Assembly (NCBI GenBank): GCA_018266295.1
Contig: JAFEAQ010000004.1
Location: 124,001-188,000 of the forward strand
Direction of reading: 5' to 3'
DNA from: Bdellovibrionales bacterium
Lineage (GTDB): Bacteria; Bdellovibrionota; Bdellovibrionia; Bdellovibrionales; Bdellovibrionaceae
DNA length: 64,000 nucleotides
In this document: positions 1 through 64,000 of the stretch, one piece after another
How positions within the stretch are numbered: position 1 is the first letter of the stretch
Layout of the letters: each line of letters starts with the position of its first letter
The notes under the pieces: model-generated
What the model was told of the DNA's origin: nothing
Databases searched by the model: none
The model's input: only the letters and a program-made list of their open reading frames with translations
Position numbers and translations under genes: made by a program

Positions 1-140
1 CTCGCCACGTCGCTCAGTTTGTCGTTATGGCTCACGAAGGTTTCTACGGAATGCTGAAAGGAATGCAGGACTCGAAGACTTTCGAGGTTCTATACAACTC
101 CCTTGAGATCTATTTTGACTCTCTTCAGGAAAAGAAATAG
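1..140 (+). CDS. C-terminal fragment of a TetR-like transcriptional regulator (cut by window edge)
   Basis: Only the last 45 codons are in the window, ending at a TAG. The fragment reads as an amphipathic helical tail (HVAQFVVMAHEGFYGML, then a region ending FDSLQEKK). This resembles the final helices of the ligand-binding domain of TetR-family repressors, where a glycine or alanine-rich helix is followed by a leucine-rich dimer helix. The DNA-binding part lies outside, so the family call is an inference from a short piece. The next gene starts 24 bases downstream on the same strand with its own ribosome binding site and could be co-transcribed. Confidence 0.4.
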   Translation, partial: RHVAQFVVMAHEGFYGMLKGMQDSKTFEVLYNSLEIYFDSLQEKK

Positions 141-164
141 AACCCAATCAACCGGGAGATTCAT

Positions 165-521
165 ATGAGCACAGAACCAAAATGCCCGCAATGCGGCTCA
201 GAACATACATATTCCGATGGCAACCTTTGGGTTTGCCCAGAGTGTGCACATGAGTGGAGCCAGCATGCCTCTGCGGAGGCTCCCGCTGAAGCTGTTGAAG
301 ACAATTCTATTCGCGATGCGAACGGCAACATCCTCGCCGATGGCGACAGTGTGACTGTGATTAAGGAATTAAAAATTAAAGGATCTTCTTCGGTGGTAAA
401 GGTGGGAACCAAAGTTAAAAACATCCGCCTTACTGATGGTGCCGACGGACACAACATCTCATGTAAAATTGACGGTATTGGCGCAATGAATTTGAAATCA
501 GAATTCGTTCGCAAGGCCTAA
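165..521 (+). CDS. yjdM: PhnA/YjdM family zinc-ribbon protein
   Basis: A 118-residue cytoplasmic protein with the two-part layout of the PhnA (YjdM) family. The N-terminal zinc ribbon is visible as CPQCG near residues 8-12 and CPEC near 24-27. A small SH3-like C-terminal domain contains [13 protein letters not shown] and the family segment [12 protein letters not shown]. The length matches the family. The original link to alkylphosphonate use was not upheld and the true role is unknown. The start is supported by a GGGAG ribosome binding site just upstream. No phosphonate genes lie nearby. Confidence 0.9.
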
Positions 522-618
522 CAGCCCTAACAGCTTCGTCTCCCATCCACCACCAGACACCTCAATACCCCAAAGGCGCTGGTGGTGGAGGTCAACAAAA
601 CAACTCGGACTCACAGAA

Positions 619-894
619 CTAATCGACCTTGTTCTTTACTTCTTTTGCCTTAGTTTCCGTTTTATCTCCTAAAGTCTTAGCCTTATTCATAATTTTTTTG
701 CCCACACAGTGAATTTTCCCGTTCACCATTTCGCAAGTTTTGTCTTTAACATCACGATAGCTTTCTTTAACACTATCTGTAGCTTTATTTGCCACCGCTT
801 CAGTCTTTTCTAAAGTGCTCTCTTCTGCGCTTGCTTTAATTGCAAAAGCAAGTGCACACGCAATCGCCAATGAGCCAATAGTAAATCCGTTCAT
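619..894 (-). CDS. Small secreted lysine-rich helical protein
   Basis: A 91-residue protein with an N-terminal hydrophobic signal peptide ending around AIKASA. The mature part is very rich in Lys, Glu, Ala and Thr, with repeated units of the type KTEAVANKATDSVKES and KAKTLGDKTETKAKEVKNK. These look like the amphipathic repeats of LEA or apolipoprotein-like proteins. Two cysteines (CEMVNGKIHC) could form a periplasmic disulfide. The start has a strong AGGAGG site, and the hemerythrin gene ends 9 bases upstream, so the two are probably one transcript. Function is not known. The context suggests periplasmic stress protection. Confidence 0.7.
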   Translation of the reverse strand: MNGFTIGSLAIACALAFAIKASAEESTLEKTEAVANKATDSVKESYRDVKDKTCEMVNGKIHCVGKKIMNKAKTLGDKTETKAKEVKNKVD

Positions 895-903
895 AAAAAC
901 CTC

Positions 904-1395
904 CTAGAACGATAAAAGTGTGTAAAACAAAGATGATTGATACGTCGGACGTTCATAAGAACGACGGCCGTCATACTCAAAACAAAGCTGCTCATCAGCT
1001 TCGTCATTCAGTACCTTTTTTAGTTTTGGAAAAACCTCACGCTCTTCTAAATCAAAATGATGGCAAAGAAGATCCGCAAAGACCTTTGACTTTGCAATCC
1101 ACTCATCATCAGGCAAGGTATAATCCTGTAGCTCCTCGACCAGGCCATCCAGAATTGCATGCTCCTCATCTCCCTCAATGGCCAACCTCTTTAATTCTTC
1201 GCTCTGTTTGGCCATGTAACTATAGACGACTTTTTCTTCACGATGACTATGAGAGATCAACATAGGCAGCATCTTCACGAAGGCCAGTTTCTTACTGCCA
1301 TCGTCTTGCTTCTGGTCGAGGAGCACATCCATGTGCTCGCGGATTTTGTCATGATCTTCGACAAGATGATCAATCGTTGATGAATTGAAAAACAT
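904..1395 (-). CDS. Hemerythrin HHE cation-binding domain protein
   Basis: A 163-residue cytoplasmic four-helix protein. Likely diiron ligands are HLVEDHDKIREHMD (residues 10-23), ISHSHREEK (about 47-55), GDEEHAILD (74-82) and LLCHHFDLEEREVFP (110-124), the pattern of the hemerythrin HHE family. Such proteins bind oxygen or NO, or guard against oxidative and nitrosative stress. The tail after residue 140 is not conserved in the family and is Tyr/Ser rich. An AGGAG site precedes the ATG. A 44-residue membrane protein gene lies 15 bases upstream and a secreted protein 9 bases downstream, so this is probably the middle gene of a three-gene operon. Confidence 0.9.
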   Translation of the reverse strand: MFFNSSTIDHLVEDHDKIREHMDVLLDQKQDDGSKKLAFVKMLPMLISHSHREEKVVYSYMAKQSEELKRLAIEGDEEHAILDGLVEELQDYTLPDDEWIAKSKVFADLLCHHFDLEEREVFPKLKKVLNDEADEQLCFEYDGRRSYERPTYQSSLFYTLLSF

Positions 1396-1410
1396 GATCT
1401 CCTCTACTTG

Positions 1411-1545
1411 CTAGTGTCCGCGAATCAGGAAAATAAGTAATAATAATGAAGCTGGTACGCCCAAGAGCCACGCAATCAAATAGCCGATTTTACCGTCTTG
1501 ATTTGCAATCACATTCATCACTTTGTCTGTATATTTGCGATCCAT
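1411..1545 (-). CDS. Small single-span membrane protein (44 aa)
   Basis: This short reading frame encodes 44 residues. A polar head (MDRKYTDKVMNVIANQDGK) is followed by one transmembrane segment (IGYLIAWLLGVPASLLLLIF) and the end LIRGH. The IAWLLGVP...LLLIFLIRG pattern is recalled, unverified, from short membrane proteins of several Proteobacteria. The ribosome binding site is very strong (GAGGGGGA before the ATG). The next gene (hemerythrin) starts 15 bases after its stop, so it probably leads that operon. Function unknown; a stress-related membrane peptide is a reasonable guess. Confidence 0.75.
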   Translation of the reverse strand: MDRKYTDKVMNVIANQDGKIGYLIAWLLGVPASLLLLIFLIRGH

Positions 1546-1803
1546 AAGTTCCCCCTCGAAATTTCTCAGCGTTTGTTACCACTCTTGTTGAAACCTCTAT
1601 GCAACCACAGGGCCAAGTTCAAAAGCCGATTATTTTTATCTGACGGAGGTTTGCACCAATATTCAGGGAATTTTGGTACCTCGCGGGGATTTTTGGGACG
1701 CAGGTAAATGACAATGGAAATTATTCCCCGAGATACCTGCTAACAGTCACATTGGAATCAAAACGATGCTGTCCAATAATAGATGCTTTACAAGGAGGTT
1801 CTC

Positions 1804-2307
1804 ATGGAGAGCAATGAGACGATTGATCCGCAAGTTAAAAAGTTCTGTGACCTCGTCGACGATATTAAGATTGCGATGCTCGTAACTATATCTAACGGCA
1901 ACGTCTTGCATAGTGTCCCGCTAGTCACCCAAGAGATGGGCTTTGATGGCAGTCTATGGTTTTTGGTTTCTAAAGCTTCGCAAGTTGTTATGAATATAGA
2001 AAATAGCAGCCACGTTGTAGTAAATTACGCCGGTTCCGGCAAATTTGTTTCAGCCGTAGGTATCGCAGAGCTCGTCAACGATGATCTGGATAAGATCCAT
2101 CAACTCTGGTCAAAAACTTATGAAGTCTGGTTCCCTCAAGGGCCAAATGATCCAAAAATTCAGCTCCTTAAAGTGGAAGTCGAAAAGGTAGAGTACTGGG
2201 AAGGCCACTCTTACCCCGTTGCGAAGATTCTTGAGTTCGCCAAGTATGTCACAGGCTCTGAAAACATCAAAATTGGCGACCATGGCGAACTCAACATTCG
2301 ACATTGA
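1804..2307 (+). CDS. Pyridoxamine 5'-phosphate oxidase-like / general stress protein 26 family
   Basis: A 167-residue protein with the split-barrel flavin-binding fold. The visible family pattern runs from VKKFCDLVDDIKIAMLVT through LHSVPLVTQ and LWFLVSKASQ to VVVNYAGSGKFVSAVG, as in general stress protein 26. This family binds FMN or FAD but usually lacks PNPOx activity. The ATG chosen here is preceded by a near-perfect AAGGAGG six bases upstream. An ATG 21 bases earlier would put that ribosome binding site inside the gene and is rejected. It is a single-gene unit. Role: probable flavin-dependent stress protein, substrate unknown. Confidence 0.85.
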   Translation: MESNETIDPQVKKFCDLVDDIKIAMLVTISNGNVLHSVPLVTQEMGFDGSLWFLVSKASQVVMNIENSSHVVVNYAGSGKFVSAVGIAELVNDDLDKIHQLWSKTYEVWFPQGPNDPKIQLLKVEVEKVEYWEGHSYPVAKILEFAKYVTGSENIKIGDHGELNIRH

Positions 2308-2317
2308 CTAGCTCTGA

Positions 2318-2383
2318 TCATCTTACGGACGCGGATGTCTCGGAGGTATAATCAGTTTTTTTAGCTGGCATTTCATTACTCAT
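2318..2383 (-). CDS. Possible 21-residue small protein
   Basis: A very short frame, MSNEMPAKKTDYTSETSASVR, is preceded by a strong AAGGAG six bases before its ATG. It lies in the gap between two plus-strand genes. The peptide is polar, with no membrane segment. The good ribosome binding site is the only support; codon evidence is too short to judge. It could be a chance pattern. Confidence 0.3.
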   Translation of the reverse strand: MSNEMPAKKTDYTSETSASVR

Positions 2384-2462
2384 GATGACTCCTTGTGTTT
2401 TGACCCTTTACTTGAAATTACGCACGTTTCCTCACTAGAATGGCAAGCAAGGAAATAAAGCC

Positions 2463-2873
2463 ATGAATGTTAAAGACAGTGAATTCAAAGCCCTTTTGGA
2501 GAAATATAAAAAGTTTGCGGTTTATGGATTAAGTCCCGATGCCGGCAAAGCAAGTCACTATGTCCCTGAATATATGCGTGATCACGGTTGGGAGATGGTC
2601 GGCACCTATCCGAAAGCACACGATGCCGGAGGATTTAAGATCTACCCTTCTTTAAAAGAAGTACCGGCAGAGTATCGCAAATTCATTGATGTCTTTAGAA
2701 GTTCTGACCGTATTGATGAAGTTGTGGACGAGATTCTGGAAGTCGGCGGAGTTGAAGTGATGTGGCTACAACTGGGGATTTCAAATCCCGCGGCCGAGGC
2801 CCGCGCAGAAAAAGCCGGTATCAAAGTGGTTTCGAACCGCTGCCTGATCATTGAACATAAGAAATACTTCTAA
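2463..2873 (+). CDS. CoA-binding domain protein (YccU-like)
   Basis: A 136-residue protein made of one Rossmann-type CoA-binding domain. Visible parts are the first strand and loop FAVYGLSPDAGKASHYVPEY, the middle segment YPSLKEVPAEYRKFIDVFRS, and the late motif VMWLQLGISNPAAEARAEKAG followed by NRCLIIEH. These are typical of the CoA_binding_2 family (E. coli YccU). Members bind CoA or nucleotides; the biological role is unknown. A single-gene unit closed by a strong terminator hairpin directly downstream. Confidence 0.9.
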   Translation: MNVKDSEFKALLEKYKKFAVYGLSPDAGKASHYVPEYMRDHGWEMVGTYPKAHDAGGFKIYPSLKEVPAEYRKFIDVFRSSDRIDEVVDEILEVGGVEVMWLQLGISNPAAEARAEKAGIKVVSNRCLIIEHKKYF

Positions 2874-2879
2874 GGCATA

Positions 2880-2911
2880 AAAAAAGGAGAAGGTTTCCCT
2901 TCTCCTTTTTG
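2880..2911 (+). terminator. Rho-independent terminator
   Basis: The hairpin AAAAAGGAGAAGG-TTTC-CCTTCTCCTTTTT lies a few bases after the CoA-binding gene. The stem is flanked by A and T runs, so it can stop transcription from both strands and also serves the converging haem dioxygenase-like gene. Confidence 0.85.
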
Positions 2912-2931
2912 AATTAATCTATTTCTAGATC

Positions 2932-5010
2932 CTAGTCATGCCAAGGCTCGAAAGCTGTCGTCAAACCGGTCATCTTAGGTTTCAACTCAGGCATATGGCG
3001 TCCGATAACTTGAGCCATTGTTCCTTCATTATCGATCCAATCCATGCCCGTTTGCGTATAGTGAGCAGCATTGTAATCAGCCGTATAGAAACGATCTGCC
3101 ATCAAACGGCGTGATGCCATCAAGATAAAGATTTGGAAGAGAGTTTCACCGAAACCGAAGTCCTTAGGACGAACTTCTTCCGCCAAAGTACCCACGAGCA
3201 AGTCAATCATTTCAACGTTGTCGTTACCTACTGAATCACGACCGTAAACTTTGTAGAACTTGTCTACAACAGCAACCTGTCTTGCATCCAATGGTTTATT
3301 AGCCGGGAAGAAGTCTTTGTATGACTTGATTGGCTTTAAGCCGATCGCTCTTCTGAATTGATTGTAACGAGGCACACCTCTTTCACGATCTCTGATGATA
3401 TCAACCATACCCAAATCCATTTGGCCATGACCTGGAACAGTGAATTCTTGCATGAATTTCGGGAAGTTGTTCAAAACCAACTGACCTGGGTGCTGAGTGC
3501 CAAAAGAGTAGTACAAATCTTTCAAGCTATGAGTCGCCATGATGCCGTAACTCTTATCATTGCGAGTCTCAGCAAATGGAACGGACTCGATTTTGCCAGG
3601 TTGATTGACGGACTTAAAGTTTAGAGCCTCTGGTAACAATGAGTGCAAACGGTAAACAGACGTGAACTCTTCAGTGATTGAGAAAGGAACACCGGCGTTC
3701 CAAGTTTTATCACCAACAACGCCACCCACTAAGTAACCTTCTTTAAGTCCAGGGATGATGTCTGTTTTACCCAACCCAGGGATACGCTTAATGAGCTTTG
3801 ACCAAGTTTGCGGATTCGCCAAACCGTACCAGTTACCGTACATACCCGCACGCAATACCTTATTAGGCAAGATTGCAGGAGTCCATTCAACCGTATGAAT
3901 CTTCGCTAAAACCGCTGCGTTGATCAGACGAGCTGTTTGGAATACTTGTTCGTCGAGGCCTTTTTCATCAAGTACCTTAACTTCTTTGCCATTTCTCCAT
4001 GTAAACTTTTGAGTTTTTGGATCGTAAGTCACATTCTTCTTCATCAAAGTATCAGCAATCGCGTTGTGCTCTTTGACGAAAAGAGTGTGCAACATACTAA
4101 GACCGACCCACCAGTTGTCGCGGAAACCCGTCACTTCATAACCGTTGTTTTGTCTGTTATCAGCAGGGTTCAAACTATTGTTCTTAGGTAAGATCTCGTT
4201 ACCATTCACAGTTTCAGTACGCATTTTACCGCGCGAGAAACTTCTCAACACATTTTGCTCGTTCTGGTTATTACCGTAGATCTGAGAAGCATCCCACCAG
4301 TGAGTAGAATCATTGGCAGAAACTTTGTCATAACCTTCTTTATATTGAGAGCGAGGATTTGGATTGTCCTTCGTTCTATCGATCACGTGCTCAACGCCAT
4401 CTGGACCTTTGATTTTATACTGATTACCGACCATGTTAGGTCCGTGAGTCAACCAGTCATGATTCATGAACTGAATCCAAACACCCGCAAGCATGTTCAA
4501 GAAAGGAACTGGCTTGAATTCATCACGTGTGAAGAACTCTTTTGAAACCACTGCCGGGTTCGGAATCATCAACTTCTCTTGTGCTTTTTTATCGATAAAC
4601 TCAGGAGCGACGTTACGACCGAAAGCTACGCCAGCAGCACCGATATGGCCATCTGAAAGATCATTACAAGAACCATCAGCTTGTCTGAAGTTTGTATTTA
4701 CTTTCGAGCAATCAATCGGAGCGTAACCGAAGTAACCCACATGCGGATCATGGAGATTATTTTTAAAGAGATTGTCACGCATTTTCTTAAGGTCAAGTAA
4801 ACCTCTGAGCTCACCTTTTTCTGACCATGTCGTCCAAGGAGTTCCAGCCAATTCAGAGCTTGGTGCGCGGCGGGCTTCATCGCTTCCAGCAGGAATCGAA
4901 GTATCAAAAATGTATTGTGTTGTTGGTGTCGAAGGCCCGTGGGCACATGATGACAGCACCATACTTGCGCTGACAAGAACGGATACGATCATCCTCTGAT
5001 TCATATTCAT
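2932..5010 (-). CDS. Haem fatty-acid alpha-dioxygenase-like lipoprotein (animal haem peroxidase superfamily)
   Basis: A 692-residue exported haem enzyme. A signal peptide with lipobox LSSC (Cys22) predicts a lipoprotein. Conserved blocks match the alpha-dioxygenase/cyclooxygenase branch: distal His184 in QFMNHDWLTHG, WWDASQIYG near 238-246, WWVGLSMLHTLFVKEHNA near 300-317, and AAVLAKIHTVEWT near 365-377. The segment EEFTSVYRLHSLLPE carries the catalytic Tyr453 and proximal His456 in the Tyr-x-x-His spacing of cyclooxygenases (YHWH) and plant alpha-dioxygenases. The tail RRLMADRFYTADYN also fits alpha-dioxygenases. Family enzymes convert fatty acids to 2-hydroperoxides using O2. That this one does so is inference. 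It is divergent from a catalase-related gene that could process hydroperoxides. The ribosome binding site AAAGGAG is good. Confidence 0.8.
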   Translation of the reverse strand: MNMNQRMIVSVLVSASMVLSSCAHGPSTPTTQYIFDTSIPAGSDEARRAPSSELAGTPWTTWSEKGELRGLLDLKKMRDNLFKNNLHDPHVGYFGYAPIDCSKVNTNFRQADGSCNDLSDGHIGAAGVAFGRNVAPEFIDKKAQEKLMIPNPAVVSKEFFTRDEFKPVPFLNMLAGVWIQFMNHDWLTHGPNMVGNQYKIKGPDGVEHVIDRTKDNPNPRSQYKEGYDKVSANDSTHWWDASQIYGNNQNEQNVLRSFSRGKMRTETVNGNEILPKNNSLNPADNRQNNGYEVTGFRDNWWVGLSMLHTLFVKEHNAIADTLMKKNVTYDPKTQKFTWRNGKEVKVLDEKGLDEQVFQTARLINAAVLAKIHTVEWTPAILPNKVLRAGMYGNWYGLANPQTWSKLIKRIPGLGKTDIIPGLKEGYLVGGVVGDKTWNAGVPFSITEEFTSVYRLHSLLPEALNFKSVNQPGKIESVPFAETRNDKSYGIMATHSLKDLYYSFGTQHPGQLVLNNFPKFMQEFTVPGHGQMDLGMVDIIRDRERGVPRYNQFRRAIGLKPIKSYKDFFPANKPLDARQVAVVDKFYKVYGRDSVGNDNVEMIDLLVGTLAEEVRPKDFGFGETLFQIFILMASRRLMADRFYTADYNAAHYTQTGMDWIDNEGTMAQVIGRHMPELKPKMTGLTTAFEPWHD

Positions 5011-5280
5011 GCAAACTCCTTTTACATGCTTTATTTAAATTTTAAACAGTATGAATTTACGATAGGGTAGATGCTCCACAATCGCAAGACCATTGCTCCG
5101 ATCGTTGTCCCGTCTTCGGAGTGATCGCTCGAAACCTAGACCAAAGAACAGCGCTCAAATCACTACTACAATAACAAATTTCATGGTGCGTATTTGCACT
5201 GGACGTGCTTGAGCGAGCGAAAATATGTCTATGCAAACGCAGTTCAAGCATTGTTACAATAAAAGTGTTTCGGAGGATTA

Positions 5281-6279
5281 ATGAAAAAAAGGACAATCTC
5301 GTTTGGCGTGCTCATCATTGCACTCATTGCAACTTACTCAATTGTTGATCTCGTCATCGAACCACCTGCAACTCGTGAGCCTGCTTCTGTTCCGTCAAAC
5401 TACGAATCGATGAAAGCTTGCGAGAAGCAAGATGTCCTCTGGAGTAAAATCGAAGAAAGTGCTTACAAAGAATTACCTCCGAACCGCGAGTTCGGAATGT
5501 TTCAATTAATGGCGATGAGTAAGCAAGAAGTTGGCATTAAGGGAACAAACTACTCTGACTTCGCCCCTACAGGATGGAAGAAATATCTCCATGGCCGTGC
5601 GAGTATCGCTAAGGTAAAGCTGGTCCCCGTTGCCGGCACCAAATACACAGGTCTTCTTCAGAGCGGCGCTGAGTGCGGTCTTTTAAGAGTCTCTCTGACA
5701 TACAAACCGACCGGCAGCCGCCCGGTGGCCCCTGGCTTGGCGTTTAAGATTTTCCGTGATGGCAATCCTAGCACCAACATTTCCGCGTTGGTTTCGTTGG
5801 ATGGACAAGGCGAAGACTACAATTTCTTTAAATACCCATTATCTAACATTGTTCCGGTGGGTGATGGCTTCGGTCAGAAAATGGTTCACAAGATTTTCTT
5901 AACAGCGACAAAATATCCTGAGGAACTCGGTGCCCACGAATTCGGCGAGATGGACGTTCATGGGCAAAAAGTGGCGGAACCAGTGTCTCCTCGTCAATTA
6001 TTCTTTGTTCCGGGTCCCGGCTTAAGCTTCCCGTCTACACCGCATGAACTTCGTGAGGACTACGCGAAAATCCCTGCCGGAACGGTGATCTATCAGGTCT
6101 TCGCAGCTCCTGAGAAGTACAATTCCTTTAACTATCTGATGGAGTATCAGCCAGCGAATGCTCCGAACTTCTTAAAGGAGTCCGAGCATATTGCAGATAT
6201 CGTAACGACTTCGAGTTTCGTAGCTTCGCAATTCGGCGACGACGGCATCTTCTTCAGACACCAACTCAGACCTAAATAA
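5281..6279 (+). CDS. Catalase-related (haem-dependent catalase-like) membrane-anchored protein
   Basis: A 332-residue protein with an N-terminal membrane segment (residues 6-26), so it acts in the periplasm or at the membrane. The catalase-like core is visible as YLHGRASIAKVKLVP, where His104 aligns with the distal haem His. It continues with LLRVSLTYKPTG, PGLAFKIFRDGNPSTNI and SLDGQGEDYNFFKYPLSNIV, and ends in FFRHQLRPK. This matches the minimal catalase-related family rather than true catalases. A clear proximal Arg...Tyr signature was not found. Catalase-related proteins in corals and other organisms act on fatty-acid hydroperoxides. The divergent neighbour is an alpha-dioxygenase-like enzyme, so a shared substrate is plausible. 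GGAGG precedes the start. Confidence 0.6.
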   Translation: MKKRTISFGVLIIALIATYSIVDLVIEPPATREPASVPSNYESMKACEKQDVLWSKIEESAYKELPPNREFGMFQLMAMSKQEVGIKGTNYSDFAPTGWKKYLHGRASIAKVKLVPVAGTKYTGLLQSGAECGLLRVSLTYKPTGSRPVAPGLAFKIFRDGNPSTNISALVSLDGQGEDYNFFKYPLSNIVPVGDGFGQKMVHKIFLTATKYPEELGAHEFGEMDVHGQKVAEPVSPRQLFFVPGPGLSFPSTPHELREDYAKIPAGTVIYQVFAAPEKYNSFNYLMEYQPANAPNFLKESEHIADIVTTSSFVASQFGDDGIFFRHQLRPK

Positions 6280-6281
6280 TT

Positions 6282-7106
6282 CTACAAAGGTACTTTGCCA
6301 TCGCGAAGAACCTTGGCGACTTCGCCAAGCTTCGCGCTCAGGTGCTTTCTTTGCTTCTCGGTCATTTGCTCAAGCACTTTAAAAGTCAGCTGATCCATTT
6401 TCTCTACGTAAGCCGCACGCGCCGAATGAAACTCAGCCGCCTCGAGCGAGCTATTAATAACAGAGAAATCTTTTGCTAAAGACTTCAACTTTTCTTTATC
6501 GCCCTTGGTTGCCTCGATCATCTCGAGATAACGACGCTTGTTTTTAAGCTGTAACTGATATGGATAAGGCTCGTTCGTCATGAAATCTTTAATAAGCTTC
6601 TCTTGCGGGCCTATAAGGCTCCCCACGAAGAATTCGATCGCGGAAACATAGCGTTCTTCGACGGCTTCCCGCTGTGATTTCACGTCCTCAGCTTCAGATT
6701 GTTCTTTTTCGATTTTTTTACGATAGTTGCGAATTAAGTTCTGAAACTCTTTTTCACCCATCAGATCAATCAGAGCGAGAACATTCGGCTGAAGATCTTT
6801 TCCTAGCTGCTCAAACTGCTTTCGCAATTCCTGCATGCTGTTACTGACGTCTTCTTGTTTCAAAGACTTGGCTTCGACTTTGGCTTTGAAAGCCTCCATC
6901 TGCTCTGCCCAAGCGGGAAATCCCTTAGCCTGGATGGTGGCATACATTTGATCGGTTTGCTTGCGGGCCTCTGCTTTGACGGCACTCGAATATTCGACAA
7001 GATCATTCACCTGCCACCAAAGAAACGTGTCTCCCCAACGCTTTGCGATCTCGATCCTCGAGCACGCAGTACAGAGTAAAAGCAACAGAGCTAAAAGAAT
7101 TCTCAC
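6282..7106 (-). CDS. DUF6279-like lipoprotein
   Basis: A 274-residue lipoprotein with signal peptide and lipobox CTAC (Cys15). The segment after the cysteine, RIEIAKRWGDTFLWWQVNDLV, has the family pattern of DUF6279 lipoproteins (tandem Trp in a conserved N-terminal helix). The rest is almost entirely helical and charged, with coiled-coil character around residues 60-150. The start is GTG and overlaps the stop of the upstream gene (GTGA), so translation is coupled. It is the last gene of a four-gene operon of surface proteins. Function unknown. Confidence 0.75.
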   Translation of the reverse strand: MRILLALLLLLCTACSRIEIAKRWGDTFLWWQVNDLVEYSSAVKAEARKQTDQMYATIQAKGFPAWAEQMEAFKAKVEAKSLKQEDVSNSMQELRKQFEQLGKDLQPNVLALIDLMGEKEFQNLIRNYRKKIEKEQSEAEDVKSQREAVEERYVSAIEFFVGSLIGPQEKLIKDFMTNEPYPYQLQLKNKRRYLEMIEATKGDKEKLKSLAKDFSVINSSLEAAEFHSARAAYVEKMDQLTFKVLEQMTEKQRKHLSAKLGEVAKVLRDGKVPL

Positions 7107-7813
7107 GGCTTTAATTCCGGAAAGAGCTCTTGATACATTTTATTTTCCGTTGGCACCACCTGGTTGTGGTTATAAGTTTGGGCCGACTGAACCGCGCTCA
7201 GGATACCGCCAATATAAGTGACTGAGAAAACAAGTCCGGCTGACAACGAAGTCGCATAAAGACCCTTGTTTTGAAGCTCTATTGCAGCAGACAAGAACAA
7301 GGCATTAATTAAAAATGAATACGCCGCCGACTGCCAAGAGCCGACGTATGCTTGCCCCGCTCCGGGAATAAAGGCACTCATTGTACCGGCTAAGGCCGGT
7401 GACTTTCGATGCTCCGGAAGGAGGACACGCTCTTCCCAGGCTTTCACTCGGCGTTCTTGATCAGCCGACAAAGGAGCGGATACACCGAGCTCAACCCGTT
7501 TAAAGAGATTGGTCTTAGATTTCAAATCCGCACTCGCTGTTGAATCCAAATCACCTAGTGAGCCCAAGACCTCGGATTTTTCGCCGAGCTTGTTCATAGC
7601 CAGAGTGTAAGCAAAAAGACTTTCTGATTTTTCATTCGCAGGACATGCGAATTGCGACGACATTTTAAATTGAACCGAAGACAGCAGATATTGCTCGTGC
7701 TCGAAATAACGGCGGCCTTCTTTAAAAAAGCCGGCAGCATCTTTGCAATCTGCAAAACCAGCGAGTGGAAAGAGCAATAGGAGTAGAAAACTAATTAATC
7801 CATTCGCATTCAT
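7103..7813 (-). CDS. Exported membrane protein with DUF5683-like C-terminus
   Basis: A 236-residue protein with a signal peptide (MNANGLISFLLLLLFPLAGFAD). A helical region with CKDAAGFFKEGRRYFEHEQY and FACPANEKSESLFAYTLAM looks TPR-like. The C-terminal hydrophobic part begins KSPALAGTMSAFIPGAGQAYV, the PGxGQxYxG signature of DUF5683-type proteins, followed by two or three membrane segments. The ATG chosen has AAGGA eight bases upstream; a start 36 bases earlier has none. The gene overlaps the upstream one by 23 bases and the downstream one by 4, so it sits in a tight operon with the YidD-like gene. Confidence 0.7.
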   Translation of the reverse strand: MNANGLISFLLLLLFPLAGFADCKDAAGFFKEGRRYFEHEQYLLSSVQFKMSSQFACPANEKSESLFAYTLAMNKLGEKSEVLGSLGDLDSTASADLKSKTNLFKRVELGVSAPLSADQERRVKAWEERVLLPEHRKSPALAGTMSAFIPGAGQAYVGSWQSAAYSFLINALFLSAAIELQNKGLYATSLSAGLVFSVTYIGGILSAVQSAQTYNHNQVVPTENKMYQELFPELKP

Positions 7814-8231
7814 TTGGAATATCCTTAAAGTGATTATCCCCGTCGACATTTACGATCGGCAATCCCAAATGAGCCGCATCGAATTCCCGAGAATATCTCT
7901 CAAAGGATTTAAACATCGTCATCACGGGACCACAACGTTTAGATATCATCATTGCATAACGGGAATCACTTGGAAAATAGCTGCAGTGGCTACCGAGGGT
8001 ACTACTGAGAACATTTTGATAAAATGAAACTCCGGGGCTGCCACCGGTCTTGACGGGATTTTTTTCAGCAGAATTTTTCAATTGATAACGGGCATCGATC
8101 GCGCTCATGGATTTCGGCTGTAAAGACGGAGAAGCGCAGCCCAAAAAAAAGTACAGCCCGGCAATAAGCCAGGCTGTTGAAACTAAATTCTTAGATTTCA
8201 AATTATTTTCTAGGAGTGCAGTTGTACTCAT
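7791..8231 (-). CDS. YidD-like (DUF37) protein with a lipobox
   Basis: A protein of up to 146 residues. A hydrophobic segment (LVSTAWLIAGLYFFLGCASP) ends in a lipobox-like LGCA. The remaining half resembles the YidD membrane-insertion factor: SFYQNVLSSTLGSHCSYFPS, then SRYAMMISKRCGPVMTMF and FERYSREFD, and a late acidic segment. In YidD the core reads CxFxPTCSxYA; here the second Cys is replaced (PSDS). True YidD is cytoplasmic-side and lacks a lipobox, so this is a divergent relative with possibly another role. The start is uncertain: ATG overlaps the upstream gene by 29 bases, and a TTG ten codons later is an alternative. Confidence 0.6.
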   Translation of the reverse strand: MSTTALLENNLKSKNLVSTAWLIAGLYFFLGCASPSLQPKSMSAIDARYQLKNSAEKNPVKTGGSPGVSFYQNVLSSTLGSHCSYFPSDSRYAMMISKRCGPVMTMFKSFERYSREFDAAHLGLPIVNVDGDNHFKDIPNECEWIN

Positions 8232-8544
8232 AAATGTGCTCTGGCTTGTATTTTTGGATCCAGAGGAATGGAACTAGAACGAAAACACCGCCTGCGCAAG
8301 CGCCAGCATCGAATTCTTCATTACGAGAGAAAGAGTAGTACATTGGTTCGCAACCAGGTTTTTCAATACGTACAGAAGTTGTAGAACCCACTGTTTTTGT
8401 ATCTGTGTGAGTAACAACGCCAGTACCTTTCATTTCGCCATCGACGTAGATCTTAGCTTGTGAATCAGTTGAACGAATAGTAGTTGTAGATGCACAACCT
8501 ACGACGTAGAAGCCTGCAAGTGCTGCGAGCACGAACTTTTTCAT
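8203..8544 (-). CDS. PEGA-like lipoprotein
   Basis: A 113-residue lipoprotein with a short signal peptide and lipobox VVGC (Cys17). The segment RSTDSQAKIYVDGEMKGTG resembles a PEGA-type surface beta domain (VYVDGxxxGxTP). Two further cysteines (PGCEPMYY and DAGACAGG) flank a hydrophobic stretch GGVFVLVPFLWI, which may be a membrane or barrel-associated turn. It leads the four-gene operon that continues into the YidD-like, DUF5683-like and DUF6279-like genes. The sequence TIRSTDSQAKIYVDG is also recalled from small lipoproteins found next to yidD-like genes. Confidence 0.75.
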   Translation of the reverse strand: MKKFVLAALAGFYVVGCASTTTIRSTDSQAKIYVDGEMKGTGVVTHTDTKTVGSTTSVRIEKPGCEPMYYSFSRNEEFDAGACAGGVFVLVPFLWIQKYKPEHIYEYNCTPRK

Positions 8545-8657
8545 GATAGAACCCTTTACCTGTTATTAATATTTCCCAAATTTCTTGGAAAAATCATTTT
8601 GTGGTAAAGGCTGAGCAATGACAACCATTTCGTGTTGAGTCATTAAAACCGGACCAA

Positions 8658-9260
8658 TTAAGGGTGATGATCGCGTACAGAACTAATCTTTTGGCTAACA
8701 GCCTGAAGGCTTTGTCCTAAGGAGTCGGCACTCTGCTCAAGAATTTTGATCTTAGATTCATGCCCTACTTTTTTCAAAGTCTGCGCCTCTTCAATCAAGG
8801 GTCGTAATCGTGCCTCGAACTCTGCCAAACGTGATGTCAACTGCGAGCGCTCTTCATCAGAGAGCTGAGCGCCCTCTTGAAATTTAAAGCCGCTCAAGGA
8901 AGTGGTCAGATCGCGAACCTTTTCTCCGAGAAGGCGGAACTCTTCCATTTTGCGCTGTTGCTCCTCTTTTCGAGCTTGCAAAACATCCGCACGAGCCGCG
9001 ACGATCTTGGCGGCGTGCTCAGCCTGTCCACGAAGGTCCGATAGCGCCTGGGACATCACAATCACTTCTTGCGAAACACCTTCGCCACATTCGGCAAAGT
9101 GCTTGATCAAACGTTCTGCCTGCTCAAAGTCAAAATCAGATTTGAGATCCATAGTTTCGACCTTCTCTCCCAAGCGGACGAGCTCAGAAAAATAATTATC
9201 GAGCTTTAAAACAGATTGCAGAAAAGGCGACGGATTTTTGATTTTAATAGAGTCGTTCAT
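8658..9260 (-). CDS. Cytoplasmic coiled-coil protein of unknown function
   Basis: A 200-residue protein with no signal peptide or membrane span, dominated by long heptad-rich helices (for example LQARKEEQQRKMEEFRLLGE and SQLTSRLAEFEARLRPLIEE). No catalytic motif is visible. The start at MNDSIKIKNPS is preferred because the 16 upstream codons run into the neighbouring gene's promoter region; neither start has a clear ribosome binding site. It stands alone, divergent from the alkyltransferase-like gene. A structural or adaptor role is possible, but nothing supports a specific function. Confidence 0.65.
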   Translation of the reverse strand: MNDSIKIKNPSPFLQSVLKLDNYFSELVRLGEKVETMDLKSDFDFEQAERLIKHFAECGEGVSQEVIVMSQALSDLRGQAEHAAKIVAARADVLQARKEEQQRKMEEFRLLGEKVRDLTTSLSGFKFQEGAQLSDEERSQLTSRLAEFEARLRPLIEEAQTLKKVGHESKIKILEQSADSLGQSLQAVSQKISSVRDHHP

Positions 9261-9386
9261 GGGGCGGGTTATTGCATATTTGTTTACAAAAGCCAAATTT
9301 TTAAGCAACTGCCGGCGAAGAATTTGCTCTGCGAAACCGGCGTTATTTGAATATACAATGGTTTCACCGACTTATATGCTTTCGCC

Positions 9387-9752
9387 ATGGACAACAGCTC
9401 GCCTTTTTCAAAGAAAGTCATTCAGTTTATTCAAGCAGTTCCGATGGGAAAAGTCGCTACTTACGGGCAAATTGCCAAGCTTGCTGGAAAACCTCAGGGC
9501 TCTCGCGGAGTTTCGTGGATTCTGCACTCCTCGTCAAAAGCGCACAATCTACCATGGCAACGGATTCTGAATTCGAAAGGAATGATTTCATTTCCGGTGG
9601 GTTCGGCGGAGTTTAAAAAACAAAAGCAGCTGCTCCTCAAAGAGGGCATTGAGTTCAACGAAGCCCACCAAATTGATCTTAAAAAATTTCAGTGGAATAA
9701 AAAGCCCACCGTAAAGAAGCCCGCGAAGAACAAACCAAAGTTATTTTCCTAA
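9387..9752 (+). CDS. Alkyltransferase-like protein (ATL), catalytic Cys replaced by Trp
   Basis: A 121-residue protein matching the DNA-binding domain of O6-alkylguanine-DNA alkyltransferases. Seen are VIQFIQAVPMGKVATYGQIA with the nucleotide-flipping Tyr26, an Arg finger in GSRGVSW (Arg40), and NLPWQRILNSKG where repair enzymes have PCHR. The acceptor Cys is Trp57, so it cannot remove alkyl groups itself. ATL proteins bind O6-alkylguanine lesions and hand them to nucleotide excision repair. The C-terminus is a Lys/Pro-rich tail (KKPTVKKPAKNKPK). Its end overlaps the converging MBL-fold gene by 12 bases. Confidence 0.9.
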   Translation: MDNSSPFSKKVIQFIQAVPMGKVATYGQIAKLAGKPQGSRGVSWILHSSSKAHNLPWQRILNSKGMISFPVGSAEFKKQKQLLLKEGIEFNEAHQIDLKKFQWNKKPTVKKPAKNKPKLFS

Positions 9753-11087
9753 TAGACGCTTTAACTGAGCCCGCTGATAAGAGCCGAAGGCCCCGTTAAA
9801 AAGGCAGCGGACGAGCGGGTCTTCGACAAGATCTGCCTCGGCGATTTCTTTTTCAGTCGTCGGAGCAAAAACGGTGTCATTGATCCGCACATACATCGAA
9901 GTCAGTGACTCTCCTTCGTTCAACGCGCCGAAAAATTTCGCTATTGGTATCTCGGTGGTCCATCCAAGCTCACTTGCCGGAGCTTCCGACATCGCTGCAA
10001 TAGAGTTCTTCTTTACATTGTAAAAAAATGAATATACCTGCCCACGATGATCATAGATAGAGAGCCGCCAGATGCGCGCTTTATTGAAGTAACGATTTTC
10101 AGGCTCTTCCAGAGACCGGTATTTTTCAATCAAACCCTGACGGCAATACTTTAAAACGGCTTCCGTCTGCGCAGCACTCAGAGCTGGAAAATGGTTGGCA
10201 ATCTCAGCAGTGGGCGGCGCTCGCAAATTCACTTGGTAGTCATAATCGAGATTTTGCTCGCCCACAGGCTGAACCCACGAAAGAGACTCAGCAGCGCTCA
10301 GTGACTTTTGATCTAAGCTCACTGACACTGAGGGATTCAGGCGAACGACCCGAGTTTCTGGCAAAGCCGTTTGAACTTCTTTTGCAAACTGCTCGTAGGT
10401 CACCGGAAAAAACGCGTGATTGTACCAAGACCAAGATTCCATCTGAAACTGACACGAACTCGGAATCACAAAGCGCGGTTTCAGAGTTTGCAATTGCTCT
10501 ATCCATTCGCCAGGAAGAGTCGCCGGCGCGGGCTCTGCTCGCGACGGTGAAAGCACTTCCAATTCGCGCATCGTTTGAAACGGCCACATCACGAGATCCC
10601 AAGGCCCCTCACTCACGAGCAAATCCAAAGTATCGTAGTCAATCCACGAGTCGACGACATTCAGAATATTCATTCCGCCGGCCTTCACTTGAAATAAAGA
10701 ATCGACATTAGAATCAAGAGCTCGGCGCGGAATCACTTCGATCGAACCAACTCTCACCGGCTCATTGAGGTTTAAAGAAAAGACATTTTTAAATCCCAGT
10801 TCCCGGAGCCACGCAAAGAGCTCGTCAAAAACGCAGAACACATAAATCGGGATCTCGCGCGAAAGCAGATTCAAACTATCGAAAGAACAATGATCATCAT
10901 GAAAGTGCGAAATAAAAACCGCATCGAATTTGAGTTCACGAATTTGCGCCTCATCAAAGCGCACAGACGGAAAGGCATAGCAGTTGCGGCTGAATGGATT
11001 CTCGAAGATCGTATCAAAGGCGATCTTGGAGCCCTCACACTCGAGGACATAACCGGCATGCAGAATTCGTGAAATCTTCAGCGACAT
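9741..11087 (-). CDS. MBL-fold metallo-hydrolase with C-terminal extension
   Basis: A 448-residue cytoplasmic protein. The N-terminal 250 residues form a metallo-beta-lactamase-like domain with the metal motif FISHFHDDHCSFDS (HxHxDH) near residues 60-73, and later conserved pieces VVDSWIDYDTLDLLV and RFVIPSSCQFQ. It resembles the UlaG-like group of MBL hydrolases. The C-terminal 200 residues have no recognised motif. An upstream GTG six codons earlier is possible, but the ATG is preferred. It converges on the ATL gene and is divergent from the ArsR operon. Substrate unknown. Confidence 0.8.
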   Translation of the reverse strand: MSLKISRILHAGYVLECEGSKIAFDTIFENPFSRNCYAFPSVRFDEAQIRELKFDAVFISHFHDDHCSFDSLNLLSREIPIYVFCVFDELFAWLRELGFKNVFSLNLNEPVRVGSIEVIPRRALDSNVDSLFQVKAGGMNILNVVDSWIDYDTLDLLVSEGPWDLVMWPFQTMRELEVLSPSRAEPAPATLPGEWIEQLQTLKPRFVIPSSCQFQMESWSWYNHAFFPVTYEQFAKEVQTALPETRVVRLNPSVSVSLDQKSLSAAESLSWVQPVGEQNLDYDYQVNLRAPPTAEIANHFPALSAAQTEAVLKYCRQGLIEKYRSLEEPENRYFNKARIWRLSIYDHRGQVYSFFYNVKKNSIAAMSEAPASELGWTTEIPIAKFFGALNEGESLTSMYVRINDTVFAPTTEKEIAEADLVEDPLVRCLFNGAFGSYQRAQLKRLLGK

Positions 11088-11141
11088 CGTGATCGCAATA
11101 TCCACATAACCTATTGAAACTGCAAGGATAATTAACGCCTA

Positions 11142-11191
11142 TTGACTTTTTTACGAATCTGCCGATATACTTAACCAAGTAGTTAATTAAC
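11142..11191 (+). promoter_or_regulatory. Sigma-70-type promoter with overlapping ArsR-like operator
   Basis: TTGACT (11142-11147) and TATACT (11166-11171) are spaced by 18 bases, a good housekeeping promoter. Directly after, the dyad TTAAC-N6-GTTAA (11171-11186) is followed by a third half-site that makes GTTAATTAAC (11182-11191) a perfect palindrome. The dyad overlaps the -10 and start region, as expected for autorepression by the ArsR-type gene that begins 14 bases downstream. Confidence 0.65.
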
Positions 11192-11204
11192 CTAAAGGTA
11201 AAAT

Positions 11205-11570
11205 ATGCAAGACCACTTAAGCCAAACCTTTGCAGCCCTCGCAGATCCAACTCGTCGAGCGATGTTGTCTCAGCTTTCAAAAGGCGAAGCCAGTGTTTCT
11301 GATTTAGCAAAGCCCTTCTTGAAAGACATGAGTCTACCCGCGGTTACAAAACACCTCAAAGTTTTAGAAAAAGCGGGACTCATTACGAAATCCAAAGATG
11401 CACAATGGAGGCCCTGCAAGCTCAATAGCGAAGGCCTCAAAGATGTCGCGGATTGGATGGAGCAATATCGCGTATTCTGGGAAGAAAGTTTGGATCGCCT
11501 CGGAGATTATTTAAAAACCGTCACAGCTAAAGAAAAAACGAAAGGGAAGAAAAATGAGCGCAAAAAATAA
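11205..11570 (+). CDS. ArsR-family winged-helix regulator
   Basis: A 121-residue DNA-binding protein. It starts with QTFAALADPTRRAMLSQLSK, the ArsR signature helix, and the recognition region is MSLPAVTKHLKVLEKAGLIT. No metal-binding CxC is present, so it belongs to the non-metal group that typically pairs with SRPBCC proteins. The C-terminus is Lys-rich (KEKTKGKKNERKK). It overlaps the following double-SRPBCC gene by 17 bases, giving a two-gene operon. The operator dyads at its promoter suggest autoregulation. Confidence 0.9.
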   Translation: MQDHLSQTFAALADPTRRAMLSQLSKGEASVSDLAKPFLKDMSLPAVTKHLKVLEKAGLITKSKDAQWRPCKLNSEGLKDVADWMEQYRVFWEESLDRLGDYLKTVTAKEKTKGKKNERKK

Positions 11571-12510
11571 CGCCCACGCATTCACTCTCACACGTATTTA
11601 TGATGCCCCGGTGAAAGCCGTGTGGGACGCTTGGACTGACCCAAAGCAGGTCGCACAATGGTGGGGCCCGCGCGGCTTCACAATCACTCATCACGGCAAA
11701 GATCTTCGTGCCGGCGGATTCTGGAAATACACCATGCACGGTCCGGATGGCGTGGATTACCCCAATTACACTGTCTATCACGAAGTAGAACAGTACTCTC
11801 GCTTGGTCTATGACCACGGCGGCACTGAAGATCGCCCTCCCCTTTTTAGAGTGACAGCGACTTTCAAAGAATTGGCTAAAGGTAAAACGGAGTTAAAGAT
11901 GACCATGGCCCTGCCTTCTGCAGAAGCTTTGGCCGAGACGAAAAAGTTCATCAAAGCAGCCAATGGCAATTCCACTTGGGACCGTTTGGCGGAATTCCTG
12001 GACAAGGAATCCACGGGCAAAGAGAAGTTCGTTATCAACCGCACTTTCGATACGCCGATAGCAACGATGTTTGAGGTCTGGACGAATCCAAAGCACTTCG
12101 CAAAGTGGCTTGCACCAACGGGTTTTGATATGCACTTCATCCGCTCTGACATCAAGGCCGGCGGAAGCACGTTCTATTACATGAGTAATGCGGACGGCAT
12201 GAAAATGTACGGCCGTGCGGAGTACCTTGAAGTCAAGAGCCCGAACCGCATCGTCTACACTCAGCAGTTCTCAGATGAGAATGAAGGGCTCACGCGCCAC
12301 CCAATGGCACCAACATGGCCGGCAACAATGCTGACAGTGGTGACTTTGGCTGAAGAAGGCCCGAATCAAACCCGTGTAACCATCGAGTGGGAACCAACCG
12401 GCAATGTGACTCCAGAAGAACTCGATACTTTCATCAAGGGAAGAGCGGGCATGACAATGGGTTGGACCGGTTCTTTCGACAAACTCGAAGAATACCTCGC
12501 AACAGTATAA
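11554..12510 (+). CDS. Tandem SRPBCC (AHSA1-like) domain protein
   Basis: A 318-residue protein with two SRPBCC/AHSA1 domains in a row. Domain one (about 10-148) begins FTLTRIYDAPVKAVWDAWTD and has QWWGPRGFT. Domain two (about 160-318) begins VINRTFDTPIATMFEVWTN and has KWLAPTGFD. Each ends with the family's C-terminal helix, domain two with GWTGSFDKLEEYL. These domains form a deep hydrophobic ligand cavity; the ligand is unknown. Translation is coupled to the upstream ArsR gene by overlap, so the regulator and the ligand-binding protein probably work together. Confidence 0.9.
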   Translation: MSAKNNAHAFTLTRIYDAPVKAVWDAWTDPKQVAQWWGPRGFTITHHGKDLRAGGFWKYTMHGPDGVDYPNYTVYHEVEQYSRLVYDHGGTEDRPPLFRVTATFKELAKGKTELKMTMALPSAEALAETKKFIKAANGNSTWDRLAEFLDKESTGKEKFVINRTFDTPIATMFEVWTNPKHFAKWLAPTGFDMHFIRSDIKAGGSTFYYMSNADGMKMYGRAEYLEVKSPNRIVYTQQFSDENEGLTRHPMAPTWPATMLTVVTLAEEGPNQTRVTIEWEPTGNVTPEELDTFIKGRAGMTMGWTGSFDKLEEYLATV

Positions 12511-12522
12511 ATCTATTTACCT

Positions 12523-12551
12523 CGGAAAGCCGCACCCACTGCGGCTTTCCG
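12523..12551 (+). terminator. Strong hairpin, probable terminator of the ArsR/SRPBCC operon
   Basis: A perfect 12-base-pair stem (CGGAAAGCCGCA / TGCGGCTTTCCG) with a five-base loop follows the operon by 12 bases. A T run is lacking, so termination may be inefficient or assisted by a factor. Confidence 0.6.
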
Positions 12552-12691
12552 AAAGTTTCAGAAACTGCCTAACTTCTTTCAAAAAAATTAAAAATTTCTA
12601 CACACGAAATCTCAAAGAAAAACGAATCAAAAAGCGTTCTTTCCATTTGAATCTCTATCCCTGAAAATTAAGGAAGATTCACGGAGGACCT

Positions 12692-13918
12692 ATGACGTCG
12701 TTTACCAAGTATGGTGGCATGACTGCGCTGGCACTGGCTGTCGCGGTGGGGTTCCAGAATTGCTCGCAGGTCGCGGGCGATTCTGAGAGCTCATTTCTCG
12801 CATCTTCGACGTCCTATTCTAGTGACGTGAACCTCGGCGTCGAAGCCATTGCGCTCAAAGGCAAATCCTCTGATAAAAACCCTCACAAGTGCGTGAAGAC
12901 CAAAGATAACTGTTTCAGCGAAACCTTTAAACAGCCCGTGAAAGCCACGCGCGCTGTGGATGTCCTTTTCGTCGTCCAAACTTCTGCGAGTCTCGCAGCT
13001 GAACGCCAAGCCATTGTGGCAGGAATTAATAACTTCATTACCTCTCTTCCTGAGGGCGCCAACTTTAATATCGCTGTAATGCTTTCGCACGGAAGCCTTT
13101 CGGCCCTGTCTGGAAAACTGTATCGGGCAGCGGCTGAACCGATTGTCCTGAAATCCACAGAGCTTTCCGCAGGACAGATTCAGACTTATCTCGATATGAA
13201 ATTAAATAATGTCGAAATGGATCCCGCGGCAGGTGGCGGTGAAGAAGGCCTCTTCTCGCTCTATCATGGAATAACAACCCCAGCATTACTTACGGAATCT
13301 CAGTCATTGGGATTCTTCCGCCCAGACGCGGCTCTTGGCGTAGTTTTCGTGGCGGATCGCCGTGATATCTGCGCGATGGTGCCAGTTGGAGTTGGCGCAG
13401 AGACCGATCCTGGAAAACTCGCGGCACGTATTCGTGACTGCGAAGGCCTCACAGCAGCAGGACTTACAAATCGTCTGGCACTACTTAAAGGAACGATGCC
13501 GGTTGCAGTCTCAGGAATTATCTATGCCGATGCCCCGGCACCTGCGGGAAAAGAAATTGGCTACGGCTATACGGATATGATTGCGCTCAACCCCGGTGTC
13601 GCGATTGATATTGCAAATGATGATATCGATGAAGGCTTAGCGTCGATTGCAGAACTCAGCGGTCAGCAGATGGAAATTCAGAAAGAATTTATCTTAGATT
13701 ACACCGGCATTGATCCAAAACGTATTATTGTGACCGTGAATGGCGTCGGAGCTATGTTTGTCTTAGAAGGAAACAAGGTCACAATCACTAGTGCTGTTCC
13801 AGCAGGTGCTGTGGTGGTGATTTCTTACTGCTTACAATCAAAACCGAATACAAACAGCTGTCATCACCGAATGCATAAATGCCACGACTGTGGCAAGCAA
13901 CGGAAGTACCGTCATTAA
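12692..13918 (+). CDS. VWFA-like lipoprotein with Cys/His-rich tail
   Basis: A 408-residue exported protein. The signal peptide ends VGFQNCSQ, an unusual lipobox with Asn before Cys24 that recurs in another gene of this window. A von Willebrand A-like domain starts at AVDVLFVVQTSASLAAERQAI (about 88-108). The MIDAS motif DxSxS is degenerate (QTSAS), so metal-dependent adhesion is doubtful. Later parts include AALGVVFVADRRDIC and GIDPKRIIVTVNGV. The last 18 residues are rich in Cys and His (SCHHRMHKCHDCGK) and could bind a metal. Stand-alone gene with an AGGA-type site before the ATG. Confidence 0.65.
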   Translation: MTSFTKYGGMTALALAVAVGFQNCSQVAGDSESSFLASSTSYSSDVNLGVEAIALKGKSSDKNPHKCVKTKDNCFSETFKQPVKATRAVDVLFVVQTSASLAAERQAIVAGINNFITSLPEGANFNIAVMLSHGSLSALSGKLYRAAAEPIVLKSTELSAGQIQTYLDMKLNNVEMDPAAGGGEEGLFSLYHGITTPALLTESQSLGFFRPDAALGVVFVADRRDICAMVPVGVGAETDPGKLAARIRDCEGLTAAGLTNRLALLKGTMPVAVSGIIYADAPAPAGKEIGYGYTDMIALNPGVAIDIANDDIDEGLASIAELSGQQMEIQKEFILDYTGIDPKRIIVTVNGVGAMFVLEGNKVTITSAVPAGAVVVISYCLQSKPNTNSCHHRMHKCHDCGKQRKYRH

Positions 13919-13925
13919 AAATGAA

Positions 13926-13953
13926 GGCCCCGCACCGAACCGTGTGCGGAGCC
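13926..13953 (+). terminator. Probable hairpin terminator
   Basis: A GC-rich ten-base-pair stem with one mismatch (GGCCCCGCAC / GTGCGGAGCC) lies directly after the VWFA-like gene and before the stop of the converging gene. There is no T run. Confidence 0.4.
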
Positions 13954-13964
13954 CCCTGCTCGGA

Positions 13965-14510
13965 TTAACAAGCCATTCCAGAATCGTATACGAGTTCACA
14001 ATCAAGAATTTGTGTCTCGATTGAGATGTCCTTATTGTTGGACTTCAACTGACCTTCAATCACACCTTGGAAACGTGCCTTGCCATTTGAATCATAGCAA
14101 CCGTCTTGATCCTTTTGTGCCTTAAGGTCGTACTTTACGGCATGTCCTTGGTCATCAAAAGCACGCACAGTGCTTGGAATGCCAACAACAGAAAAACTTC
14201 CAAAGGTAGTTGCTGTATTGTCATTATAGTTGTTAGCCGTGACGTGAATAACTCCCAGAGGTGAATTGTGAAATGTGTCGCCATAATTATCCATATCGTC
14301 TGAAGTATCGAGAACGTAGTTTTTGCCATCTGCTTTTACGGAGATCGTTGGTGCATACCAACCTTTTCCGTTTGAGCGATGCAAAGAAACTTCGATTGCC
14401 TGTTTGGCACCTGAATTCTTCGCAGACTTACAAGTGAGAGTGTGGCCACCTGGGTGAGCAAACGCGAAGCTAGAGAACAATATTGTGAGAGAACCGAGCA
14501 AAGTTTTCAT
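13965..14510 (-). CDS. Secreted protein of unknown function
   Basis: A 181-residue protein with a clear signal peptide (MKTLLGSLTILFSSFAFA, cut before HPGGHTLTC). The mature protein is beta-rich, with four cysteines, two near the C-terminus in LDCELVYDSGMAC, so disulfides are likely. No family motif was recognised. It is a single gene, divergent from a LysR regulator 126 bases away, which may control it. The ribosome binding site TTAGGAGAT is good. Confidence 0.75.
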   Translation of the reverse strand: MKTLLGSLTILFSSFAFAHPGGHTLTCKSAKNSGAKQAIEVSLHRSNGKGWYAPTISVKADGKNYVLDTSDDMDNYGDTFHNSPLGVIHVTANNYNDNTATTFGSFSVVGIPSTVRAFDDQGHAVKYDLKAQKDQDGCYDSNGKARFQGVIEGQLKSNNKDISIETQILDCELVYDSGMAC

Positions 14511-14636
14511 TTTTAAATCTCCTAAAAGAGTTGTTGATTAATCTGGAGGCAATTTCGTTTACTTTTAATGATTTGAAAATTAGAATGATTTTATATTTAC
14601 TATCTATTTTCTAGATACTTGTAAGGTGTTGATTTC

Positions 14637-15533
14637 ATGGAACTAAATTACCTCCGCGTGTTTTACGAAGTCGCGAAAGCCGGTAAATTTTCTGAAGCCG
14701 CGATAAAAATGAATATCAGTCAGTCGGCGTTGAGCCGCTCTGTTGCCTTGCTAGAAGACAATGAAGGGGTCACTCTCTTTGATCGTTCAAAGAACGGTGT
14801 TGTCCTCACAGCCAAGGGTCACGAGGTTTTTCTTCTCTGTGAGCGCCTCTTTCAAACTGAGAAAGAAATTGAAAATCTCTGCCGTGGAGTTCAGGAAAAA
14901 TGCGAAGGCCCTCTGCGTTTCGCCGCTTCGGATCACGTGATCAATGACTATCTTGTCACTCCAATGCATAAGTTTCGCAGACAGTATCCGAAAGTAGTAC
15001 CAAGTATTCGCTCGGGCACGCCGGATGAAATCGCGCAAGCAATTCTCAATACTGATAGTGAATTCGGCTTGCTGTTTGCGAAAGTGAATTTGCCGAATAT
15101 TGAATATCGTATTTTGCACCCCGAAATCATGGCTCTGGTTTGCCACCCTGATATCTGGAAAGAGTGCAAATCCTCAAGCAATGAAAAGACTCTTCAGAAA
15201 CTCATTCGTAGTTATGGTTATATCTCGTCTCTTGGGGCCCTCCTCTCAAGCCGTCCTTCACGCGTTCTAATGGAGCTGTTTGGCGAGGCTCCGCAAGTGG
15301 GTCTCGAGATCAATAGCCAAGAGTCGCAAAAGCGCTTCTGCCTCGCCGGAGAAGGGGTTGCATATCTTTCCCGCTTTATGGTCGAGAAAGAAATCAAGCG
15401 CGGTGAACTGTTTGAAATTCCGATTGAGAACATTCATTCATTTAATCTGTGGTTGGCTCGGCCGAAAGGAAAGCAGCTCAGTCTGACTTCGCGTATGTTT
15501 TTGAGACACTTAAAACCTGACCTCGAATTTTAG
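14637..15533 (+). CDS. LysR-family transcriptional regulator
   Basis: A 298-residue protein with the classic LysR layout. The N-terminal winged helix-turn-helix reads LRVFYEVAKAGKFSEAAIKM, then SQSALSRSVALLED and LFDRSKNGVVLTAKG. A linker helix is followed by a periplasmic-binding-like effector domain from about residue 90 (GPLRFAASDHVINDYLV). It is divergent from a secreted-protein gene. LysR proteins often control the divergent neighbour. Effector unknown. The region just downstream (to about 15,764) holds no recognisable gene. Confidence 0.95.
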   Translation: MELNYLRVFYEVAKAGKFSEAAIKMNISQSALSRSVALLEDNEGVTLFDRSKNGVVLTAKGHEVFLLCERLFQTEKEIENLCRGVQEKCEGPLRFAASDHVINDYLVTPMHKFRRQYPKVVPSIRSGTPDEIAQAILNTDSEFGLLFAKVNLPNIEYRILHPEIMALVCHPDIWKECKSSSNEKTLQKLIRSYGYISSLGALLSSRPSRVLMELFGEAPQVGLEINSQESQKRFCLAGEGVAYLSRFMVEKEIKRGELFEIPIENIHSFNLWLARPKGKQLSLTSRMFLRHLKPDLEF

Positions 15534-15764
15534 CATCTGATTCTTAGACAGTTCCCTCGTCGCGAGCGTTCAAACATCACTTTGGAACGATCCCAAAAGT
15601 AGTCTGGCGCTCAATAGAAGAGATGGCGGAACACACGCATCGTAGAACTCTTCTAAACGTTGAAAAATCACTGTAGTGAAACCTCGACAGTGACTAGAGC
15701 TTGCGCAGTATTGGACGCCACGGTCGTTGCCTGGGCGGCACCGGGTTTGCTCCTTAGTTACTCC

Positions 15765-16514
15765 ATGAAGTATTCAGTGCCGCTCAAACTTACAGGCTAT
15801 GTGCTCGGTGCCTCGATCTTTTTAAATATCGCAGAGGCGAGCATTCAGCGTCTCTGCGCACCTAATATTGCGACGACATCTGTGTACTACACTCCTGATG
15901 TCTCAAAGATTTGTGGGAAGTCGAATCCTTGCAAAGCCTTTAAGAAAGAGGTTCGCATGCAAGGCTCAGGAACTTTGCCTGGCGGTAAGATCTATACTCA
16001 CCAAGGAAAAACCCATACATTAACTAGTTCCTGCGACACAACGATTGGTTCGAGCGGCAAATGTTTGATTCCATTTATTTCAGTCGCCGCAGATATGCGC
16101 TACTATGAACCAGGCGATATTATTCAAATGCCTTCCCTCAAGGGAAAAGTCATTAACCTGCCTGATGGTAGTAAAATGATTCATCCAGGATATCTCATTG
16201 TTCAAGATACCGGTGGCGCGATCCGTGGGCCAAACCGTTTTGACTTCTATATGGGGTCGATGGGACTGCGTGATGCACGCACCGGCAAAATCAACCGCGA
16301 CAACTCTTTCGGCTATGCTGCTTCAAAAGACACTCGCATGGTAGATAAATCCGAGTGCTCGGACTCCAAGTCTTTTACGGTCGTGCGCCGCGGATCTGTT
16401 TCTTACGAAACTTCACTCGCCGCGATTGACGATGCTCTTCGTAATATCAGCGACAACAATCGCGTATCACTTGCAAGCATCACACGTCACCGTTTTCCAG
16501 CAGGATTTCAATAA
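15765..16514 (+). CDS. Secreted 3D-domain protein
   Basis: A 249-residue exported protein. The chosen ATG gives a signal peptide (MKYSVPLKLTGYVLGASIFL...AEA); a TTG 105 bases upstream would give an implausible N-terminus. The C-terminal half has a 3D domain, named for three conserved aspartates and shared with the MltA lytic transglycosylase C-terminus: VAADMRYYEPGDIIQMP, GYLIVQDTGGAIRG and NRFDFYMGS. This suggests action on, or binding to, peptidoglycan. Several cysteines in the middle (KICGKSNPCKAF) may form disulfides. It is translationally coupled to the next gene (TAATG overlap). Confidence 0.75.
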   Translation: MKYSVPLKLTGYVLGASIFLNIAEASIQRLCAPNIATTSVYYTPDVSKICGKSNPCKAFKKEVRMQGSGTLPGGKIYTHQGKTHTLTSSCDTTIGSSGKCLIPFISVAADMRYYEPGDIIQMPSLKGKVINLPDGSKMIHPGYLIVQDTGGAIRGPNRFDFYMGSMGLRDARTGKINRDNSFGYAASKDTRMVDKSECSDSKSFTVVRRGSVSYETSLAAIDDALRNISDNNRVSLASITRHRFPAGFQ

Positions 16515-16954
16515 TGAACCCAATTAAAGTTTTCTGTGCCATTATAGTTTTAAATCTCTTAGCGGCTAGCCTTGCGTTCGCAAGCAAAGATATTTTGCCA
16601 AGCCAAGAGCCAGATTCGACACCGATTGATATGTCTAAGCCTCCGTTCTTTATGTCGTCTTATGATACCTTCCATGATCTGCAGGATTCACAGAAAGATT
16701 TCTATCTCGCCAATATCCTGCCTTTATTAAATAAAATTCCGTCGCTTAGCCAGAAAACAAAAAAAGACCTCGATGAGGCCCGGGATTGGTATCAATCCTG
16801 GGATCAAATCCGTAAAAAGGTCTATGAATATTGCCAAGATCAAACGGTGCAGAAGACCTGCGATGAAATCGCCGATGTGCGACTGAAAACCTTTGACCTC
16901 TTTGCCAACCAAAAATACGAGAACCGCATGGCTGACACGCAGCCCGTAAAGTAG
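16514..16954 (+). CDS. Secreted helical protein coupled to the 3D-domain protein
   Basis: A 146-residue protein with a signal peptide (MNPIKVFCAIIVLNLLAASLAFA). The mature part is acidic at first (KDILPSQEPDSTPIDMSK) and then helical, with two cysteines spaced 10 apart (YCQDQTVQKTC). No known motif. Its ATG overlaps the TAA of the preceding gene, so the two are made together and possibly act together in the periplasm. Confidence 0.7.
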   Translation: MNPIKVFCAIIVLNLLAASLAFASKDILPSQEPDSTPIDMSKPPFFMSSYDTFHDLQDSQKDFYLANILPLLNKIPSLSQKTKKDLDEARDWYQSWDQIRKKVYEYCQDQTVQKTCDEIADVRLKTFDLFANQKYENRMADTQPVK

Positions 16955-17020
16955 CTGCGTTTCTAGCTCCATCCATTTATTTATAGCGAAAATCCACGTT
17001 TTGAGAGAGTATGTCGGTCT

Positions 17021-17794
17021 ATGAAACTGATCTCTTGGAACGTTAACGGCCTTCGCGCGGTTCATAAAAAAAACTTCCGTGAATGGTTCGAAAAAGAAAA
17101 AGCCGACATCGTCTGCCTGCAAGAAATTAAACTCACTGATGACGTCATCAAAGGCGATGAAACTTTCTATCACCCGGCAAAATACCATTCTTCTTGGAAC
17201 TTTGCCGAGAAGGCCGGCTATTCCGGTCTTGCAATGTATTCAAAAAAAGAGCCCGATGATGTTCGCCTCGGTTTAGGCATTCCTAAATTTGACCGGGAAG
17301 GCCGCTGGCTCGAAGCAGACTTCGGCCCGATCACCGTGATCAATAGCTATTGGCCGAATAGCCAACGCGACCATGCACGTTTGCCATTTAAGCTTGAATT
17401 CTGTGCTGCTGCTGAAAAACGGCTGCAAGCTCTTCGCAAGAAGGGCCGTGAAGTCATCATCTGCGGCGATTTTAATATTGCTCACAAAGAAATTGATCTT
17501 CGTAACCCGAAGTCAAATATGAAAAATGCGGGCTTCCTGCCGGAAGAACGTGCGTGGATGACGAAGTTTCTTGAGAGGCTGGAATGGGTGGATAGCTTCC
17601 GCAAGTTCGAGCAAGGTCCAGATCATTATACTTGGTGGAGTTATCGTCCAGGTGTTCGCGAAAAGAACATCGGTTGGCGGTTGGATTATTTCCTCGTGAA
17701 CAAAGAAGCTTCTGACCGCTTGAAGGCTGCAGCCCACTGCCCGGATGTAATGGGGTCCGACCACTGCCCAGTACGACTGACACTAAAGAAGTAG
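17021..17794 (+). CDS. xthA: Exodeoxyribonuclease III
   Basis: A 257-residue AP endonuclease and 3'-to-5' exonuclease of base excision repair. All active-site blocks of the ExoIII family are visible: SWNVNGLRAV at the start, CLQEIKL (metal-binding Glu), INSYWPNSQ, CGDFNIAHKEIDL with the catalytic Asp and Asn, and the terminal GSDHCPV with the His. The length is normal for the family. Four bases separate it from the next gene, so the two form an operon. Confidence 0.95.
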   Translation: MKLISWNVNGLRAVHKKNFREWFEKEKADIVCLQEIKLTDDVIKGDETFYHPAKYHSSWNFAEKAGYSGLAMYSKKEPDDVRLGLGIPKFDREGRWLEADFGPITVINSYWPNSQRDHARLPFKLEFCAAAEKRLQALRKKGREVIICGDFNIAHKEIDLRNPKSNMKNAGFLPEERAWMTKFLERLEWVDSFRKFEQGPDHYTWWSYRPGVREKNIGWRLDYFLVNKEASDRLKAAAHCPDVMGSDHCPVRLTLKK

Positions 17795-17797
17795 AAT

Positions 17798-18397
17798 ATG
17801 CTGAAGAACTTTTATCCTGATCGTGATTTTAAAGCGTTGCTCTTTGATTTTGACGGCACAGTGGCCGATACCATGGGCGCGCACTGGAAGGCCTGGAATA
17901 TCGGACTTGCGAAGTACAATCTTTCACTCAGCCGTGAGCAACATCAAGCCTGGGCCGGCCGCCCGACTCGCATGATTGTTCAAATGATCAATGATATGCA
18001 CAAAGTGGAAATCGCGATTGAAAAGTTTCTCGAAGAGAAAGAAGTTCATTTCTTCTCAGCCCTTCATGAAGTGAAAGAAATCGCACCCGTCGTTGATATT
18101 ATCAAGCACTATCACGGCACACTGCCAATGGCGGTTGTCACTGGCAGCCGTCGCGCGCCTGTGACCCGTGTGCTTGCTCACCTGGGACTGACTCATTACT
18201 TCAAGGAACTTATTTGCGCCGAAGACTATGTTCATGGCAAGCCAGCTCCTGATTGCTTCTTGCTGGGGGCTTCTCGCCTGGGTGTCGATCCGAAAGATTG
18301 CCTGGCTTTTGAAGATGCGCCATTGGGCTTAGAATCTGCTCGTAAAGCCGGTATGGAGTGCTTGTACGTCAGCAATTATTCTCTGACCTTCCCTTAA
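17798..18397 (+). CDS. HAD-superfamily phosphatase (beta-phosphoglucomutase-like)
   Basis: A 199-residue HAD hydrolase. Motif I is LLFDFDGTVADT (nucleophile and acid Asp), motif II VVTGSRR (Thr/Ser), motif III Lys in HGKPAPDCFLLGASRLG, and motif IV FEDAPLGLESARKAGM. The helical cap after motif I (about residues 25-85) puts it in the beta-phosphoglucomutase/phosphoglycolate phosphatase subclass. Substrate cannot be told from sequence. After ExoIII a phosphoglycolate phosphatase role would fit, since 3'-phosphoglycolate is a repair by-product, but this is only an inference. Confidence 0.9.
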   Translation: MLKNFYPDRDFKALLFDFDGTVADTMGAHWKAWNIGLAKYNLSLSREQHQAWAGRPTRMIVQMINDMHKVEIAIEKFLEEKEVHFFSALHEVKEIAPVVDIIKHYHGTLPMAVVTGSRRAPVTRVLAHLGLTHYFKELICAEDYVHGKPAPDCFLLGASRLGVDPKDCLAFEDAPLGLESARKAGMECLYVSNYSLTFP

Positions 18398-18399
18398 AA

Positions 18400-18897
18400 T
18401 TAATCTTGCTTGTAATTACTGATATTTTCGAAAAGCTTTTCCATGCGATAGTAAAGATTCGCAATATTTTTCGACGGATCTTTTCCTCCGAGCATGGAAG
18501 CCTCTTCAATCTTTTCAATACAGCGCAAATCTTGGCAGATAAAATACGAAGTGCTGACGTTGCCGCTCATTGTGACTGACAGCATTCCGATATCTTCAGA
18601 CGACCCATAAGCATGGCACCAATTGCAGAGACCACCGGTAGGTTCTCCAGTAGAAGCGGTGCGCTTAAACGCCACTCCGCGTGGGCTTTCCCAGTTTGGC
18701 ATTTTAAAAACCAAATAGGTGTAAACGCCAGAAGGTTCTTTCCAAGTGAAATAAGAACGAACATTGAATGGGAATGAAAGCTTCTCAGGTAAGATCAGCT
18801 TCTTTTGATCGCGATAGCGAAACGCCTCTACGAGTTCTTTTTCGGAAGCGATCGAGAATGTGATTTCAGTTCTGTTATTATTTGTCACTGTGATCAT
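18400..18897 (-). CDS. FBP-type treble-clef zinc-finger protein (EF-G binding C-terminal domain)
   Basis: A 165-residue protein. The zinc-finger part reads GLCNWCHAYGSSEDIG and later YFICQDLRCIEKIEEA, giving the CxxC...CxxxxC treble clef of the fusidic-acid resistance (FusB/FBP) C-terminal family. The segment RGVAFKRTASTGEPTG before the first CxxC is typical. In characterised FusB proteins this domain binds EF-G and releases it from stalled ribosomes. Here only the domain-level match is supported. Stand-alone gene, converging on the HAD gene. Confidence 0.8.
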   Translation of the reverse strand: MITVTNNNRTEITFSIASEKELVEAFRYRDQKKLILPEKLSFPFNVRSYFTWKEPSGVYTYLVFKMPNWESPRGVAFKRTASTGEPTGGLCNWCHAYGSSEDIGMLSVTMSGNVSTSYFICQDLRCIEKIEEASMLGGKDPSKNIANLYYRMEKLFENISNYKQD

Positions 18898-19086
18898 AGG
18901 ATGATTCTAACGGAACTCCTCAGGGTGTCAAAGCGCTCTTATCGGCCAAAAACAAACAAGGGCGCGAAAACCAGATATCCTTCTAATTTCTAGATTATAC
19001 CAGTCGAATCATTCTACTTCTGCAATCAGTCATTTTAAGTTATTTCTGCTTTGAATAACCGTAACCCTTTTTTAGGAGTACTTAAT

Positions 19087-19500
19087 ATGAAGCATTTCAT
19101 TTTTGCAGCGACCCTTTTGGTTTCTTCTTACTCATTTGCCGGTGCGGCGGTTCTTTACAATTGCGCAGGTGTCGACAACGTCGGCGGTGAAAGCGTTGTA
19201 TTTGAACTCGCCTTTAGCGATTCAGCTCCGGGTGTTGGCTATACAAATCAAGCTGTGACAGTTGAAAAAATGGGTTCTGACGTTCCTCAGAAAAAGATTG
19301 TTTTCCAAATGTTTGAAGCAACAAAGAAAAATGAATGTAGCCGCAACGAGCAAGATGAAATCTATCTCGCTGGAGGTTTCGATATGATTCCAACTGCAAA
19401 TGGCAACTTGGCGGCTTATCAAGTGAATGTAAAATCAAACTGCGCAGACGCCAAGGTCGACATAAAAGCGTATTGCTTCTTCCAGTACGGCAACCAATAG
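19087..19500 (+). CDS. Small secreted protein of unknown function
   Basis: A 137-residue protein with a signal peptide (MKHFIFAATLLVSSYSFAGA). The start is fixed by AGGAG upstream; an earlier TTG is rejected. The mature protein is beta-rich with four cysteines (YNCAGV, KNECSRN, SNCADAK, YCFFQ), suggesting two disulfides. It resembles other small periplasmic proteins of Bdellovibrio-type genomes, but no named family was recognised. Converges on the HIT gene. Confidence 0.7.
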   Translation: MKHFIFAATLLVSSYSFAGAAVLYNCAGVDNVGGESVVFELAFSDSAPGVGYTNQAVTVEKMGSDVPQKKIVFQMFEATKKNECSRNEQDEIYLAGGFDMIPTANGNLAAYQVNVKSNCADAKVDIKAYCFFQYGNQ

Positions 19501-19502
19501 AA

Positions 19503-19916
19503 TTACAGAAAGCTTTTAATCGTCCCCGCGATTTCATCAAGGCGTTTGCGCGGAACCTCATCGGAATGGGTATAGCCGGTTCTTTGCCCATCTCCCCGAT
19601 AGCGGGGAACAATATGCAGATGCGAGTGCATCACTTCTTGCCCAGCAACGGCACCGTCTGACAAAAACAAATTCGCGCCTTCGCAGCGAATATCTGATTG
19701 CTCGAGTGCTTTAAGAACCTTTTGTCCCACTAAGAACATGTGCCCAACGGTTTTCCCATGAACTTGCGTCAGCCGGGGTTGATGCTCTTTAGGAACCACG
19801 AGAACATGGCCATCATTGATGGGATGAATATCTAAGAACCCAATACAGAGATCGTCTTCATAGACAATGCTGGCTGGTAATTCCCTATTGATGATTTTGC
19901 AAAACACGCATGTCAT
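19503..19916 (-). CDS. HIT-family nucleotide hydrolase/transferase
   Basis: A 137-residue histidine-triad protein. The N-terminus CVFCKIINRELPASIVYED and the zinc-binding CxxC are present. The dimer strand GHVLVVPKEH and the catalytic triad HSHLHIVPR (HxHxH, about residues 104-112) are intact. These enzymes hydrolyse AMP-linked substrates such as AMP-lysine or Ap4A. Length is typical for the HinT branch with a somewhat long C-terminus. Single gene. Confidence 0.95.
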   Translation of the reverse strand: MTCVFCKIINRELPASIVYEDDLCIGFLDIHPINDGHVLVVPKEHQPRLTQVHGKTVGHMFLVGQKVLKALEQSDIRCEGANLFLSDGAVAGQEVMHSHLHIVPRYRGDGQRTGYTHSDEVPRKRLDEIAGTIKSFL

Positions 19917-20091
19917 GGGAAAAATTTTGCCTGCGATAAAAGCGAAAGCAAGCTGTATTTTAAGCAGTTGGCATTGCAGTTGCTGTATTAAAGCTCCAAA
20001 GACATCAAATGCAGATTAAATGCATTTGGTAAAATTCTTGAGACAAAGTGGCTCATCACCGAGACATTCTGTCATTTCTAAGGAGGACTTT

Positions 20092-20295
20092 ATGACTGCA
20101 AATGTTGGTAACAATGACCGTCTGATCAGAACCGTTTTAGGGTTTCTTATTTTGGGCGCTGGTCTTTATTATGAAAGCTATTGGGGTTTGATCGGTCTTA
20201 TTCCACTAGCGACCGCAGTTCTCCGATGGTGTCCAGCTTATTTACCGTTTCATCTTTCTACGGCGGATAAAAAGCAGGCCCCAGCCAGTAAGTAG
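20092..20295 (+). CDS. DUF2892 family small membrane protein
   Basis: A 67-residue inner-membrane protein with two transmembrane segments (RTVLGFLILGAGLYYESY and GLIGLIPLATAVLRWCP). The family signature NNDRLIRTVLGF and the late RWCPAYLPF, often linked to YgaP-type proteins, are clear. An AAGGAGGA site precedes the ATG; a longer frame 24 codons upstream is rejected. In other bacteria the domain is sometimes fused to rhodanese domains. Function not established. It converges on the SRPBCC-ArsR operon. Confidence 0.9.
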   Translation: MTANVGNNDRLIRTVLGFLILGAGLYYESYWGLIGLIPLATAVLRWCPAYLPFHLSTADKKQAPASK

Positions 20296-20298
20296 TAC

Positions 20299-20622
20299 TT
20301 ATTCTTCAACAAACATCTTCAAACGGTGAAGGGCGCGGTCCCACTGCGAGGAGATCATTTCTAAATAATCTTGGGCGACTTGCAGGCGCTTCTTGTCGAG
20401 ATCCCAGATTTTCTCACGCCCGCTTTGGTGACTATGCACAAGCCCAACTTCTTGCAAAGTCTCTAAATGCTTCGTCACTGCTTGGCGGGTGATCTTTTTC
20501 CCCGCCGTCAGCTGAGCAATGGACTGGGGTCCTTCTTCGCAAATCGCGGCGACGAGCTGCAAACGCGTTTCATCGCCGAGAGCTGCAAACATTTCTGCGG
20601 ATTTCTTATACGAGCTAGCCAC
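20299..20622 (-). CDS. ArsR-family winged-helix regulator
   Basis: A 107-residue protein (GTG start chosen). It contains the ArsR signature EMFAALGDETRLQLVAAICE and the recognition helix ITRQAVTKHLETLQEVGLV. No metal-binding cysteines. The GTG lies 8 bases before the stop of the upstream SRPBCC gene, so the genes are coupled; a start 48 bases earlier would overlap more and is less likely. Two perfect dyads at the operon promoter are probably its binding sites. Confidence 0.9.
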   Translation of the reverse strand: MASSYKKSAEMFAALGDETRLQLVAAICEEGPQSIAQLTAGKKITRQAVTKHLETLQEVGLVHSHQSGREKIWDLDKKRLQVAQDYLEMISSQWDRALHRLKMFVEE

Positions 20623-21100
20623 GGCTGAGATACTTCTGCAAAAGAATACACTGATGAGCCCAACCACCATCGTTGGCCTTCAAGGCCTCCGCGCGGCGGG
20701 AAATAGGAATCTTATCAAAACCCGTTTCAGTGATCGTCAGCAAAGTGCCCGTCCCCTGCTCTTCGAGGGTAAATGTGATCAAAGTCATGGGTTCTTTCGA
20801 GTAATCGACTTTAGGATCAATCGCGAACGGATGCCACTTCAGACAAAACTTCGTCTCAGGTACGATGCTATCAACAAACATTTCCACAGGCTTTCCCGTG
20901 TGAGGTTCCTGCAGCTTTGCGACTTCGGGATCGACTTGAGTGGGAGCAATAGTGCCCTTAATGGTTTGCCCGGCAATGAAAGGACCCTCAAGCTTCATGC
21001 CGAACCAGGCACCAAACTCTGAAGAGTTCGTGATGGCCTTCCAAACCTTGGATCTTGGAGCCGCCAGTAGAATTTGCTTCTTAATTCCGTCAGTATTCAT
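20615..21100 (-). CDS. SRPBCC (AHSA1-like) domain protein
   Basis: A 161-residue single-domain ligand-cavity protein. Visible features are IKKQILLAAPRSKVWKAITN, FGAWFGMKLEGPF, the central KPVEMFVDSIVPETKFCLKW and the C-terminal helix GGWAHQCILLQKYL. The ATG has AAGAGG seven bases upstream, which itself lies inside one of the operator dyads. It is the first gene of an operon whose second gene is the ArsR regulator, the reverse order of the 11-12 kb locus. Confidence 0.9.
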   Translation of the reverse strand: MNTDGIKKQILLAAPRSKVWKAITNSSEFGAWFGMKLEGPFIAGQTIKGTIAPTQVDPEVAKLQEPHTGKPVEMFVDSIVPETKFCLKWHPFAIDPKVDYSKEPMTLITFTLEEQGTGTLLTITETGFDKIPISRRAEALKANDGGWAHQCILLQKYLSRG

Positions 21101-21160
21101 ATGCAACCTCTTAGTTGCATATTATCAAAGCCCATAAATTATGCAACCAAAAAGTTGCAT
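21101..21160 (-). promoter_or_regulatory. Promoter flanked by two perfect ArsR-like operator dyads
   Basis: ATGCAAC-N6-GTTGCAT occurs twice, at 21101-21120 and 21141-21160, with centres exactly 40 bases apart. Between them on the minus strand is a promoter: TTGCAT as -35 (21141-21146) and TAATAT as -10 (21119-21124) with a 16-base spacer. One dyad therefore overlaps the -35 and the other overlaps the transcription start and ribosome binding site. This fits tight repression by the ArsR protein encoded in the operon. Confidence 0.7.
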
Positions 21161-21173
21161 GTATTAAAACAGA

Positions 21174-21368
21174 TCAGTGTTCCCCGTCGGCATCGCTCAT
21201 TTTCTTTAAAACCATGGCGATGGTTTCAGAATCGACGTTCGCACGCTTCATCAAGGCCTTGGCACGGCCGAAGTCATCGGAGTCAATGGCTTCAAAAAAT
21301 GCTTCGACCTTGCCGATCTCTGCGAGTTTTTCTAGGACAAGTGTTCCTTCGAAATCCTGTTCATCCAT
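21174..21368 (-). CDS. Small acidic cytoplasmic protein
   Basis: A 64-residue protein, MDEQDFEGTLVLEKLAEIGK at the start, all helical, acidic, ending DADGEH. The start is fixed by AAAGGAGCT upstream and lies one base after the stop of the acetyltransferase gene, so it is its operon partner. No family was recognised. A role as a small regulator or adaptor is possible. Confidence 0.65.
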   Translation of the reverse strand: MDEQDFEGTLVLEKLAEIGKVEAFFEAIDSDDFGRAKALMKRANVDSETIAMVLKKMSDADGEH

Positions 21369-21369
21369 T

Positions 21370-22008
21370 TTAGAGCTCCTTTTCCAAAACGATCTTAGCC
21401 CCACCCTCATCTGAAGAGTGATAACCAACGATATTAAATCCAGAACGAATATTCAGTAACAACATATCGCGGAAGCGATTCTGCGTTTTCGTTTGCAAGC
21501 GTTTGTAGCCCTGCGTACGCGCCCATTCGTGCTGAGCCTTCATCAAATCTGAAGCGATACCCAAGCCGCGGAATTCTGGAATAACACCGCCGAGCCAGCT
21601 ATAGAACTCGCGCTCATTCAATTTGTAACCAAGCTTAAATGCCACCGGCTGTCCTTCTACGTAAGCAAGCTGCAAGTAGTACTCGGTATGATTTTTAAAG
21701 GTGCCTTGGAACCATTTCTCGTCCCACTGACCGAAAGCTTTTTCCATAAGGCCTGCGACGATATCAAACTCTGCGGCACTAACTTTTGTAAACGCTTTGA
21801 TTTCAAGAGGGATCTCTCTAAAGCGAGGCACTGTCTTGCCATCGATCGTGACGGACTCAAAGAACATGCCTTTGGGGCGAACCCACAATTTACCGAGATC
21901 ATTTGCATAGCGCGTTTCATATAGAGCCATCTCTTCGAGAGTTTCGCTGTGTCGGGCCACGCCAAGATAAGTATAAGGTTTGTTCTTATAGTGCTTATAA
22001 AACTTCAT
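21370..22008 (-). CDS. GNAT-family N-acetyltransferase
   Basis: A 212-residue protein. The acetyl-CoA binding motif A is clear in the C-terminal half: GVIPEFRGLGIASDLMKAQHEW (about 154-175), the R/Q-x-x-G-x-G/A loop, followed by YKRLQTKTQNRFRDMLLLNI and GFNIVGYH. The first 80 residues are not typical and may recognise the acceptor. Substrate unknown. It is followed at one base by a small acidic protein gene, indicating an operon. Confidence 0.9.
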   Translation of the reverse strand: MKFYKHYKNKPYTYLGVARHSETLEEMALYETRYANDLGKLWVRPKGMFFESVTIDGKTVPRFREIPLEIKAFTKVSAAEFDIVAGLMEKAFGQWDEKWFQGTFKNHTEYYLQLAYVEGQPVAFKLGYKLNEREFYSWLGGVIPEFRGLGIASDLMKAQHEWARTQGYKRLQTKTQNRFRDMLLLNIRSGFNIVGYHSSDEGGAKIVLEKEL

Positions 22009-22234
22009 ATTTACTTTCCGTAAGTCACAAGAATAGCGCCCATCTTCGAAGAGCGAGCAGATTGCAGACTTGGTTTTAATGTTTTGGGGAGCTATCTAAA
22101 TAGCGCCGCCTCCCGCACGAGTGCAAGTGGATTCAGCAAAATAGCAGATTCATCGACTAAATTATGCTCTGCGAGCTAGGTAAGATCACTTCTGCTCCCT
22201 AGTCTCGTTAAATCCGGGCCGGGAGTCGTGATAG

Positions 22235-22267
22235 TTCCAGCCCAAGCCAAGCGGGCCAGGGCTGGAA
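22235..22267 (-). terminator. Hairpin downstream of katG
   Basis: A nine-base-pair stem (TTCCAGCCC / GGGCTGGAA) lies directly after the katG stop. No T run follows, so it may be a weak terminator or an RNA-end stabiliser. The rest of the 22,009-22,275 gap shows no gene. Confidence 0.45.
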
Positions 22268-22275
22268 ACGACTTA

Positions 22276-24513
<2,238 letters not shown>

Positions 24514-24634
24514 TTATAGATCCTAGAAGGAGATCAATTACCGGACGAGTTGTCCAATGACGTTCTAAGTAAAAGTGGGTTTGGGACTATAAGGAAATTG
24601 TCGAAAAGCATGATTTTAGGACACGCAGGATACT

Positions 24635-25162
24635 TTAAGTACCATTTGTGGTTCGAATATAAAGACGAGGGCGGGCGCCATTCTTTGCTTTTATTAAAAG
24701 ATTTGGAATTCCATAGTCTCGAGTCGTTTCGATCTCGTAAGTCTGTCCATCAGATTTATACTTCACGTTTTCCATCATAGAACTACTCATTGGTACGAAA
24801 TCAGGACAACCAACTTTTTTTAAATCGCAAGTCAGGCGATCTAACCCTTGCTCACTGGTCGGATAGGACTTGCATGCTTCTCGATGTGCCTCGAGGTGCT
24901 CTTGAATGTTCATAATACGAAATCTGTCAGCATCATAAAACGTATCATAGAGTCCACCACCAGGAAACATGGACCCTCTCGCAATAAGCGCAGCAAATAT
25001 AGTAACCAAAATAAGAAATAGAGAAGCTCCCATCAAAGGAATCTTTCTCTTTGCAAATGCTTTTCTAATGAACAGAATTTCTAACCCAAAAATTAGCAGA
25101 AAAACTAAAATAACAATCAAATGAAATGTCGTAAGTAAATCCCAGTATATAGCTTCTCTCAT
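24635..25162 (-). CDS. Membrane protein with type II secretion GspG-like C-terminal domain
   Basis: A 175-residue protein with two transmembrane segments (about 8-32 and 42-64) followed by a soluble domain. That domain begins with a helix (IMNIQEHLEAHREACKSYPT) and SEQGLDRLTCDL, which resembles the YPTxxQGLxAL stretch of GspG-type pseudopilins. No prepilin cleavage site is seen, so it is not a normal pilin. Two cysteines (CDLKKVGCPDF) may pair. Function unknown. The gap on the katG side holds nothing else recognisable. Confidence 0.55.
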   Translation of the reverse strand: MREAIYWDLLTTFHLIVILVFLLIFGLEILFIRKAFAKRKIPLMGASLFLILVTIFAALIARGSMFPGGGLYDTFYDADRFRIMNIQEHLEAHREACKSYPTSEQGLDRLTCDLKKVGCPDFVPMSSSMMENVKYKSDGQTYEIETTRDYGIPNLLIKAKNGARPRLYIRTTNGT

Positions 25163-25296
25163 GTACTTCCCCCGTCACATATTATCAACAAAATATGTTT
25201 AAACGGTAGTAGAACCTAACCCAGACCTCGGGCGGTAAGACCTGCTCGATCAGTTAAATGCTTGTCTCCGAATTCCACCACTGGAACACTAATCTC

Positions 25297-26220
25297 ATGT
25301 GCTATTCCGCGATGATCGAGGCCGACCTCCGCAAGCTTCAAAAGAAATTCAACGTTAAAATCGACTGGGAAAGTTTCGATGAGGCTTACAGTATTCGTAT
25401 GAAGTACGACCAGGCGATGATTCCGTCGGGCCTCGACTCCTATATTATTCAGAACGCCGAAACTGCACAGCAAAAGCGCCTCGCTAAAATGGCGAAAGAG
25501 CACTACAAAGGCGAAATCGAAAAGTTCTCAGCGAAGCTCAAAAAGTACGAGCAAGACGTTAAAGACTTCGAAGCGAAGATCAAATCTGGCTCGAAAGCTA
25601 AAGGCCTCGATGAAAAACTAGCAAAGCGTCGCGAGACGGTCGAGTGGCACAAAGAAAAGATCGATTACTACGAACGCATCGAAGAAACCGGTGCTCCCCG
25701 CGTGTTCCCGAATTTCTATGCTCCCGTTATCGTCAAAGACGGTAAAGAAGAAGTGATTCGTCTGATGCGCTATCATATGTGCCCGAAGAACGGTAAAGAA
25801 CTCAATGCGTTCCAGTACAATCTATTCAATGCTCGTAGAGATAAATTATTAGAATCCCGCACTTGGAAACCCGTCTTCGGAAAGAAACACGCGATCTTTC
25901 CATTCTTACGTTTCTATGAAAGTGTCGAAGGCCCGAACGGCGAAGCAAAGATCATTTACTTCCAGCCGAAAGATCAAGAGATCATGTGGTCAGCCGCGAT
26001 TTATGAAGAATCAAAGATCGAACCGGGACTTCTCAGATCGTTTGCTGCAATTACTGATGAACCACCACCAGAGGTTGCAGCCGCAGGTCACGATCGCTGC
26101 CCGGTTTTCTTGTCTGAAGATAAATTCGAAAGATGGCTAGATCCACAAGAGACGACAAAAGAACTGGTGGAACTACTAACAGATGTCGTCCCTACATACT
26201 TCGAGCACAAAGCCGCGTAA
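25297..26220 (+). CDS. SRAP (YedK/HMCES) abasic-site crosslinking protein with coiled-coil insertion
   Basis: A 307-residue member of the SOS response-associated peptidase family. The start is fixed by the need for Cys2: the protein must begin MCYSA so that processing exposes the cysteine that forms a DNA crosslink at abasic sites. Other family parts are FNARRDKLLESRTWKPVFGK (substrate pocket Asn and Arg), FPFLRFYE, and GHDRCPVFLSEDKFERWLDP, which holds the catalytic His. Between about residues 60 and 130 lies a highly charged coiled coil (EIEKFSAKLKKYEQDVKDFE) not found in YedK, making the protein some 80 residues longer. Single gene; divergent from the membrane protein. Confidence 0.9.
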   Translation: MCYSAMIEADLRKLQKKFNVKIDWESFDEAYSIRMKYDQAMIPSGLDSYIIQNAETAQQKRLAKMAKEHYKGEIEKFSAKLKKYEQDVKDFEAKIKSGSKAKGLDEKLAKRRETVEWHKEKIDYYERIEETGAPRVFPNFYAPVIVKDGKEEVIRLMRYHMCPKNGKELNAFQYNLFNARRDKLLESRTWKPVFGKKHAIFPFLRFYESVEGPNGEAKIIYFQPKDQEIMWSAAIYEESKIEPGLLRSFAAITDEPPPEVAAAGHDRCPVFLSEDKFERWLDPQETTKELVELLTDVVPTYFEHKAA

Positions 26221-26799
26221 TTAGTTTTGCGCAGGCTTTACAGCGCCTTTGATCTTTCTCACAAGCGGCGGAATCGCAAACATCAGCACCATAATAATTA
26301 CCGCCGTCAGCGTTCCATTCCCCAAAATACCATTGAGCCAAATCGTCGACGCCATAATTACCCAGAAGAACAACATATCGCCGGCGATCGCCACTGCCCA
26401 ACCGGCAATAAAGCCATGGCCCTGAGCCAGCGCTGCCGCCCGGCCCGTCATTGGATCGACACCGAAAGCAATCGCAATCAGTAAGAACGGACCCGGCTTA
26501 TGCCCATAAGCTGCAATCGTTCTATCAGTGAACGCTTTCATGTTCGCAATATAGAGTCTTAAAAAGTTTGAATACTTCGCGAGCCACGCAAAGAACATCA
26601 TGATCGGCTCAAATACGAATGCCAGTAACACATCTGAAACAAAATACAGAACCGACATCGCGACCCAGCCGATCCCTTTGCTTTGTGCGAGCACGACGCC
26701 TGCGGGAATGCCTCCGCCGATCGGAATCGTGAAGAGCATAAAGACATCCCAAGAGTGTTTTAAGGAACCAAAAGAAAGGGCTGCCGACGAAATGTTCAT
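26221..26799 (-). CDS. Polytopic inner-membrane protein of unknown family
   Basis: A 192-residue protein with about five hydrophobic segments, among them DVFMLFTIPIGGGIPAGVVL, GWVAMSVLYFVSDVLLAFVF, FLLIAIAFGVDPMTGR and GWAVAIAGDMLFFWVIM. The pattern IPIGGGIPAG early in the protein is slightly like small multidrug export proteins, but not convincing. Start chosen at MNISSAALSF because the longer version begins in a low-quality region. It converges with the SRAP gene. Its role may be transport; the substrate is unknown. Confidence 0.6.
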   Translation of the reverse strand: MNISSAALSFGSLKHSWDVFMLFTIPIGGGIPAGVVLAQSKGIGWVAMSVLYFVSDVLLAFVFEPIMMFFAWLAKYSNFLRLYIANMKAFTDRTIAAYGHKPGPFLLIAIAFGVDPMTGRAAALAQGHGFIAGWAVAIAGDMLFFWVIMASTIWLNGILGNGTLTAVIIMVLMFAIPPLVRKIKGAVKPAQN

Positions 26800-26888
26800 G
26801 TGACTAAATCTATATTTTATTAAAAGGGTTCTCAACTGAAAATAAGCCAAACTCAACCATGATGAGTGTACCCTTCAGTTTATAAATC

Positions 26889-27329
26889 CTATTCGCCAAA
26901 CTTAGGATCAATTCCCTGACCGTTGGTAATAAGATTCTTAAGACTCTGAGTGATATAAAAATCCCAGCCACCCGAGCAAGCATCATAGCACTCAGACTGG
27001 CGAGTTAATCCGTGATGGGTGAAAACAATTTCCGTTTCTTTCCCCTTCGGCATAATCTCAAACACAATCTTTGTGCCCTTCCACTCGTTGATGGCACTGA
27101 CGCCGACATCTTCCACGCGCCAAACAACTTTTTCATTGGGAACAAGCTCAGTCACTTTCTGAGTGCTGTCGTGATAGTGCTTGTAACGGAAATTAAACTG
27201 AGATCCAACCTCCGAACCATCACCCTTCACTTCACCGACCCACCAGGCTTTGACGTCTCGGATCGCATCATAGGCTTCTTTCGGAGTCTTATTCACGGAA
27301 ATCGAAACTGTATAGTTTTTGGAACTCAT
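26889..27329 (-). CDS. SRPBCC (AHSA1-like) domain protein
   Basis: A 146-residue protein of the START/SRPBCC group: YTVSISVNKTPKEAYDAIRD, WWVGEVKGDGSEVGSQFNFR, the central VTELVPNEKVVWRV and the terminal helix GGWDFYITQSLKNLI. It lies 28 bases downstream of an HxlR regulator on the same strand, so the pair repeats the regulator-plus-SRPBCC arrangement seen twice elsewhere in the window. Ligand unknown. Confidence 0.85.
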   Translation of the reverse strand: MSSKNYTVSISVNKTPKEAYDAIRDVKAWWVGEVKGDGSEVGSQFNFRYKHYHDSTQKVTELVPNEKVVWRVEDVGVSAINEWKGTKIVFEIMPKGKETEIVFTHHGLTRQSECYDACSGGWDFYITQSLKNLITNGQGIDPKFGE

Positions 27330-27357
27330 GGGGGCCTCTTTCTGTTGTGCTGGTTTT

Positions 27358-27801
27358 TCATCCTAAGTATTCAGGAAAAAGTGGTTGTCCATTGCGCAAA
27401 CGTTCTTTGGCTTTCTCGCTAATTTTATGATTGTCGTCTTTAATCAACCCCATCAAACGCGGGATCAGCTTTGCCTCTGACTTGGAGTCATACTTCTCGC
27501 TCCAGACCATCATTTCAAACATGATCGGAATCAGATCGAGACCCTTTTCAGTCAGGATAAACTTACTGCGACGGGCATCTTCAGGATCGACGATTTTTTT
27601 AAGGATGCGCTCGTCTTCTAAAAGCTCTAACCGAGCAGCCAGAATATTCGTTGCAAAGCCCTCTTCAGATTTGAGGAACTCATTATAAGAGCTTTTCCCG
27701 CGAAAGACGATGTCGCGAAGAACCAATAGAGTCCACTTATCCCCAAAGGACTCAAGGCAGAAGTTAATAGGACAGTGGGAACGGAGCTTCTTGTTCTTCA
27801 T
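27358..27801 (-). CDS. HxlR-family transcriptional regulator
   Basis: A 147-residue winged-helix protein. The signature CPINFCLESFGDKWTLLVLRD (Cys, then GDKWT) and the wing region FATNILAARLELLEDERILK are those of HxlR. The family responds to reactive aldehydes, quinones or hypochlorite in several species. Two N-terminal cysteines (Cys10 and Cys15 region) might be redox sensors. The ATG chosen is six codons inside the longest frame. A perfect dyad sits between this gene and the divergent EthD gene, the likely operator. Confidence 0.9.
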   Translation of the reverse strand: MKNKKLRSHCPINFCLESFGDKWTLLVLRDIVFRGKSSYNEFLKSEEGFATNILAARLELLEDERILKKIVDPEDARRSKFILTEKGLDLIPIMFEMMVWSEKYDSKSEAKLIPRLMGLIKDDNHKISEKAKERLRNGQPLFPEYLG

Positions 27802-27817
27802 ATGATACAGTTTACAC

Positions 27818-27842
27818 ATTAACTTGCAAAATACAAGTTAAT
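27818..27842. promoter_or_regulatory. Perfect 9-bp inverted repeat, likely HxlR operator
   Basis: ATTAACTTG-N7-CAAGTTAAT is a perfect dyad placed between the divergent starts of the HxlR gene (27,801) and the EthD gene (27,870). A promoter-like TTGCAA (27824-27829) and TAATCT (27847-27852) with a 17-base spacer face the EthD gene and overlap the dyad. Confidence 0.7.
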
Positions 27843-27869
27843 TGCCTAATCTGAAACAGAGAGGTATTT

Positions 27870-28196
27870 ATGGCAAGAATGTTAGTGATCTATAAAACTC
27901 CTAAAGACATCGCAGCCTTTGAAAAGCACTACTGGGATGTGCATATTCCTTTAGCCAAGGGCCTGCCGGGCCTCAGAAAATATGAAGTCAGCCGTGGGCC
28001 TATTGCCGTGGCCAGTGGAGATAAGAATACCTATCTCATTGCGACTCTCTATTTTGATTCTATGGATGCGATTAAAGAAGCCTTTGCCTCAGAATGCGGG
28101 CAAGCATGCGCGAAGGACCGCCGAATCCTCGCACCTAACGATGAAGATGTGCAGATGTTTCTTTTCGGAGACGTCGTGACGGCTTATAGTTCGTAA
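27870..28196 (+). CDS. EthD-family protein
   Basis: A 108-residue ferredoxin-like alpha-beta barrel protein. The EthD signature is visible at both ends: MLVIYKTPKDIAAFEKHYWD followed by VHIPLAKGLPGLRKYEVSRG, then the late LYFDSMDAIKEAF. Related proteins assist in degradation of ethers or act in polyketide cyclisation. It is divergent from an HxlR regulator and shares its operator, so it is probably the target gene of that regulator. Confidence 0.85.
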   Translation: MARMLVIYKTPKDIAAFEKHYWDVHIPLAKGLPGLRKYEVSRGPIAVASGDKNTYLIATLYFDSMDAIKEAFASECGQACAKDRRILAPNDEDVQMFLFGDVVTAYSS

Positions 28197-28209
28197 ATAA
28201 TCAGCCGCT

Positions 28210-28231
28210 AGGGGGAGGTTTCCCTTCCCCT
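28210..28231. terminator. Hairpin between convergent genes
   Basis: An imperfect stem (AGGGGGAGG / CCTTCCCCT) sits between the converging EthD and methyltransferase genes. There is no T run, so its role as a terminator is tentative. Confidence 0.4.
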
Positions 28232-28241
28232 GTGCTTCAAA

Positions 28242-29036
28242 TTATATCTTTCTCAACACAGGAACCATTCGCCACGAATGTTCCTCATTGTTAAACGGCA
28301 TCGCCAAATTCATTCCGCCATAGTACTCGACGATTTCAAAAACACCCGAAGCTGTAACGAGCGCCGCGAACTCGGTCGCCGTAAAACATCGTTGCAGAGA
28401 CCGATCATGCAGAATACCCGTCTTATCGCCATCTTGATATTCAAGCACCACTGACACTTCAGTCAGCTGAGTGATGGGATTAAATTTATCATCAGCACCA
28501 CCCCAGGTGACTTTCACCTTGATGCCTTCTCGTTCCATATTCCATTCATTCACAGTCGTCTTAGAGATATCAAACACCGACTTAGGATGACTCATCTCTA
28601 GAACGTAAAGACCACCAGGGTTTAACACCTTTGCAACAGAGTGAAGATGTTCAATGACTTGCGCATTCGTTAGCAAATAGGAAGTTGAATCCATCAGCAA
28701 CGCTGCCATGTCATAGGTCTTTGAAGATTGATAGGTGACCATATCAGCGCAATCGCAATCTAGCGATACTCCTAGAACAAGAGACTTCATCTTCGCGTAG
28801 TCGGCCATTTCTTGCGAAAGATCGACAGCAGTCACCTGCCTAAGGCTCTTTGCCAACTCTAGACAATGAAGAGCCGGACCGGCGCCAAACTCGATGAACG
28901 ACGCCAACTTACGCTGCGAGTGTTTTAAAAACAAACCTTCGAGGAACGCGCATTCCTTCGGGACATCTTTAAAATCAAACGCGATGTCATAATATTTTGA
29001 AAACGAATAGAGACCTTCGTGAAATTTTGATTCCAT
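28242..29036 (-). CDS. Class I SAM-dependent methyltransferase
   Basis: A 264-residue protein. Motif I is SFIEFGAGPALHCLELAK (about 46-63), the post-I acidic strand is VTAVDLSQEMADYAK, and later motifs are DMAALLMDSTSYLL and KVLNPGGLYVLEMSHP. These define a Rossmann-fold SAM methyltransferase. The start is fixed by a TGGAG site seven bases upstream. The substrate cannot be told. A 95-base A/T-rich stretch upstream contains no gene. Confidence 0.9.
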   Translation of the reverse strand: MESKFHEGLYSFSKYYDIAFDFKDVPKECAFLEGLFLKHSQRKLASFIEFGAGPALHCLELAKSLRQVTAVDLSQEMADYAKMKSLVLGVSLDCDCADMVTYQSSKTYDMAALLMDSTSYLLTNAQVIEHLHSVAKVLNPGGLYVLEMSHPKSVFDISKTTVNEWNMEREGIKVKVTWGGADDKFNPITQLTEVSVVLEYQDGDKTGILHDRSLQRCFTATEFAALVTASGVFEIVEYYGGMNLAMPFNNEEHSWRMVPVLRKI

Positions 29037-29188
29037 GACTAACTCCAAATTAAATTTAATAAAAATAGATACAGACCACGATGCCGTAGCCAATAGAGAG
29101 AAAAATGAGATTTTAGGAACTAGTTATTCATTTGATGGAGCGAAGTTAGAATAAGAGTGCCGTGCCGTCAATAAGGGAGTTTAGTTCC

Positions 29189-29590
29189 CTACCCCTTTAC
29201 GCCAGCCCACTTGAAAGCCTCTTCGGCCTTCATAAAAGATCGAAACTCAATTATCTTGCCATTTTTTAAAGTAAAGGCGTCGGCTACGCGTCCATCGATC
29301 CACTCTGTTTTATTTTTCAGCCTGACGTGCACATGCACGAGCACAACAACCTTGTCGCCTTCAGAAATGAAACGCTCAGGATTGCAACTTCCTTCAGCCC
29401 AAGTCGAACGACCTTGCGATATATGCGCACTCATTTCAGAAAGACCGCGAAACCTGCCTGCTGACGGAGTCCCTTCGAACTCGACCCGCTCAATTTGTGG
29501 ATCAAGGCACTCGAGTGCCGCAGGAACATCGTTTTGGTTGAGGGCAGCGTAGAATTTTTTGACTACTTCGATCTCGTTTTTATTCGGCAT
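29189..29590 (-). CDS. SnoaL-like (NTF2 fold) protein
   Basis: A 133-residue protein of the nuclear-transport-factor-2 fold. It starts EIEVVKKFYAALNQNDVPAA with LECLDPQIERVEF, and later VVVLVHVHVRLKN and VADAFTLKNGKIIEFRSF, which are the usual SnoaL-like ketosteroid isomerase landmarks. Such proteins are small-molecule isomerases, hydrolases or binding proteins. A start three codons upstream is also possible. Single gene. Confidence 0.85.
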   Translation of the reverse strand: MPNKNEIEVVKKFYAALNQNDVPAALECLDPQIERVEFEGTPSAGRFRGLSEMSAHISQGRSTWAEGSCNPERFISEGDKVVVLVHVHVRLKNKTEWIDGRVADAFTLKNGKIIEFRSFMKAEEAFKWAGVKG

Positions 29591-29632
29591 GAGGGTCACT
29601 CTACATTTTGAAATTATTCAGACCAAGTGAAT

Positions 29633-29869
29633 TTAGAAATGCTTTGCGCTAAATGCTCGACCCGAACCTGATTTTAGATATTTTTCGAATGCTCTTGCTT
29701 TGGATTCTTCTGCGAACCAAATGCATAGTTCCATTTTCCATGGCTTGTACTTGTTCGTGTGTGGGGATTTGCCGGCGTTGTGGTCTGCCAAGCGCTGCTT
29801 GGGATTATCAGTGATGCCTGAGTAGATTTGATTTGGACATGGAATGCTTCTTAAGCGGTAAACATACAT
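29633..29869 (-). CDS. GIY-YIG endonuclease domain protein
   Basis: A 78-residue protein that is a lone GIY-YIG domain. The family motif is modified: MYVYRLRSIPC and QIYSGITDNPKQRLADHNAG, followed by KPWKMELCIWFAEESKARAF and the conserved Glu in FEKYLKSGSGRAF. Its size fits the UPF0213/YhbQ-type single-domain group. The usual GIY is replaced by MYVYR, but YSGIT with the Arg is intact. Function likely in DNA processing; no details known. Confidence 0.85.
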   Translation of the reverse strand: MYVYRLRSIPCPNQIYSGITDNPKQRLADHNAGKSPHTNKYKPWKMELCIWFAEESKARAFEKYLKSGSGRAFSAKHF

Positions 29870-30037
29870 GCGACTTGCGCATTGCAAACATTATTCTTAG
29901 CTGTAATTGAAATAAAGCGAATTACCGGTCCGGCCTACGCTAAAGCTTCGGCGGACAACCTTCGCGTTCTCGGACATAGCCCACACTAACTTTTGAAAAA
30001 CCTGTGGCCCGCCAGCCGAAGCTCGCAGAGCGAAGGT

Positions 30038-30389
30038 TGGTGGAGGCGGGGGGAATTGAACCCCCGTCCGCAAGCGATCCACGATAAGGCGCTACATACT
30101 TAGCCGGTAATTTAATTTGGTTGTGCGTCTTCTACCGACAGAATCCGCACACAACATTTTTCGCAGCTTTATCTCGGCCCTAGCGCTGCGAAACCCACTA
30201 GAGCCTTGGTAACTAATGACGAACTGATCTCGCGGCGTCACCACTAGCGAGGGCTCGTGCGCTTAAATTAAATTAAGCTGCAAGTGCGTAATCGTTGCCA
30301 ATTACAAAGTGTATGTTTTTAACGAGGTCCTCATACTCCCCGGTATGCTCCTTATGCTTCAGCACCCACGTCGAAGCCGTGTCGCCCCC
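30038..30389 (-). ncRNA. ssrA: Transfer-messenger RNA (tmRNA)
   Basis: The 5' end starts GGGGGCGACACGGCTTCGAC, and the 3' end has a T-arm GGGTTCAATTCCCCC and the terminal CCA encoded in the DNA, as in tmRNA. The tag reading frame lies at 30273-30299 (minus strand) and encodes GNDYALAA then TAA, so tagged proteins end A-GNDYALAA and become substrates of ClpXP and Lon. Length is about 352 bases. Confidence 0.96.
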
Positions 30390-30676
30390 ACATCAGGATC
30401 GCGAGTATATCACAATCCTGTTCAATTCAAAAAAACTAGTAATCATGTCCGAAATTTTGGTGATCTCAAGTGAAAACGTCACTTTTCGCTGGGGGCAAAA
30501 TATCCCCAACTTGTCATGATTTTGTCCAAATCTTTACAAGTTTTGATTGTGTGCACGGGACATTCTGACACAAAACGGACTCAAATCGCCAAGTTATCAA
30601 CCGTCTCCACAGAGTTATCCACAGACTTGCTCAAAATTTGGAGATTTTATGGCCCTCTTTTTAAGATTCTTAAATT
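30390..30676. other. Intergenic stretch with DnaA-box-like sites
   Basis: The gap between tmRNA and the TIGR02147 gene has no recognisable ORF. It includes a perfect TTATCCACA (30615-30623), matching the DnaA-box consensus, and a weaker TTATCAACC (30594-30602) in the same orientation 21 bases apart. The remainder is A/T rich and probably carries the promoter of tmRNA. Confidence 0.4.
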
Positions 30677-31624
30677 CTAGTGCGATGAATCATCTTTGCT
30701 GTTTTTGTCAGCAGAAACGGCGTTTGTCACCGGGAAAAGTTGGATGTTCAGTTGGTAAACCTTCTCACCTTTTGATGAAGAACGCGCAATCGAATTGTCT
30801 TTATTGATTTGTTTGCGCATCTGACGAAGCTTGAACTTCACTTCTTCAAACTCTTGCTTCGTCATACTCAACGTCAACGTACCGAACTCGCGCTCGTTCG
30901 CAGCATCCTGATACAAAGATTCTAAGCCCAAGTACATGAGCTGAGCTTGCAGTTTCCTTACGAGTGCTACTGGAACATCTTCCGCCGACTCAATCAGCGC
31001 GCGAGCTTTGCGCACTTCCTGAGTTTCTGGATCTAGCACCAGCTCGCCCGAGTTAAAGAGACTCTGCAACGCTTGCTCAATTTCATCTTCAGAAGCTTTA
31101 CCGCGAAGAAGATCCTTGAGAGTTTTTGTGTCGTACTTCACGCCCTCTTGATCCACCATCGCGTAGATCACCCATGCGGCCCAGCTCGGGATCTTTTCCC
31201 AAGTCTTTTTGTCGATCTCGCCGGTTTTGAGCTTGGCCTGCACTCGGTGTTCCGAAAGTTTTTTAAGGAACATATTCCTATCCGCAGGATCTGTCGCCTG
31301 CCCGTATGCCACGAGCAAATCGAAATCTTCTGTGGCTTCTTTATTAAGACCCAAAGCTTTGGCGAATTTCAAAACCATCTCTTCTGAAAGATTGCGACGG
31401 CCCTCGATGATCATTTTTAAATAGTTCGGTGATTTGATATTCGCGCCGGCAGAAAACGCCGCGTAGTTATAAGGGCGAAGATCGCTCGCCGTGAGTTTAC
31501 GTTTGTATTCAAAGAAACTCGCCAGGTATTGGCGGAAATCCATGTAATCTGAAACCTGCGGGACAGGAATGGAAGTATTCGAATTGGCTGCAGTCTTTGC
31601 AAACTCAAGCTGTGTTCCGTGCAT
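30677..31624 (-). CDS. TIGR02147 (DUF4423) family protein
   Basis: A 315-residue cytoplasmic protein of the TIGR02147 family, common in Bdellovibrio and related groups. The N-terminal segment SDYMDFRQYLASFFEYKR and FSAGANIKSPNYLKMIIEGRRN, then LSEEMVLKFAKALGLNKEA, look like a helix-turn-helix with additional helices. The C-terminal part has the DUF4423 segment LTLSMTKQEFEEVKFKLRQM and ends with YQLNIQLFPVT. Members are thought to be transcriptional regulators, but no function is shown. Single gene on its strand. Confidence 0.85.
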   Translation of the reverse strand: MHGTQLEFAKTAANSNTSIPVPQVSDYMDFRQYLASFFEYKRKLTASDLRPYNYAAFSAGANIKSPNYLKMIIEGRRNLSEEMVLKFAKALGLNKEATEDFDLLVAYGQATDPADRNMFLKKLSEHRVQAKLKTGEIDKKTWEKIPSWAAWVIYAMVDQEGVKYDTKTLKDLLRGKASEDEIEQALQSLFNSGELVLDPETQEVRKARALIESAEDVPVALVRKLQAQLMYLGLESLYQDAANEREFGTLTLSMTKQEFEEVKFKLRQMRKQINKDNSIARSSSKGEKVYQLNIQLFPVTNAVSADKNSKDDSSH

Positions 31625-31683
31625 AGAATCGAGCTCCTTTTTCTATGCCTATAAGTGGACCACAGGGATTTTCGGCCTGACAA

Positions 31684-31722
31684 CAAAAAAAAACGGGGCG
31701 GCTCTTTGAAAAGGCCGCCCCG
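31684..31722 (-). terminator. Rho-independent terminator of the proline-rich lipoprotein gene
   Basis: The stem CGGGGCGG / CCGCCCCG with an extended loop is followed on the minus strand by a long T run (31684-31693). It ends transcription of the lipoprotein gene upstream. Confidence 0.85.
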
Positions 31723-31751
31723 CAAAGGAAAGAAGCTTTTAGCTTGTAATT

Positions 31752-33062
31752 TTACTTTAAATTCAAGTTATCTTCGTTTGGCTCAACAGTTGGTTTAATG
31801 ATGCGCATAACAGTAAGCTTGAATGGCTCTGGTGTGTAACCAACGCGCTTTCGCATTTTCAACGCAATACGTACCTGACCCAAACCGTTGTTGTTCACGA
31901 TTTGCGCGCTGCCAATAAAATTAGCCAAATCAAATTTGTAACCAGCTAAGTTATCAAGATCCAGAGAGTCCTGCATTTCAGCGGTACGGTCTGCGCGAAT
32001 ATCCACAGAAGTCCCCGCATCCGGAGCGAGCAACGGACCACCCAACGAAATCAACTGGCGGTTTTCACCAATCAATTGAGCTTCGAAACCAGAGCGGCCA
32101 TTGACAACCTCGAAAGATTTCAACACCACTTTTTTCAACTTCATATCAGTATTAGCTTCGTTATGAGAGTTGATAAAGAAGTCACGGATGTTATCGTACT
32201 CCGGGTTGCCAGAACTTTTCGTAATGCTCGCGCGAATATCCGCCAATGATTGACGGAACAAAATCGCTACAGCGGCACGGCCGCCACTTGAATTCCCCAA
32301 GGCTACCGGAGCCGGAGCTGGCGCTGGAGCTTCAAGAACGAGGCGTGCAAAAATAGTTTCGCAGCCGCCATCTTGATCAAGGCATTTCATTTTGCCGCTG
32401 ATTGTTTGCTCGCCCGTTGTTTTCAAGCCGTTTCTGCCTTTGGCAAGACGCAGTTTTGAGGCGCCTTCACCCTCAGAGATTCCACCGGCAAGAACGTAGT
32501 TCTTCAAGTTTTGACCTTCTTTAATTTTTAAAGTGATCACAACATCACCGGTTTCAGGATCGCGGCTCAGATGCGCAGAACGAATACTTTGCGCAGCATC
32601 TAAGTTGCGAGCTTTAACGCTGGCATCCAAATTAGGGTCTTCATTTCTCAGACGGAGATAAGTCAAAAGTTTGTCTGTTGAGGAGCCCGTATAGAAAAGA
32701 CCATCCGGATCGGTCATGCCCGTATAACGTTTATCAAAATCATTGCTGTCGATAGCGCGAGGATCAACTGGTTCGTATCCAGAATCATCATCAAGAGGAT
32801 CCTTGAGTATTGTTTGATCTGGGTTTGGCGCCCCTTGCTCCGAGGGAGTTGGCGTCGGTGTTGTACCTGGCGCTGTTGGGCCTGGCAAATCGACGCCGCC
32901 GCCTGGGTTACTCATGTTATCAACTGTCGTTGTTGTCTTCGGAGCCTCTGGCGGAGGCTGTGGTCCACGGACCTCTTTCTTCTCACCGCATGCAGAAAGC
33001 GCGACAACAGCCAATACTGTTGCTAAATACTTAATTGTTTTAATGTGAATCCCTGAACCCAT
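31752..33062 (-). CDS. Large proline-rich lipoprotein
   Basis: A 436-residue exported protein. The start is fixed by TTGGAGGG upstream. A signal peptide ends with lipobox LSAC. A flexible Pro/Thr/Gly-rich linker follows (PGPTAPGTTPTPTPSEQ), then two globular beta-rich regions (about 135-260 and 300-430) with a linker of Ala-Pro repeats (LEAPAPAPAPVALG) between them. No known family motif. The design suggests an anchored surface or periplasmic protein. A terminator follows. In the 325-base gap upstream no other gene was seen. Confidence 0.75.
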   Translation of the reverse strand: MGSGIHIKTIKYLATVLAVVALSACGEKKEVRGPQPPPEAPKTTTTVDNMSNPGGGVDLPGPTAPGTTPTPTPSEQGAPNPDQTILKDPLDDDSGYEPVDPRAIDSNDFDKRYTGMTDPDGLFYTGSSTDKLLTYLRLRNEDPNLDASVKARNLDAAQSIRSAHLSRDPETGDVVITLKIKEGQNLKNYVLAGGISEGEGASKLRLAKGRNGLKTTGEQTISGKMKCLDQDGGCETIFARLVLEAPAPAPAPVALGNSSGGRAAVAILFRQSLADIRASITKSSGNPEYDNIRDFFINSHNEANTDMKLKKVVLKSFEVVNGRSGFEAQLIGENRQLISLGGPLLAPDAGTSVDIRADRTAEMQDSLDLDNLAGYKFDLANFIGSAQIVNNNGLGQVRIALKMRKRVGYTPEPFKLTVMRIIKPTVEPNEDNLNLK

Positions 33063-33387
33063 AAATAGGCCCTCCAATTTTTATATCCAGCAAGGCATTG
33101 AGCAAGCCGTAGGCCAAAAATTGTCATGGCTGTATTGTAATTTAGAGCCAGTAGAAGCTCTTTAGATCAGATTTTCGCGGAAAGAATTTCAGCCTTGTTA
33201 AAAAAGTTGTCACTTGAGAAGACGCTTCCACTGCACGTTTCAAGTCTCTAACAAACTCTTAGACGACTATAGAAAAAATGCCGAAGTGTGACTCCGAAAC
33301 AATTTCCATCATTATTCAATTGATAAATCGAACAAAAAAATGTAGATTTGCGATAAATATTTTTCAATTTACGGAAGTGGCACGTTT
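33063..33387. other. Divergent promoter region without gene
   Basis: This 325-base A/T-rich gap lies between the start of the lipoprotein gene and the XRE gene. Two near-identical 8-mers TGATAAAT and CGATAAAT lie about 30 bases apart (near 33,323 and 33,351), a possible XRE binding pair. No ORF with a ribosome binding site was found. Confidence 0.4.
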
Positions 33388-33657
33388 ATGGATTTATCAA
33401 AATTTTTAAAAGAAAAACGACTTCAAGCGGGTCTTTCTCAAGGTGCGGTAGCTAAGAAACTTGGTTACACAAGCCCACAATTTGTAAGCAACTGGGAACG
33501 CGGTCTTTCGCAACCGCCAGTAGCAACTCTTCGCAAGATCGCTCAGATCTACAACATCTCCGCAAACGATATGTTTGATGTTATGTTGAAAGCGACAATT
33601 GACCAAGTGACTGCTGAGTTGACTGAAAAGTTCTATAAGCAATCTAAAGCAAAGTAG
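33388..33657 (+). CDS. XRE-family helix-turn-helix protein
   Basis: An 89-residue DNA-binding protein with a single Cro/CI-type domain: LKEKRLQAGLSQGAVAKKLG, then SPQFVSNWERGLSQPPVATL and RKIAQIYNISANDMFDVML. The helix-turn-helix is complete, and a charged C-terminal helix (DQVTAELTEKFYKQSK) may serve dimerisation. It is followed at 6 bases by a gene of unknown function on the same strand, so it probably controls its own operon. Confidence 0.95.
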   Translation: MDLSKFLKEKRLQAGLSQGAVAKKLGYTSPQFVSNWERGLSQPPVATLRKIAQIYNISANDMFDVMLKATIDQVTAELTEKFYKQSKAK

Positions 33658-33663
33658 GAATTT

Positions 33664-34434
33664 ATGCAGGCAAGCACTGCGCTGATGAACAAATTCGAAA
33701 CCGAAGCAATTCGTCTAAACAGTGCTCTTGCTTTAGAGATTACACATCATATTGATCACGCTCACGGCCTATTACTCAAACGCGGCTACCCAACAAGAGC
33801 GTATACCAAGTCTGCGGTCGAAACTCTTCTGAGCTTCGACGAGACAAAGCAACTCCAAGTTCTCGATAACGCAAAAAAACTTCTCGGTGTTCTTAGTTCC
33901 ATGGAGCCTGAAATTTCTCCGGAGCCAGAAACTGAAATCGAAGACGGAGTTAACGAAGTGGGGTTGGCAAAAAAAGCTCTTTCTTGCTTTGGTTTCCGTG
34001 TTTCCGACGAGACGTGGGAACAAAAAGCTCAAGACCGCATTATCGAGATCTACAACCATCAAGGCGTTCAACTTCATCGCAGCCTCAACTTCTTTAAAAC
34101 TTGTGGCTATTCTCTTTTAGATTTGTGTGTGAACGAATGGTACGTCCTTTGGGAGCGCCCTAGCAGAGTCATGGAGCAACTAAACGCGATCGTGGCTCAA
34201 GTGATGAGCGGAGCTCCCCGCGCAAACACCGAGATGCCAGTAGGCCCTCACGTTGTTCGTGAAACTTATGATGATGGAACTACTCAGCCCTTCTTACCTC
34301 GTTCTATTATCGTTCAGTTTAGAGATATGTATCCGACGCTCAATGCCCGCAATGAAATCTGCGGCTTTGTCGTCACCTCCGAGGCACGACTCCTCAATGT
34401 CGGCGACGACGCCTTGAAACTCGATTTTATCTAA
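33664..34434 (+). CDS. Uncharacterised protein co-transcribed with XRE regulator
   Basis: A 256-residue cytoplasmic protein. A helical N-terminal half (about 1-90) is separated by an acidic linker (EPEISPEPETEIEDGVNE) from a C-terminal half with FGFRVSDETWEQKAQDRIIE and PVGPHVVRETYDDGTTQPFL. No known family was recognised. The end (RNEICGFVVTSEARLLNVGD) might be a small alpha-beta domain. Its position 6 bases after an XRE regulator suggests a functional pair, for example a regulator with an effector-sensing or protease partner, but this is inference only. Confidence 0.7.
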   Translation: MQASTALMNKFETEAIRLNSALALEITHHIDHAHGLLLKRGYPTRAYTKSAVETLLSFDETKQLQVLDNAKKLLGVLSSMEPEISPEPETEIEDGVNEVGLAKKALSCFGFRVSDETWEQKAQDRIIEIYNHQGVQLHRSLNFFKTCGYSLLDLCVNEWYVLWERPSRVMEQLNAIVAQVMSGAPRANTEMPVGPHVVRETYDDGTTQPFLPRSIIVQFRDMYPTLNARNEICGFVVTSEARLLNVGDDALKLDFI

Positions 34435-34438
34435 ACCC

Positions 34439-34469
34439 AAAGGCTGCTTTAAGCAGCCTTTGTTTTTTT
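34439..34469 (+). terminator. Rho-independent terminator overlapping the end of a converging gene
   Basis: AAAGGCTGC-TTTAA-GCAGCCTTT followed by GTTTTTTT gives a strong terminator for the XRE operon. The stop codon of the converging HDO gene lies inside the stem, so the last codons (Ala-Ala) are part of the hairpin. Confidence 0.85.
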
Positions 34470-35096
34470 CGCGTACTTCACCGCGATCTCATTCAACATC
34501 TTTGAGTACAGATAACCTGTTTGCTCAATATTTCTAATCAGGTCTTCGTAGTCCGCGGGCGGAATATCGCTCACCTTATCGCGGATTGTTTTAACGTGGC
34601 CGACATCTTCGGCCGCGTGCAAAGTAATAAAGCTGATGGTCTCGGGACCGTGAGCTTTACGCGCACGCTGAGTGATCATTTGACCACGATCACATGACAG
34701 TCTTTCTAAACACCAGAAGAATCCAAAGTGTGCAAACGGCGTTTGGTGCAAGAAGTGATACTGACTTTGGATCATCAACTGAGCTTCAGTTGTTTCGGGA
34801 ATGTCTTCGACTTTCCATTCCATGGCCTCGAAATCGCGATAAGCCATCATCTCGTGACCTGTTTCTTCGCGAAGATGATGCAAATAGAATTGATGGAAAG
34901 ATTCCTGATCAATTTTCATCAAGCCCGCTGACAACGTCAGAAAGCGCGTTGTGTGGCGGACCGTGTAGTAAGTCTGTCCCAACCATTGAGCATAACAAGC
35001 CTCGTCTTCCCAAGGAAACGCATCAACAGCATCAGCCATTTTCTTGACTGCGATTTCAAAAGCACCCTCTACGTCTTCAATTTTATATTTACGCAT
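34449..35096 (-). CDS. Haem-oxygenase-like diiron protein (HDO superfamily)
   Basis: A 215-residue all-helical protein of the iron-containing redox enzyme family. Likely iron ligands are the Glu/His set of LREETGHEMMAYRD (about 75-88), Glu131 in FWCLERLSC, and HAAEDVGHVK (about 160-169). These fit the haem-oxygenase-like diiron oxidase/oxygenase fold, whose members cut or oxidise small substrates (for example fatty acids or amino acids). The gene lies 29 bases downstream of a GNAT-like gene on the same strand. The pair may make or modify a small molecule. Confidence 0.8.
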   Translation of the reverse strand: MRKYKIEDVEGAFEIAVKKMADAVDAFPWEDEACYAQWLGQTYYTVRHTTRFLTLSAGLMKIDQESFHQFYLHHLREETGHEMMAYRDFEAMEWKVEDIPETTEAQLMIQSQYHFLHQTPFAHFGFFWCLERLSCDRGQMITQRARKAHGPETISFITLHAAEDVGHVKTIRDKVSDIPPADYEDLIRNIEQTGYLYSKMLNEIAVKYAKKTKAA

Positions 35097-35125
35097 GACA
35101 ACTCCTCCGTGAGTTATATTTAAAA

Positions 35126-35803
35126 CTAAACTGCAATTTTTCTTTCGATATCGCCTGTCGACGGAATATACGGGCTTTCATTCCACAGCTTGTCGACGAG
35201 ATCGCTGAGTTCTTGGCGTGGATGCTTTGCCATTACGTCGCTAAAGAAACCCATAAGCTCAACCGTATCACCGTGTCCCGATGGAACCTCGTATGCAATT
35301 TCTTGTGCGCCCCACTTGCCACACACTCCTTGCACGTTACGATCACGGCGAAGGGCTGCAGTCATGCCATCAGGGTTTAACCAAGCAAATGTCTTCGCCA
35401 CAGTTCCCATCAAAAGATCTTTCATCGGAAAACCTAAATTCACGCCGCGGGCTTCGCGAGCCACCGTGAAGTTACTGCACACAACGATCTTGTCGCCGCG
35501 CGAACGTAATTTTTGAATATGAGTTTCGCCCCAATTTGAAAAATAAGAATCTTTTGCCATCGTCGGCATCGTCGGATCGGCCCAACGATAGAAGCACACT
35601 GCAAGGCACTTTCCATCCACAAGTATACCACCCACATAATCCTGACGGGTGAAGGCATCTGATTTCAAATATCCATCGGGCTTACCGAGTTCTTTGAAAG
35701 CTTCGGTCCAAACATTCCACCAGCAATTAAAAACATTTTGATACAAATCTTTGATCTCCGGCGCTGGCCACTGACCGGGTACGATCACGTATTCTAACTT
35801 CAT
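35126..35803 (-). CDS. GNAT/autoinducer-synthase-fold-like protein
   Basis: A 225-residue cytoplasmic protein. The pattern YLKSDAFTRQDYVGGILVDGK, VCSNFTVAREARGVNLGFPM and KDLLMGTVAKTFAWL resembles the acyl-CoA acyltransferase fold: a central strand, then the Arg-Gly turn and the long helix of GNAT and acyl-homoserine-lactone-synthase-like proteins. No subfamily could be named. It is the first gene of an operon with a diiron HDO enzyme, separated by 29 bases. That association and the lack of a characterised homologue make it a candidate for a new small-molecule pathway. Confidence 0.55.
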   Translation of the reverse strand: MKLEYVIVPGQWPAPEIKDLYQNVFNCWWNVWTEAFKELGKPDGYLKSDAFTRQDYVGGILVDGKCLAVCFYRWADPTMPTMAKDSYFSNWGETHIQKLRSRGDKIVVCSNFTVAREARGVNLGFPMKDLLMGTVAKTFAWLNPDGMTAALRRDRNVQGVCGKWGAQEIAYEVPSGHGDTVELMGFFSDVMAKHPRQELSDLVDKLWNESPYIPSTGDIERKIAV

Positions 35804-35953
35804 GACTTCCTCCTAAAACAAATCCATTTATAAACAGTATTTATTCAAAGAGGAGACCAGAGTTGGCTCGAACAATAAAATCAAGCGATAGGCCCAGTAA
35901 AAATTTTTTTGCGGGGTTTCAAACCAGGACCTTTTCGTGCACTTCGGTCCACT

Positions 35954-35978
35954 AAAGAGGCTAGCTGGCCTCTTTTTA
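35954..35978 (+). terminator. Orphan plus-strand terminator, possible small RNA end
   Basis: AAAGAGGC / GCCTCTTT followed by a T run lies in the gap between two minus-strand genes. No annotated plus-strand gene ends there. Upstream (35914-35950) two smaller stems can be drawn (GGTTT/AAACC and GGACC/GGTCC). This suggests a short structured transcript, but no clear promoter was found. Confidence 0.4.
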
Positions 35979-36003
35979 AATTGCTCTATAATGTAGTTTT
36001 AAT

Positions 36004-36882
36004 TTATGAGCGTAGTCGTGAGGGTTTTCCCTTTGATTTTTTGCCGGATGACAACATCGCCGCATAATTACGCTCTGCTTTTTCGATATGATCTCGAACG
36101 AGATGTGCAACTTCATAAGGCTGTTCGACGACGAGAGAGTAACCCGCGTGATGGAGAGTCTTATACGTCACATGTGGAATCGCCAGTCCTAAACGCTTAT
36201 AGGAAGCTAAATATTCTGGAACATCCTCATCCCCGGCAATAATCAAAACAGGCACAGAAATTTTCTGTAAGTCCTCTTTTGAAATCGTCTGGCGATGAAA
36301 AATCTGACGGGCATTTTCAAGTTCGTCGACAGACATTACTTTCAAATGTTGCAGGATCTTTTCACGCCGCTCAATGACCGACGGATCCATGCTCGTTCGG
36401 AATGTTTCGCCAAAAACTCGGTTCACAAAGCTCTGCATACCAAGACGAGGCCCCTCCTTCTTTAAATTATCCAGATAGTTGTCCATGTCTTTGGCCTCTT
36501 TGGTGGTGGCCCCTTCAGGCACGGCCCCCATTAACGTGCAGCTCTTTAAGAGATCCGAGCGTTGCACAGCCAAGTTCAATCCAACAAAAGCGCCTAGACA
36601 ATTTCCCACGAAGTGACAGGGCTCTAAATTTAAATACTCAATCAGGGCAATGGTGTCTTTCGTTGAAGTTTGTAGGTCCGACTTTTTAGTATTTCGCGCA
36701 CTCTGCCCCTGCCCACGATGGTCATAGGTCACCACACGAAATTCATCATTGAAAAGCTCCAGGAGCGGTTTATAGACGGACATATCAATGTATAGAAGAG
36801 GACTAAAAACAATCGCTGGCGCCTCTTTAGGGCCGTAGTCTTCAAAATAAATATCAGTGCCATTCAAGCGGGCCTTGGGCAT
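36004..36882 (-). CDS. Alpha/beta hydrolase with Cys at the nucleophile position
   Basis: A 292-residue enzyme of the alpha/beta hydrolase fold. The nucleophile elbow reads FVGNCLGAFVG, so Cys95 replaces the usual Ser. Other parts are intact: TYDHRGQGQS, the acid loop LIIAGDEDVP (Asp or Glu) and LHHAGYSLVVEQP with the catalytic His. A Cys nucleophile occurs in dienelactone hydrolases but not with this overall pattern. The C-terminal tail is Lys/Ser rich (SGKKSKGKPSRLRS). Substrate unknown. Single gene; the 126 bases upstream show no feature. Confidence 0.85.
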   Translation of the reverse strand: MPKARLNGTDIYFEDYGPKEAPAIVFSPLLYIDMSVYKPLLELFNDEFRVVTYDHRGQGQSARNTKKSDLQTSTKDTIALIEYLNLEPCHFVGNCLGAFVGLNLAVQRSDLLKSCTLMGAVPEGATTKEAKDMDNYLDNLKKEGPRLGMQSFVNRVFGETFRTSMDPSVIERREKILQHLKVMSVDELENARQIFHRQTISKEDLQKISVPVLIIAGDEDVPEYLASYKRLGLAIPHVTYKTLHHAGYSLVVEQPYEVAHLVRDHIEKAERNYAAMLSSGKKSKGKPSRLRS

Positions 36883-37008
36883 GAAAGTCTCCTTAGTGTG
36901 GATGAGAGGAAAGAAGTCCGCAGACTAATCCCGCAGCTTCCACGAAGACCATGGAAAATCCTGAGAACCTACAAAATACAAACGTGAATTAAGACTTTAA
37001 AGAAAGTT

Positions 37009-37776
37009 TCAAGATTGTGGCGTGAGAAATTCACAAAGATACTGAGACTCTCTGAGTTCTTTCATCAAAACTTCGTAATCTGGACAGTGTGCTTCGACAA
37101 GTTGCCAGAAGTGCGCCGAATGATTCATGTGACGAAGATGTGCAAGCTCATGAATGATCACGTAATCAACGATCTCAGGCTTGAACACAATCAAACGCCA
37201 ATTAAAATTAATACCACCCTTCGAAGAACAGCTGCCCCAGCGAGTTTTTTGTTCGCGGAACTTCAGAGTCTTGGGATAGAGACTCATCTGCCCGGCCCAA
37301 TGTTTAGTTCGCTCCGTGATGGTCTTGATGGCTTCGCGCTTATAGAAATCACGAATCACCGCAAGCAGTTCCGGATGCTCGTCGGTCAGCACATCCGCGC
37401 TCCATTTATTGTGCGGAATATGCAAACGCAATTCTTCATCTTGAATCGCGACGAAAGATTTTTTCAAAACCGTCAGCGCCATCTTCAGTGGCAGATTGCG
37501 GCCATGAAACGGGAATTTTTCATAAGACCTTATTTTTCTTTCGGGAAACTTTTCAGAAAGTTCGTTGAACTTAGTGAAGTGCTTTTCGATCCAGTCTTTC
37601 TTTGACAGCAGGAATTCGTAGATCACCTTCTGCGTCGTGAGCTTCCCGGCAACCACTTTGATAGGCTTCTGTGGATACAAATAAATCGAGACCGAGCGTC
37701 GGAACGCTCGGCGATGGACTTCAACCGTCCAATTTGAAAATGAAAAGCTTTCTGTTTCTTTTGCCTTGTTTGCCAT
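37009..37776 (-). CDS. YgjP-type (DUF45) M48 metalloprotease-like protein
   Basis: A 255-residue protein. The zinc motif HELAHLRHMNHSAHFWQLVE is present (HExxH plus HxxxFW), preceded by EQKTRWGSCSSKGGINFNWR, the hallmark of the YgjP (UTP pyrophosphatase/DUF45) family. An N-terminal domain with strand-rich VEVHRRAFRRSVSIYLYPQK precedes it. Members are zinc peptidases or pyrophosphatases; E. coli YgjP has been linked to UTP pyrophosphatase activity. Its ATG touches the start region of the divergent kinase gene. Confidence 0.9.
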   Translation of the reverse strand: MANKAKETESFSFSNWTVEVHRRAFRRSVSIYLYPQKPIKVVAGKLTTQKVIYEFLLSKKDWIEKHFTKFNELSEKFPERKIRSYEKFPFHGRNLPLKMALTVLKKSFVAIQDEELRLHIPHNKWSADVLTDEHPELLAVIRDFYKREAIKTITERTKHWAGQMSLYPKTLKFREQKTRWGSCSSKGGINFNWRLIVFKPEIVDYVIIHELAHLRHMNHSAHFWQLVEAHCPDYEVLMKELRESQYLCEFLTPQS

Positions 37777-38767
37777 GGAGTCTTATGAGATTTACACTCG
37801 TATTATGAATTCAAAGAGCTCCTTTTACAATCTTGATCCCGAAAAGGTTCTACAAGCCGCAGAAAACGAGGGATTTCTTACAACGGGTGAGTTTTCACAG
37901 CTCAACTCCTATGAGAATAGGGTCTTTGACATTCGTCTCGAAAATTCATTTGAAAATCACACAAACATCATTGCGAAATTTTATCGCCCGAATCGCTGGA
38001 GTAAAGAAGCGGTTCTTGAAGAACACGAGTTCTTGTTGGATCTGCAAGCTGAAAGCATTCCCGCAGTCGCACCACTGAAACTTCGCTCTGGCAGCACCGT
38101 TGCTGAAGAGTATGGAATGTACGCGGCGTTTTTTCCGAAAGTCCGCGGCCGCATGCCACAAGAGTTTGTTGGCGATGAGCTTTTCCAGATCGGCCGCTTG
38201 ATGGCGCAAGTTCACAACGTGGGCGCGCGCAAAGAAGCTCCTCATCGCCCGGTACTAGACACGAGCTATTACGGCGGCTGGGACACCTTAGACTTCTTGC
38301 AAGACTGGATCGCCCCCGAAGTGCGCGGTCGTTACAACGACGCGGCTGAGGGCATTCTGCAGCGTTTGGATGACATCCTCGATCCGAGTGAGTTTATCCG
38401 CATTCACGGCGACTGCCATAAAGGCAATTTACTTCACAACGGTAAACAGTTTTTCTTGGTCGACTTCGATGATTTCTGCAATGGTCCGGTCATTCAAGAT
38501 TTTTGGATGCTCCTTAGTGGTGAAGGTGAAGAAGGCCAACGCGAGCGCGATGAAATTATCAAAGGCTATGAAGAGTTGCGTGAGTTCCCCGATCATCAAT
38601 GGGCGTGGGTGCCATGGCTTCGAGGCTTAAGAATTATTTCGTATGCAGGTTGGATCGCAAAGCGCTGGGAAGATCCGAGCTTCCCGCGCCTATTCCCGGA
38701 ATACAATACGTATCGCTACTGGGCTGAAGAGGTTGAGGCGCTCGAAAAGATCGCCTGGGCTCTTTAG
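37775..38767 (+). CDS. srkA: Stress response kinase SrkA-type (YihE/RdoA) protein
   Basis: An aminoglycoside-phosphotransferase-fold kinase of about 330 residues. Family landmarks are SYENRVFDIRLENSF, the Lys/Glu pair in ANIIAKFYRPNRW-type context, and FIRIHGDCHKGNLLHNGKQF with the catalytic Asp/Asn, then LVDFDDFCNGPVIQDFWML holding the DFD motif. SrkA protects cells from stress-induced death in E. coli, acting as a Ser/Thr kinase. The start is uncertain: this ATG overlaps the divergent gene's start, while an ATG at 37,805 gives a family-like N-terminus. Neither has a clear ribosome binding site. Confidence 0.9.
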   Translation: MESYEIYTRIMNSKSSFYNLDPEKVLQAAENEGFLTTGEFSQLNSYENRVFDIRLENSFENHTNIIAKFYRPNRWSKEAVLEEHEFLLDLQAESIPAVAPLKLRSGSTVAEEYGMYAAFFPKVRGRMPQEFVGDELFQIGRLMAQVHNVGARKEAPHRPVLDTSYYGGWDTLDFLQDWIAPEVRGRYNDAAEGILQRLDDILDPSEFIRIHGDCHKGNLLHNGKQFFLVDFDDFCNGPVIQDFWMLLSGEGEEGQRERDEIIKGYEELREFPDHQWAWVPWLRGLRIISYAGWIAKRWEDPSFPRLFPEYNTYRYWAEEVEALEKIAWAL

Positions 38768-38852
38768 TTATTCCAAGTAAAGGGGCCTTTGAAAATCACA
38801 AGATCCCGAGAAGAAGTTTCACTGTCCCCGGGACCCTGGTGTCTGTAAGTAC

Positions 38853-39224
38853 TTATTTTACTTGGACTTTTACTTTGTGTTTGGCTTCAGATGAGCAGGT
38901 TGTTTCCATTGCTGTGGTCGAGCATTTCATAGTGCCGCAGCTCATAGAAATAATCTGATTGCCGTTGCCTTTGTTAAGGTCTTTGAACTCCTTTTTCCAG
39001 TCCGTGCAAGCGGTCTTCCAGTTTGAACGAGCTTCTTTCAAAAGCGGAGCTGCATCGCCCTCGATGGTATCAACACCTTCGGTGATTTCGAATTTATTGT
39101 CAGTTTTCTGACCTTTTTCGATTTTGATTGTTGTGTCGCCATCAGCTGGGATGTCTTTGATTCCCATCGTCTGAGCAAGCGCGAGAGAGCTCATAAAACT
39201 AAGGCTAATTACTAGGAATTTCAT
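38853..39224 (-). CDS. Small secreted protein, Cys-containing
   Basis: A 123-residue protein with a signal peptide (MKFLVISLSFMSSLALAQ). The start is fixed by ACAGGAGGAACT. The mature part contains IEKGQKTDNKFEITEGVDTIEG and, at the end, SMSCGTMKCSTTAMETTCSSEA with three close cysteines, plus TACTDWKKEFKDLNKG. Disulfides are likely in the periplasm. No known family. Its 5' end lies about 115 bases from the SRP RNA on the opposite strand. Confidence 0.75.
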   Translation of the reverse strand: MKFLVISLSFMSSLALAQTMGIKDIPADGDTTIKIEKGQKTDNKFEITEGVDTIEGDAAPLLKEARSNWKTACTDWKKEFKDLNKGNGNQIISMSCGTMKCSTTAMETTCSSEAKHKVKVQVK

Positions 39225-39340
39225 AGTTCCTCCTGTGTTTGTTGAATTTAGGCAAAGACCCTGGAAATGTTCACGACTTTTTAGTGTGCGCGGGGCGTTA
39301 TTAGGTGAAATACGCTCTGCAGGGAGATACATCCACCCAT

Positions 39341-39435
39341 GGCCGGGTCCCGTACAATAGAGCCCTTACTGAATCCGCTAGGTCCGGAAGGAAGCAACGG
39401 CGTTTAAGGGACTATGTGATATGGGGTGCTCGGCC
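39341..39435 (+). ncRNA. ffs: Signal recognition particle RNA (4.5S type)
   Basis: A small SRP RNA. The conserved core AGGTCCGGAAGGAAGCAACG (GGAAGGAAGCA loop) lies at about 39,380-39,399. The ends pair (GGCCGGGTCCCG / GGGTGCTCGGCC), giving a rod-like hairpin of some 95 bases. It sits directly upstream of dnaX, the typical neighbour in many bacteria. It binds Ffh for membrane-protein targeting. The exact 5' and 3' ends are estimates. Confidence 0.93.
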
Positions 39436-39488
39436 ACTTTCTTTGTTCCTGCTACTTGTGCTAGAGTCAGTTTTTTCGAGGGGTCTCT

Positions 39489-41120
39489 TTGTCTTATCAG
39501 GTCATAGCACGTAAATGGCGTCCGCAGTCTTTCAACGAAGTCGTTGGACAGAACCATATTACCCAAACGCTGACCAACGCCCTTAAAAACAATCGCCTTC
39601 ATCACGCTATTCTTCTCACCGGCCCTCGCGGGACTGGTAAAACTTCTTCAGCACGTATTCTTGCTAAGGCGATTCGTTGCCCGAATGCGGTTGATTTTGT
39701 TCCCTGTGATAAGTGTGACTCTTGCCTTGAGATCGCGCAAAGCCGTAGTGCTGACGTGATTGAGCTCGATGGTGCGAGCAACAACGGTGTCGATGCGATC
39801 CGTGATCTGCGCGACTCTGTTGGCTACATGCCGTCTTCTGGTAAATACAAAGTTTATATCATCGATGAAGTTCACATGCTTTCGACAAGCGCGTTCAATG
39901 CGCTTTTAAAAACCCTCGAAGAACCACCGGAGCATGTGGTGTTCATCATGGCGACGACGGAAGTACAAAAAATTCCGCAGACGATTTTGTCGCGTTGCCA
40001 GCGCTATGATTTCCGCCGCATTCCGATCAAGCAAATTACTGATCAGTTGAGAAAAATCTGCGACGGCGAAAATGTCGGCGCTGAAGATGAAGCTCTGTGG
40101 ATGATCGCCCGTCAGGGTGATGGTTCTATGCGCGACAGCTTGAGCTTGCTGGATCAAGTGATCACTTTCGCGAATGGCCCTCTCAATCGCCAAAACGTGG
40201 TTGAGATCTTGGGTCTGACGAGCCGTAGCTTGCTGCTTGAGACTCTGCAAGGCCTTCTTTCACGCGATACTAAAGCGGTGATGGCGGTGCTTGAGAAAAT
40301 TGCGACTTCTGGTTTTGAACCACACTTGTTTGCGCAAGATCTGCTCGAGATGATCCGCAATTTGCTTTTGGTGAAAGTTTCCGGTGCGGAAGTCGCTCAT
40401 ATCCTCGAACTTCCAGATTCTGAAATCCAAGCTCTCGGTGAAATGGCGAAGAACACTTCTGAAGAAGATCTTCACATGCTCTTTGATATGGCCCTTAAAG
40501 GCGGCAACGATATTCCGAAGGCTCAGGATCCACGCATTGTGCTGGAAGTAAGCCTTCTTAGAATGGCCGCAGCTCCTCAGATCACCGATCTAGAAAGCTT
40601 GCTTAGAGGTGGTGCCAGGCTAGGCAAGCGCGCGACTGTGACTAAAACAGCTGCCGCTGCTGCGAAACCTGCCGTTCCTGAAGGCCCGAAGTACGTTACG
40701 GGACCGAATCTCAATGAAAAATGGCTCGCCTTTGTCCATGCTGTTCGTCAGGATGAGGCTCTGTTTGCGGCCAAAATCGAAAATCTGATTTTTGTGAAAG
40801 AAGAAGGAACTCTCCTCAGCCTCGGAGTTCCACCAAAGCTGGCGTTTTTGAAAGAGCAAATGAATGACTCTGCCATCCGCGCCAAGCTGCAAGGATTTAT
40901 TGATTCGTACTGGGGGGCTGGTTATTCTTTCCAAGTTTTAAGCAGTCGGGATCCGATTGAAGGCGAAACTGCCAATACTCTGATGCAGAAGAAATCTCAG
41001 GCAGCAGAGGATGCAATTCGTAAACAAATCGATGAAAACCCGATGGTGATTGCGGCTCAGAAGGCTTTCAAAGGCCAAATCAAAGCCGTGACTGAGATTG
41101 CCGAAAAAGGCAGGAGGTAA
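39489..41120 (+). CDS. dnaX: DNA polymerase III subunit gamma/tau
   Basis: A 543-residue clamp-loader ATPase. The start is a TTG with GAGGGG just upstream, giving MSYQVIARKWRPQSFNEVVG as in the family. The Walker A motif is GPRGTGKTSSAR, the zinc module CPNAVDFVPCDKCDSC is complete, Walker B is IIDEVHML, and the sensor is SRCQRYDFRRIP. The C-terminal 150 residues, after an Ala-Lys linker (TKTAAAAAKPAVPEGPK), are specific to this group. I saw no AAAAAAG slippery site for a shorter gamma form. The next gene starts 1 base after the stop. Confidence 0.97.
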   Translation: MSYQVIARKWRPQSFNEVVGQNHITQTLTNALKNNRLHHAILLTGPRGTGKTSSARILAKAIRCPNAVDFVPCDKCDSCLEIAQSRSADVIELDGASNNGVDAIRDLRDSVGYMPSSGKYKVYIIDEVHMLSTSAFNALLKTLEEPPEHVVFIMATTEVQKIPQTILSRCQRYDFRRIPIKQITDQLRKICDGENVGAEDEALWMIARQGDGSMRDSLSLLDQVITFANGPLNRQNVVEILGLTSRSLLLETLQGLLSRDTKAVMAVLEKIATSGFEPHLFAQDLLEMIRNLLLVKVSGAEVAHILELPDSEIQALGEMAKNTSEEDLHMLFDMALKGGNDIPKAQDPRIVLEVSLLRMAAAPQITDLESLLRGGARLGKRATVTKTAAAAAKPAVPEGPKYVTGPNLNEKWLAFVHAVRQDEALFAAKIENLIFVKEEGTLLSLGVPPKLAFLKEQMNDSAIRAKLQGFIDSYWGAGYSFQVLSSRDPIEGETANTLMQKKSQAAEDAIRKQIDENPMVIAAQKAFKGQIKAVTEIAEKGRR

Positions 41121-41121
41121 C

Positions 41122-41445
41122 ATGAAAGGTTTTTCTGGCGGTATGGCTCAGCTGATGAAGCAAGCTAACCAAATGCAAGGTAAGATGAAAAAGGTCCAAG
41201 AAGAACTCGCGAAAGCTGAGTACGAAGGAACTGCCGGCGGTGGCGTTGTTACTGTGAAAGTAAACGGCGAATACAAAATGACTTCTTTGATCATCAAAGA
41301 AGATGTCATCAAATCAGGCGATGTTGAGATGGTACAAGATTTGGTTTTGGCAGCAACAAACGAAGCTGTAAAGATCGCTCGTGAAACTTCGCAAAAAGAG
41401 ATGGAAAAAGTTACTGGCGGCATGAACATTCCTGGTCTATTCTAG
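41122..41445 (+). CDS. ybaB: YbaB/EbfC nucleoid-associated protein
   Basis: A 107-residue DNA-binding protein. MKGFSGGMAQLMKQANQMQG begins the typical N-terminal helix, followed by EGTAGGGVVTVKVNGEYKM and EAVKIARETSQKEMEKVTGG. AGGAGG precedes the ATG. It lies between dnaX and recR, its standard place in many bacteria, and is translated from the same operon. Confidence 0.97.
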   Translation: MKGFSGGMAQLMKQANQMQGKMKKVQEELAKAEYEGTAGGGVVTVKVNGEYKMTSLIIKEDVIKSGDVEMVQDLVLAATNEAVKIARETSQKEMEKVTGGMNIPGLF

Positions 41446-41449
41446 AGAC

Positions 41450-42064
41450 ATGCTGAATATTCCCGCACTCGAAAAATTAGTTCACGAACTCAGCCGACTT
41501 CCGGGCATCGGTCCGAAGACGGCTCAGCGCTTGGCGTATCATATCCTCAAGTCGAAGGATAACTACACCGATCGCTTGAGCGAGGCTTTGATTCGTGTGC
41601 GTGCGGAAGTTCACACCTGCAAAACTTGCTATAACTACACAGACGCTGATGAGTGCAAATACTGCAAAGACGTTCATCGTACCGATGAATCAATCTGCGT
41701 GGTGGAAGAGCCTTCGGACATCATGAAGATTGAGTCCTCGGGTGCTTTCCGCGGTCGTTACCATGTTCTGCATGGAGTGATCTCGCCTCTCGAGGGCATC
41801 AGCGCTCAAGATCTGAAAATCAAAGAACTCGTAGCACGCGTTGACGCGGGGCTTAATGGCGATGGACCTCAAATCCGCGAGATCATTCTGGCTTTGGACG
41901 CCGATCTCGAGGGAGATACGACCATTCTTTACCTCGCAAAGACTCTTCAAGGCAAAGGCGTCAGATTAAGTCGCCTTGCTCATGGGGTTCCTATTGGCAG
42001 CGACATTGATTTCGTGGATGATAGAACCGTGGGTCAGGCCTTAGAAAACCGCGTGGAGCTGTAA
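41450..42064 (+). CDS. recR: Recombination protein RecR
   Basis: A 204-residue recombination mediator. The helix-hairpin-helix LPGIGPKTAQRLAYHIL, the zinc finger CKTCYNYTDADECKYC and the TOPRIM domain (VVEEPSDIMKIESSGAFRG, and DADLEGD later) are complete. It works with RecO and RecF to load RecA on gaps. The stop overlaps the next gene's ATG (TAATG), so MglA is translationally coupled. Confidence 0.98.
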   Translation: MLNIPALEKLVHELSRLPGIGPKTAQRLAYHILKSKDNYTDRLSEALIRVRAEVHTCKTCYNYTDADECKYCKDVHRTDESICVVEEPSDIMKIESSGAFRGRYHVLHGVISPLEGISAQDLKIKELVARVDAGLNGDGPQIREIILALDADLEGDTTILYLAKTLQGKGVRLSRLAHGVPIGSDIDFVDDRTVGQALENRVEL

Positions 42065-42657
42065 TGTCGTTTATAAATTACAATGCCAAAGAGATGCACT
42101 GTAAGATCGTTTATTACGGTCCTTCTTTGGGCGGCAAAACAACCAACATCCAGTGGATCTATCAAAAGACCGCGTCTGATCAGAAAACCAAACTCGTAGC
42201 CATTGATAGCGATGTTGAAAGAACTCTGTTCTTTGACTTCTTGCCTATGAATGTCGGCGATATCCGTGGTTATAAGACTCGTTTCCATTTGTACAGTGTC
42301 CCTGGTCAGGTTGTTTATGATGCTTCCAGAAAGCTCATTCTGAAAGGAATCGACGGAGTTATCTTCGTTGCGGATTCTCAGATTGAGCGTATGGATGAGA
42401 ATCTAGAGGCCCTTAAAAACCTCGAGCGCAACCTTGAACAGCAAGGCTACGATATCCGTGAAATCCCAATGGTCATGCAATACAACAAGCGTGATCTCCC
42501 GAATGCGGCTTCCCTGGCGGAACTGCGTATGGCTCTAAATCGCTATAATGCCCCTGAAGTAGAGGGCTGTGCCTCTGAGGGTAAGGGCGTGGAAGAGTCT
42601 CTGAAAATCGTTTCTAAGTCCATTCTGAATGTGCTAAAAGGCGGCTCCAACATCTAA
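42064..42657 (+). CDS. mglA: MglA Ras-like GTPase
   Basis: A 197-residue small GTPase of the bacterial MglA family. The P-loop is YYGPSLGGKTTNIQWIY, the switch region DIRGYKTRFHLYSVPGQV, and the base-recognition motif MQYNKRDLPN; the hallmark KLILKGIDGVIFVADSQ is intact. In Myxococcus it sets cell polarity; in Bdellovibrio bacteriovorus MglA is reported to control predatory invasion. Here it is coupled to recR by a TAATG overlap. A MglB-type GAP gene is not present in the window. Confidence 0.97.
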   Translation: MSFINYNAKEMHCKIVYYGPSLGGKTTNIQWIYQKTASDQKTKLVAIDSDVERTLFFDFLPMNVGDIRGYKTRFHLYSVPGQVVYDASRKLILKGIDGVIFVADSQIERMDENLEALKNLERNLEQQGYDIREIPMVMQYNKRDLPNAASLAELRMALNRYNAPEVEGCASEGKGVEESLKIVSKSILNVLKGGSNI

Positions 42658-42710
42658 TCCGCAGGTCCCTTTTGTGGTATCCTGTTAGGTGATGTTTCAG
42701 GAGGCCTCCT

Positions 42711-43676
42711 ATGACATACGATATTGCTGCTGACATTCAACGCCTCAAAAAAGAGAAGAACGCCGTCATTCTTGCCCACTACTACGAAGAGGGCGATATC
42801 CAAGACGTCGCTGACTACGTTGGCGATAGCTTTTACCTCGCAAAGATGGGCCAGAAGGTTGAGCAAGACGTCATCCTGCTTGCAGGTGTTGTGTTCATGG
42901 CTGAAAGCGTGAAGATCCTCAATCCTGGAAAGACTGTCTTGGTACCTGATATGGGTGCGAGCTGTTCTTTGGTGAAAGGGGCACCTTACGAGAAGTACTT
43001 GGCTTGGCGCCAGGCAAATCCTGATGGCGTAGCCGTTACTTACATCAACTCGAGCTCTGAAGTAAAAGCGATCTCTGATGTGATCATCACTTCGAGCAAT
43101 GCGGAGCAGATTATTAAATCCATTCCTGCGGATCGTAAGATCCTCTTTGGCCCGGATCAGCACTTGGGAAGATTCCTTTCTAAAAAACTAAACCGCCCGT
43201 TTGAACTCTGGCCAGGGGCTTGTGAAGTGCATGTTCTTTTCAATGCTCGCAAACTTTATGAGCTAACACTAGAACATCCAGATGCTGTGGTGATTGCTCA
43301 CCCTGAGTGTGATGAGACTGTTTTGAATTACGCACAAGTGATTGGTTCGACGTCTCGTTTGCTGGAAGAAGTTCAGAAAAATCCTGCGAAAAAATTCATC
43401 GTTGCGACTGAAACTGGTATCTTCCACCAAATGCAAAAAGCCCGTCCCGATGTGGAACTCATTCAAGCTCCGGTTTTGGATAGCGGTTGCTCTTGCAACA
43501 ATTGTCCTTACATGAAGATGAACTCGATGGAGAAGATCAAGCACGCGCTTGAAACCTTCGAACCACAGATCCGCATGAACGATACTCTTCGTAAAAAAGC
43601 GCAAGTGTCTTTGGATCGCATGATGGATATCACTTCAGGTAAACCAGTCACTTGGCCTGCTGAGTTTCGCGTTTAA
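42711..43676 (+). CDS. nadA: Quinolinate synthase A
   Basis: A 321-residue iron-sulfur enzyme of NAD biosynthesis, making quinolinate from iminoaspartate and dihydroxyacetone phosphate. The N-terminus ILAHYYEEGDIQDVADYVGD is characteristic. Likely cluster cysteines are in GASCSLVKGAPY, WPGACEVH and DSGCSCNNCPYMKMN. Substrate-binding HPECDETVL is present. AGGAGG precedes the start. No nadB or nadC nearby, so it is separated from its partner genes. Confidence 0.97.
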   Translation: MTYDIAADIQRLKKEKNAVILAHYYEEGDIQDVADYVGDSFYLAKMGQKVEQDVILLAGVVFMAESVKILNPGKTVLVPDMGASCSLVKGAPYEKYLAWRQANPDGVAVTYINSSSEVKAISDVIITSSNAEQIIKSIPADRKILFGPDQHLGRFLSKKLNRPFELWPGACEVHVLFNARKLYELTLEHPDAVVIAHPECDETVLNYAQVIGSTSRLLEEVQKNPAKKFIVATETGIFHQMQKARPDVELIQAPVLDSGCSCNNCPYMKMNSMEKIKHALETFEPQIRMNDTLRKKAQVSLDRMMDITSGKPVTWPAEFRV

Positions 43677-43681
43677 AAATT

Positions 43682-44425
43682 ATGTCGTTTCGAGTGTCGC
43701 TCAATCTTACTTCGAAGCCTGCGAGTGAATTGGACTCTGCCCTTCTTCCGGAGGGCGTGACGGCAGCTACGTCTGTGCCTGTGGATGCGGGCACTCTCGA
43801 AGCACTTCGTAATATCATCACTCAGTTTAATGCTGAGGGCGATGCTCTCCTGACTGAGATTTTCTCCGCTGTGCACGCTTCAAAAGCCTTTGAGTTTGAA
43901 GTTGTTGCAACGAGTGGCGTCCCTGCTCCCTATGATGCTTGGACAGCGATCCTCGGTGAAAAGCCTGTGATGCTTTTTAATCTGAGTGAATGGAGTAAAG
44001 AAGAAATCTCTCGCTATGGTCTGCCGATTCTTCTTCACGAAGTGTCCCATGGACTCCTTGCAGCGCCTTTGAAAACACATGAAGAGTTAGAATCATATCC
44101 TGAAGCGCTCGAAAAAATCGTGATCGATGAAGGCATCGCCCACTTTATTGGGTTCCCAGGAGTCCGCGCCGATCTCCTTGAAAAGCATCTCGACAAATGG
44201 GCTGCGAGCGAGGCCCTTTTGAAGAAGGCAGAACAGAAATTAGCCGCTTCTTATGTCGATGAGGATGAAAAAGAGGAGCTTCTATTTAAAGCCAATACCG
44301 GGGTTTACTGGGAAAAGTTCGGCGCGATCAGTGGCATGTTCAGAGTCGCAAAGATTTATCAATCCCAAGGCCCGGCCGGAGTCGTCGAAGCCATCAAAAA
44401 CCTCAATCTCCCTCGCAGCACTTAG
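43682..44425 (+). CDS. Zincin-type metalloprotease-like protein (DUF2268-like)
   Basis: A 247-residue cytoplasmic protein. The zinc motif ILLHEVSHGLLAAPL (HExxH at about 120-124) and a downstream VIDEGIAHFIGFPG (Glu for the third ligand) mark a gluzincin-like fold of the DUF2268 predicted Zn-protease type. The first 100 residues carry no motif. It starts 5 bases after nadA, so it is an operon partner, perhaps regulating NAD metabolism, though nothing proves it. Confidence 0.7.
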   Translation: MSFRVSLNLTSKPASELDSALLPEGVTAATSVPVDAGTLEALRNIITQFNAEGDALLTEIFSAVHASKAFEFEVVATSGVPAPYDAWTAILGEKPVMLFNLSEWSKEEISRYGLPILLHEVSHGLLAAPLKTHEELESYPEALEKIVIDEGIAHFIGFPGVRADLLEKHLDKWAASEALLKKAEQKLAASYVDEDEKEELLFKANTGVYWEKFGAISGMFRVAKIYQSQGPAGVVEAIKNLNLPRST

Positions 44426-44434
44426 AGGACTTCA

Positions 44435-44533
44435 ATGTCGTCACAAAAAATCCATGATTCGACTTTAGGGGTTGGATCGTTTTTTTATCAAAAATCTATG
44501 TCTCATTTTGAGAAACTACGTCGAACTTTTTGA
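44435..44533 (+). CDS. Possible 32-residue small protein
   Basis: A frame MSSQKIHDSTLGVGSFFYQK... of 32 codons follows the zincin gene by 9 bases, with AGAGGA seven bases before its ATG. The peptide is basic at the end (FEKLRRTF). Weak evidence; it could be a chance ORF. The rest of the gap to the PilZ gene holds nothing recognisable. Confidence 0.25.
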   Translation: MSSQKIHDSTLGVGSFFYQKSMSHFEKLRRTF

Positions 44534-44649
44534 CTTCTAAAATTAGCCAACATCTTTTTGTGGTTGATCGTTAAACTTTGGTCGGGTTCCGCCGATGAGT
44601 TCAGTGTCAGCAACGATGACTGACAGAACCTCAGAATGAAAGGTGTGCC

Positions 44650-45054
44650 ATGGGCCGCTCTAAGACCAAAGTAATACCAAATAGACGGGTTGCCCCACGG
44701 AAGGAAGTCACTCCCATCAATGTTTCCTACATCACGTCGCTGTCTGACTTCACGAAAATCGCCAGAAACTGCGAGATCGTCGAAGCCTCTGCGACAGGTT
44801 TGTTGCTTTTAATTAAGCGCGAGGACATCTTGCCATCTTCTCTCAGAAAAAATCTGAACTTGGATATGCTTGTCGGTGAAAGCATCTTCATGCACTTAGA
44901 AGATATGAACTTGGAAATTTCAGGTTCCATTGCAAGAACACAATTGTTGGGTAAAAAAGGTTTTCACGTCGCTATTGATTATAGCGAAGACGCTCCAGAA
45001 TATTGGCGCGAGTGCTTGATGGACCTCTTACCGATTCCGGGTGAGCTGGAATAA
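44650..45054 (+). CDS. PilZ-domain-like protein
   Basis: A 134-residue protein. The c-di-GMP binding motif is visible in diverged form: NRRVAPRKEVTP (RxxxR-type) at about 11-22 and EASATGLLLLI (for DxSxxG) near 44-54, followed by strands SGSIARTQLLGKKGFHVAIDY. c-di-GMP binding controls predatory and host-independent growth in Bdellovibrio. The Asp of DxSxxG is Glu here, so ligand binding needs proof. A terminator follows. Confidence 0.75.
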   Translation: MGRSKTKVIPNRRVAPRKEVTPINVSYITSLSDFTKIARNCEIVEASATGLLLLIKREDILPSSLRKNLNLDMLVGESIFMHLEDMNLEISGSIARTQLLGKKGFHVAIDYSEDAPEYWRECLMDLLPIPGELE

Positions 45055-45083
45055 AAAAAGGGACCAAAAGGTCCCTTTTTTTA
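45054..45083 (+). terminator. Rho-independent terminator
   Basis: AAAAAAAGGGACC-AAAA-GGTCCCTTTTTTT directly follows the PilZ gene. The symmetric A and T runs let it work in both directions, also for the converging gene. Confidence 0.9.
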
Positions 45084-45112
45084 TTCCCGTCTATTTTCTA
45101 TTTTCTATTCTC

Positions 45113-45748
45113 TTACAAATTAAAGAATGCCGGAAGGCCTTTTTCACTCGCGAGCACAATCGAATAATGTGGCGGCAAGAACCAGCTAATCGCTTCAGCG
45201 ATGCCTTGGTGCTCTTTCACCGGTGGATTCCCGAGGGACTCCAGTGAGAACGCCAAATCATAGTTCACACGGTCTGAGCTCATCACTAGGATCTTTGGCG
45301 CAAACACGCCTTGATCACGGAAGAACTCTTTCAAAATGTTACGCACGTATTGTGGCAAATAGCGAGGGTCTGCATCACCAGAGTGAAGCTGAGCCCCGTC
45401 ACGGAGTTCAAACGACCCGTTAGAAACCTCAGGCTTCGCGCGATAGAACAAACCCGTTTCACGGAAGTGCCAAACCATGCCGTATGAGAAAACATAATCA
45501 GGATAATCTTTGTTCGGATTTACAACGAGGCCCATTCCGCGAGTCGCAAGCCATTGCAAAATGTTTTGCGCTGGCTCCGTTGCATCGGCACCCGTCTCAG
45601 TCATTAAGTACGGCCAGCCATCGGGTCCTACTTGAGGATCTTGGGACATGAGCTTCAGGTTGCTTTTTGAAAGCTCCATGAAGAAATCATTTTCCCATTG
45701 AGGGTCACGTTTTTCGTCAGCAATTTGAGTCAGAGAGATAATATCCAT
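45113..45748 (-). CDS. Unknown protein coupled to the L,D-transpeptidase
   Basis: A 211-residue cytoplasmic protein without signal peptide. Segments such as DPQVGPDGWPYLMTETGADA and IAEAISWFLPPHYSIVLASE show no recognised family. Its start overlaps the stop of the L,D-transpeptidase gene by one base (TAATG), so translation is coupled. This suggests a supporting role such as regulation or a partner in cell-wall remodelling, but this is inferred only from position. Confidence 0.7.
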   Translation of the reverse strand: MDIISLTQIADEKRDPQWENDFFMELSKSNLKLMSQDPQVGPDGWPYLMTETGADATEPAQNILQWLATRGMGLVVNPNKDYPDYVFSYGMVWHFRETGLFYRAKPEVSNGSFELRDGAQLHSGDADPRYLPQYVRNILKEFFRDQGVFAPKILVMSSDRVNYDLAFSLESLGNPPVKEHQGIAEAISWFLPPHYSIVLASEKGLPAFFNL

Positions 45749-46479
45749 TAGTATTCTTCCACGATGACAATAGTTCTATAACCCTTGTCATAGGTTACTT
45801 TTCCACCAGCATCAAGAACTGGCGCTCCAGTGCGGGTGTCCAAAACAGGAATTTGACCGCGATCCGCAGCCACAACTGCGTCGTGAATCGTCTGAATCAC
45901 ACCTTTATGCACACGCACACAGCCGCTAGAAGCTCTGTGACCGAGAGCCGCTTCGCCCGCGGCCTCGCCACCTTTAAGATCCGGCGGAACTTGGTGAACT
46001 GCGAGGCCCTTTTGCTCGTTAAAGAACATCGCGTATGGCATCTGGAACTTGCTTTCGCCCGAGCGATAGTCCGCGCCTTCAACACGCTTTACAGTGTAGA
46101 AACCACGAGTCGTATGGCGCCAGTGAGAGACCGTCGTGCCCTTGCCGAAACGGCGAAGGAACTTCGACACGGCATTTACGTACTCAACGTCTTCTTTACC
46201 GGTAGAAACCTTGGTCGTGAGGATCAACTGACGATTTGTATAAAAACGAAGGCTTTGCGCTTTCGCGGCTTTGTTGATGACGATCACGTTCACGTATTGG
46301 CTGAGAGCTGTTTGGCCTGCGAAGTAAGCGGCTTCGTCAAACAGAACACCGGCGGGAGCCTCATAAGGTTCTTCCACCATCAAACGTTTTTCAGCGTCGG
46401 CGCGGTTGTCAGCGTGAGCAGCCGGAATCAAAAGAAACGAAGTCAAAAGAGCGGTAATAAACGCCACAACTAATTTCAT
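45748..46479 (-). CDS. L,D-transpeptidase (YkuD domain), secreted
   Basis: A 243-residue exported enzyme. The signal peptide is MKLVVAFITALLTSFLLIPAAHA. The YkuD catalytic motif is HRASSGCVRVHKG (His181, Cys187, Arg189), preceded by AVHQVPPDLKGG. Before it lies an extra stretch (about 65-130) that may hold the wall-binding region. These enzymes form or cut 3-3 crosslinks in peptidoglycan; Bdellovibrio has many and uses them to alter prey walls. It is the first gene of a two-gene operon. Confidence 0.95.
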   Translation of the reverse strand: MKLVVAFITALLTSFLLIPAAHADNRADAEKRLMVEEPYEAPAGVLFDEAAYFAGQTALSQYVNVIVINKAAKAQSLRFYTNRQLILTTKVSTGKEDVEYVNAVSKFLRRFGKGTTVSHWRHTTRGFYTVKRVEGADYRSGESKFQMPYAMFFNEQKGLAVHQVPPDLKGGEAAGEAALGHRASSGCVRVHKGVIQTIHDAVVAADRGQIPVLDTRTGAPVLDAGGKVTYDKGYRTIVIVEEY

Positions 46480-46618
46480 AAACTCCCCAGTGGTATTAAA
46501 ACAACGAAGGGGTTTTTTAACAGAGAGCCCCGGCAGGTTTGAGCTAATTTTGAGGCACCTGTAAATCCTTCAGGATTTAAAAAAGTGCTGTGGTTTTAAG
46601 GCCTTGGCTGCAAAAAGC

Positions 46619-46644
46619 ATAAAAAAACCGCCCGAAGGCGGTTT
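46619..46644 (-). terminator. Rho-independent terminator
   Basis: AAACCGCC-TTCG-GGCGGTTT followed on the minus strand by TTTT lies after the outer-membrane protein gene. The UUCG tetraloop makes it stable. Confidence 0.9.
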
Positions 46645-46672
46645 CGAAAATAAACCTGTCATCTAGATTTTC

Positions 46673-47239
46673 TTAAAACATGTAGCCAAATGTAATTGCC
46701 AGAGGCGTGTCTTTCAAAGACCCATAGACGTCAGAGATCGCAAGCTCCGCCGAGCCACTCGCTACTTTTGAGAAGCTATGAATTAAAAGTTCGACGTTAA
46801 AAGTCCAACGAGGTTGGAAGAAGTAGCCAATACCGACCTTCACCGCGCTTCCTTTGAAGGTTGCCTCAGTACCGGAATCGTCTTTCTGCTTAATATCAGA
46901 CGACGGCATGTAGCCGACAAAGAAACGATACTTATTTGGGAAGTCATAGCCTAGCAACAAGCCCATAGTCGTATCTGTCCAAGTGTAGCTGCTTCCACTG
47001 GCTTTCGCGCTTCCAGTATAATAACTCGCCTCAAGGCCTGTCCAAAAACTTCCCCAGCGATATCCAAGACGCCCACCGAGCCCAAACGTTGTATGCTCAG
47101 TTGGGGTTAACGTTCCCCCTGTCGTCGTTGTTCCGGTCATTGAACCGGAAGCCAAACCCACGAACGGCTCTGCCATAACACCGGCCGAAGCCATCTGAGC
47201 CATTAAAAGTCCACAAGCCACGATGATAATTCTCAACAT
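46673..47239 (-). CDS. Outer-membrane beta-barrel protein
   Basis: A 188-residue exported protein. A signal peptide (MLRIIIVACGLLMAQMASAG) is followed by alternating strands (FGLGGRLGYRWGSFWTGLEA, TTMGLLLGYDFPNKYRFFVG, AVKVGIGYFFQPRWTFNVEL) and a C-terminal aromatic end (LAITFGYMF), the normal signature for BAM-mediated insertion. Size fits an eight-stranded OmpA/OmpX-type barrel. Function unknown; probably structural or adhesive. Confidence 0.85.
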   Translation of the reverse strand: MLRIIIVACGLLMAQMASAGVMAEPFVGLASGSMTGTTTTGGTLTPTEHTTFGLGGRLGYRWGSFWTGLEASYYTGSAKASGSSYTWTDTTMGLLLGYDFPNKYRFFVGYMPSSDIKQKDDSGTEATFKGSAVKVGIGYFFQPRWTFNVELLIHSFSKVASGSAELAISDVYGSLKDTPLAITFGYMF

Positions 47240-47334
47240 ACAATCCTCACATGAAAGATGATTTCTTAAAGCTTACAGGTTTGCCGAACGATGCGCCAAT
47301 ACCCCGAAACAAACTCGACTGAAGGCCGATCTAA

Positions 47335-47532
47335 ATGATCGAAAAGTCTGAGTATTATTTGAGTTTTCCGTACCTGGAGACACCCTTTTGTAGAGGACTC
47401 AAAGTTGCTGCCAAAGAGTTTCGGAAGTATTCACGAGGAAAGAGAATTTCATATGCTGAGGCTGAGTTGCTGAGTTCAATTGAACTCCCGACCCATATCG
47501 AGAATCGCGCCCTCTCAGAGTATGAATTTTAA
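47335..47532 (+). CDS. Possible small cytoplasmic protein (65 aa)
   Basis: A frame of 65 residues with normal amino-acid make-up: MIEKSEYYLSFPYLETPFCR and ISYAEAELLSSIELPTHIEN. A GAAGG lies about 10 bases upstream. No motif and no neighbour in the same operon. It could be a real small gene but is not well supported. Confidence 0.4.
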   Translation: MIEKSEYYLSFPYLETPFCRGLKVAAKEFRKYSRGKRISYAEAELLSSIELPTHIENRALSEYEF

Positions 47533-47596
47533 CTTCAGCTCTCAGGTTGTTATAGAATGAAATGTAGACGATCGACGCTTCGGGGGAATTCAATCT

Positions 47597-48574
47597 ATGT
47601 CTATCAATCGCGAATGGGTGAAGCATTCTGTTTTTCTGTTTATTATTGGTGGAGCTCTTACGACGGGCTTCATGAACTGCAGTCAGCAAGGTTTTTCACC
47701 TACACAAAGCAGCTCTGCAGATCTCGGCTCACAAGGCACACCGGGAACAAATGCTTCGCCAACTCCGACGGCCACTCCTGCAACGAGTCCGAATCTCAGC
47801 GCTGGTTGCGGCAATGCTGGAGCTGCCACTGGTTACACGACTGTCACCTCGGTGGTGGATGGCAACAACACTCGCCGTTCGTTCGGTTTGGAAGTGAGCT
47901 CTGCTTACAAGTCGACAACACCAATGGCCCTGACTCTGATCTTTCACGGCGCTGGAGGAGATAGTGCAAATGCCCGCTCTTTTGGTTTGAACCAAGCAAC
48001 AGGAGCTTTGGCTTCGTCGATCATGGTTTACCCACAAGGGATTCAATTCCAAAATTATGGTGTTGGTTGGAATGACGGTTGTAACGGTTACGATATGCCT
48101 TTCTTTGATAACATCCTGACTTATGTAGAAAATAATTATTGTATCGACAAAAACCGCGTTTACGTCGGCGGCTTCTCGTGGGGCTGCGATTTTTCGACAG
48201 CGTTAGCATGTTGTCGCGCTAGCAAGATCCGCGCAATCGCAGCAGCATCGTGCTCTGATGAATTCGGCAATGCCTCTGATTACAGAACTTACGGTAATAC
48301 ATGCCCCGCAACGACAACTCACCCGCCAATCCGCTTTACGCACGCTCCGAAAGAAGACGGCGCATATCCAGCTCCATTCTTCGCAACAACAAGCCAGCTT
48401 TATCAGTCATGGAACGGCTGCACGAACACCGCCACAACGGCAATCAGTCCCACAGGCTGCGTGAGTTTCAATTCGTGCAAAAGCCAGCTGATCGAATGCA
48501 CCAACGTGAGCGGCCACAGTCTGCCAAATAACTGGAACAATGATACGTGGAGCTTCTTCTCGCAATTTAAATAG
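47597..48574 (+). CDS. PHB-depolymerase/feruloyl-esterase-like lipoprotein
   Basis: A 325-residue exported alpha/beta hydrolase. The signal ends GFMNCSQ (Cys28), the same unusual lipobox as the VWFA-like protein, then a Ser/Thr/Pro linker (TPTATPATSPNLSA). The esterase core shows LIFHGAGGDSANARSF, the nucleophile elbow VGGFSWGCDFSTAL, and NVSGHSLPNNW with the catalytic His. This is typical of the LpqC/polyhydroxybutyrate-depolymerase family. Ten cysteines suggest disulfides. It may digest prey polymers, but substrate is unknown. Confidence 0.85.
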   Translation: MSINREWVKHSVFLFIIGGALTTGFMNCSQQGFSPTQSSSADLGSQGTPGTNASPTPTATPATSPNLSAGCGNAGAATGYTTVTSVVDGNNTRRSFGLEVSSAYKSTTPMALTLIFHGAGGDSANARSFGLNQATGALASSIMVYPQGIQFQNYGVGWNDGCNGYDMPFFDNILTYVENNYCIDKNRVYVGGFSWGCDFSTALACCRASKIRAIAAASCSDEFGNASDYRTYGNTCPATTTHPPIRFTHAPKEDGAYPAPFFATTSQLYQSWNGCTNTATTAISPTGCVSFNSCKSQLIECTNVSGHSLPNNWNNDTWSFFSQFK

Positions 48575-48643
48575 AGCCCGGGAAACGACTTACAGAAGTC
48601 AATTCTGAAAAGCGACCAGGTACCTTTTCGGAGTTTTGGGCAT

Positions 48644-48668
48644 AAAAAAACCCGCTGCTAGGCGGGTT
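48644..48668 (-). terminator. Rho-independent terminator of tRNA-Val
   Basis: A stem CCCGC / GCGGG with flanking AA and TT bases, followed on the minus strand by a T run, lies just after the tRNA 3' end. Confidence 0.8.
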
Positions 48669-48672
48669 AATT

Positions 48673-48748
48673 TGGTAGGGAGTACAGGATTCGAACCTGC
48701 GACATCCACCTTGTAAGGGTGGCGCTCTACCAACTGAGCTAACTCCCT
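48673..48748 (-). tRNA. tRNA-Val (anticodon TAC)
   Basis: A 76-base cloverleaf: acceptor AGGGAGT / ACTCCCT, D-arm TAGCTCAGTTGGTAGAGC, anticodon stem CCACC and loop CTTACAA with anticodon TAC, T-arm CAGGTTCGAACCTG and an encoded CCA end. TAC reads GTA and, with the usual U34 modification, other Val codons. Confidence 0.97.
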
Positions 48749-48813
48749 ATGTCGCACTCTTTGTAAGAGACGGCTTTTGTAACAACATTCGCCGTCCCTG
48801 CCAAGAGGATTTT

Positions 48814-49386
48814 TTAAAACTTTGTCTTTTTGTCCTGATCGCCACATTTAACCTCGAGGCGGTCAGAAATTCTTACCATTTGAGCGGCAAATTCAGAGGC
48901 TTGGTGATCCAGGCTATTAATACGCGCCACGATCACGTGCTCAGAACCTACTTGGCTCAGTACAGGAGGCTCGAGGTCCTCTTCGTTAAATGCGTAGATT
49001 GTGAGGTTGTAAGTCTCATCCGACAAAGTATCGCGGATTTGAGCTACAATCGTGTTACCACGCTCCAAGCCTTGGCCGGTGCCGACAACATCGCAAGTCG
49101 TGATATCGATTTGCTTAATTTTAATACGCTTAGACTGAACTCTACGGAAGCTGAAGTACAAGACTGTGTCGCCCTTTTGGACTCTCCAGATACCCTGAAC
49201 ATCATCCCAAGGGAATTTGACTTCAAAGCCCCAAGGCCATGGGAAATCACCGCCGCCGCCACCGCCACCACGAGTAGCCTGTGGACAATCATAGAAAGCA
49301 TCACCAGCGAGAGCTGGAGCTGTCGTCCCCAAAACAATGCTCGTGAGGATCAACCACTTCTGAATGAACTTAATTGTGCGAACCAT
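48814..49386 (-). CDS. Secreted glycine-rich protein
   Basis: A 190-residue exported protein with a signal peptide (MVRTIKFIQKWLILTSIVLGTTAPALAG). A run of seven glycines (ATRGGGGGGGDFPWPWGFE) lies near residue 38. The rest is strand-rich (WRVQKGDTVLYFSFRRVQSK, VVGTGQGLERGNTIVAQIRD). No family recognised. It shares its strand with the TPR regulator gene 16 bases upstream, so the two may be one transcript and the regulator could control it. Confidence 0.7.
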   Translation of the reverse strand: MVRTIKFIQKWLILTSIVLGTTAPALAGDAFYDCPQATRGGGGGGGDFPWPWGFEVKFPWDDVQGIWRVQKGDTVLYFSFRRVQSKRIKIKQIDITTCDVVGTGQGLERGNTIVAQIRDTLSDETYNLTIYAFNEEDLEPPVLSQVGSEHVIVARINSLDHQASEFAAQMVRISDRLEVKCGDQDKKTKF

Positions 49387-49402
49387 TAGGAGCCCCTCTC
49401 AC

Positions 49403-50506
49403 CTAGTGTTCAATTGAAACTCTTGCGCCCTTGTTCATGTAGTAACCATTCTTCGCTCTGAAAATATATTTCGGCTTTTCGTAGTCCGGCTCGATCAATT
49501 TTCTGAGACGTTTAATAGTCACATAAATCTTATTGTCGTGAACCGCTGGATCGTACGCTTGCTTCCAAACGTTCTCAACCAGGTATTCCTTCGAATAAAC
49601 GACCCCCTGATTCTGCATGAACAGTCTCAGAAGATCCAAAAGTATAAATTGGTTTTTGAAATCAATGCGTCCAAGTTTGCGTTCTGTCACCGAATTAGAG
49701 GCTTCATCGAAGATCAAATCGAAGCTATTTTGTGGTTCGCCACCCAATTGTTGGAGACACCACTCAATACGTTTGCTCAAACGAACCATGTTTTCGGAGT
49801 CTACAGAGCGATTTGCCAATCCCAAGTAAAGACGGGCCATCTCTTTGTCGCCGGTTTCAAGATAACAACGACCGAGCATCAATTGGAGGTTCACGATCAC
49901 AGCCAAGTTTTTAGTCGCCTTGATCAGGTCGTATGCTCTCCACAGAACTTCAATCGCTTCATCATATTTTTTAAGACCACGGAGGATATCCGCGTTCAAC
50001 ATCTGAGAGGAGATCTTCAAGTCCGGCATGTTGTAGACTTGGAAGAAGACCTCCAGATTGTAGATCTCTTTCAATGCATCTGCATAGCGGCCCATAGAAG
50101 GACGGGAGTAAACCGCCGCAAGACCGAAGATCGCATGGCAGATGTCTTCTTTATTGTCTGTCGCAAGAGCAATCGAAAGCGCCTTTTGGAGATAATCCAA
50201 AGCCGTTTCGTCTTGATCCTTGAAAGCCGCGCAGACAGCCAGTGTGTAGTAAGTCTTTGAATTGAGCTCGAAACCTTCTTTTAAGACAAGATCTTGGAGC
50301 TTTTCTTTGGTTTGATGAATTTCTTCAAACATCTCCATTTCCGCATAGATACGGAGGATGATGTTCATAGTTTTCAGGTAATCAGAGAAATTCTTGTCAG
50401 CAAAATAGCCTTTTGCTGCTTCTTCCAGGTGACCCAATGCCAGCTTGTAATCGCCGCGATCGCAATAGAGCTTGCCTACTTCAAATGTGCGATCATGCTG
50501 AGTCAT
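49403..50506 (-). CDS. TPR protein with C-terminal winged-helix (OmpR/PhoB-type) DNA-binding domain
   Basis: A 367-residue cytoplasmic protein. TPR-like helices fill the first 260 residues (GKLYCDRGDYKLALGHLEEA, ALDYLQKALSIALATDNKED, LGRCYLETGDKEMARLYLGL). The C-terminal 95 residues form an OmpR-type winged helix: LLRLFMQNQGVVYSKEYLVE, NKIYVTIKRLRKLIEP and YIFRAKNGYYMN. No receiver domain is present, so this is an atypical regulator, perhaps controlled by protein binding through its TPRs. The ATG chosen is ten codons inside the longest frame. Confidence 0.85.
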   Translation of the reverse strand: MTQHDRTFEVGKLYCDRGDYKLALGHLEEAAKGYFADKNFSDYLKTMNIILRIYAEMEMFEEIHQTKEKLQDLVLKEGFELNSKTYYTLAVCAAFKDQDETALDYLQKALSIALATDNKEDICHAIFGLAAVYSRPSMGRYADALKEIYNLEVFFQVYNMPDLKISSQMLNADILRGLKKYDEAIEVLWRAYDLIKATKNLAVIVNLQLMLGRCYLETGDKEMARLYLGLANRSVDSENMVRLSKRIEWCLQQLGGEPQNSFDLIFDEASNSVTERKLGRIDFKNQFILLDLLRLFMQNQGVVYSKEYLVENVWKQAYDPAVHDNKIYVTIKRLRKLIEPDYEKPKYIFRAKNGYYMNKGARVSIEH

Positions 50507-50628
50507 GGTTTTGAGGTCCCTGTTGAAAATAACCAAACGAAGGTCACTTTCTGACAGATTCTTAATAATACGTCAATCCACTGACTTCCAGCGTTGCCTG
50601 ATTTTCGAGCACTTTATGAATAAAAGAA

Positions 50629-50646
50629 GGGGGTCTTTCGACCCCC
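50629..50646 (-). terminator. Terminator of lon
   Basis: GGGGGTC-GAAA-GACCCCC on the minus strand followed by TTCTTTT lies 30 bases after the lon stop. Confidence 0.8.
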
Positions 50647-50675
50647 TTTATATATTGCGCTTATTTTAGTAGCAA

Positions 50676-53162
50676 TTAATGATGAGGATGCAAGGTTTGA
50701 CCCGTGTACTGGGCCTTGATTCCGTAGTCTGTTTCCTTTTGGACCTTGAAGAGCTCTTTTGGATTTTTGATGTCCAAAGCGTTGATCAACACTTGATCTA
50801 CGTGGTCCACCAAGATCACTTTAAGCTCTTTCATCACTTCCTTAGGAATGTCCTTGAGATCTTTTTCATTCTCTTTCGGACAGATAATCATCTTAATACC
50901 ACCGCGGTGAGCTGCGAGGATCTTCTCTTTCAAACCGCCGATAGCAAGAACGCGGCCACGAAGAGAAATCTCACCCGTCATCGCAACAGTGCGCTTCACT
51001 GGGATTTTTGTAATCGCAGAAACGATCGAAGTCGTCAAAGCGATACCCGCTGAAGGACCGTCCTTAGGAACCGCACCTTCTGGCAAATGGATGTGGACAT
51101 CGATATTCGAGAAATAGTCCTTATCCAAACCGAAGAGGGGTCCGCGAGAACGAACGTAGCTCATAGCTGCCGAGCAAGACTCCTTCATCACATCACCGAG
51201 TTGACCGGTGATCGTGAACTTGCCTTTACCTGGAACAACGCTGGCTTCAACCGCGAGAAGATCACCGCCCACTTCCGTCCAAGCCATACCGTTCGTGAGA
51301 CCGATTTCGTTTTGCTCTTCGATCTTACCGAACTTGAACTTGTGCGGACCGAGCAATTCAACCAACTTCTGAGGAGTCACTACGTAAGGAGTTGTTTTAC
51401 CAGCTCCTGCTTTCGCAGCGGCTTTCTTAGAAGTCTTCTTACCCGTGTCTTTCATATCTGCCATTGCTTGAGACATCACGATGTCTTTAGCAACTTTACG
51501 GCAAACGTTCGCAAACTGTCTTTCCAAGTTACGCACCCCCGCTTCTTTCGTGTAGTAGCGGATCACGTCGCGGATCGTTTTCTCAGGGATTGAAACTTTG
51601 TATTCTTTCAAGCCGTGATTTTCGATCTGCTTCGGCACTAAGTAGTTCTTCGCAATGTGGAACTTCTCTTGCTCGATGTAACCTTCGAGACTGATGATTT
51701 CCATACGATCCAAGAGAGGTCTTGGAACTGTGTGGAGCGAGTTCGCCGTTGCGATGAACATGATTTTCGACAAATCGTATTCCAATTCCAAGTAGTGGTC
51801 TTGGAATGTCGAGTTTTGCTCAGGATCCAAAACTTCGAGCATTGCCGCTGCCGGGTCCCCACGGAAGTCGTTGGCCATCTTATCGATTTCATCCAACAAC
51901 ACGAGCGGATTACCTTTGTCGACTTTTCTCAAAGCCTGAAGGATTTTACCTGGCATCGCACCTACGTATGTTTTTCTGTGACCGCGAATCTCAGCTTCAT
52001 CACGCACGCCACCCAAAGAGATACGCGCGAAAGGACGATTCAAAGACTCAGCAATTGATCTTGCCAAAGATGTTTTACCCACCCCTGGAGGACCAACGAG
52101 GCACAAGATAGGACCCTTCATGTTTTTAGAGATCGAAAGAACAGCCAAGTACTCAAGAATTCTTTCTTTAACTTTTTCCAATCCCCAGTGATCGTCATCA
52201 AGAATTTTTTGAGCATTCTTAACGTCGTGCTTTTCTTCAGTGTAATCAGCCCAAGGCAAAGACAAGACCCAGTCGATGTAGTTACGTACTACAGTCGCCT
52301 CAGCAGACATCGGAGACATCATTTTGAGTTTTTTGATCTCCTTCATGACTTTGTCTTTAGCTTCTTGAGACATTTTCTTAGCTTTAGTTTTTGTCTCTAA
52401 GTCCTGCAACTCAGCTTGGTAATCGTCCTTCTCGCCGAGTTCTTTTTGAATGGCCTGCATTTGCTCATTCAAGTAGTACTCTTTCTGAGAACGTTCCATT
52501 TGCTTTTTCACGCGAGTGCGGATCTTTTTCTCGACTTCGAGAATTTCGATCTCGCCTGTCATAAGATTCAGCAAGTGTTCCAAGCGTTTTGAAGGATCAT
52601 GGATCTCCAAAACTTTTTGTTTGTCTTCAAGTTTCAAGTTCAATTGGGCAACGATAATGTCGGCCAATTCACCCGGATTTTCGATCGTCGAAACTCTCAT
52701 TAGAATTTCTGGTGGAATTCTTTTGTTGAGCTTTACGTACGTTTCGAAAGTTGTTTTCACAGAACGCACGAGTGCGGCTGCTTCAACGGGGCTTTCTGCT
52801 TCCTCTGGGATCTCTTCGCATTGAACCTGGAAGAAGTTATCGTTTGGAACGAAGTTTTTAATGCGTACGCGACGTTTACCTTCTACGAGAACCTTGACTG
52901 TGCCATCTGGAATTCTCAAAAGTTGGATGATCGTAGCGATCGTACCGACTTGGTAGATATCCTTTGGTTCTGGATTGTTGGTCTTCGCATCTTTTTGAGC
53001 AGCAAGAACGATGTCGGTCTGTTTACTCATTGCCTCTTCAAGAGCATTGATACTCTTATCGCGGCCGACAAACAATGGCATCATCATGTGCGGAAAAATG
53101 ATGAGATCTCTTAGAGGCAGAAGTGGAAGTTGTTGAACAGATCCTTTGGCGCTCTCACTCAT
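50676..53162 (-). CDS. lon: ATP-dependent protease Lon
   Basis: An 828-residue AAA+ protease of the soluble LonA type. The N-terminal substrate domain starts [20 protein letters not shown]. The ATPase has Walker [21 protein letters not shown] and Walker [10 protein letters not shown]. The protease dyad is Ser in [11 protein letters not shown] and Lys about 40 residues later ([15 protein letters not shown]). A Lys/Ala-rich linker ([16 protein letters not shown]) is inserted before the protease domain, which is unusual. Lon removes damaged proteins. Stand-alone gene. No clear heat-shock promoter was identified. Confidence 0.98.
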
Positions 53163-53471
53163 TTTAAGACCCTCCCTGTGTGGTTTTTCGATCCCCGTGA
53201 GCCTTAGGCTTGATACCTAAAAGTAAGAACCCGGTAGATCCTTGGGGGGTTAATTCCGTTCAACCCGCCCAGTTCTTAGTTAAGTATAAGTATGTGTCCT
53301 GTTTCAGGGAAGTAAATTAGTGTGGTGTCATTTTTTCTAAAGCAGAGCGAAAAAACCCAGACCAGTTAAATCACAAAGATAGGTCATATTTAGAATAAGA
53401 TTTGCTTATGGAAAAGAAAAAACCCGAGTGTTTCTCTCGGGTTTTTTTGATCACGATTTGACTTTCGTATT
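53163..53471. other. lon leader and clpX terminator region
   Basis: The 309-base gap holds no gene. Next to lon lie nested inverted repeats: TAAGAAC (53224-53230) pairs with GTTCTTA (53272-53278), and GGGTT pairs with AACCC inside. This could be an operator or a leader hairpin of lon. At the clpX side a strong bidirectional hairpin (53417-53447) with A/T runs ends clpX transcription. Confidence 0.5.
53417..53447 (-). terminator. Terminator of the clpPX operon
   Basis: AAAAAACCCGAG / CTCGGGTTTTTT with a seven-base loop lies 25 bases after the clpX stop; it has T runs on both strands. Confidence 0.88.
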
Positions 53472-54773
53472 TTAAGCGCTTTCAGCAGGGTCGCTGTCGG
53501 CCTTCGCGGCCTCAGCCCGCATCTCGTCCTCAGTCTTGTAGACTAGTTTAGGTGCGGCCCCATCATTGATTACTTTTTCATCAATAATGCACTCTTTGAC
53601 ATTCGGCTTGGATGGAATATCAAACATGATATCAAGCATCGCTTGCTCAATAACGCCTCTCAGACCACGCGCTCCCGTCTTACGCTTCAAAGCCATCTGA
53701 GCGATTGCTTTCAAAGCTTTTTCGGTGAACTTGAGCTCTACGCCCTCGTAGCTGAAAAGTTTTTGGTACTGCTTGGTAACAGCGTTTTTCGGCTGAACCA
53801 AGATATCCATCAAAGCAGCTTCTTCGAGAGGATCCAACACAGCTAGCACTGGCAAACGACCAATGAATTCCGGGATCAAACCGAACTTCGACAAGTCATC
53901 TGGCTCCACTTTTTGCAAAATGTATTCACCGCCAGCATCTTTTTCGGCTGAAGTACGGATATCGGCACCGATACCCATTGCTTTGTTTGTCGTACGGTTC
54001 TCGATGACTTTATCAAGGCCTACGAACGCACCACCCACGATGAAGAGGATGTTCGAAGTATCTACCTGGATAAACTCCTGTTGAGGATGTTTACGACCGC
54101 CTTTTGGAGGCAAATTCGCTACTGTGCCCTCGAGAATTTTCAACAATGCCTGCTGAACACCCTCACCACTCACGTCGCGAGTGATCGAAGGGTTCTCAGA
54201 TTTACGCGAGATTTTATCAATCTCATCGATGTAGATAACGCCCTTTTGAGCTTTTTCTACGTCGTAATCTGCCGCTTGCAAGAGATTCAAAACAACGTTT
54301 TCAACGTCCTCACCCACGTAACCCGCTTCAGTCAGAGTCGTCGCATCCGCCATTGCGAATGGAACGTTCAAGATCTTAGCGATTGTTTGCGCCAGCAAGG
54401 TTTTACCGGAACCCGTAGGACCGATCAGGAGGATGTTGGATTTTTGCAATTCAACGTCTGAACCTTTTTTACCATTTTGGATGGCGTTGATACGCTTGTA
54501 GTGATTGTGAACTGCTACCGCCAAAGCTTTTTTAGCTTTGAGCTGGCCGATCACATAATCATCCAAATAAGTTTTGATATCATGTGGTTTAGGGACCTTA
54601 AAGGTGCCCTTTACCGACGTCTCGCGCTCTTTTTCCTCATCGATGATGTCGTTGCAGAGATCGATACACTCGTCACAGATATAAACACCTGGACCTGCGA
54701 TTAACTTTTTAACTTCTTTTTGGCCTTTGCCGCAAAAACTACATCTTAATGTGCCTGCATCTTTGGTGCTCAT
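53472..54773 (-). CDS. clpX: ATP-dependent Clp protease ATP-binding subunit ClpX
   Basis: A 433-residue AAA+ unfoldase. The zinc-binding domain [19 protein letters not shown] then CDECIDLC is at the N-terminus. Walker A is [19 protein letters not shown], Walker [12 protein letters not shown], and the pore loop GYVGEDVE is intact; IGRLPV near the C-terminus is the ClpP-contact loop. It feeds SsrA-tagged proteins (see tmRNA) to ClpP. It follows clpP by 3 bases in one operon. Confidence 0.98.
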
Positions 54774-54776
54774 CGA

Positions 54777-55415
54777 TTATCCTTTTTTAGAAGCCTTACG
54801 AGATTCAACGATTGTATCTACCAAGCCGAGCTCTTTAGCTTCTCTTGGATCCAAGAAGTAATCACGCTCCATAAGGCTCGCGAGCTTCTCGTATTTTTGA
54901 CCCGTGTGAGTCTCATAAATTTTCGTCAACTTTTCTTTAGTTCTAATTAATTCTTTGGCGTGGATTTCAATGTCAGTCACCTGACCGGACAATCCGCCTC
55001 CAGACAACAATGGCTGGTGGATCATGATGCGAGTGTTTGGAAGGCTGAAGCGCTTGCCTGCTGTACCGGCTGTCAAAAGCAAGGAACCCATGCTCGCCGC
55101 CATACCCATACAATAAGTCGCTACGTCACACTTCACAAACTGCATGAAGTCATAAATCGCCAAACCCGCCGAAACGCTTCCGCCCGGTGAATTGATGTAA
55201 AGATGGATATCCTTTTCAGGGTTGTCTACCTCGAGGAACAACATTTGTGCGATAATTGCGTTCGCAACCTCGTCCGTCACCTGAGTGCCCAGGATGATAA
55301 TACGGTCTTTGAGAAGGCGAGAGTAAATATCGTAACTTCTTTCGCCTTTTGAGGTCTGTTCTACAACGTAAGGTATGAGTGCCACAGTGGTCTCCTGCTT
55401 GGTGGTTAATTCCAT
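54777..55415 (-). CDS. clpP: ATP-dependent Clp protease proteolytic subunit ClpP
   Basis: A 212-residue serine protease. Catalytic Ser108 is in [13 protein letters not shown] and His133 in RIMIHQPL; the oxyanion segment [17 protein letters not shown] is intact. A GTAAGAAG site sets the start; an upstream ATG 25 codons earlier is rejected. The tig gene, which often precedes clpP, is missing; instead the divergent pepA gene follows after about 136 bases. Confidence 0.97.
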
Positions 55416-55551
55416 CTTCTTACCTATCGGTATTATAATACAGGACTTTATTAAAAAGGCTTTGACGACATTTGCGATTATGTTAGTCATTTAGCGATCA
55501 GATTTTAGGCGCTTAACGCGCTACATTAAGTTGTTATTGAAAGGACAGTTT

Positions 55552-57057
55552 ATGGTCTTCGACCTCATTACTAAAGACATCGAAACTCTGACATGCCCGG
55601 CCTTGGTCGTGTTCTCTAAAGCTGCATCTCAAAAAGATAAATCAGCTAAAGTGACTCATACTGAGCTTGGAAAAAAATTGGCAAATGCCATTGAAGAAAA
55701 AACGATCACAGGTAAACACCTTGAAACTGTTCTTTACCGCGAATTGAATTACAAAAATTTCCGTCACGTTCTCGTCGTTGGTCTAGGCAAAGACTCCGAT
55801 CTTGATCACGAGGCTGTTCGTCAGGCTGTTGCTGCTGCTGTTGAAGTTTTGAAAGGCGCTGGCATTAAAGAAGCCGCTCTTCACTTCGAAGGCCTGTCAT
55901 CTAACAAGAAAGACGCTGCTCCGTTTGCAAAAGCTACAGCTGAAGGTTTGGCTCTTGCTTCTTATGTGTTTGATGAATTGAAAACTTCAGGCAAGAAAGA
56001 CAAAAAAGAAGAAGATCTTACTTTGCACGTTGTTGCTAAATCTGGCGACAAAGCTTTCAAAGCAGCTTTCTCTGAAGGTGTGATCCTTGGTTCGACTGTG
56101 AACTTCTCTCGCCGCTTGGGTGATTTACCAGGCAACTTGATGACTCCAACGGATTTGGCAAACGCGGCTGTTGAAGGCGCTAAAGGCACCGGCTTGAAAG
56201 TCACTGTTTGGGATAAAGCGCGTATCAAAAAAGAACGCATGGGCGGTTTGCTTGGCGTTTCTATGGGTTCTGATCAAGAACCACGCTTCATCATCATGGA
56301 ATACAATGGCGCTGCGAAAACTAAGAAGCCAGTTGTGTTCGTTGGTAAAGGTCTGACTTTCGACTGCGGTGGTATCAGCATTAAGCCTTCTGCAGGTATG
56401 GAAGAAATGAAATACGACATGTGCGGTGGTGCAAACGTCATCGGTACATTGATCGCAATTGCAAAATTGAAACTCAAAGTAAACGTTGTTGGCTTAGTAG
56501 CTTCGACTGAAAACTTGGTAGGCCCTTCTGCGACGAAACCAGGTGATGTTCACACCGCTCGCAATGGTAAAACATTCGAAGTGAACAACACAGATGCTGA
56601 AGGTCGTTTGATCTTGGCAGATGCTCTCAGCTACGCAACTGAGTTGGAACCACAAATGATCGTGGACGCTGCGACTTTAACGGGCGCTATGGTTGTTGCC
56701 TTGGGTAATACCCACACTGGTTACTTCACTCGCAATGCCCAGTTGAAAGGTAAAGTTGAAAAAGCCGCTGTCGCTTCTGGCGAGTGGGTTTGGAACATGC
56801 CTTTGACAGACTTCCACGTGAAAGACATGAAAGGCGTTTACGCTGACTTGTCTAACATGTCTTCTGGTAAAGGTGCAGGTTCTGCAACGGCCGCTGCTTT
56901 CTTGGAGCAATTCGTTGGCGAAGGCATCCCATGGGCTCACTTCGATATCGCCGGCACTGGCTGGGCTGTCGGCAACCGTTTGAACTACTGCCCGAAAAAG
57001 GGAGCAAGCGGTGTGATGATTCGTACCTTCGTAGAAATCGCGAAACAGTACGTTTAA
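55552..57057 (+). CDS. pepA: Leucyl aminopeptidase (M17 family)
   Basis: A 501-residue cytosol aminopeptidase. Metal and catalytic residues are in FVGKGLTFDCGGISIKPSAG (Lys, Asp), MKYDMCGGANVIG and NNTDAEGRLILADALSYA (Asp, Glu, Arg). The active-site motif NTDAEGRL is complete. The ATG with AAAGGACAG upstream is preferred over one seven codons earlier. M17 enzymes recycle peptides; some also bind DNA. A strong terminator follows. It is divergent from clpPX, forming a protein-turnover cluster with lon. Confidence 0.97.
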   Translation: MVFDLITKDIETLTCPALVVFSKAASQKDKSAKVTHTELGKKLANAIEEKTITGKHLETVLYRELNYKNFRHVLVVGLGKDSDLDHEAVRQAVAAAVEVLKGAGIKEAALHFEGLSSNKKDAAPFAKATAEGLALASYVFDELKTSGKKDKKEEDLTLHVVAKSGDKAFKAAFSEGVILGSTVNFSRRLGDLPGNLMTPTDLANAAVEGAKGTGLKVTVWDKARIKKERMGGLLGVSMGSDQEPRFIIMEYNGAAKTKKPVVFVGKGLTFDCGGISIKPSAGMEEMKYDMCGGANVIGTLIAIAKLKLKVNVVGLVASTENLVGPSATKPGDVHTARNGKTFEVNNTDAEGRLILADALSYATELEPQMIVDAATLTGAMVVALGNTHTGYFTRNAQLKGKVEKAAVASGEWVWNMPLTDFHVKDMKGVYADLSNMSSGKGAGSATAAAFLEQFVGEGIPWAHFDIAGTGWAVGNRLNYCPKKGASGVMIRTFVEIAKQYV

Positions 57058-57080
57058 TCGTCGTTTAGTTTTTCAAAATC

Positions 57081-57118
57081 AAAGCCCGATAGTTTAAAGC
57101 TATCGGGCTTTTTTTTTG
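57081..57118 (+). terminator. Rho-independent terminator of pepA
   Basis: AAAGCCCGATAG-TTTAAAG-CTATCGGGCTTT followed by nine or more T residues. Confidence 0.95.
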
Positions 57119-57177
57119 CGCTGGACCCCAGCCATCTTGTCCTTGCCTGAACTAAGACCGAACCTTAGCCTTGGTTT

Positions 57178-57681
57178 ATGACAAATAAAAATATCATTAT
57201 CACTTTAGGTTTCGTTTTATTAACTGCTGCCTGCGGCAAAGTGACAGGCTTAGATGAAGGTGGAACTGGAAAGTTAGACCCGAATCAAACTCAAAAGGCC
57301 ACGGAGCAATTCTGCAGTGCCAATCAAAAACTCGAAGTTCTTCAAGGGGGCACAGATGTTCCTTTCGAACAACTTAACTTTCGCTCTCGTGTCTTTGCCT
57401 TCATCGACAATGATCCTTCGAAAAAATGTATTACTCAGCAAGCTGTTAACAAAAGCTGGTCTGATGGTTCTTGGTTCAGCCTGAACCCGCTTGATAGCTG
57501 TTTGAAAAATGGCTCTATTTGGTCGGTCAATTCCTCGCAATCCGGCGGTAACACAAACTACGCATTGACCATGATTGACGATCCAAGCTTGCGCATTATG
57601 CATATGGATGGCTACAGACTCCGTGGCACCGCTGTCAGCGATGCTGTCGGTCTCAAAGTTTTAGTGTGCGTAAATAAGTAA
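57178..57681 (+). CDS. Small lipoprotein of unknown function
   Basis: A 167-residue exported protein with lipobox LTAAC (Cys19). The mature part begins GKVTGLDEGGTGKLDPNQTQ, and has four more cysteines (FCSANQ, KKCITQ, DSCLKN, LVCVNK). No known family. It lies 11 bases upstream of an SAM methyltransferase gene on the same strand and may be in its operon. Confidence 0.75.
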   Translation: MTNKNIIITLGFVLLTAACGKVTGLDEGGTGKLDPNQTQKATEQFCSANQKLEVLQGGTDVPFEQLNFRSRVFAFIDNDPSKKCITQQAVNKSWSDGSWFSLNPLDSCLKNGSIWSVNSSQSGGNTNYALTMIDDPSLRIMHMDGYRLRGTAVSDAVGLKVLVCVNK

Positions 57682-57692
57682 GGCCATGATGT

Positions 57693-58550
57693 ATGGCTAT
57701 TGATAACAAAACTGTCGCTCCTGAACATACAGCCGTTCGCGTGTCCTTGTGGCGCGCGCTGCATGTGTTGCTGGATCCTGCTCCGCATATTTTTGTGGAT
57801 GAAGTCGGTGCAAAGCTCGTGGCTGAAGAAGGCTGGCGCAATCGTCAGGACATGAATCCTGATTTTTCCAAATCGATGCGTGCCTCTGTCGTGGGACGTG
57901 CACGCTTTATTGAAGACCTCGTTGAAGAACAATTCAAACTTGGCACCACTCAGTATGTGATTCTCGGTGCAGGCTTAGATACCTTTGCCCAACGCCGTCC
58001 CGATCTTGCGTCGCATATGCAAATCTTTGAAGTCGATCAACCGGGCCCTCAAGCTTGGAAGCAAAAACGCCTGGCTGAAACTGGCTATGCAACGCCTGCA
58101 TGGCTGCATTTCGTGCCGGTGGATTTCGAAGGCGGTCAATCTTGGTGGAATCAATTGCTCGCAGCGGGTTTTGATAAAAACAAACCGGCGGTTGTCGTTT
58201 CTACCGGTGTGACGATGTATCTGACTCGCGAAACAAATATGGCGACCTTTAAGCAAATGGCGAAGCTCACTCCGGGCTCTACCTTTGCAACGACTTTCAT
58301 GTTGGCGCTAGAGCTGATGGAGCCTAAAGAGCGTGGCCTGATGGAATTCGTGATGAAACGTGCCGCCGAATCAGGAACTCCGTTCCTAAGCTTGTTTAAG
58401 CCTGAAGAAATTTTGGCGATGGCGAAAGAAGCTGGCTTCAAGAAGGCCGAGCATGTTTCTGCGCAAGATCTTTTTCAAAGATACTTTGCAAAACGCACGG
58501 ATGGCTTAAATGCCGGCACTGCAGAGTGCTTCTTAGTTGGTAAAACTTAA
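57693..58550 (+). CDS. SAM-dependent methyltransferase, LCM/PPM1 (TIGR00027) type
   Basis: A 285-residue enzyme. The family motifs are RASVVGRARFIEDLVEE, the SAM-binding YVILGAGLDTFAQRRPD, acidic IFEVDQPGPQAWKQKR and VVVSTGVTMYLTRE. In eukaryotes this fold methylates the carboxyl terminus of protein phosphatase 2A; bacterial members methylate unknown carboxylic acids. It converges on the TMTC-like gene, whose stop lies directly after its own. Confidence 0.92.
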   Translation: MAIDNKTVAPEHTAVRVSLWRALHVLLDPAPHIFVDEVGAKLVAEEGWRNRQDMNPDFSKSMRASVVGRARFIEDLVEEQFKLGTTQYVILGAGLDTFAQRRPDLASHMQIFEVDQPGPQAWKQKRLAETGYATPAWLHFVPVDFEGGQSWWNQLLAAGFDKNKPAVVVSTGVTMYLTRETNMATFKQMAKLTPGSTFATTFMLALELMEPKERGLMEFVMKRAAESGTPFLSLFKPEEILAMAKEAGFKKAEHVSAQDLFQRYFAKRTDGLNAGTAECFLVGKT

Positions 58551-60401
58551 TTATCTTTTCGGTCTTGTGGGAGGCTGGCTTGCGATTTCTCGTTGAGCGC
58601 GCTGCAGGCCTTCCACTTCTTGGGCCATCAAATCAGTTCGGCCCTGTTTATTATAAATACTGATCAACTGAATTCTTGGCGCCTCGTAGAGAGGATCAAG
58701 CTCAATTGCTTTTTGAAATTCAGGAATAGCACCGGCTGTGTCGCCCATTTCCGCCAGAATCACACCGATGCCGTGATGAGCTTCTGACAAATAGGGATCA
58801 TGCTGAATCGTTTCGTGAAACATCGCCAGAGCTTTGTCGGTCTGCTTTAATCGGTAATAGATGACACCCAAGTTGTAGCGAGCCATTGTCAAATCCGGAT
58901 CAAGTTCTAAAGCTCGAAGATAATGTTCCCCCGCCTGAGCGACTTGATTTTGCGCTTCGAGAATCAAAGCCATGTTCACGTGGGCGCGCGGTAGTTTTGG
59001 ATTAATTCTCAGTGCCTCTTTCAGCGCGGCTGACGCTTCGTTGAGTTGCTTAAGATCCAAGTATGCTAAGCCGAGATTTACATAAGGCTCGGTGTAGTCA
59101 TTTCGCAATTGTGCGGCTTGAATAAATAACGGAATCGCCGCCTGACGGTCGGCTGCTTCGAGATGAACAAGGCCTAGATTGTTCAGAGCCACCGAGCTTT
59201 TCGGGTAGGTCTTTGCAGCATCCGTCCACAGCGTCTTTGAATCCTGCCACACCGAAGTTCTTTCGTAAGATTGCACTGCTAAGAATACAGTTCCCAAAGA
59301 CCACAAAACTGTCAGAGCTTGCTTCTGAAGGCGTGAGCGCCGCTCAATTAGAACGATCGCGAAAGCACTAAGGGCATAGAATAGCCCCACACTTGGCAAA
59401 TACATGAAACGGTCACCAAAGGCGAAAAGATTTCCGAATGGAATGATCTGCAAAACCGGAAAAATCGAAAGCAGGAAGAAAGCGCTACCAAAAAGAATTT
59501 TTGCGCGAGTATTTTTGAACTTCCACGCGGCCACGGCTAATGTTAGCAGCGTGAGACCGCCGACGAGGTACTCCCACCAGATCACATGAACGACATTTTG
59601 TTCATAGAACACACTGAGGCCCACTGGATAGAAAGTTTTTGTCAGATAAAATGCGAGCGAATCAATTCCGCGTTGCAAACTCCACGGTACATTGGCTGTT
59701 GTACTATTGTGGAGAGCCATGTGGATAGAGGTGAAAACTCCTGCGAGCGCCGCAAAAGGAATCATGCGAAGTGCGGCCTTTTTGAGGTCCTCACGTCGCT
59801 GCAGCTCCATCAGAACAAAAACTGCCGGGACTGAAACCGCCATGAACTTTGCAAACAACCCTAGTGTGAGACAGATAAAGCTCAGAGTAAAAAGACTCAC
59901 CCGGCGTTTTTCCAAGAACTTCCAGTAGAAGATCATCGAAGCCAGTGAGAAGAAGGCCGAAAGTACATCTTTTCTTTCGGCAACCCAGGCCACGGACTCC
60001 ACATGTAGTGGATGAATTGCAAAGAGGAGTGCTGTGATTGTTGCCGCGGTAAAACTCCCCTGCGAGATCATCAGGATCAGCAGGAAAACTAACAACACAT
60101 TCAGGCTATGAAGAATCACGTTATGCAAATGAAAGAACGAGGGATCCATGCCAAAAAGCGCGTGATCTATCGCGTAGCTCGTCACCGTCAACGGAATATA
60201 ATCTTCGGCGACCGTGCTCGTGAAGATCTGCTTGAGGTTAAAACTGCGGATGTCTTTGTTTTCGTAAGCTAAGGCCGGATCGTCGAAGTTTACAAATTTA
60301 TGATAGAAAGTGCCACCGTAAATCGCGAAGCTGAGAACAAAAAGAAAAAGCATTACCACGTAATGCTTTTTCGTAAATGATTTCGCTTCTGCTTTTGTCA
60401 T
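58551..60401 (-). CDS. TMTC-like polytopic membrane protein with TPR tail (GT-C-type)
   Basis: A 616-residue membrane protein. The first 390 residues hold about ten transmembrane segments; the first loop has VNFDDPALAYENKDIR, EDYIPLTVTSYAIDHALFG and FHLHNVILHSLNVLLVF, the pattern of TMTC-type GT-C glycosyltransferases. The next 220 residues are five or six TPR repeats (YPKSSVALNNLGLVHLEAAD, YTEPYVNLGLAYLDLKQLNE). Eukaryotic TMTC proteins O-mannosylate cadherins. Here a glycosyltransferase role is inferred. The next gene is 4 bases upstream, in the same operon. Confidence 0.8.
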   Translation of the reverse strand: MTKAEAKSFTKKHYVVMLFLFVLSFAIYGGTFYHKFVNFDDPALAYENKDIRSFNLKQIFTSTVAEDYIPLTVTSYAIDHALFGMDPSFFHLHNVILHSLNVLLVFLLILMISQGSFTAATITALLFAIHPLHVESVAWVAERKDVLSAFFSLASMIFYWKFLEKRRVSLFTLSFICLTLGLFAKFMAVSVPAVFVLMELQRREDLKKAALRMIPFAALAGVFTSIHMALHNSTTANVPWSLQRGIDSLAFYLTKTFYPVGLSVFYEQNVVHVIWWEYLVGGLTLLTLAVAAWKFKNTRAKILFGSAFFLLSIFPVLQIIPFGNLFAFGDRFMYLPSVGLFYALSAFAIVLIERRSRLQKQALTVLWSLGTVFLAVQSYERTSVWQDSKTLWTDAAKTYPKSSVALNNLGLVHLEAADRQAAIPLFIQAAQLRNDYTEPYVNLGLAYLDLKQLNEASAALKEALRINPKLPRAHVNMALILEAQNQVAQAGEHYLRALELDPDLTMARYNLGVIYYRLKQTDKALAMFHETIQHDPYLSEAHHGIGVILAEMGDTAGAIPEFQKAIELDPLYEAPRIQLISIYNKQGRTDLMAQEVEGLQRAQREIASQPPTRPKR

Positions 60402-60405
60402 GGGA

Positions 60406-61053
60406 CTACTTGAAGTTCACCATCATTGGGCGGCCCAGGATCTGACTGACCTCTTCAGCATCAATCAAAAGCTCTTTTTGCTCGCCTTGATTAGAAAGAC
60501 GAACGCCGGTGAGAAGCCAGCGCGTTGGCCATTCTTCGGTCATGCCACGGAAACGCAAAGTCACTGGGTGACCTTCGCGATACTGGATTTCACCGTCAGA
60601 AGGTTTCTCGGCCATGATTTTATCTACTGGGATCAGGATCGGATTGATCTTCGTCATGTCTGAAGAGAACTCACAGGCCCCTTCCACTTCCATCACTGGG
60701 CGCTCACCGCTGGTTGCAATGCCTTCAGCTTCAAAGTGCAATGTAACTTTTTGGAACTCTTGGCAAGCGAGAGTCTTTTCACCGGTGATCTTTGCCATTG
60801 CAAAGTGACCGAGTTCAACACCAAGGCTTTGATTTTCACGAATCACTGTGGAACCTGCAAGCAGCCGCTTTTTCATGGCTGCCGTTAAGTCGCTACCACT
60901 TAGATTTGAAAAATCATAAACTTGGCGAATGGCTGCGGGATCACGCGCGATCGGACCCCATGCAGATGTGCGGTACATGATTCCATAGCCCACACTGAAT
61001 GAGATGGCGAATAAGAAAAAAGTCATTCCTAACTTTTTCAAAAGACCCTCCAT
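60406..61053 (-). CDS. Membrane-anchored periplasmic protein, operon partner of the TMTC-like protein
   Basis: A 215-residue protein with one N-terminal membrane segment (MTFFLFAISFSVGYGIMY) and a periplasmic part. The body is strand-rich, with LACQEFQKVTLHFEAEGIA and GACEFSSDMTKINPILIPVD holding two likely paired cysteines. No family was recognised. It is the gene just upstream of the TMTC-like gene (4-base gap), so the pair may handle cell-surface glycosylation. Confidence 0.65.
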   Translation of the reverse strand: MEGLLKKLGMTFFLFAISFSVGYGIMYRTSAWGPIARDPAAIRQVYDFSNLSGSDLTAAMKKRLLAGSTVIRENQSLGVELGHFAMAKITGEKTLACQEFQKVTLHFEAEGIATSGERPVMEVEGACEFSSDMTKINPILIPVDKIMAEKPSDGEIQYREGHPVTLRFRGMTEEWPTRWLLTGVRLSNQGEQKELLIDAEEVSQILGRPMMVNFK

Positions 61054-61122
61054 AGTCCTAAGCACGCGAATGTGCTTAAGATAATGCTAACACAGTTTTC
61101 ATGTTTGGTACGGAAACTGCCT

Positions 61123-61506
61123 TTAGCCCGGACTATGGACGTGCGGTTGTTGAACCGAAGCGCAGATGCCCTCGATGACGTCTTTAAAGGAAAATGGTTT
61201 ATCGAAGATCTTTTGTACGCCCCACTCAATTGCCTTCTGAGTGTTAACGTCGCTAAAACCGGTTACAAGGAATACTTGCGGCTTTGGTCCAGACATATGA
61301 AATATGTTCTTAGCAAGCTCTACCCCATCACCGCCCGGCATGCGCACGTCTGAAAGTACACAGTCATAGGATTCGTTCATGATGGATTGAAATGCCGCAC
61401 GGCCGTTTTGCGCATCGTGTGCGATAAACCCGACGGCTTCAAAGGCCTCTTTAAAGATCTCACGGATCATCGGTTCATCATCAACTATAAGTATTTTCTT
61501 TTGCAT
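61123..61506 (-). CDS. Single-domain response regulator
   Basis: A 127-residue receiver-only protein. Acid pocket Asp9/Asp10 in ILIVDDEPM, phosphoryl site Asp53 in CVLSDVRMPGGDG, Thr in VTGFSD and Lys in FDKPFS. The start with AGAGGAA lies inside the end of the histidine kinase gene (26-base overlap), so translation is coupled. It has no output domain and would act through protein contacts, like CheY. Confidence 0.95.
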   Translation of the reverse strand: MQKKILIVDDEPMIREIFKEAFEAVGFIAHDAQNGRAAFQSIMNESYDCVLSDVRMPGGDGVELAKNIFHMSGPKPQVFLVTGFSDVNTQKAIEWGVQKIFDKPFSFKDVIEGICASVQQPHVHSPG

Positions 61507-64000
61507 AATTTCCTCTGGAATCGAGTTCAACAACAAATTTAGTATTTTCACAGTGGTCATCGAGGTAAAGACGCCCTTGGTGCTTTTCAATAATTCCGCG
61601 AGAAATACTTAATCCCAAGCCGGTTCCCTTACCGACATCTTTCGTCGTAAAGAATGGGTCGAAAATTCTATCAGTGACTTCCTCTGACAAACCCCGGCCT
61701 GAATCCGTGACTGTAAAAAGGATCTTTCTTTGAGCGTGCTCGACATCCACCTTAACCCACTTCTCTGGCAAACTCTCGACCGCATCAAAGGCATTATTGA
61801 GGAGATTCAAAAGAACTTGCACGATTTGTTCCGGACGCGCATTGATTTTCATATCAGGGCTTATTTCCGTCGGCACGATCAGGATGACATCATGGTGCTT
61901 AAACCGCGAACGGCAGAGTTCCAGCGTATCTTGCATGATGTCTTTAGCTCCGACTTCACGAAGTGGATCGTTGGGGACATCCCGTGCAATAGAGCGCAGG
62001 CCGCGAATAATTTTTGCGATCCTTTCAACATTAGAATTAATCGCTAGAATATGCTGTTGTGCTTTTTCGATATTCAACGGCTGTTGACCTACGAGAAATT
62101 CCAACTGCTGCGCTTTACCTGAAATAATTGCGAGGGGATTGTTAATTTCATGGGCCATCCCACTTGCCATCTGGCCAAGTGATGACATGCGCGACGAAGC
62201 GACAAGCGCTATCTGACGTACGTGAAGCTCATTTTCACGCATCGAAAGTTCACGTGTTGTCTCTGCTGCAATCTTTTTTGCTCTCTCAGTAATGGTCTCA
62301 AGGCTTGAAAGAATAATTGCAAGAAAGATCGAAATCAGCGAGCCACAAAACCCCGCCCACGAAGCAACGATACTTGATTGTGTCTTAAAAGCGGAGCCCC
62401 GCTTCCATAACATTGTCACGGGCATTTCACCGAGGCTCGTAGTAGATTTGGTGATTTGCTTCTCGTTCAACGTCCAGCCTGTCGAGGAATACACTTCACG
62501 CTTTGGATCCATGTCATGACCGAAGTATATCTTGAGATCTAGTTCGTGCTCGTAATCACCCAGGTTCGAGGTCACAAACTTCTGCATGATCACAGGGACA
62601 TAGATAAGGCCCTGAAAGGCTTTTCGTCTTTGCTCCACCGTCTCTAAAGGCATTTTGCGATTATAAAACGGGGCGAATAAAACAAACCCTGCGCGTGATT
62701 CCGTGTCTTGCATCAGAGTCACCTGACTAGTTATCACAGGCAGGCCGGTGTCGCGAGCTTTGAGTGCTCCCTCAAGGCGATTTTTTTCTGAAGAGGCCAG
62801 TAAACCAATCGCTTTGCGATTTTTTTCAATCGGCTCGACAAATTTAACTACGAGGTCCAGCGGAGGATTTTCAACCTTCATTTCAGGCGGGGTTGAGCTC
62901 ACTTCATGCAATTGGAAATCGGGAAAACCGTTTTCTTTTTCATACTTCACCAGTTTTGCAAGATCCGCTTTGGTATTCACCGGTACGATAACGCCGATGC
63001 CGTTCACACCCGGGTACTGGGATTCAAAACGCAGGCGCTCAGTAAAAGCCCTCCACTCTTCACGGGTTACTTTTTCTGATGCTGCGAAAAGCCCGCTGCC
63101 GTTTTCTAACAACCGGATATAATCTCCCAAGCTGTCGCGCAGTTCTTTTTCTGCTCTCTCTACTTGAAAATCGAAGTGCTCTTGATCGTTGCCGACACTT
63201 CCTTGATAAAAAGAATAGAACGTCATTCCCGTCAATATCCAGCCAAAAACCAAAGCCACACTGGGAATTTTCAATGATCGCTCTTGCTTGAGAGTCACTA
63301 ACACAATGGCTGTAAGACCCACTCCCGCCAAGAAAAGCTGTAGATGAAGTAGGTTTTCATTGATGTTTCCGCCATAGAAAGGTCCCAGTCTCATGCGCGT
63401 ACTAAAAATAGCAAAAGCGCAGATAAAGACTGACGTCATGTAAATCCACGTCGAGTTGAACCAAATCGTCGCCAGCAACAAGGACAAGAAAATCACAAAT
63501 AGATAAGGGGCCCCGAACGATGTCGCGAAAACCAAGCCGCAGAGACCTAAAGTACAGGCAAAAATGAAGCCCAAATAAGGAATTCTTTTAAATGGAATTT
63601 CAAAAGGTTTAAACTCTTGTTTGCTCACCTTGACAGCGAGCGGGAATAGAATCAACGCTCCTAAAGTATCCCCGACCCACCACGTAAGCCACGTAGCGCG
63701 GGCCATGTCGACCAGAATCACGTTACCAAGAATCAAACAAGTCGTCCCAACGCTTGCACTAATCGCCGTTGCGAAAGTAGACACGGCCACATACACGACC
63801 AAACGGACATGCGGCCCCAAACGTTCAGCCAATTTTGAAAAATTGTGATAGATCCACACGCCGGCCAAACACTCCAACGCATTCCCCACACCAATGCCAA
63901 GAACTACTGGAATTGGCGCCGCAGTGAGTGTGTTTGTAACGACAGCGCCGATAAATACACCGATCGCCATCTGAGGTCCCCAAAGAAGGACAAACATCAT
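61481..64000 (-). CDS. MASE1-CHASE hybrid-sensor histidine kinase (N-terminus outside window)
   Basis: At least 839 residues; the N-terminus is beyond the right edge. The order seen is a MASE1 membrane domain (about 1-245, starting in the middle at LLWGPQMAIGVFIGAVVTN), a CHASE sensor (about 270-450, with YPGVNGIGVIVP), a last transmembrane helix (about 545-565), then HisKA with MAHEINNPLAIISGKAQQL (His phosphosite) and HATPase_c with VLLNLLNNAFDAV and GKGTGLGLSISRGI. The next gene is the response regulator on the same strand. CHASE senses small molecules, often plant-hormone-like or prey-derived. Partial. Confidence 0.95.
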   Translation of the reverse strand: MMFVLLWGPQMAIGVFIGAVVTNTLTAAPIPVVLGIGVGNALECLAGVWIYHNFSKLAERLGPHVRLVVYVAVSTFATAISASVGTTCLILGNVILVDMARATWLTWWVGDTLGALILFPLAVKVSKQEFKPFEIPFKRIPYLGFIFACTLGLCGLVFATSFGAPYLFVIFLSLLLATIWFNSTWIYMTSVFICAFAIFSTRMRLGPFYGGNINENLLHLQLFLAGVGLTAIVLVTLKQERSLKIPSVALVFGWILTGMTFYSFYQGSVGNDQEHFDFQVERAEKELRDSLGDYIRLLENGSGLFAASEKVTREEWRAFTERLRFESQYPGVNGIGVIVPVNTKADLAKLVKYEKENGFPDFQLHEVSSTPPEMKVENPPLDLVVKFVEPIEKNRKAIGLLASSEKNRLEGALKARDTGLPVITSQVTLMQDTESRAGFVLFAPFYNRKMPLETVEQRRKAFQGLIYVPVIMQKFVTSNLGDYEHELDLKIYFGHDMDPKREVYSSTGWTLNEKQITKSTTSLGEMPVTMLWKRGSAFKTQSSIVASWAGFCGSLISIFLAIILSSLETITERAKKIAAETTRELSMRENELHVRQIALVASSRMSSLGQMASGMAHEINNPLAIISGKAQQLEFLVGQQPLNIEKAQQHILAINSNVERIAKIIRGLRSIARDVPNDPLREVGAKDIMQDTLELCRSRFKHHDVILIVPTEISPDMKINARPEQIVQVLLNLLNNAFDAVESLPEKWVKVDVEHAQRKILFTVTDSGRGLSEEVTDRIFDPFFTTKDVGKGTGLGLSISRGIIEKHQGRLYLDDHCENTKFVVELDSRGNYAKENTYS

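Follow-up and report, generated by a model that had tools for sequence, protein, structure and literature searches.

Genomic locus and gene content

The analysed window is a stretch of 64,000 nucleotides from a Bdellovibrionales bacterium (assembly GCA_018266295.1, contig JAFEAQ010000004.1), and all positions below refer to it. The two divergent open reading frames named in a preliminary description of this DNA are both present, 270 bp apart, and encode an alpha-dioxygenase (DOX) and a short catalase-fold protein (CLP).

2932..5010, minus strand: DOX, alpha-dioxygenase, a lipoprotein of 692 aa (Pfam PF03098; 42% identity to rice alpha-DOX 4kvj)
5011..5280, no strand: intergenic region of 270 bp between the divergent DOX and CLP genes
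5281..6279, plus strand: CLP, short catalase-fold protein of 332 aa with a hydrophobic helix at its N-terminus (sequence and model)

The genome (4.2 Mb) contains a single An_peroxidase gene and one ordinary catalase gene, the latter away from the DOX/CLP locus. Promoter and terminator scans at the locus gave scores near chance. Hemerythrin-domain and pyridoxamine-oxidase-like genes lie nearby at 904-1395 and 1783-2307, with no sign of linkage to DOX and CLP.

Family and catalytic residues of DOX

DOX matches Pfam An_peroxidase with E = 2e-100, and its best PDB sequence match is rice alpha-DOX (E = 5e-90), with the 42% identity extending over 548 aligned residues. Other alpha-DOX entries (4hhr) follow in the ranking, with lactoperoxidase (6e-17) and COX (2e-5) far behind. 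By its sequence, DOX is a plant-type alpha-dioxygenase, in agreement with the preliminary description, which had proposed an alpha-dioxygenase-like lipoprotein and whose Tyr453, His456, His184, KEHNA and ADRFYT blocks are all found as described. The functional positions of DOX are as follows.

4945..4947, minus strand: Cys22 of the lipobox (LSSC), from sequence; a lipobox-like Cys occurs in most Bdellovibrionota DOX
4459..4461, minus strand: His184, equivalent to rice His157, distal haem His (PDB alignment; invariant in 18 DOX)
3895..3897, minus strand: His372, equivalent to rice His311, fatty-acid carboxylate binding (PDB alignment; role from PMC8720084)
3880..3882, minus strand: Thr377, equivalent to rice Thr316, positioning the alpha carbon (PDB alignment; role from PMC8720084)
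3652..3654, minus strand: Tyr453, equivalent to rice Tyr379, radical Tyr (PDB alignment; role from PMC8720084; invariant in 18 DOX)
3643..3645, minus strand: His456, equivalent to rice His382, proximal haem ligand (PDB alignment; invariant in 18 DOX)
3106..3108, minus strand: Arg635, equivalent to rice Arg559, carboxylate binding (PDB alignment; role from PMC8720084; invariant in 18 DOX)

The roles of Tyr379, His311, Thr316 and Arg559 in the rice enzyme are those given in PMC8720084. PDB entry 4kvl has Phe in the alignment column of Tyr453. His372 and Thr377 are nearly invariant among the 18 bacterial DOX sequences, the exception being a divergent DOX (genome G022) in which the HTVEWT motif is lost and whose genome is without CLP. 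Because of the N-terminal lipobox LSSC, DOX is likely an exported lipoprotein, and its family and residues suggest that it would make 2-hydroperoxy acids.

Catalase fold and C-terminal end of CLP

The profile searches suggested earlier for both proteins, which assign DOX to An_peroxidase, retrieve for CLP no sequence match in Pfam, NCBIfam or the PDB, and Pfam Catalase (PF00199) gives no match to it up to E = 1. A CLP profile found nothing relevant among PDB sequences and no link to the genome's own catalase or to one relative, while a profile of 26 catalase-related relatives produced only a short match, covering residues 113-165. Sequence profiles being inadequate to tie CLP to catalases, structure search was decisive instead. 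The AlphaFold2 model of CLP, built on an alignment of 43 homologs, has a pLDDT of 90.5 and a pTM of 0.88. Foldseek placed MAP2744c (E = 1.6e-4) and coral allene oxide synthase, cAOS (3.4e-3), as its top two matches, and VIA-align returned Z values of 9.7-10.7, the 50 chains among the matches listed all being catalase-fold proteins. As modelled, CLP has the catalase beta-barrel fold.

The earlier label "catalase-related" is therefore right as to the fold of this neighbour, but the protein stops before the helix with the haem-ligand Tyr. In structural alignment, the last CLP residue pairs with residue 347 of human catalase, 404 of HPII and 335 of cAOS, 11 to 18 residues ahead of the axial tyrosines (Tyr358 in human catalase, Tyr415 in HPII and Tyr353 in cAOS). 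The cAOS haem pocket with axial Tyr353 is described in PMC5617202. The same C-terminal end occurs in 47 of 47 CLPs checked, all of which are without the proximal RxxxY helix and the axial Tyr, whereas full-length catalase-related relatives from the same phylum keep RxxxY (Tyr in 26/26, Arg in 25/26). Lacking the proximal Tyr of catalase and cAOS, CLP does not fit among the catalase-related enzymes of the allene oxide synthase or lyase type, with which the preliminary description had compared it.

Three segments of CLP are of particular relevance to haem binding.

5581..5592, plus strand: K101-x-x-H104, in register with catalase R-V-V-H, which holds the distal His (alignment)
5686..5694, plus strand: R136-x-S138, in register with catalase R-F-S (alignment)
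6259..6261, plus strand: C-terminal His327, candidate axial haem ligand (invariant in 43/43; ligand role inferred)

CLP PGLALK is likewise in register with catalase RGFAVK. No variation occurs in 43 sequences at residues H104, R136, S138, K156, R258, D320 or H327, and the distal K/R-x-x-H and R-x-S motifs are maintained in all of these down to about 30% identity. For the distal Asn of catalases (N137 in cAOS), sequence alone brought no invariant CLP Asn into register. His327 lies two or three residues past a conserved Phe, the one found ahead of the proximal loop in catalase, and more distant short relatives share the F-x-H pattern. Owing to this invariance, placement and recurrence, His327 is a candidate substitute for the axial haem ligand. 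The distal pocket argues for haem in CLP; the missing Tyr helix argues against it. Distant short catalase-like proteins likewise ending after an F-x-H motif were observed at four loci (L133, L134, L135 and L136).

Genomic linkage and natural fusion of DOX and CLP

CLP loci in named genomes number 77, of which 30 (L021-L049 and L052) are of the Bdellovibrionota type, that is, DOX-associated and non-fused. DOX is adjacent or a few kb away, within the flank examined, in 23 of these 30 loci, which bears out across Bdellovibrionota the synteny that the preliminary description had proposed to examine. The two genes are divergent or co-directional, at times with the gene of a third component, the lipoprotein LP, in between. 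Of the remaining seven loci, four belong to genomes with a DOX at another site, two are on short or truncated contigs, and for one no DOX was found.

DOX and CLP also occur as a single polypeptide of about 920 aa at about 20 loci from Alcanivorax, Oleispira, Teredinibacter and related bacteria. The fusion proteins have an N-terminus without evident signal peptide, and their hosts include the non-predatory Alcanivorax, which does not favour the action on prey lipids that the preliminary description had raised as a possibility. The AlphaFold2 model of the Alcanivorax fusion was poor (pLDDT 68.5, pTM 0.57). Two further Bdellovibrionota families (G038 and G263, the latter running off its contig) have DOX fused to a longer catalase-related domain. 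Fusions of DOX with this long type were seen at L017:166-3606, with RxxxY present, and at L132:2-2974, cut by the contig end.

Of 369 genomes from this phylum, 39 contain DOX, 35 of them together with CLP. A close CLP (E<1e-90) is present in 35/39 DOX genomes versus 3/330 others, and the corresponding table (35, 4, 3, 327) yields a Fisher p of 5e-41 with kinship ignored. In the CLP tree, a branch with values of 100/99 separates all DOX-associated CLPs from all DOX-less CLPs. The common pathway of DOX and CLP claimed in the preliminary description gains strong support from the natural fusions, and the two proteins, encoded side by side in predatory relatives of Bdellovibrio, very probably form a common fatty-acid-peroxide pathway.

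CLPs without any DOX exist in Legionella and others, so a catalase-like fold alone does not imply a DOX pathway; their gene context gave no functional clue. The Legionella CLPs (L076-L088, L090, L094, L096 and L097) form a separate clade, and DOX was found in 0 of 12 Legionella-type genomes searched. In another genome (G368; L185:3677-4813 and 2346-3917), the gene next after CLP encodes a full-length catalase-related lipoprotein, with DOX elsewhere, and the two catalase types can thus coexist. One DOX (G010) is split across two contigs (L016 and L019), and a decayed CLP with stops stands next to a partial LP in G087:C5; the module may be in the course of being lost in places.

A third component, the lipoprotein LP, and other recurrent neighbours

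LP is a lipoprotein family of 280-400 aa recurring beside DOX and CLP, with no Pfam match and, in a profile search, no relevant PDB sequence match. It is present in 37 of the 369 phylum genomes, 34 of which have DOX and the remaining three an intact or decayed CLP, and it accompanies DOX in 34 of the 39 DOX genomes. Examples are found at L031:5878-6909, L040:8943-10145 and L177:6366-7469, the last being the LP of the window genome, on another contig than DOX and CLP. In one genome (G004/L028), LP forms the N-terminal part of a fusion protein with DOX. The DOX-CLP module thereby includes a third protein, which co-occurs with it almost perfectly. Metallo-beta-lactamase-fold proteins of two kinds also recur near DOX, CLP and LP, less specifically (e.g. 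L037:5958-6890, L021:3538-4302).

Proposed mechanism and alternative explanations

The reading that we favour, with moderate confidence, is that exported DOX makes 2-hydroperoxy acids and that a dedicated, haem-binding CLP partner converts them. The exported haem enzyme would act through its Tyr453 radical on free fatty acids, giving 2-hydroperoxy acids, and CLP would be its dedicated partner with this product as substrate. CLP would retain the distal haem pocket (Lys101, His104, Arg136, Ser138) after losing the helix with the axial Tyr, and would probably hold haem by a different ligand, for which the invariant His327 is the likeliest choice. Its reaction may be cleavage of the hydroperoxide to an aldehyde one carbon shorter or reduction to a 2-hydroxy acid. 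By analogy with coral AOS-LOX, fungal DOX-P450 and the Nostoc 10S-DOX with its lyase, passage from DOX through the 2-hydroperoxy acid to CLP is the most likely route. A more specific version, in which the haem ligand has shifted from Tyr to the invariant C-terminal His, CLP is dedicated to alpha-hydroperoxides and the three proteins form an envelope module, is put forward tentatively, as a possibility with the balance somewhat against it.

CLP was also considered as an allene oxide synthase, and this candidate was rejected. Only unsaturated hydroperoxides can give allene oxides, so that a saturated 2-hydroperoxide is no suitable substrate, and CLP moreover lacks the Tyr.

The absence of the entire proximal helix and ligand Tyr from every CLP checked, set against the RxxxY kept by full-length relatives, would also suit a CLP free of haem, whose catalase barrel would serve as an accessory or binding subunit, keeping hold of the fatty acid, channelling the product or stabilising DOX. 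We regard this as unlikely, though worth serious attention, as the haem-facing distal K/R-x-x-H and R-x-S, invariant in 43 sequences, are hard to explain without haem. Considerably less probable is a protective CLP that destroys hydrogen peroxide or stray peroxides for the benefit of DOX or the envelope, leaving the DOX product untouched. The catalase fold is in keeping with such a role, and alpha-DOX enzymes are activated by peroxide; however, the catalase Tyr is absent, a normal catalase is already encoded in the genome, and fusion to one particular enzyme points to a channelled product. That DOX and CLP are mere neighbours without shared function could draw on the DOX-less CLP homologs of Legionella and others, but the natural fusions make it very unlikely, and adjacency, co-occurrence and the DOX-specific CLP clade speak against it too.

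A further alternative concerns purpose and is compatible with the mechanism favoured here: the module would supply the bacterium's own lipids with 2-hydroxy or odd-chain acids instead of serving for signals or damage to prey. 2-Hydroperoxy acids are known to be reduced or decarboxylated, and the fusions occur in non-predators, both of which fit this purpose, whereas DOX is likely exported and lipid synthesis is cytosolic. Taken together, own-lipid supply is possible but rather doubtful.

Comparison with known systems

Plant and cyanobacterial alpha-DOX enzymes (rice 4kvj, Arabidopsis alpha-DOX, CalDOX, LepDOX) share with the window DOX the family, the catalytic Tyr, both haem His, the carboxylate-binding His and Arg, and the Thr. 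The window DOX differs from them in being a predicted exported lipoprotein whose gene has a conserved partner. The available portions of PMC9305512 and PMC8720084 make no mention of a catalase-fold partner of alpha-DOX, and in the latter, N- and C-terminal extensions were trimmed for the alpha-DOX tree. For CLP, the best structural match is the 33-kDa catalase-related MAP2744c (3e4w, 3e4y), with a VIA Z of 10.7 and an rmsd of 4.2 over 196 residues; identity is about 11%, and the solved MAP2744c chain continues about 20 residues past the CLP end.

As far as the open-access literature searched extends, several features appear to be new: an alpha-DOX as the dioxygenase coupled to a catalase-fold partner, a short catalase-fold partner family without the proximal Tyr, natural alpha-DOX/catalase-fold fusions of two kinds, and a lipoprotein co-occurring with alpha-DOX and CLP. 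Bacterial alpha-dioxygenases would thereby gain a partner and a second step, and the fate of bacterial 2-hydroperoxy fatty acids becomes directly testable through one natural fusion protein. If CLP does bind haem without the Tyr, the definition of the catalase-fold haem site would change.

Coupling of a bacterial dioxygenase to a catalase-related partner is already known from Nostoc punctiforme, whose linoleate 10S-dioxygenase and catalase-related 10S-hydroperoxide lyase (Brash 2014, as cited in PMC13049297 and PMC9410191) are the closest known system to DOX and CLP. Here the coupling is seen as adjacency, fusion and co-occurrence. The Nostoc 10S-dioxygenase acts mid-chain on unsaturated acids, whereas the window DOX is of the type acting at the alpha carbon; the Nostoc partner is described there as a haem catalase, whereas CLP is without the Tyr helix; and the available parts of the two citing sources mention neither fusion nor a third lipoprotein for the Nostoc pair. 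The coral AOS-LOX and HPL-LOX fusions, as described in PMC5617202, likewise join a catalase-fold domain to a hydroperoxide-making enzyme, with lipoxygenase instead of alpha-DOX and a full haem pocket with Tyr353. In the fungal DOX-P450 fusions covered by PMC13049297, a COX-like dioxygenase is similarly fused to a hydroperoxide-converting domain, with P450 in place of the catalase fold. The DOX-CLP module would extend this recurring theme of a dioxygenase with a peroxide-converting haem domain, seen with coral LOX, fungal P450 and Nostoc, to alpha-oxidation.
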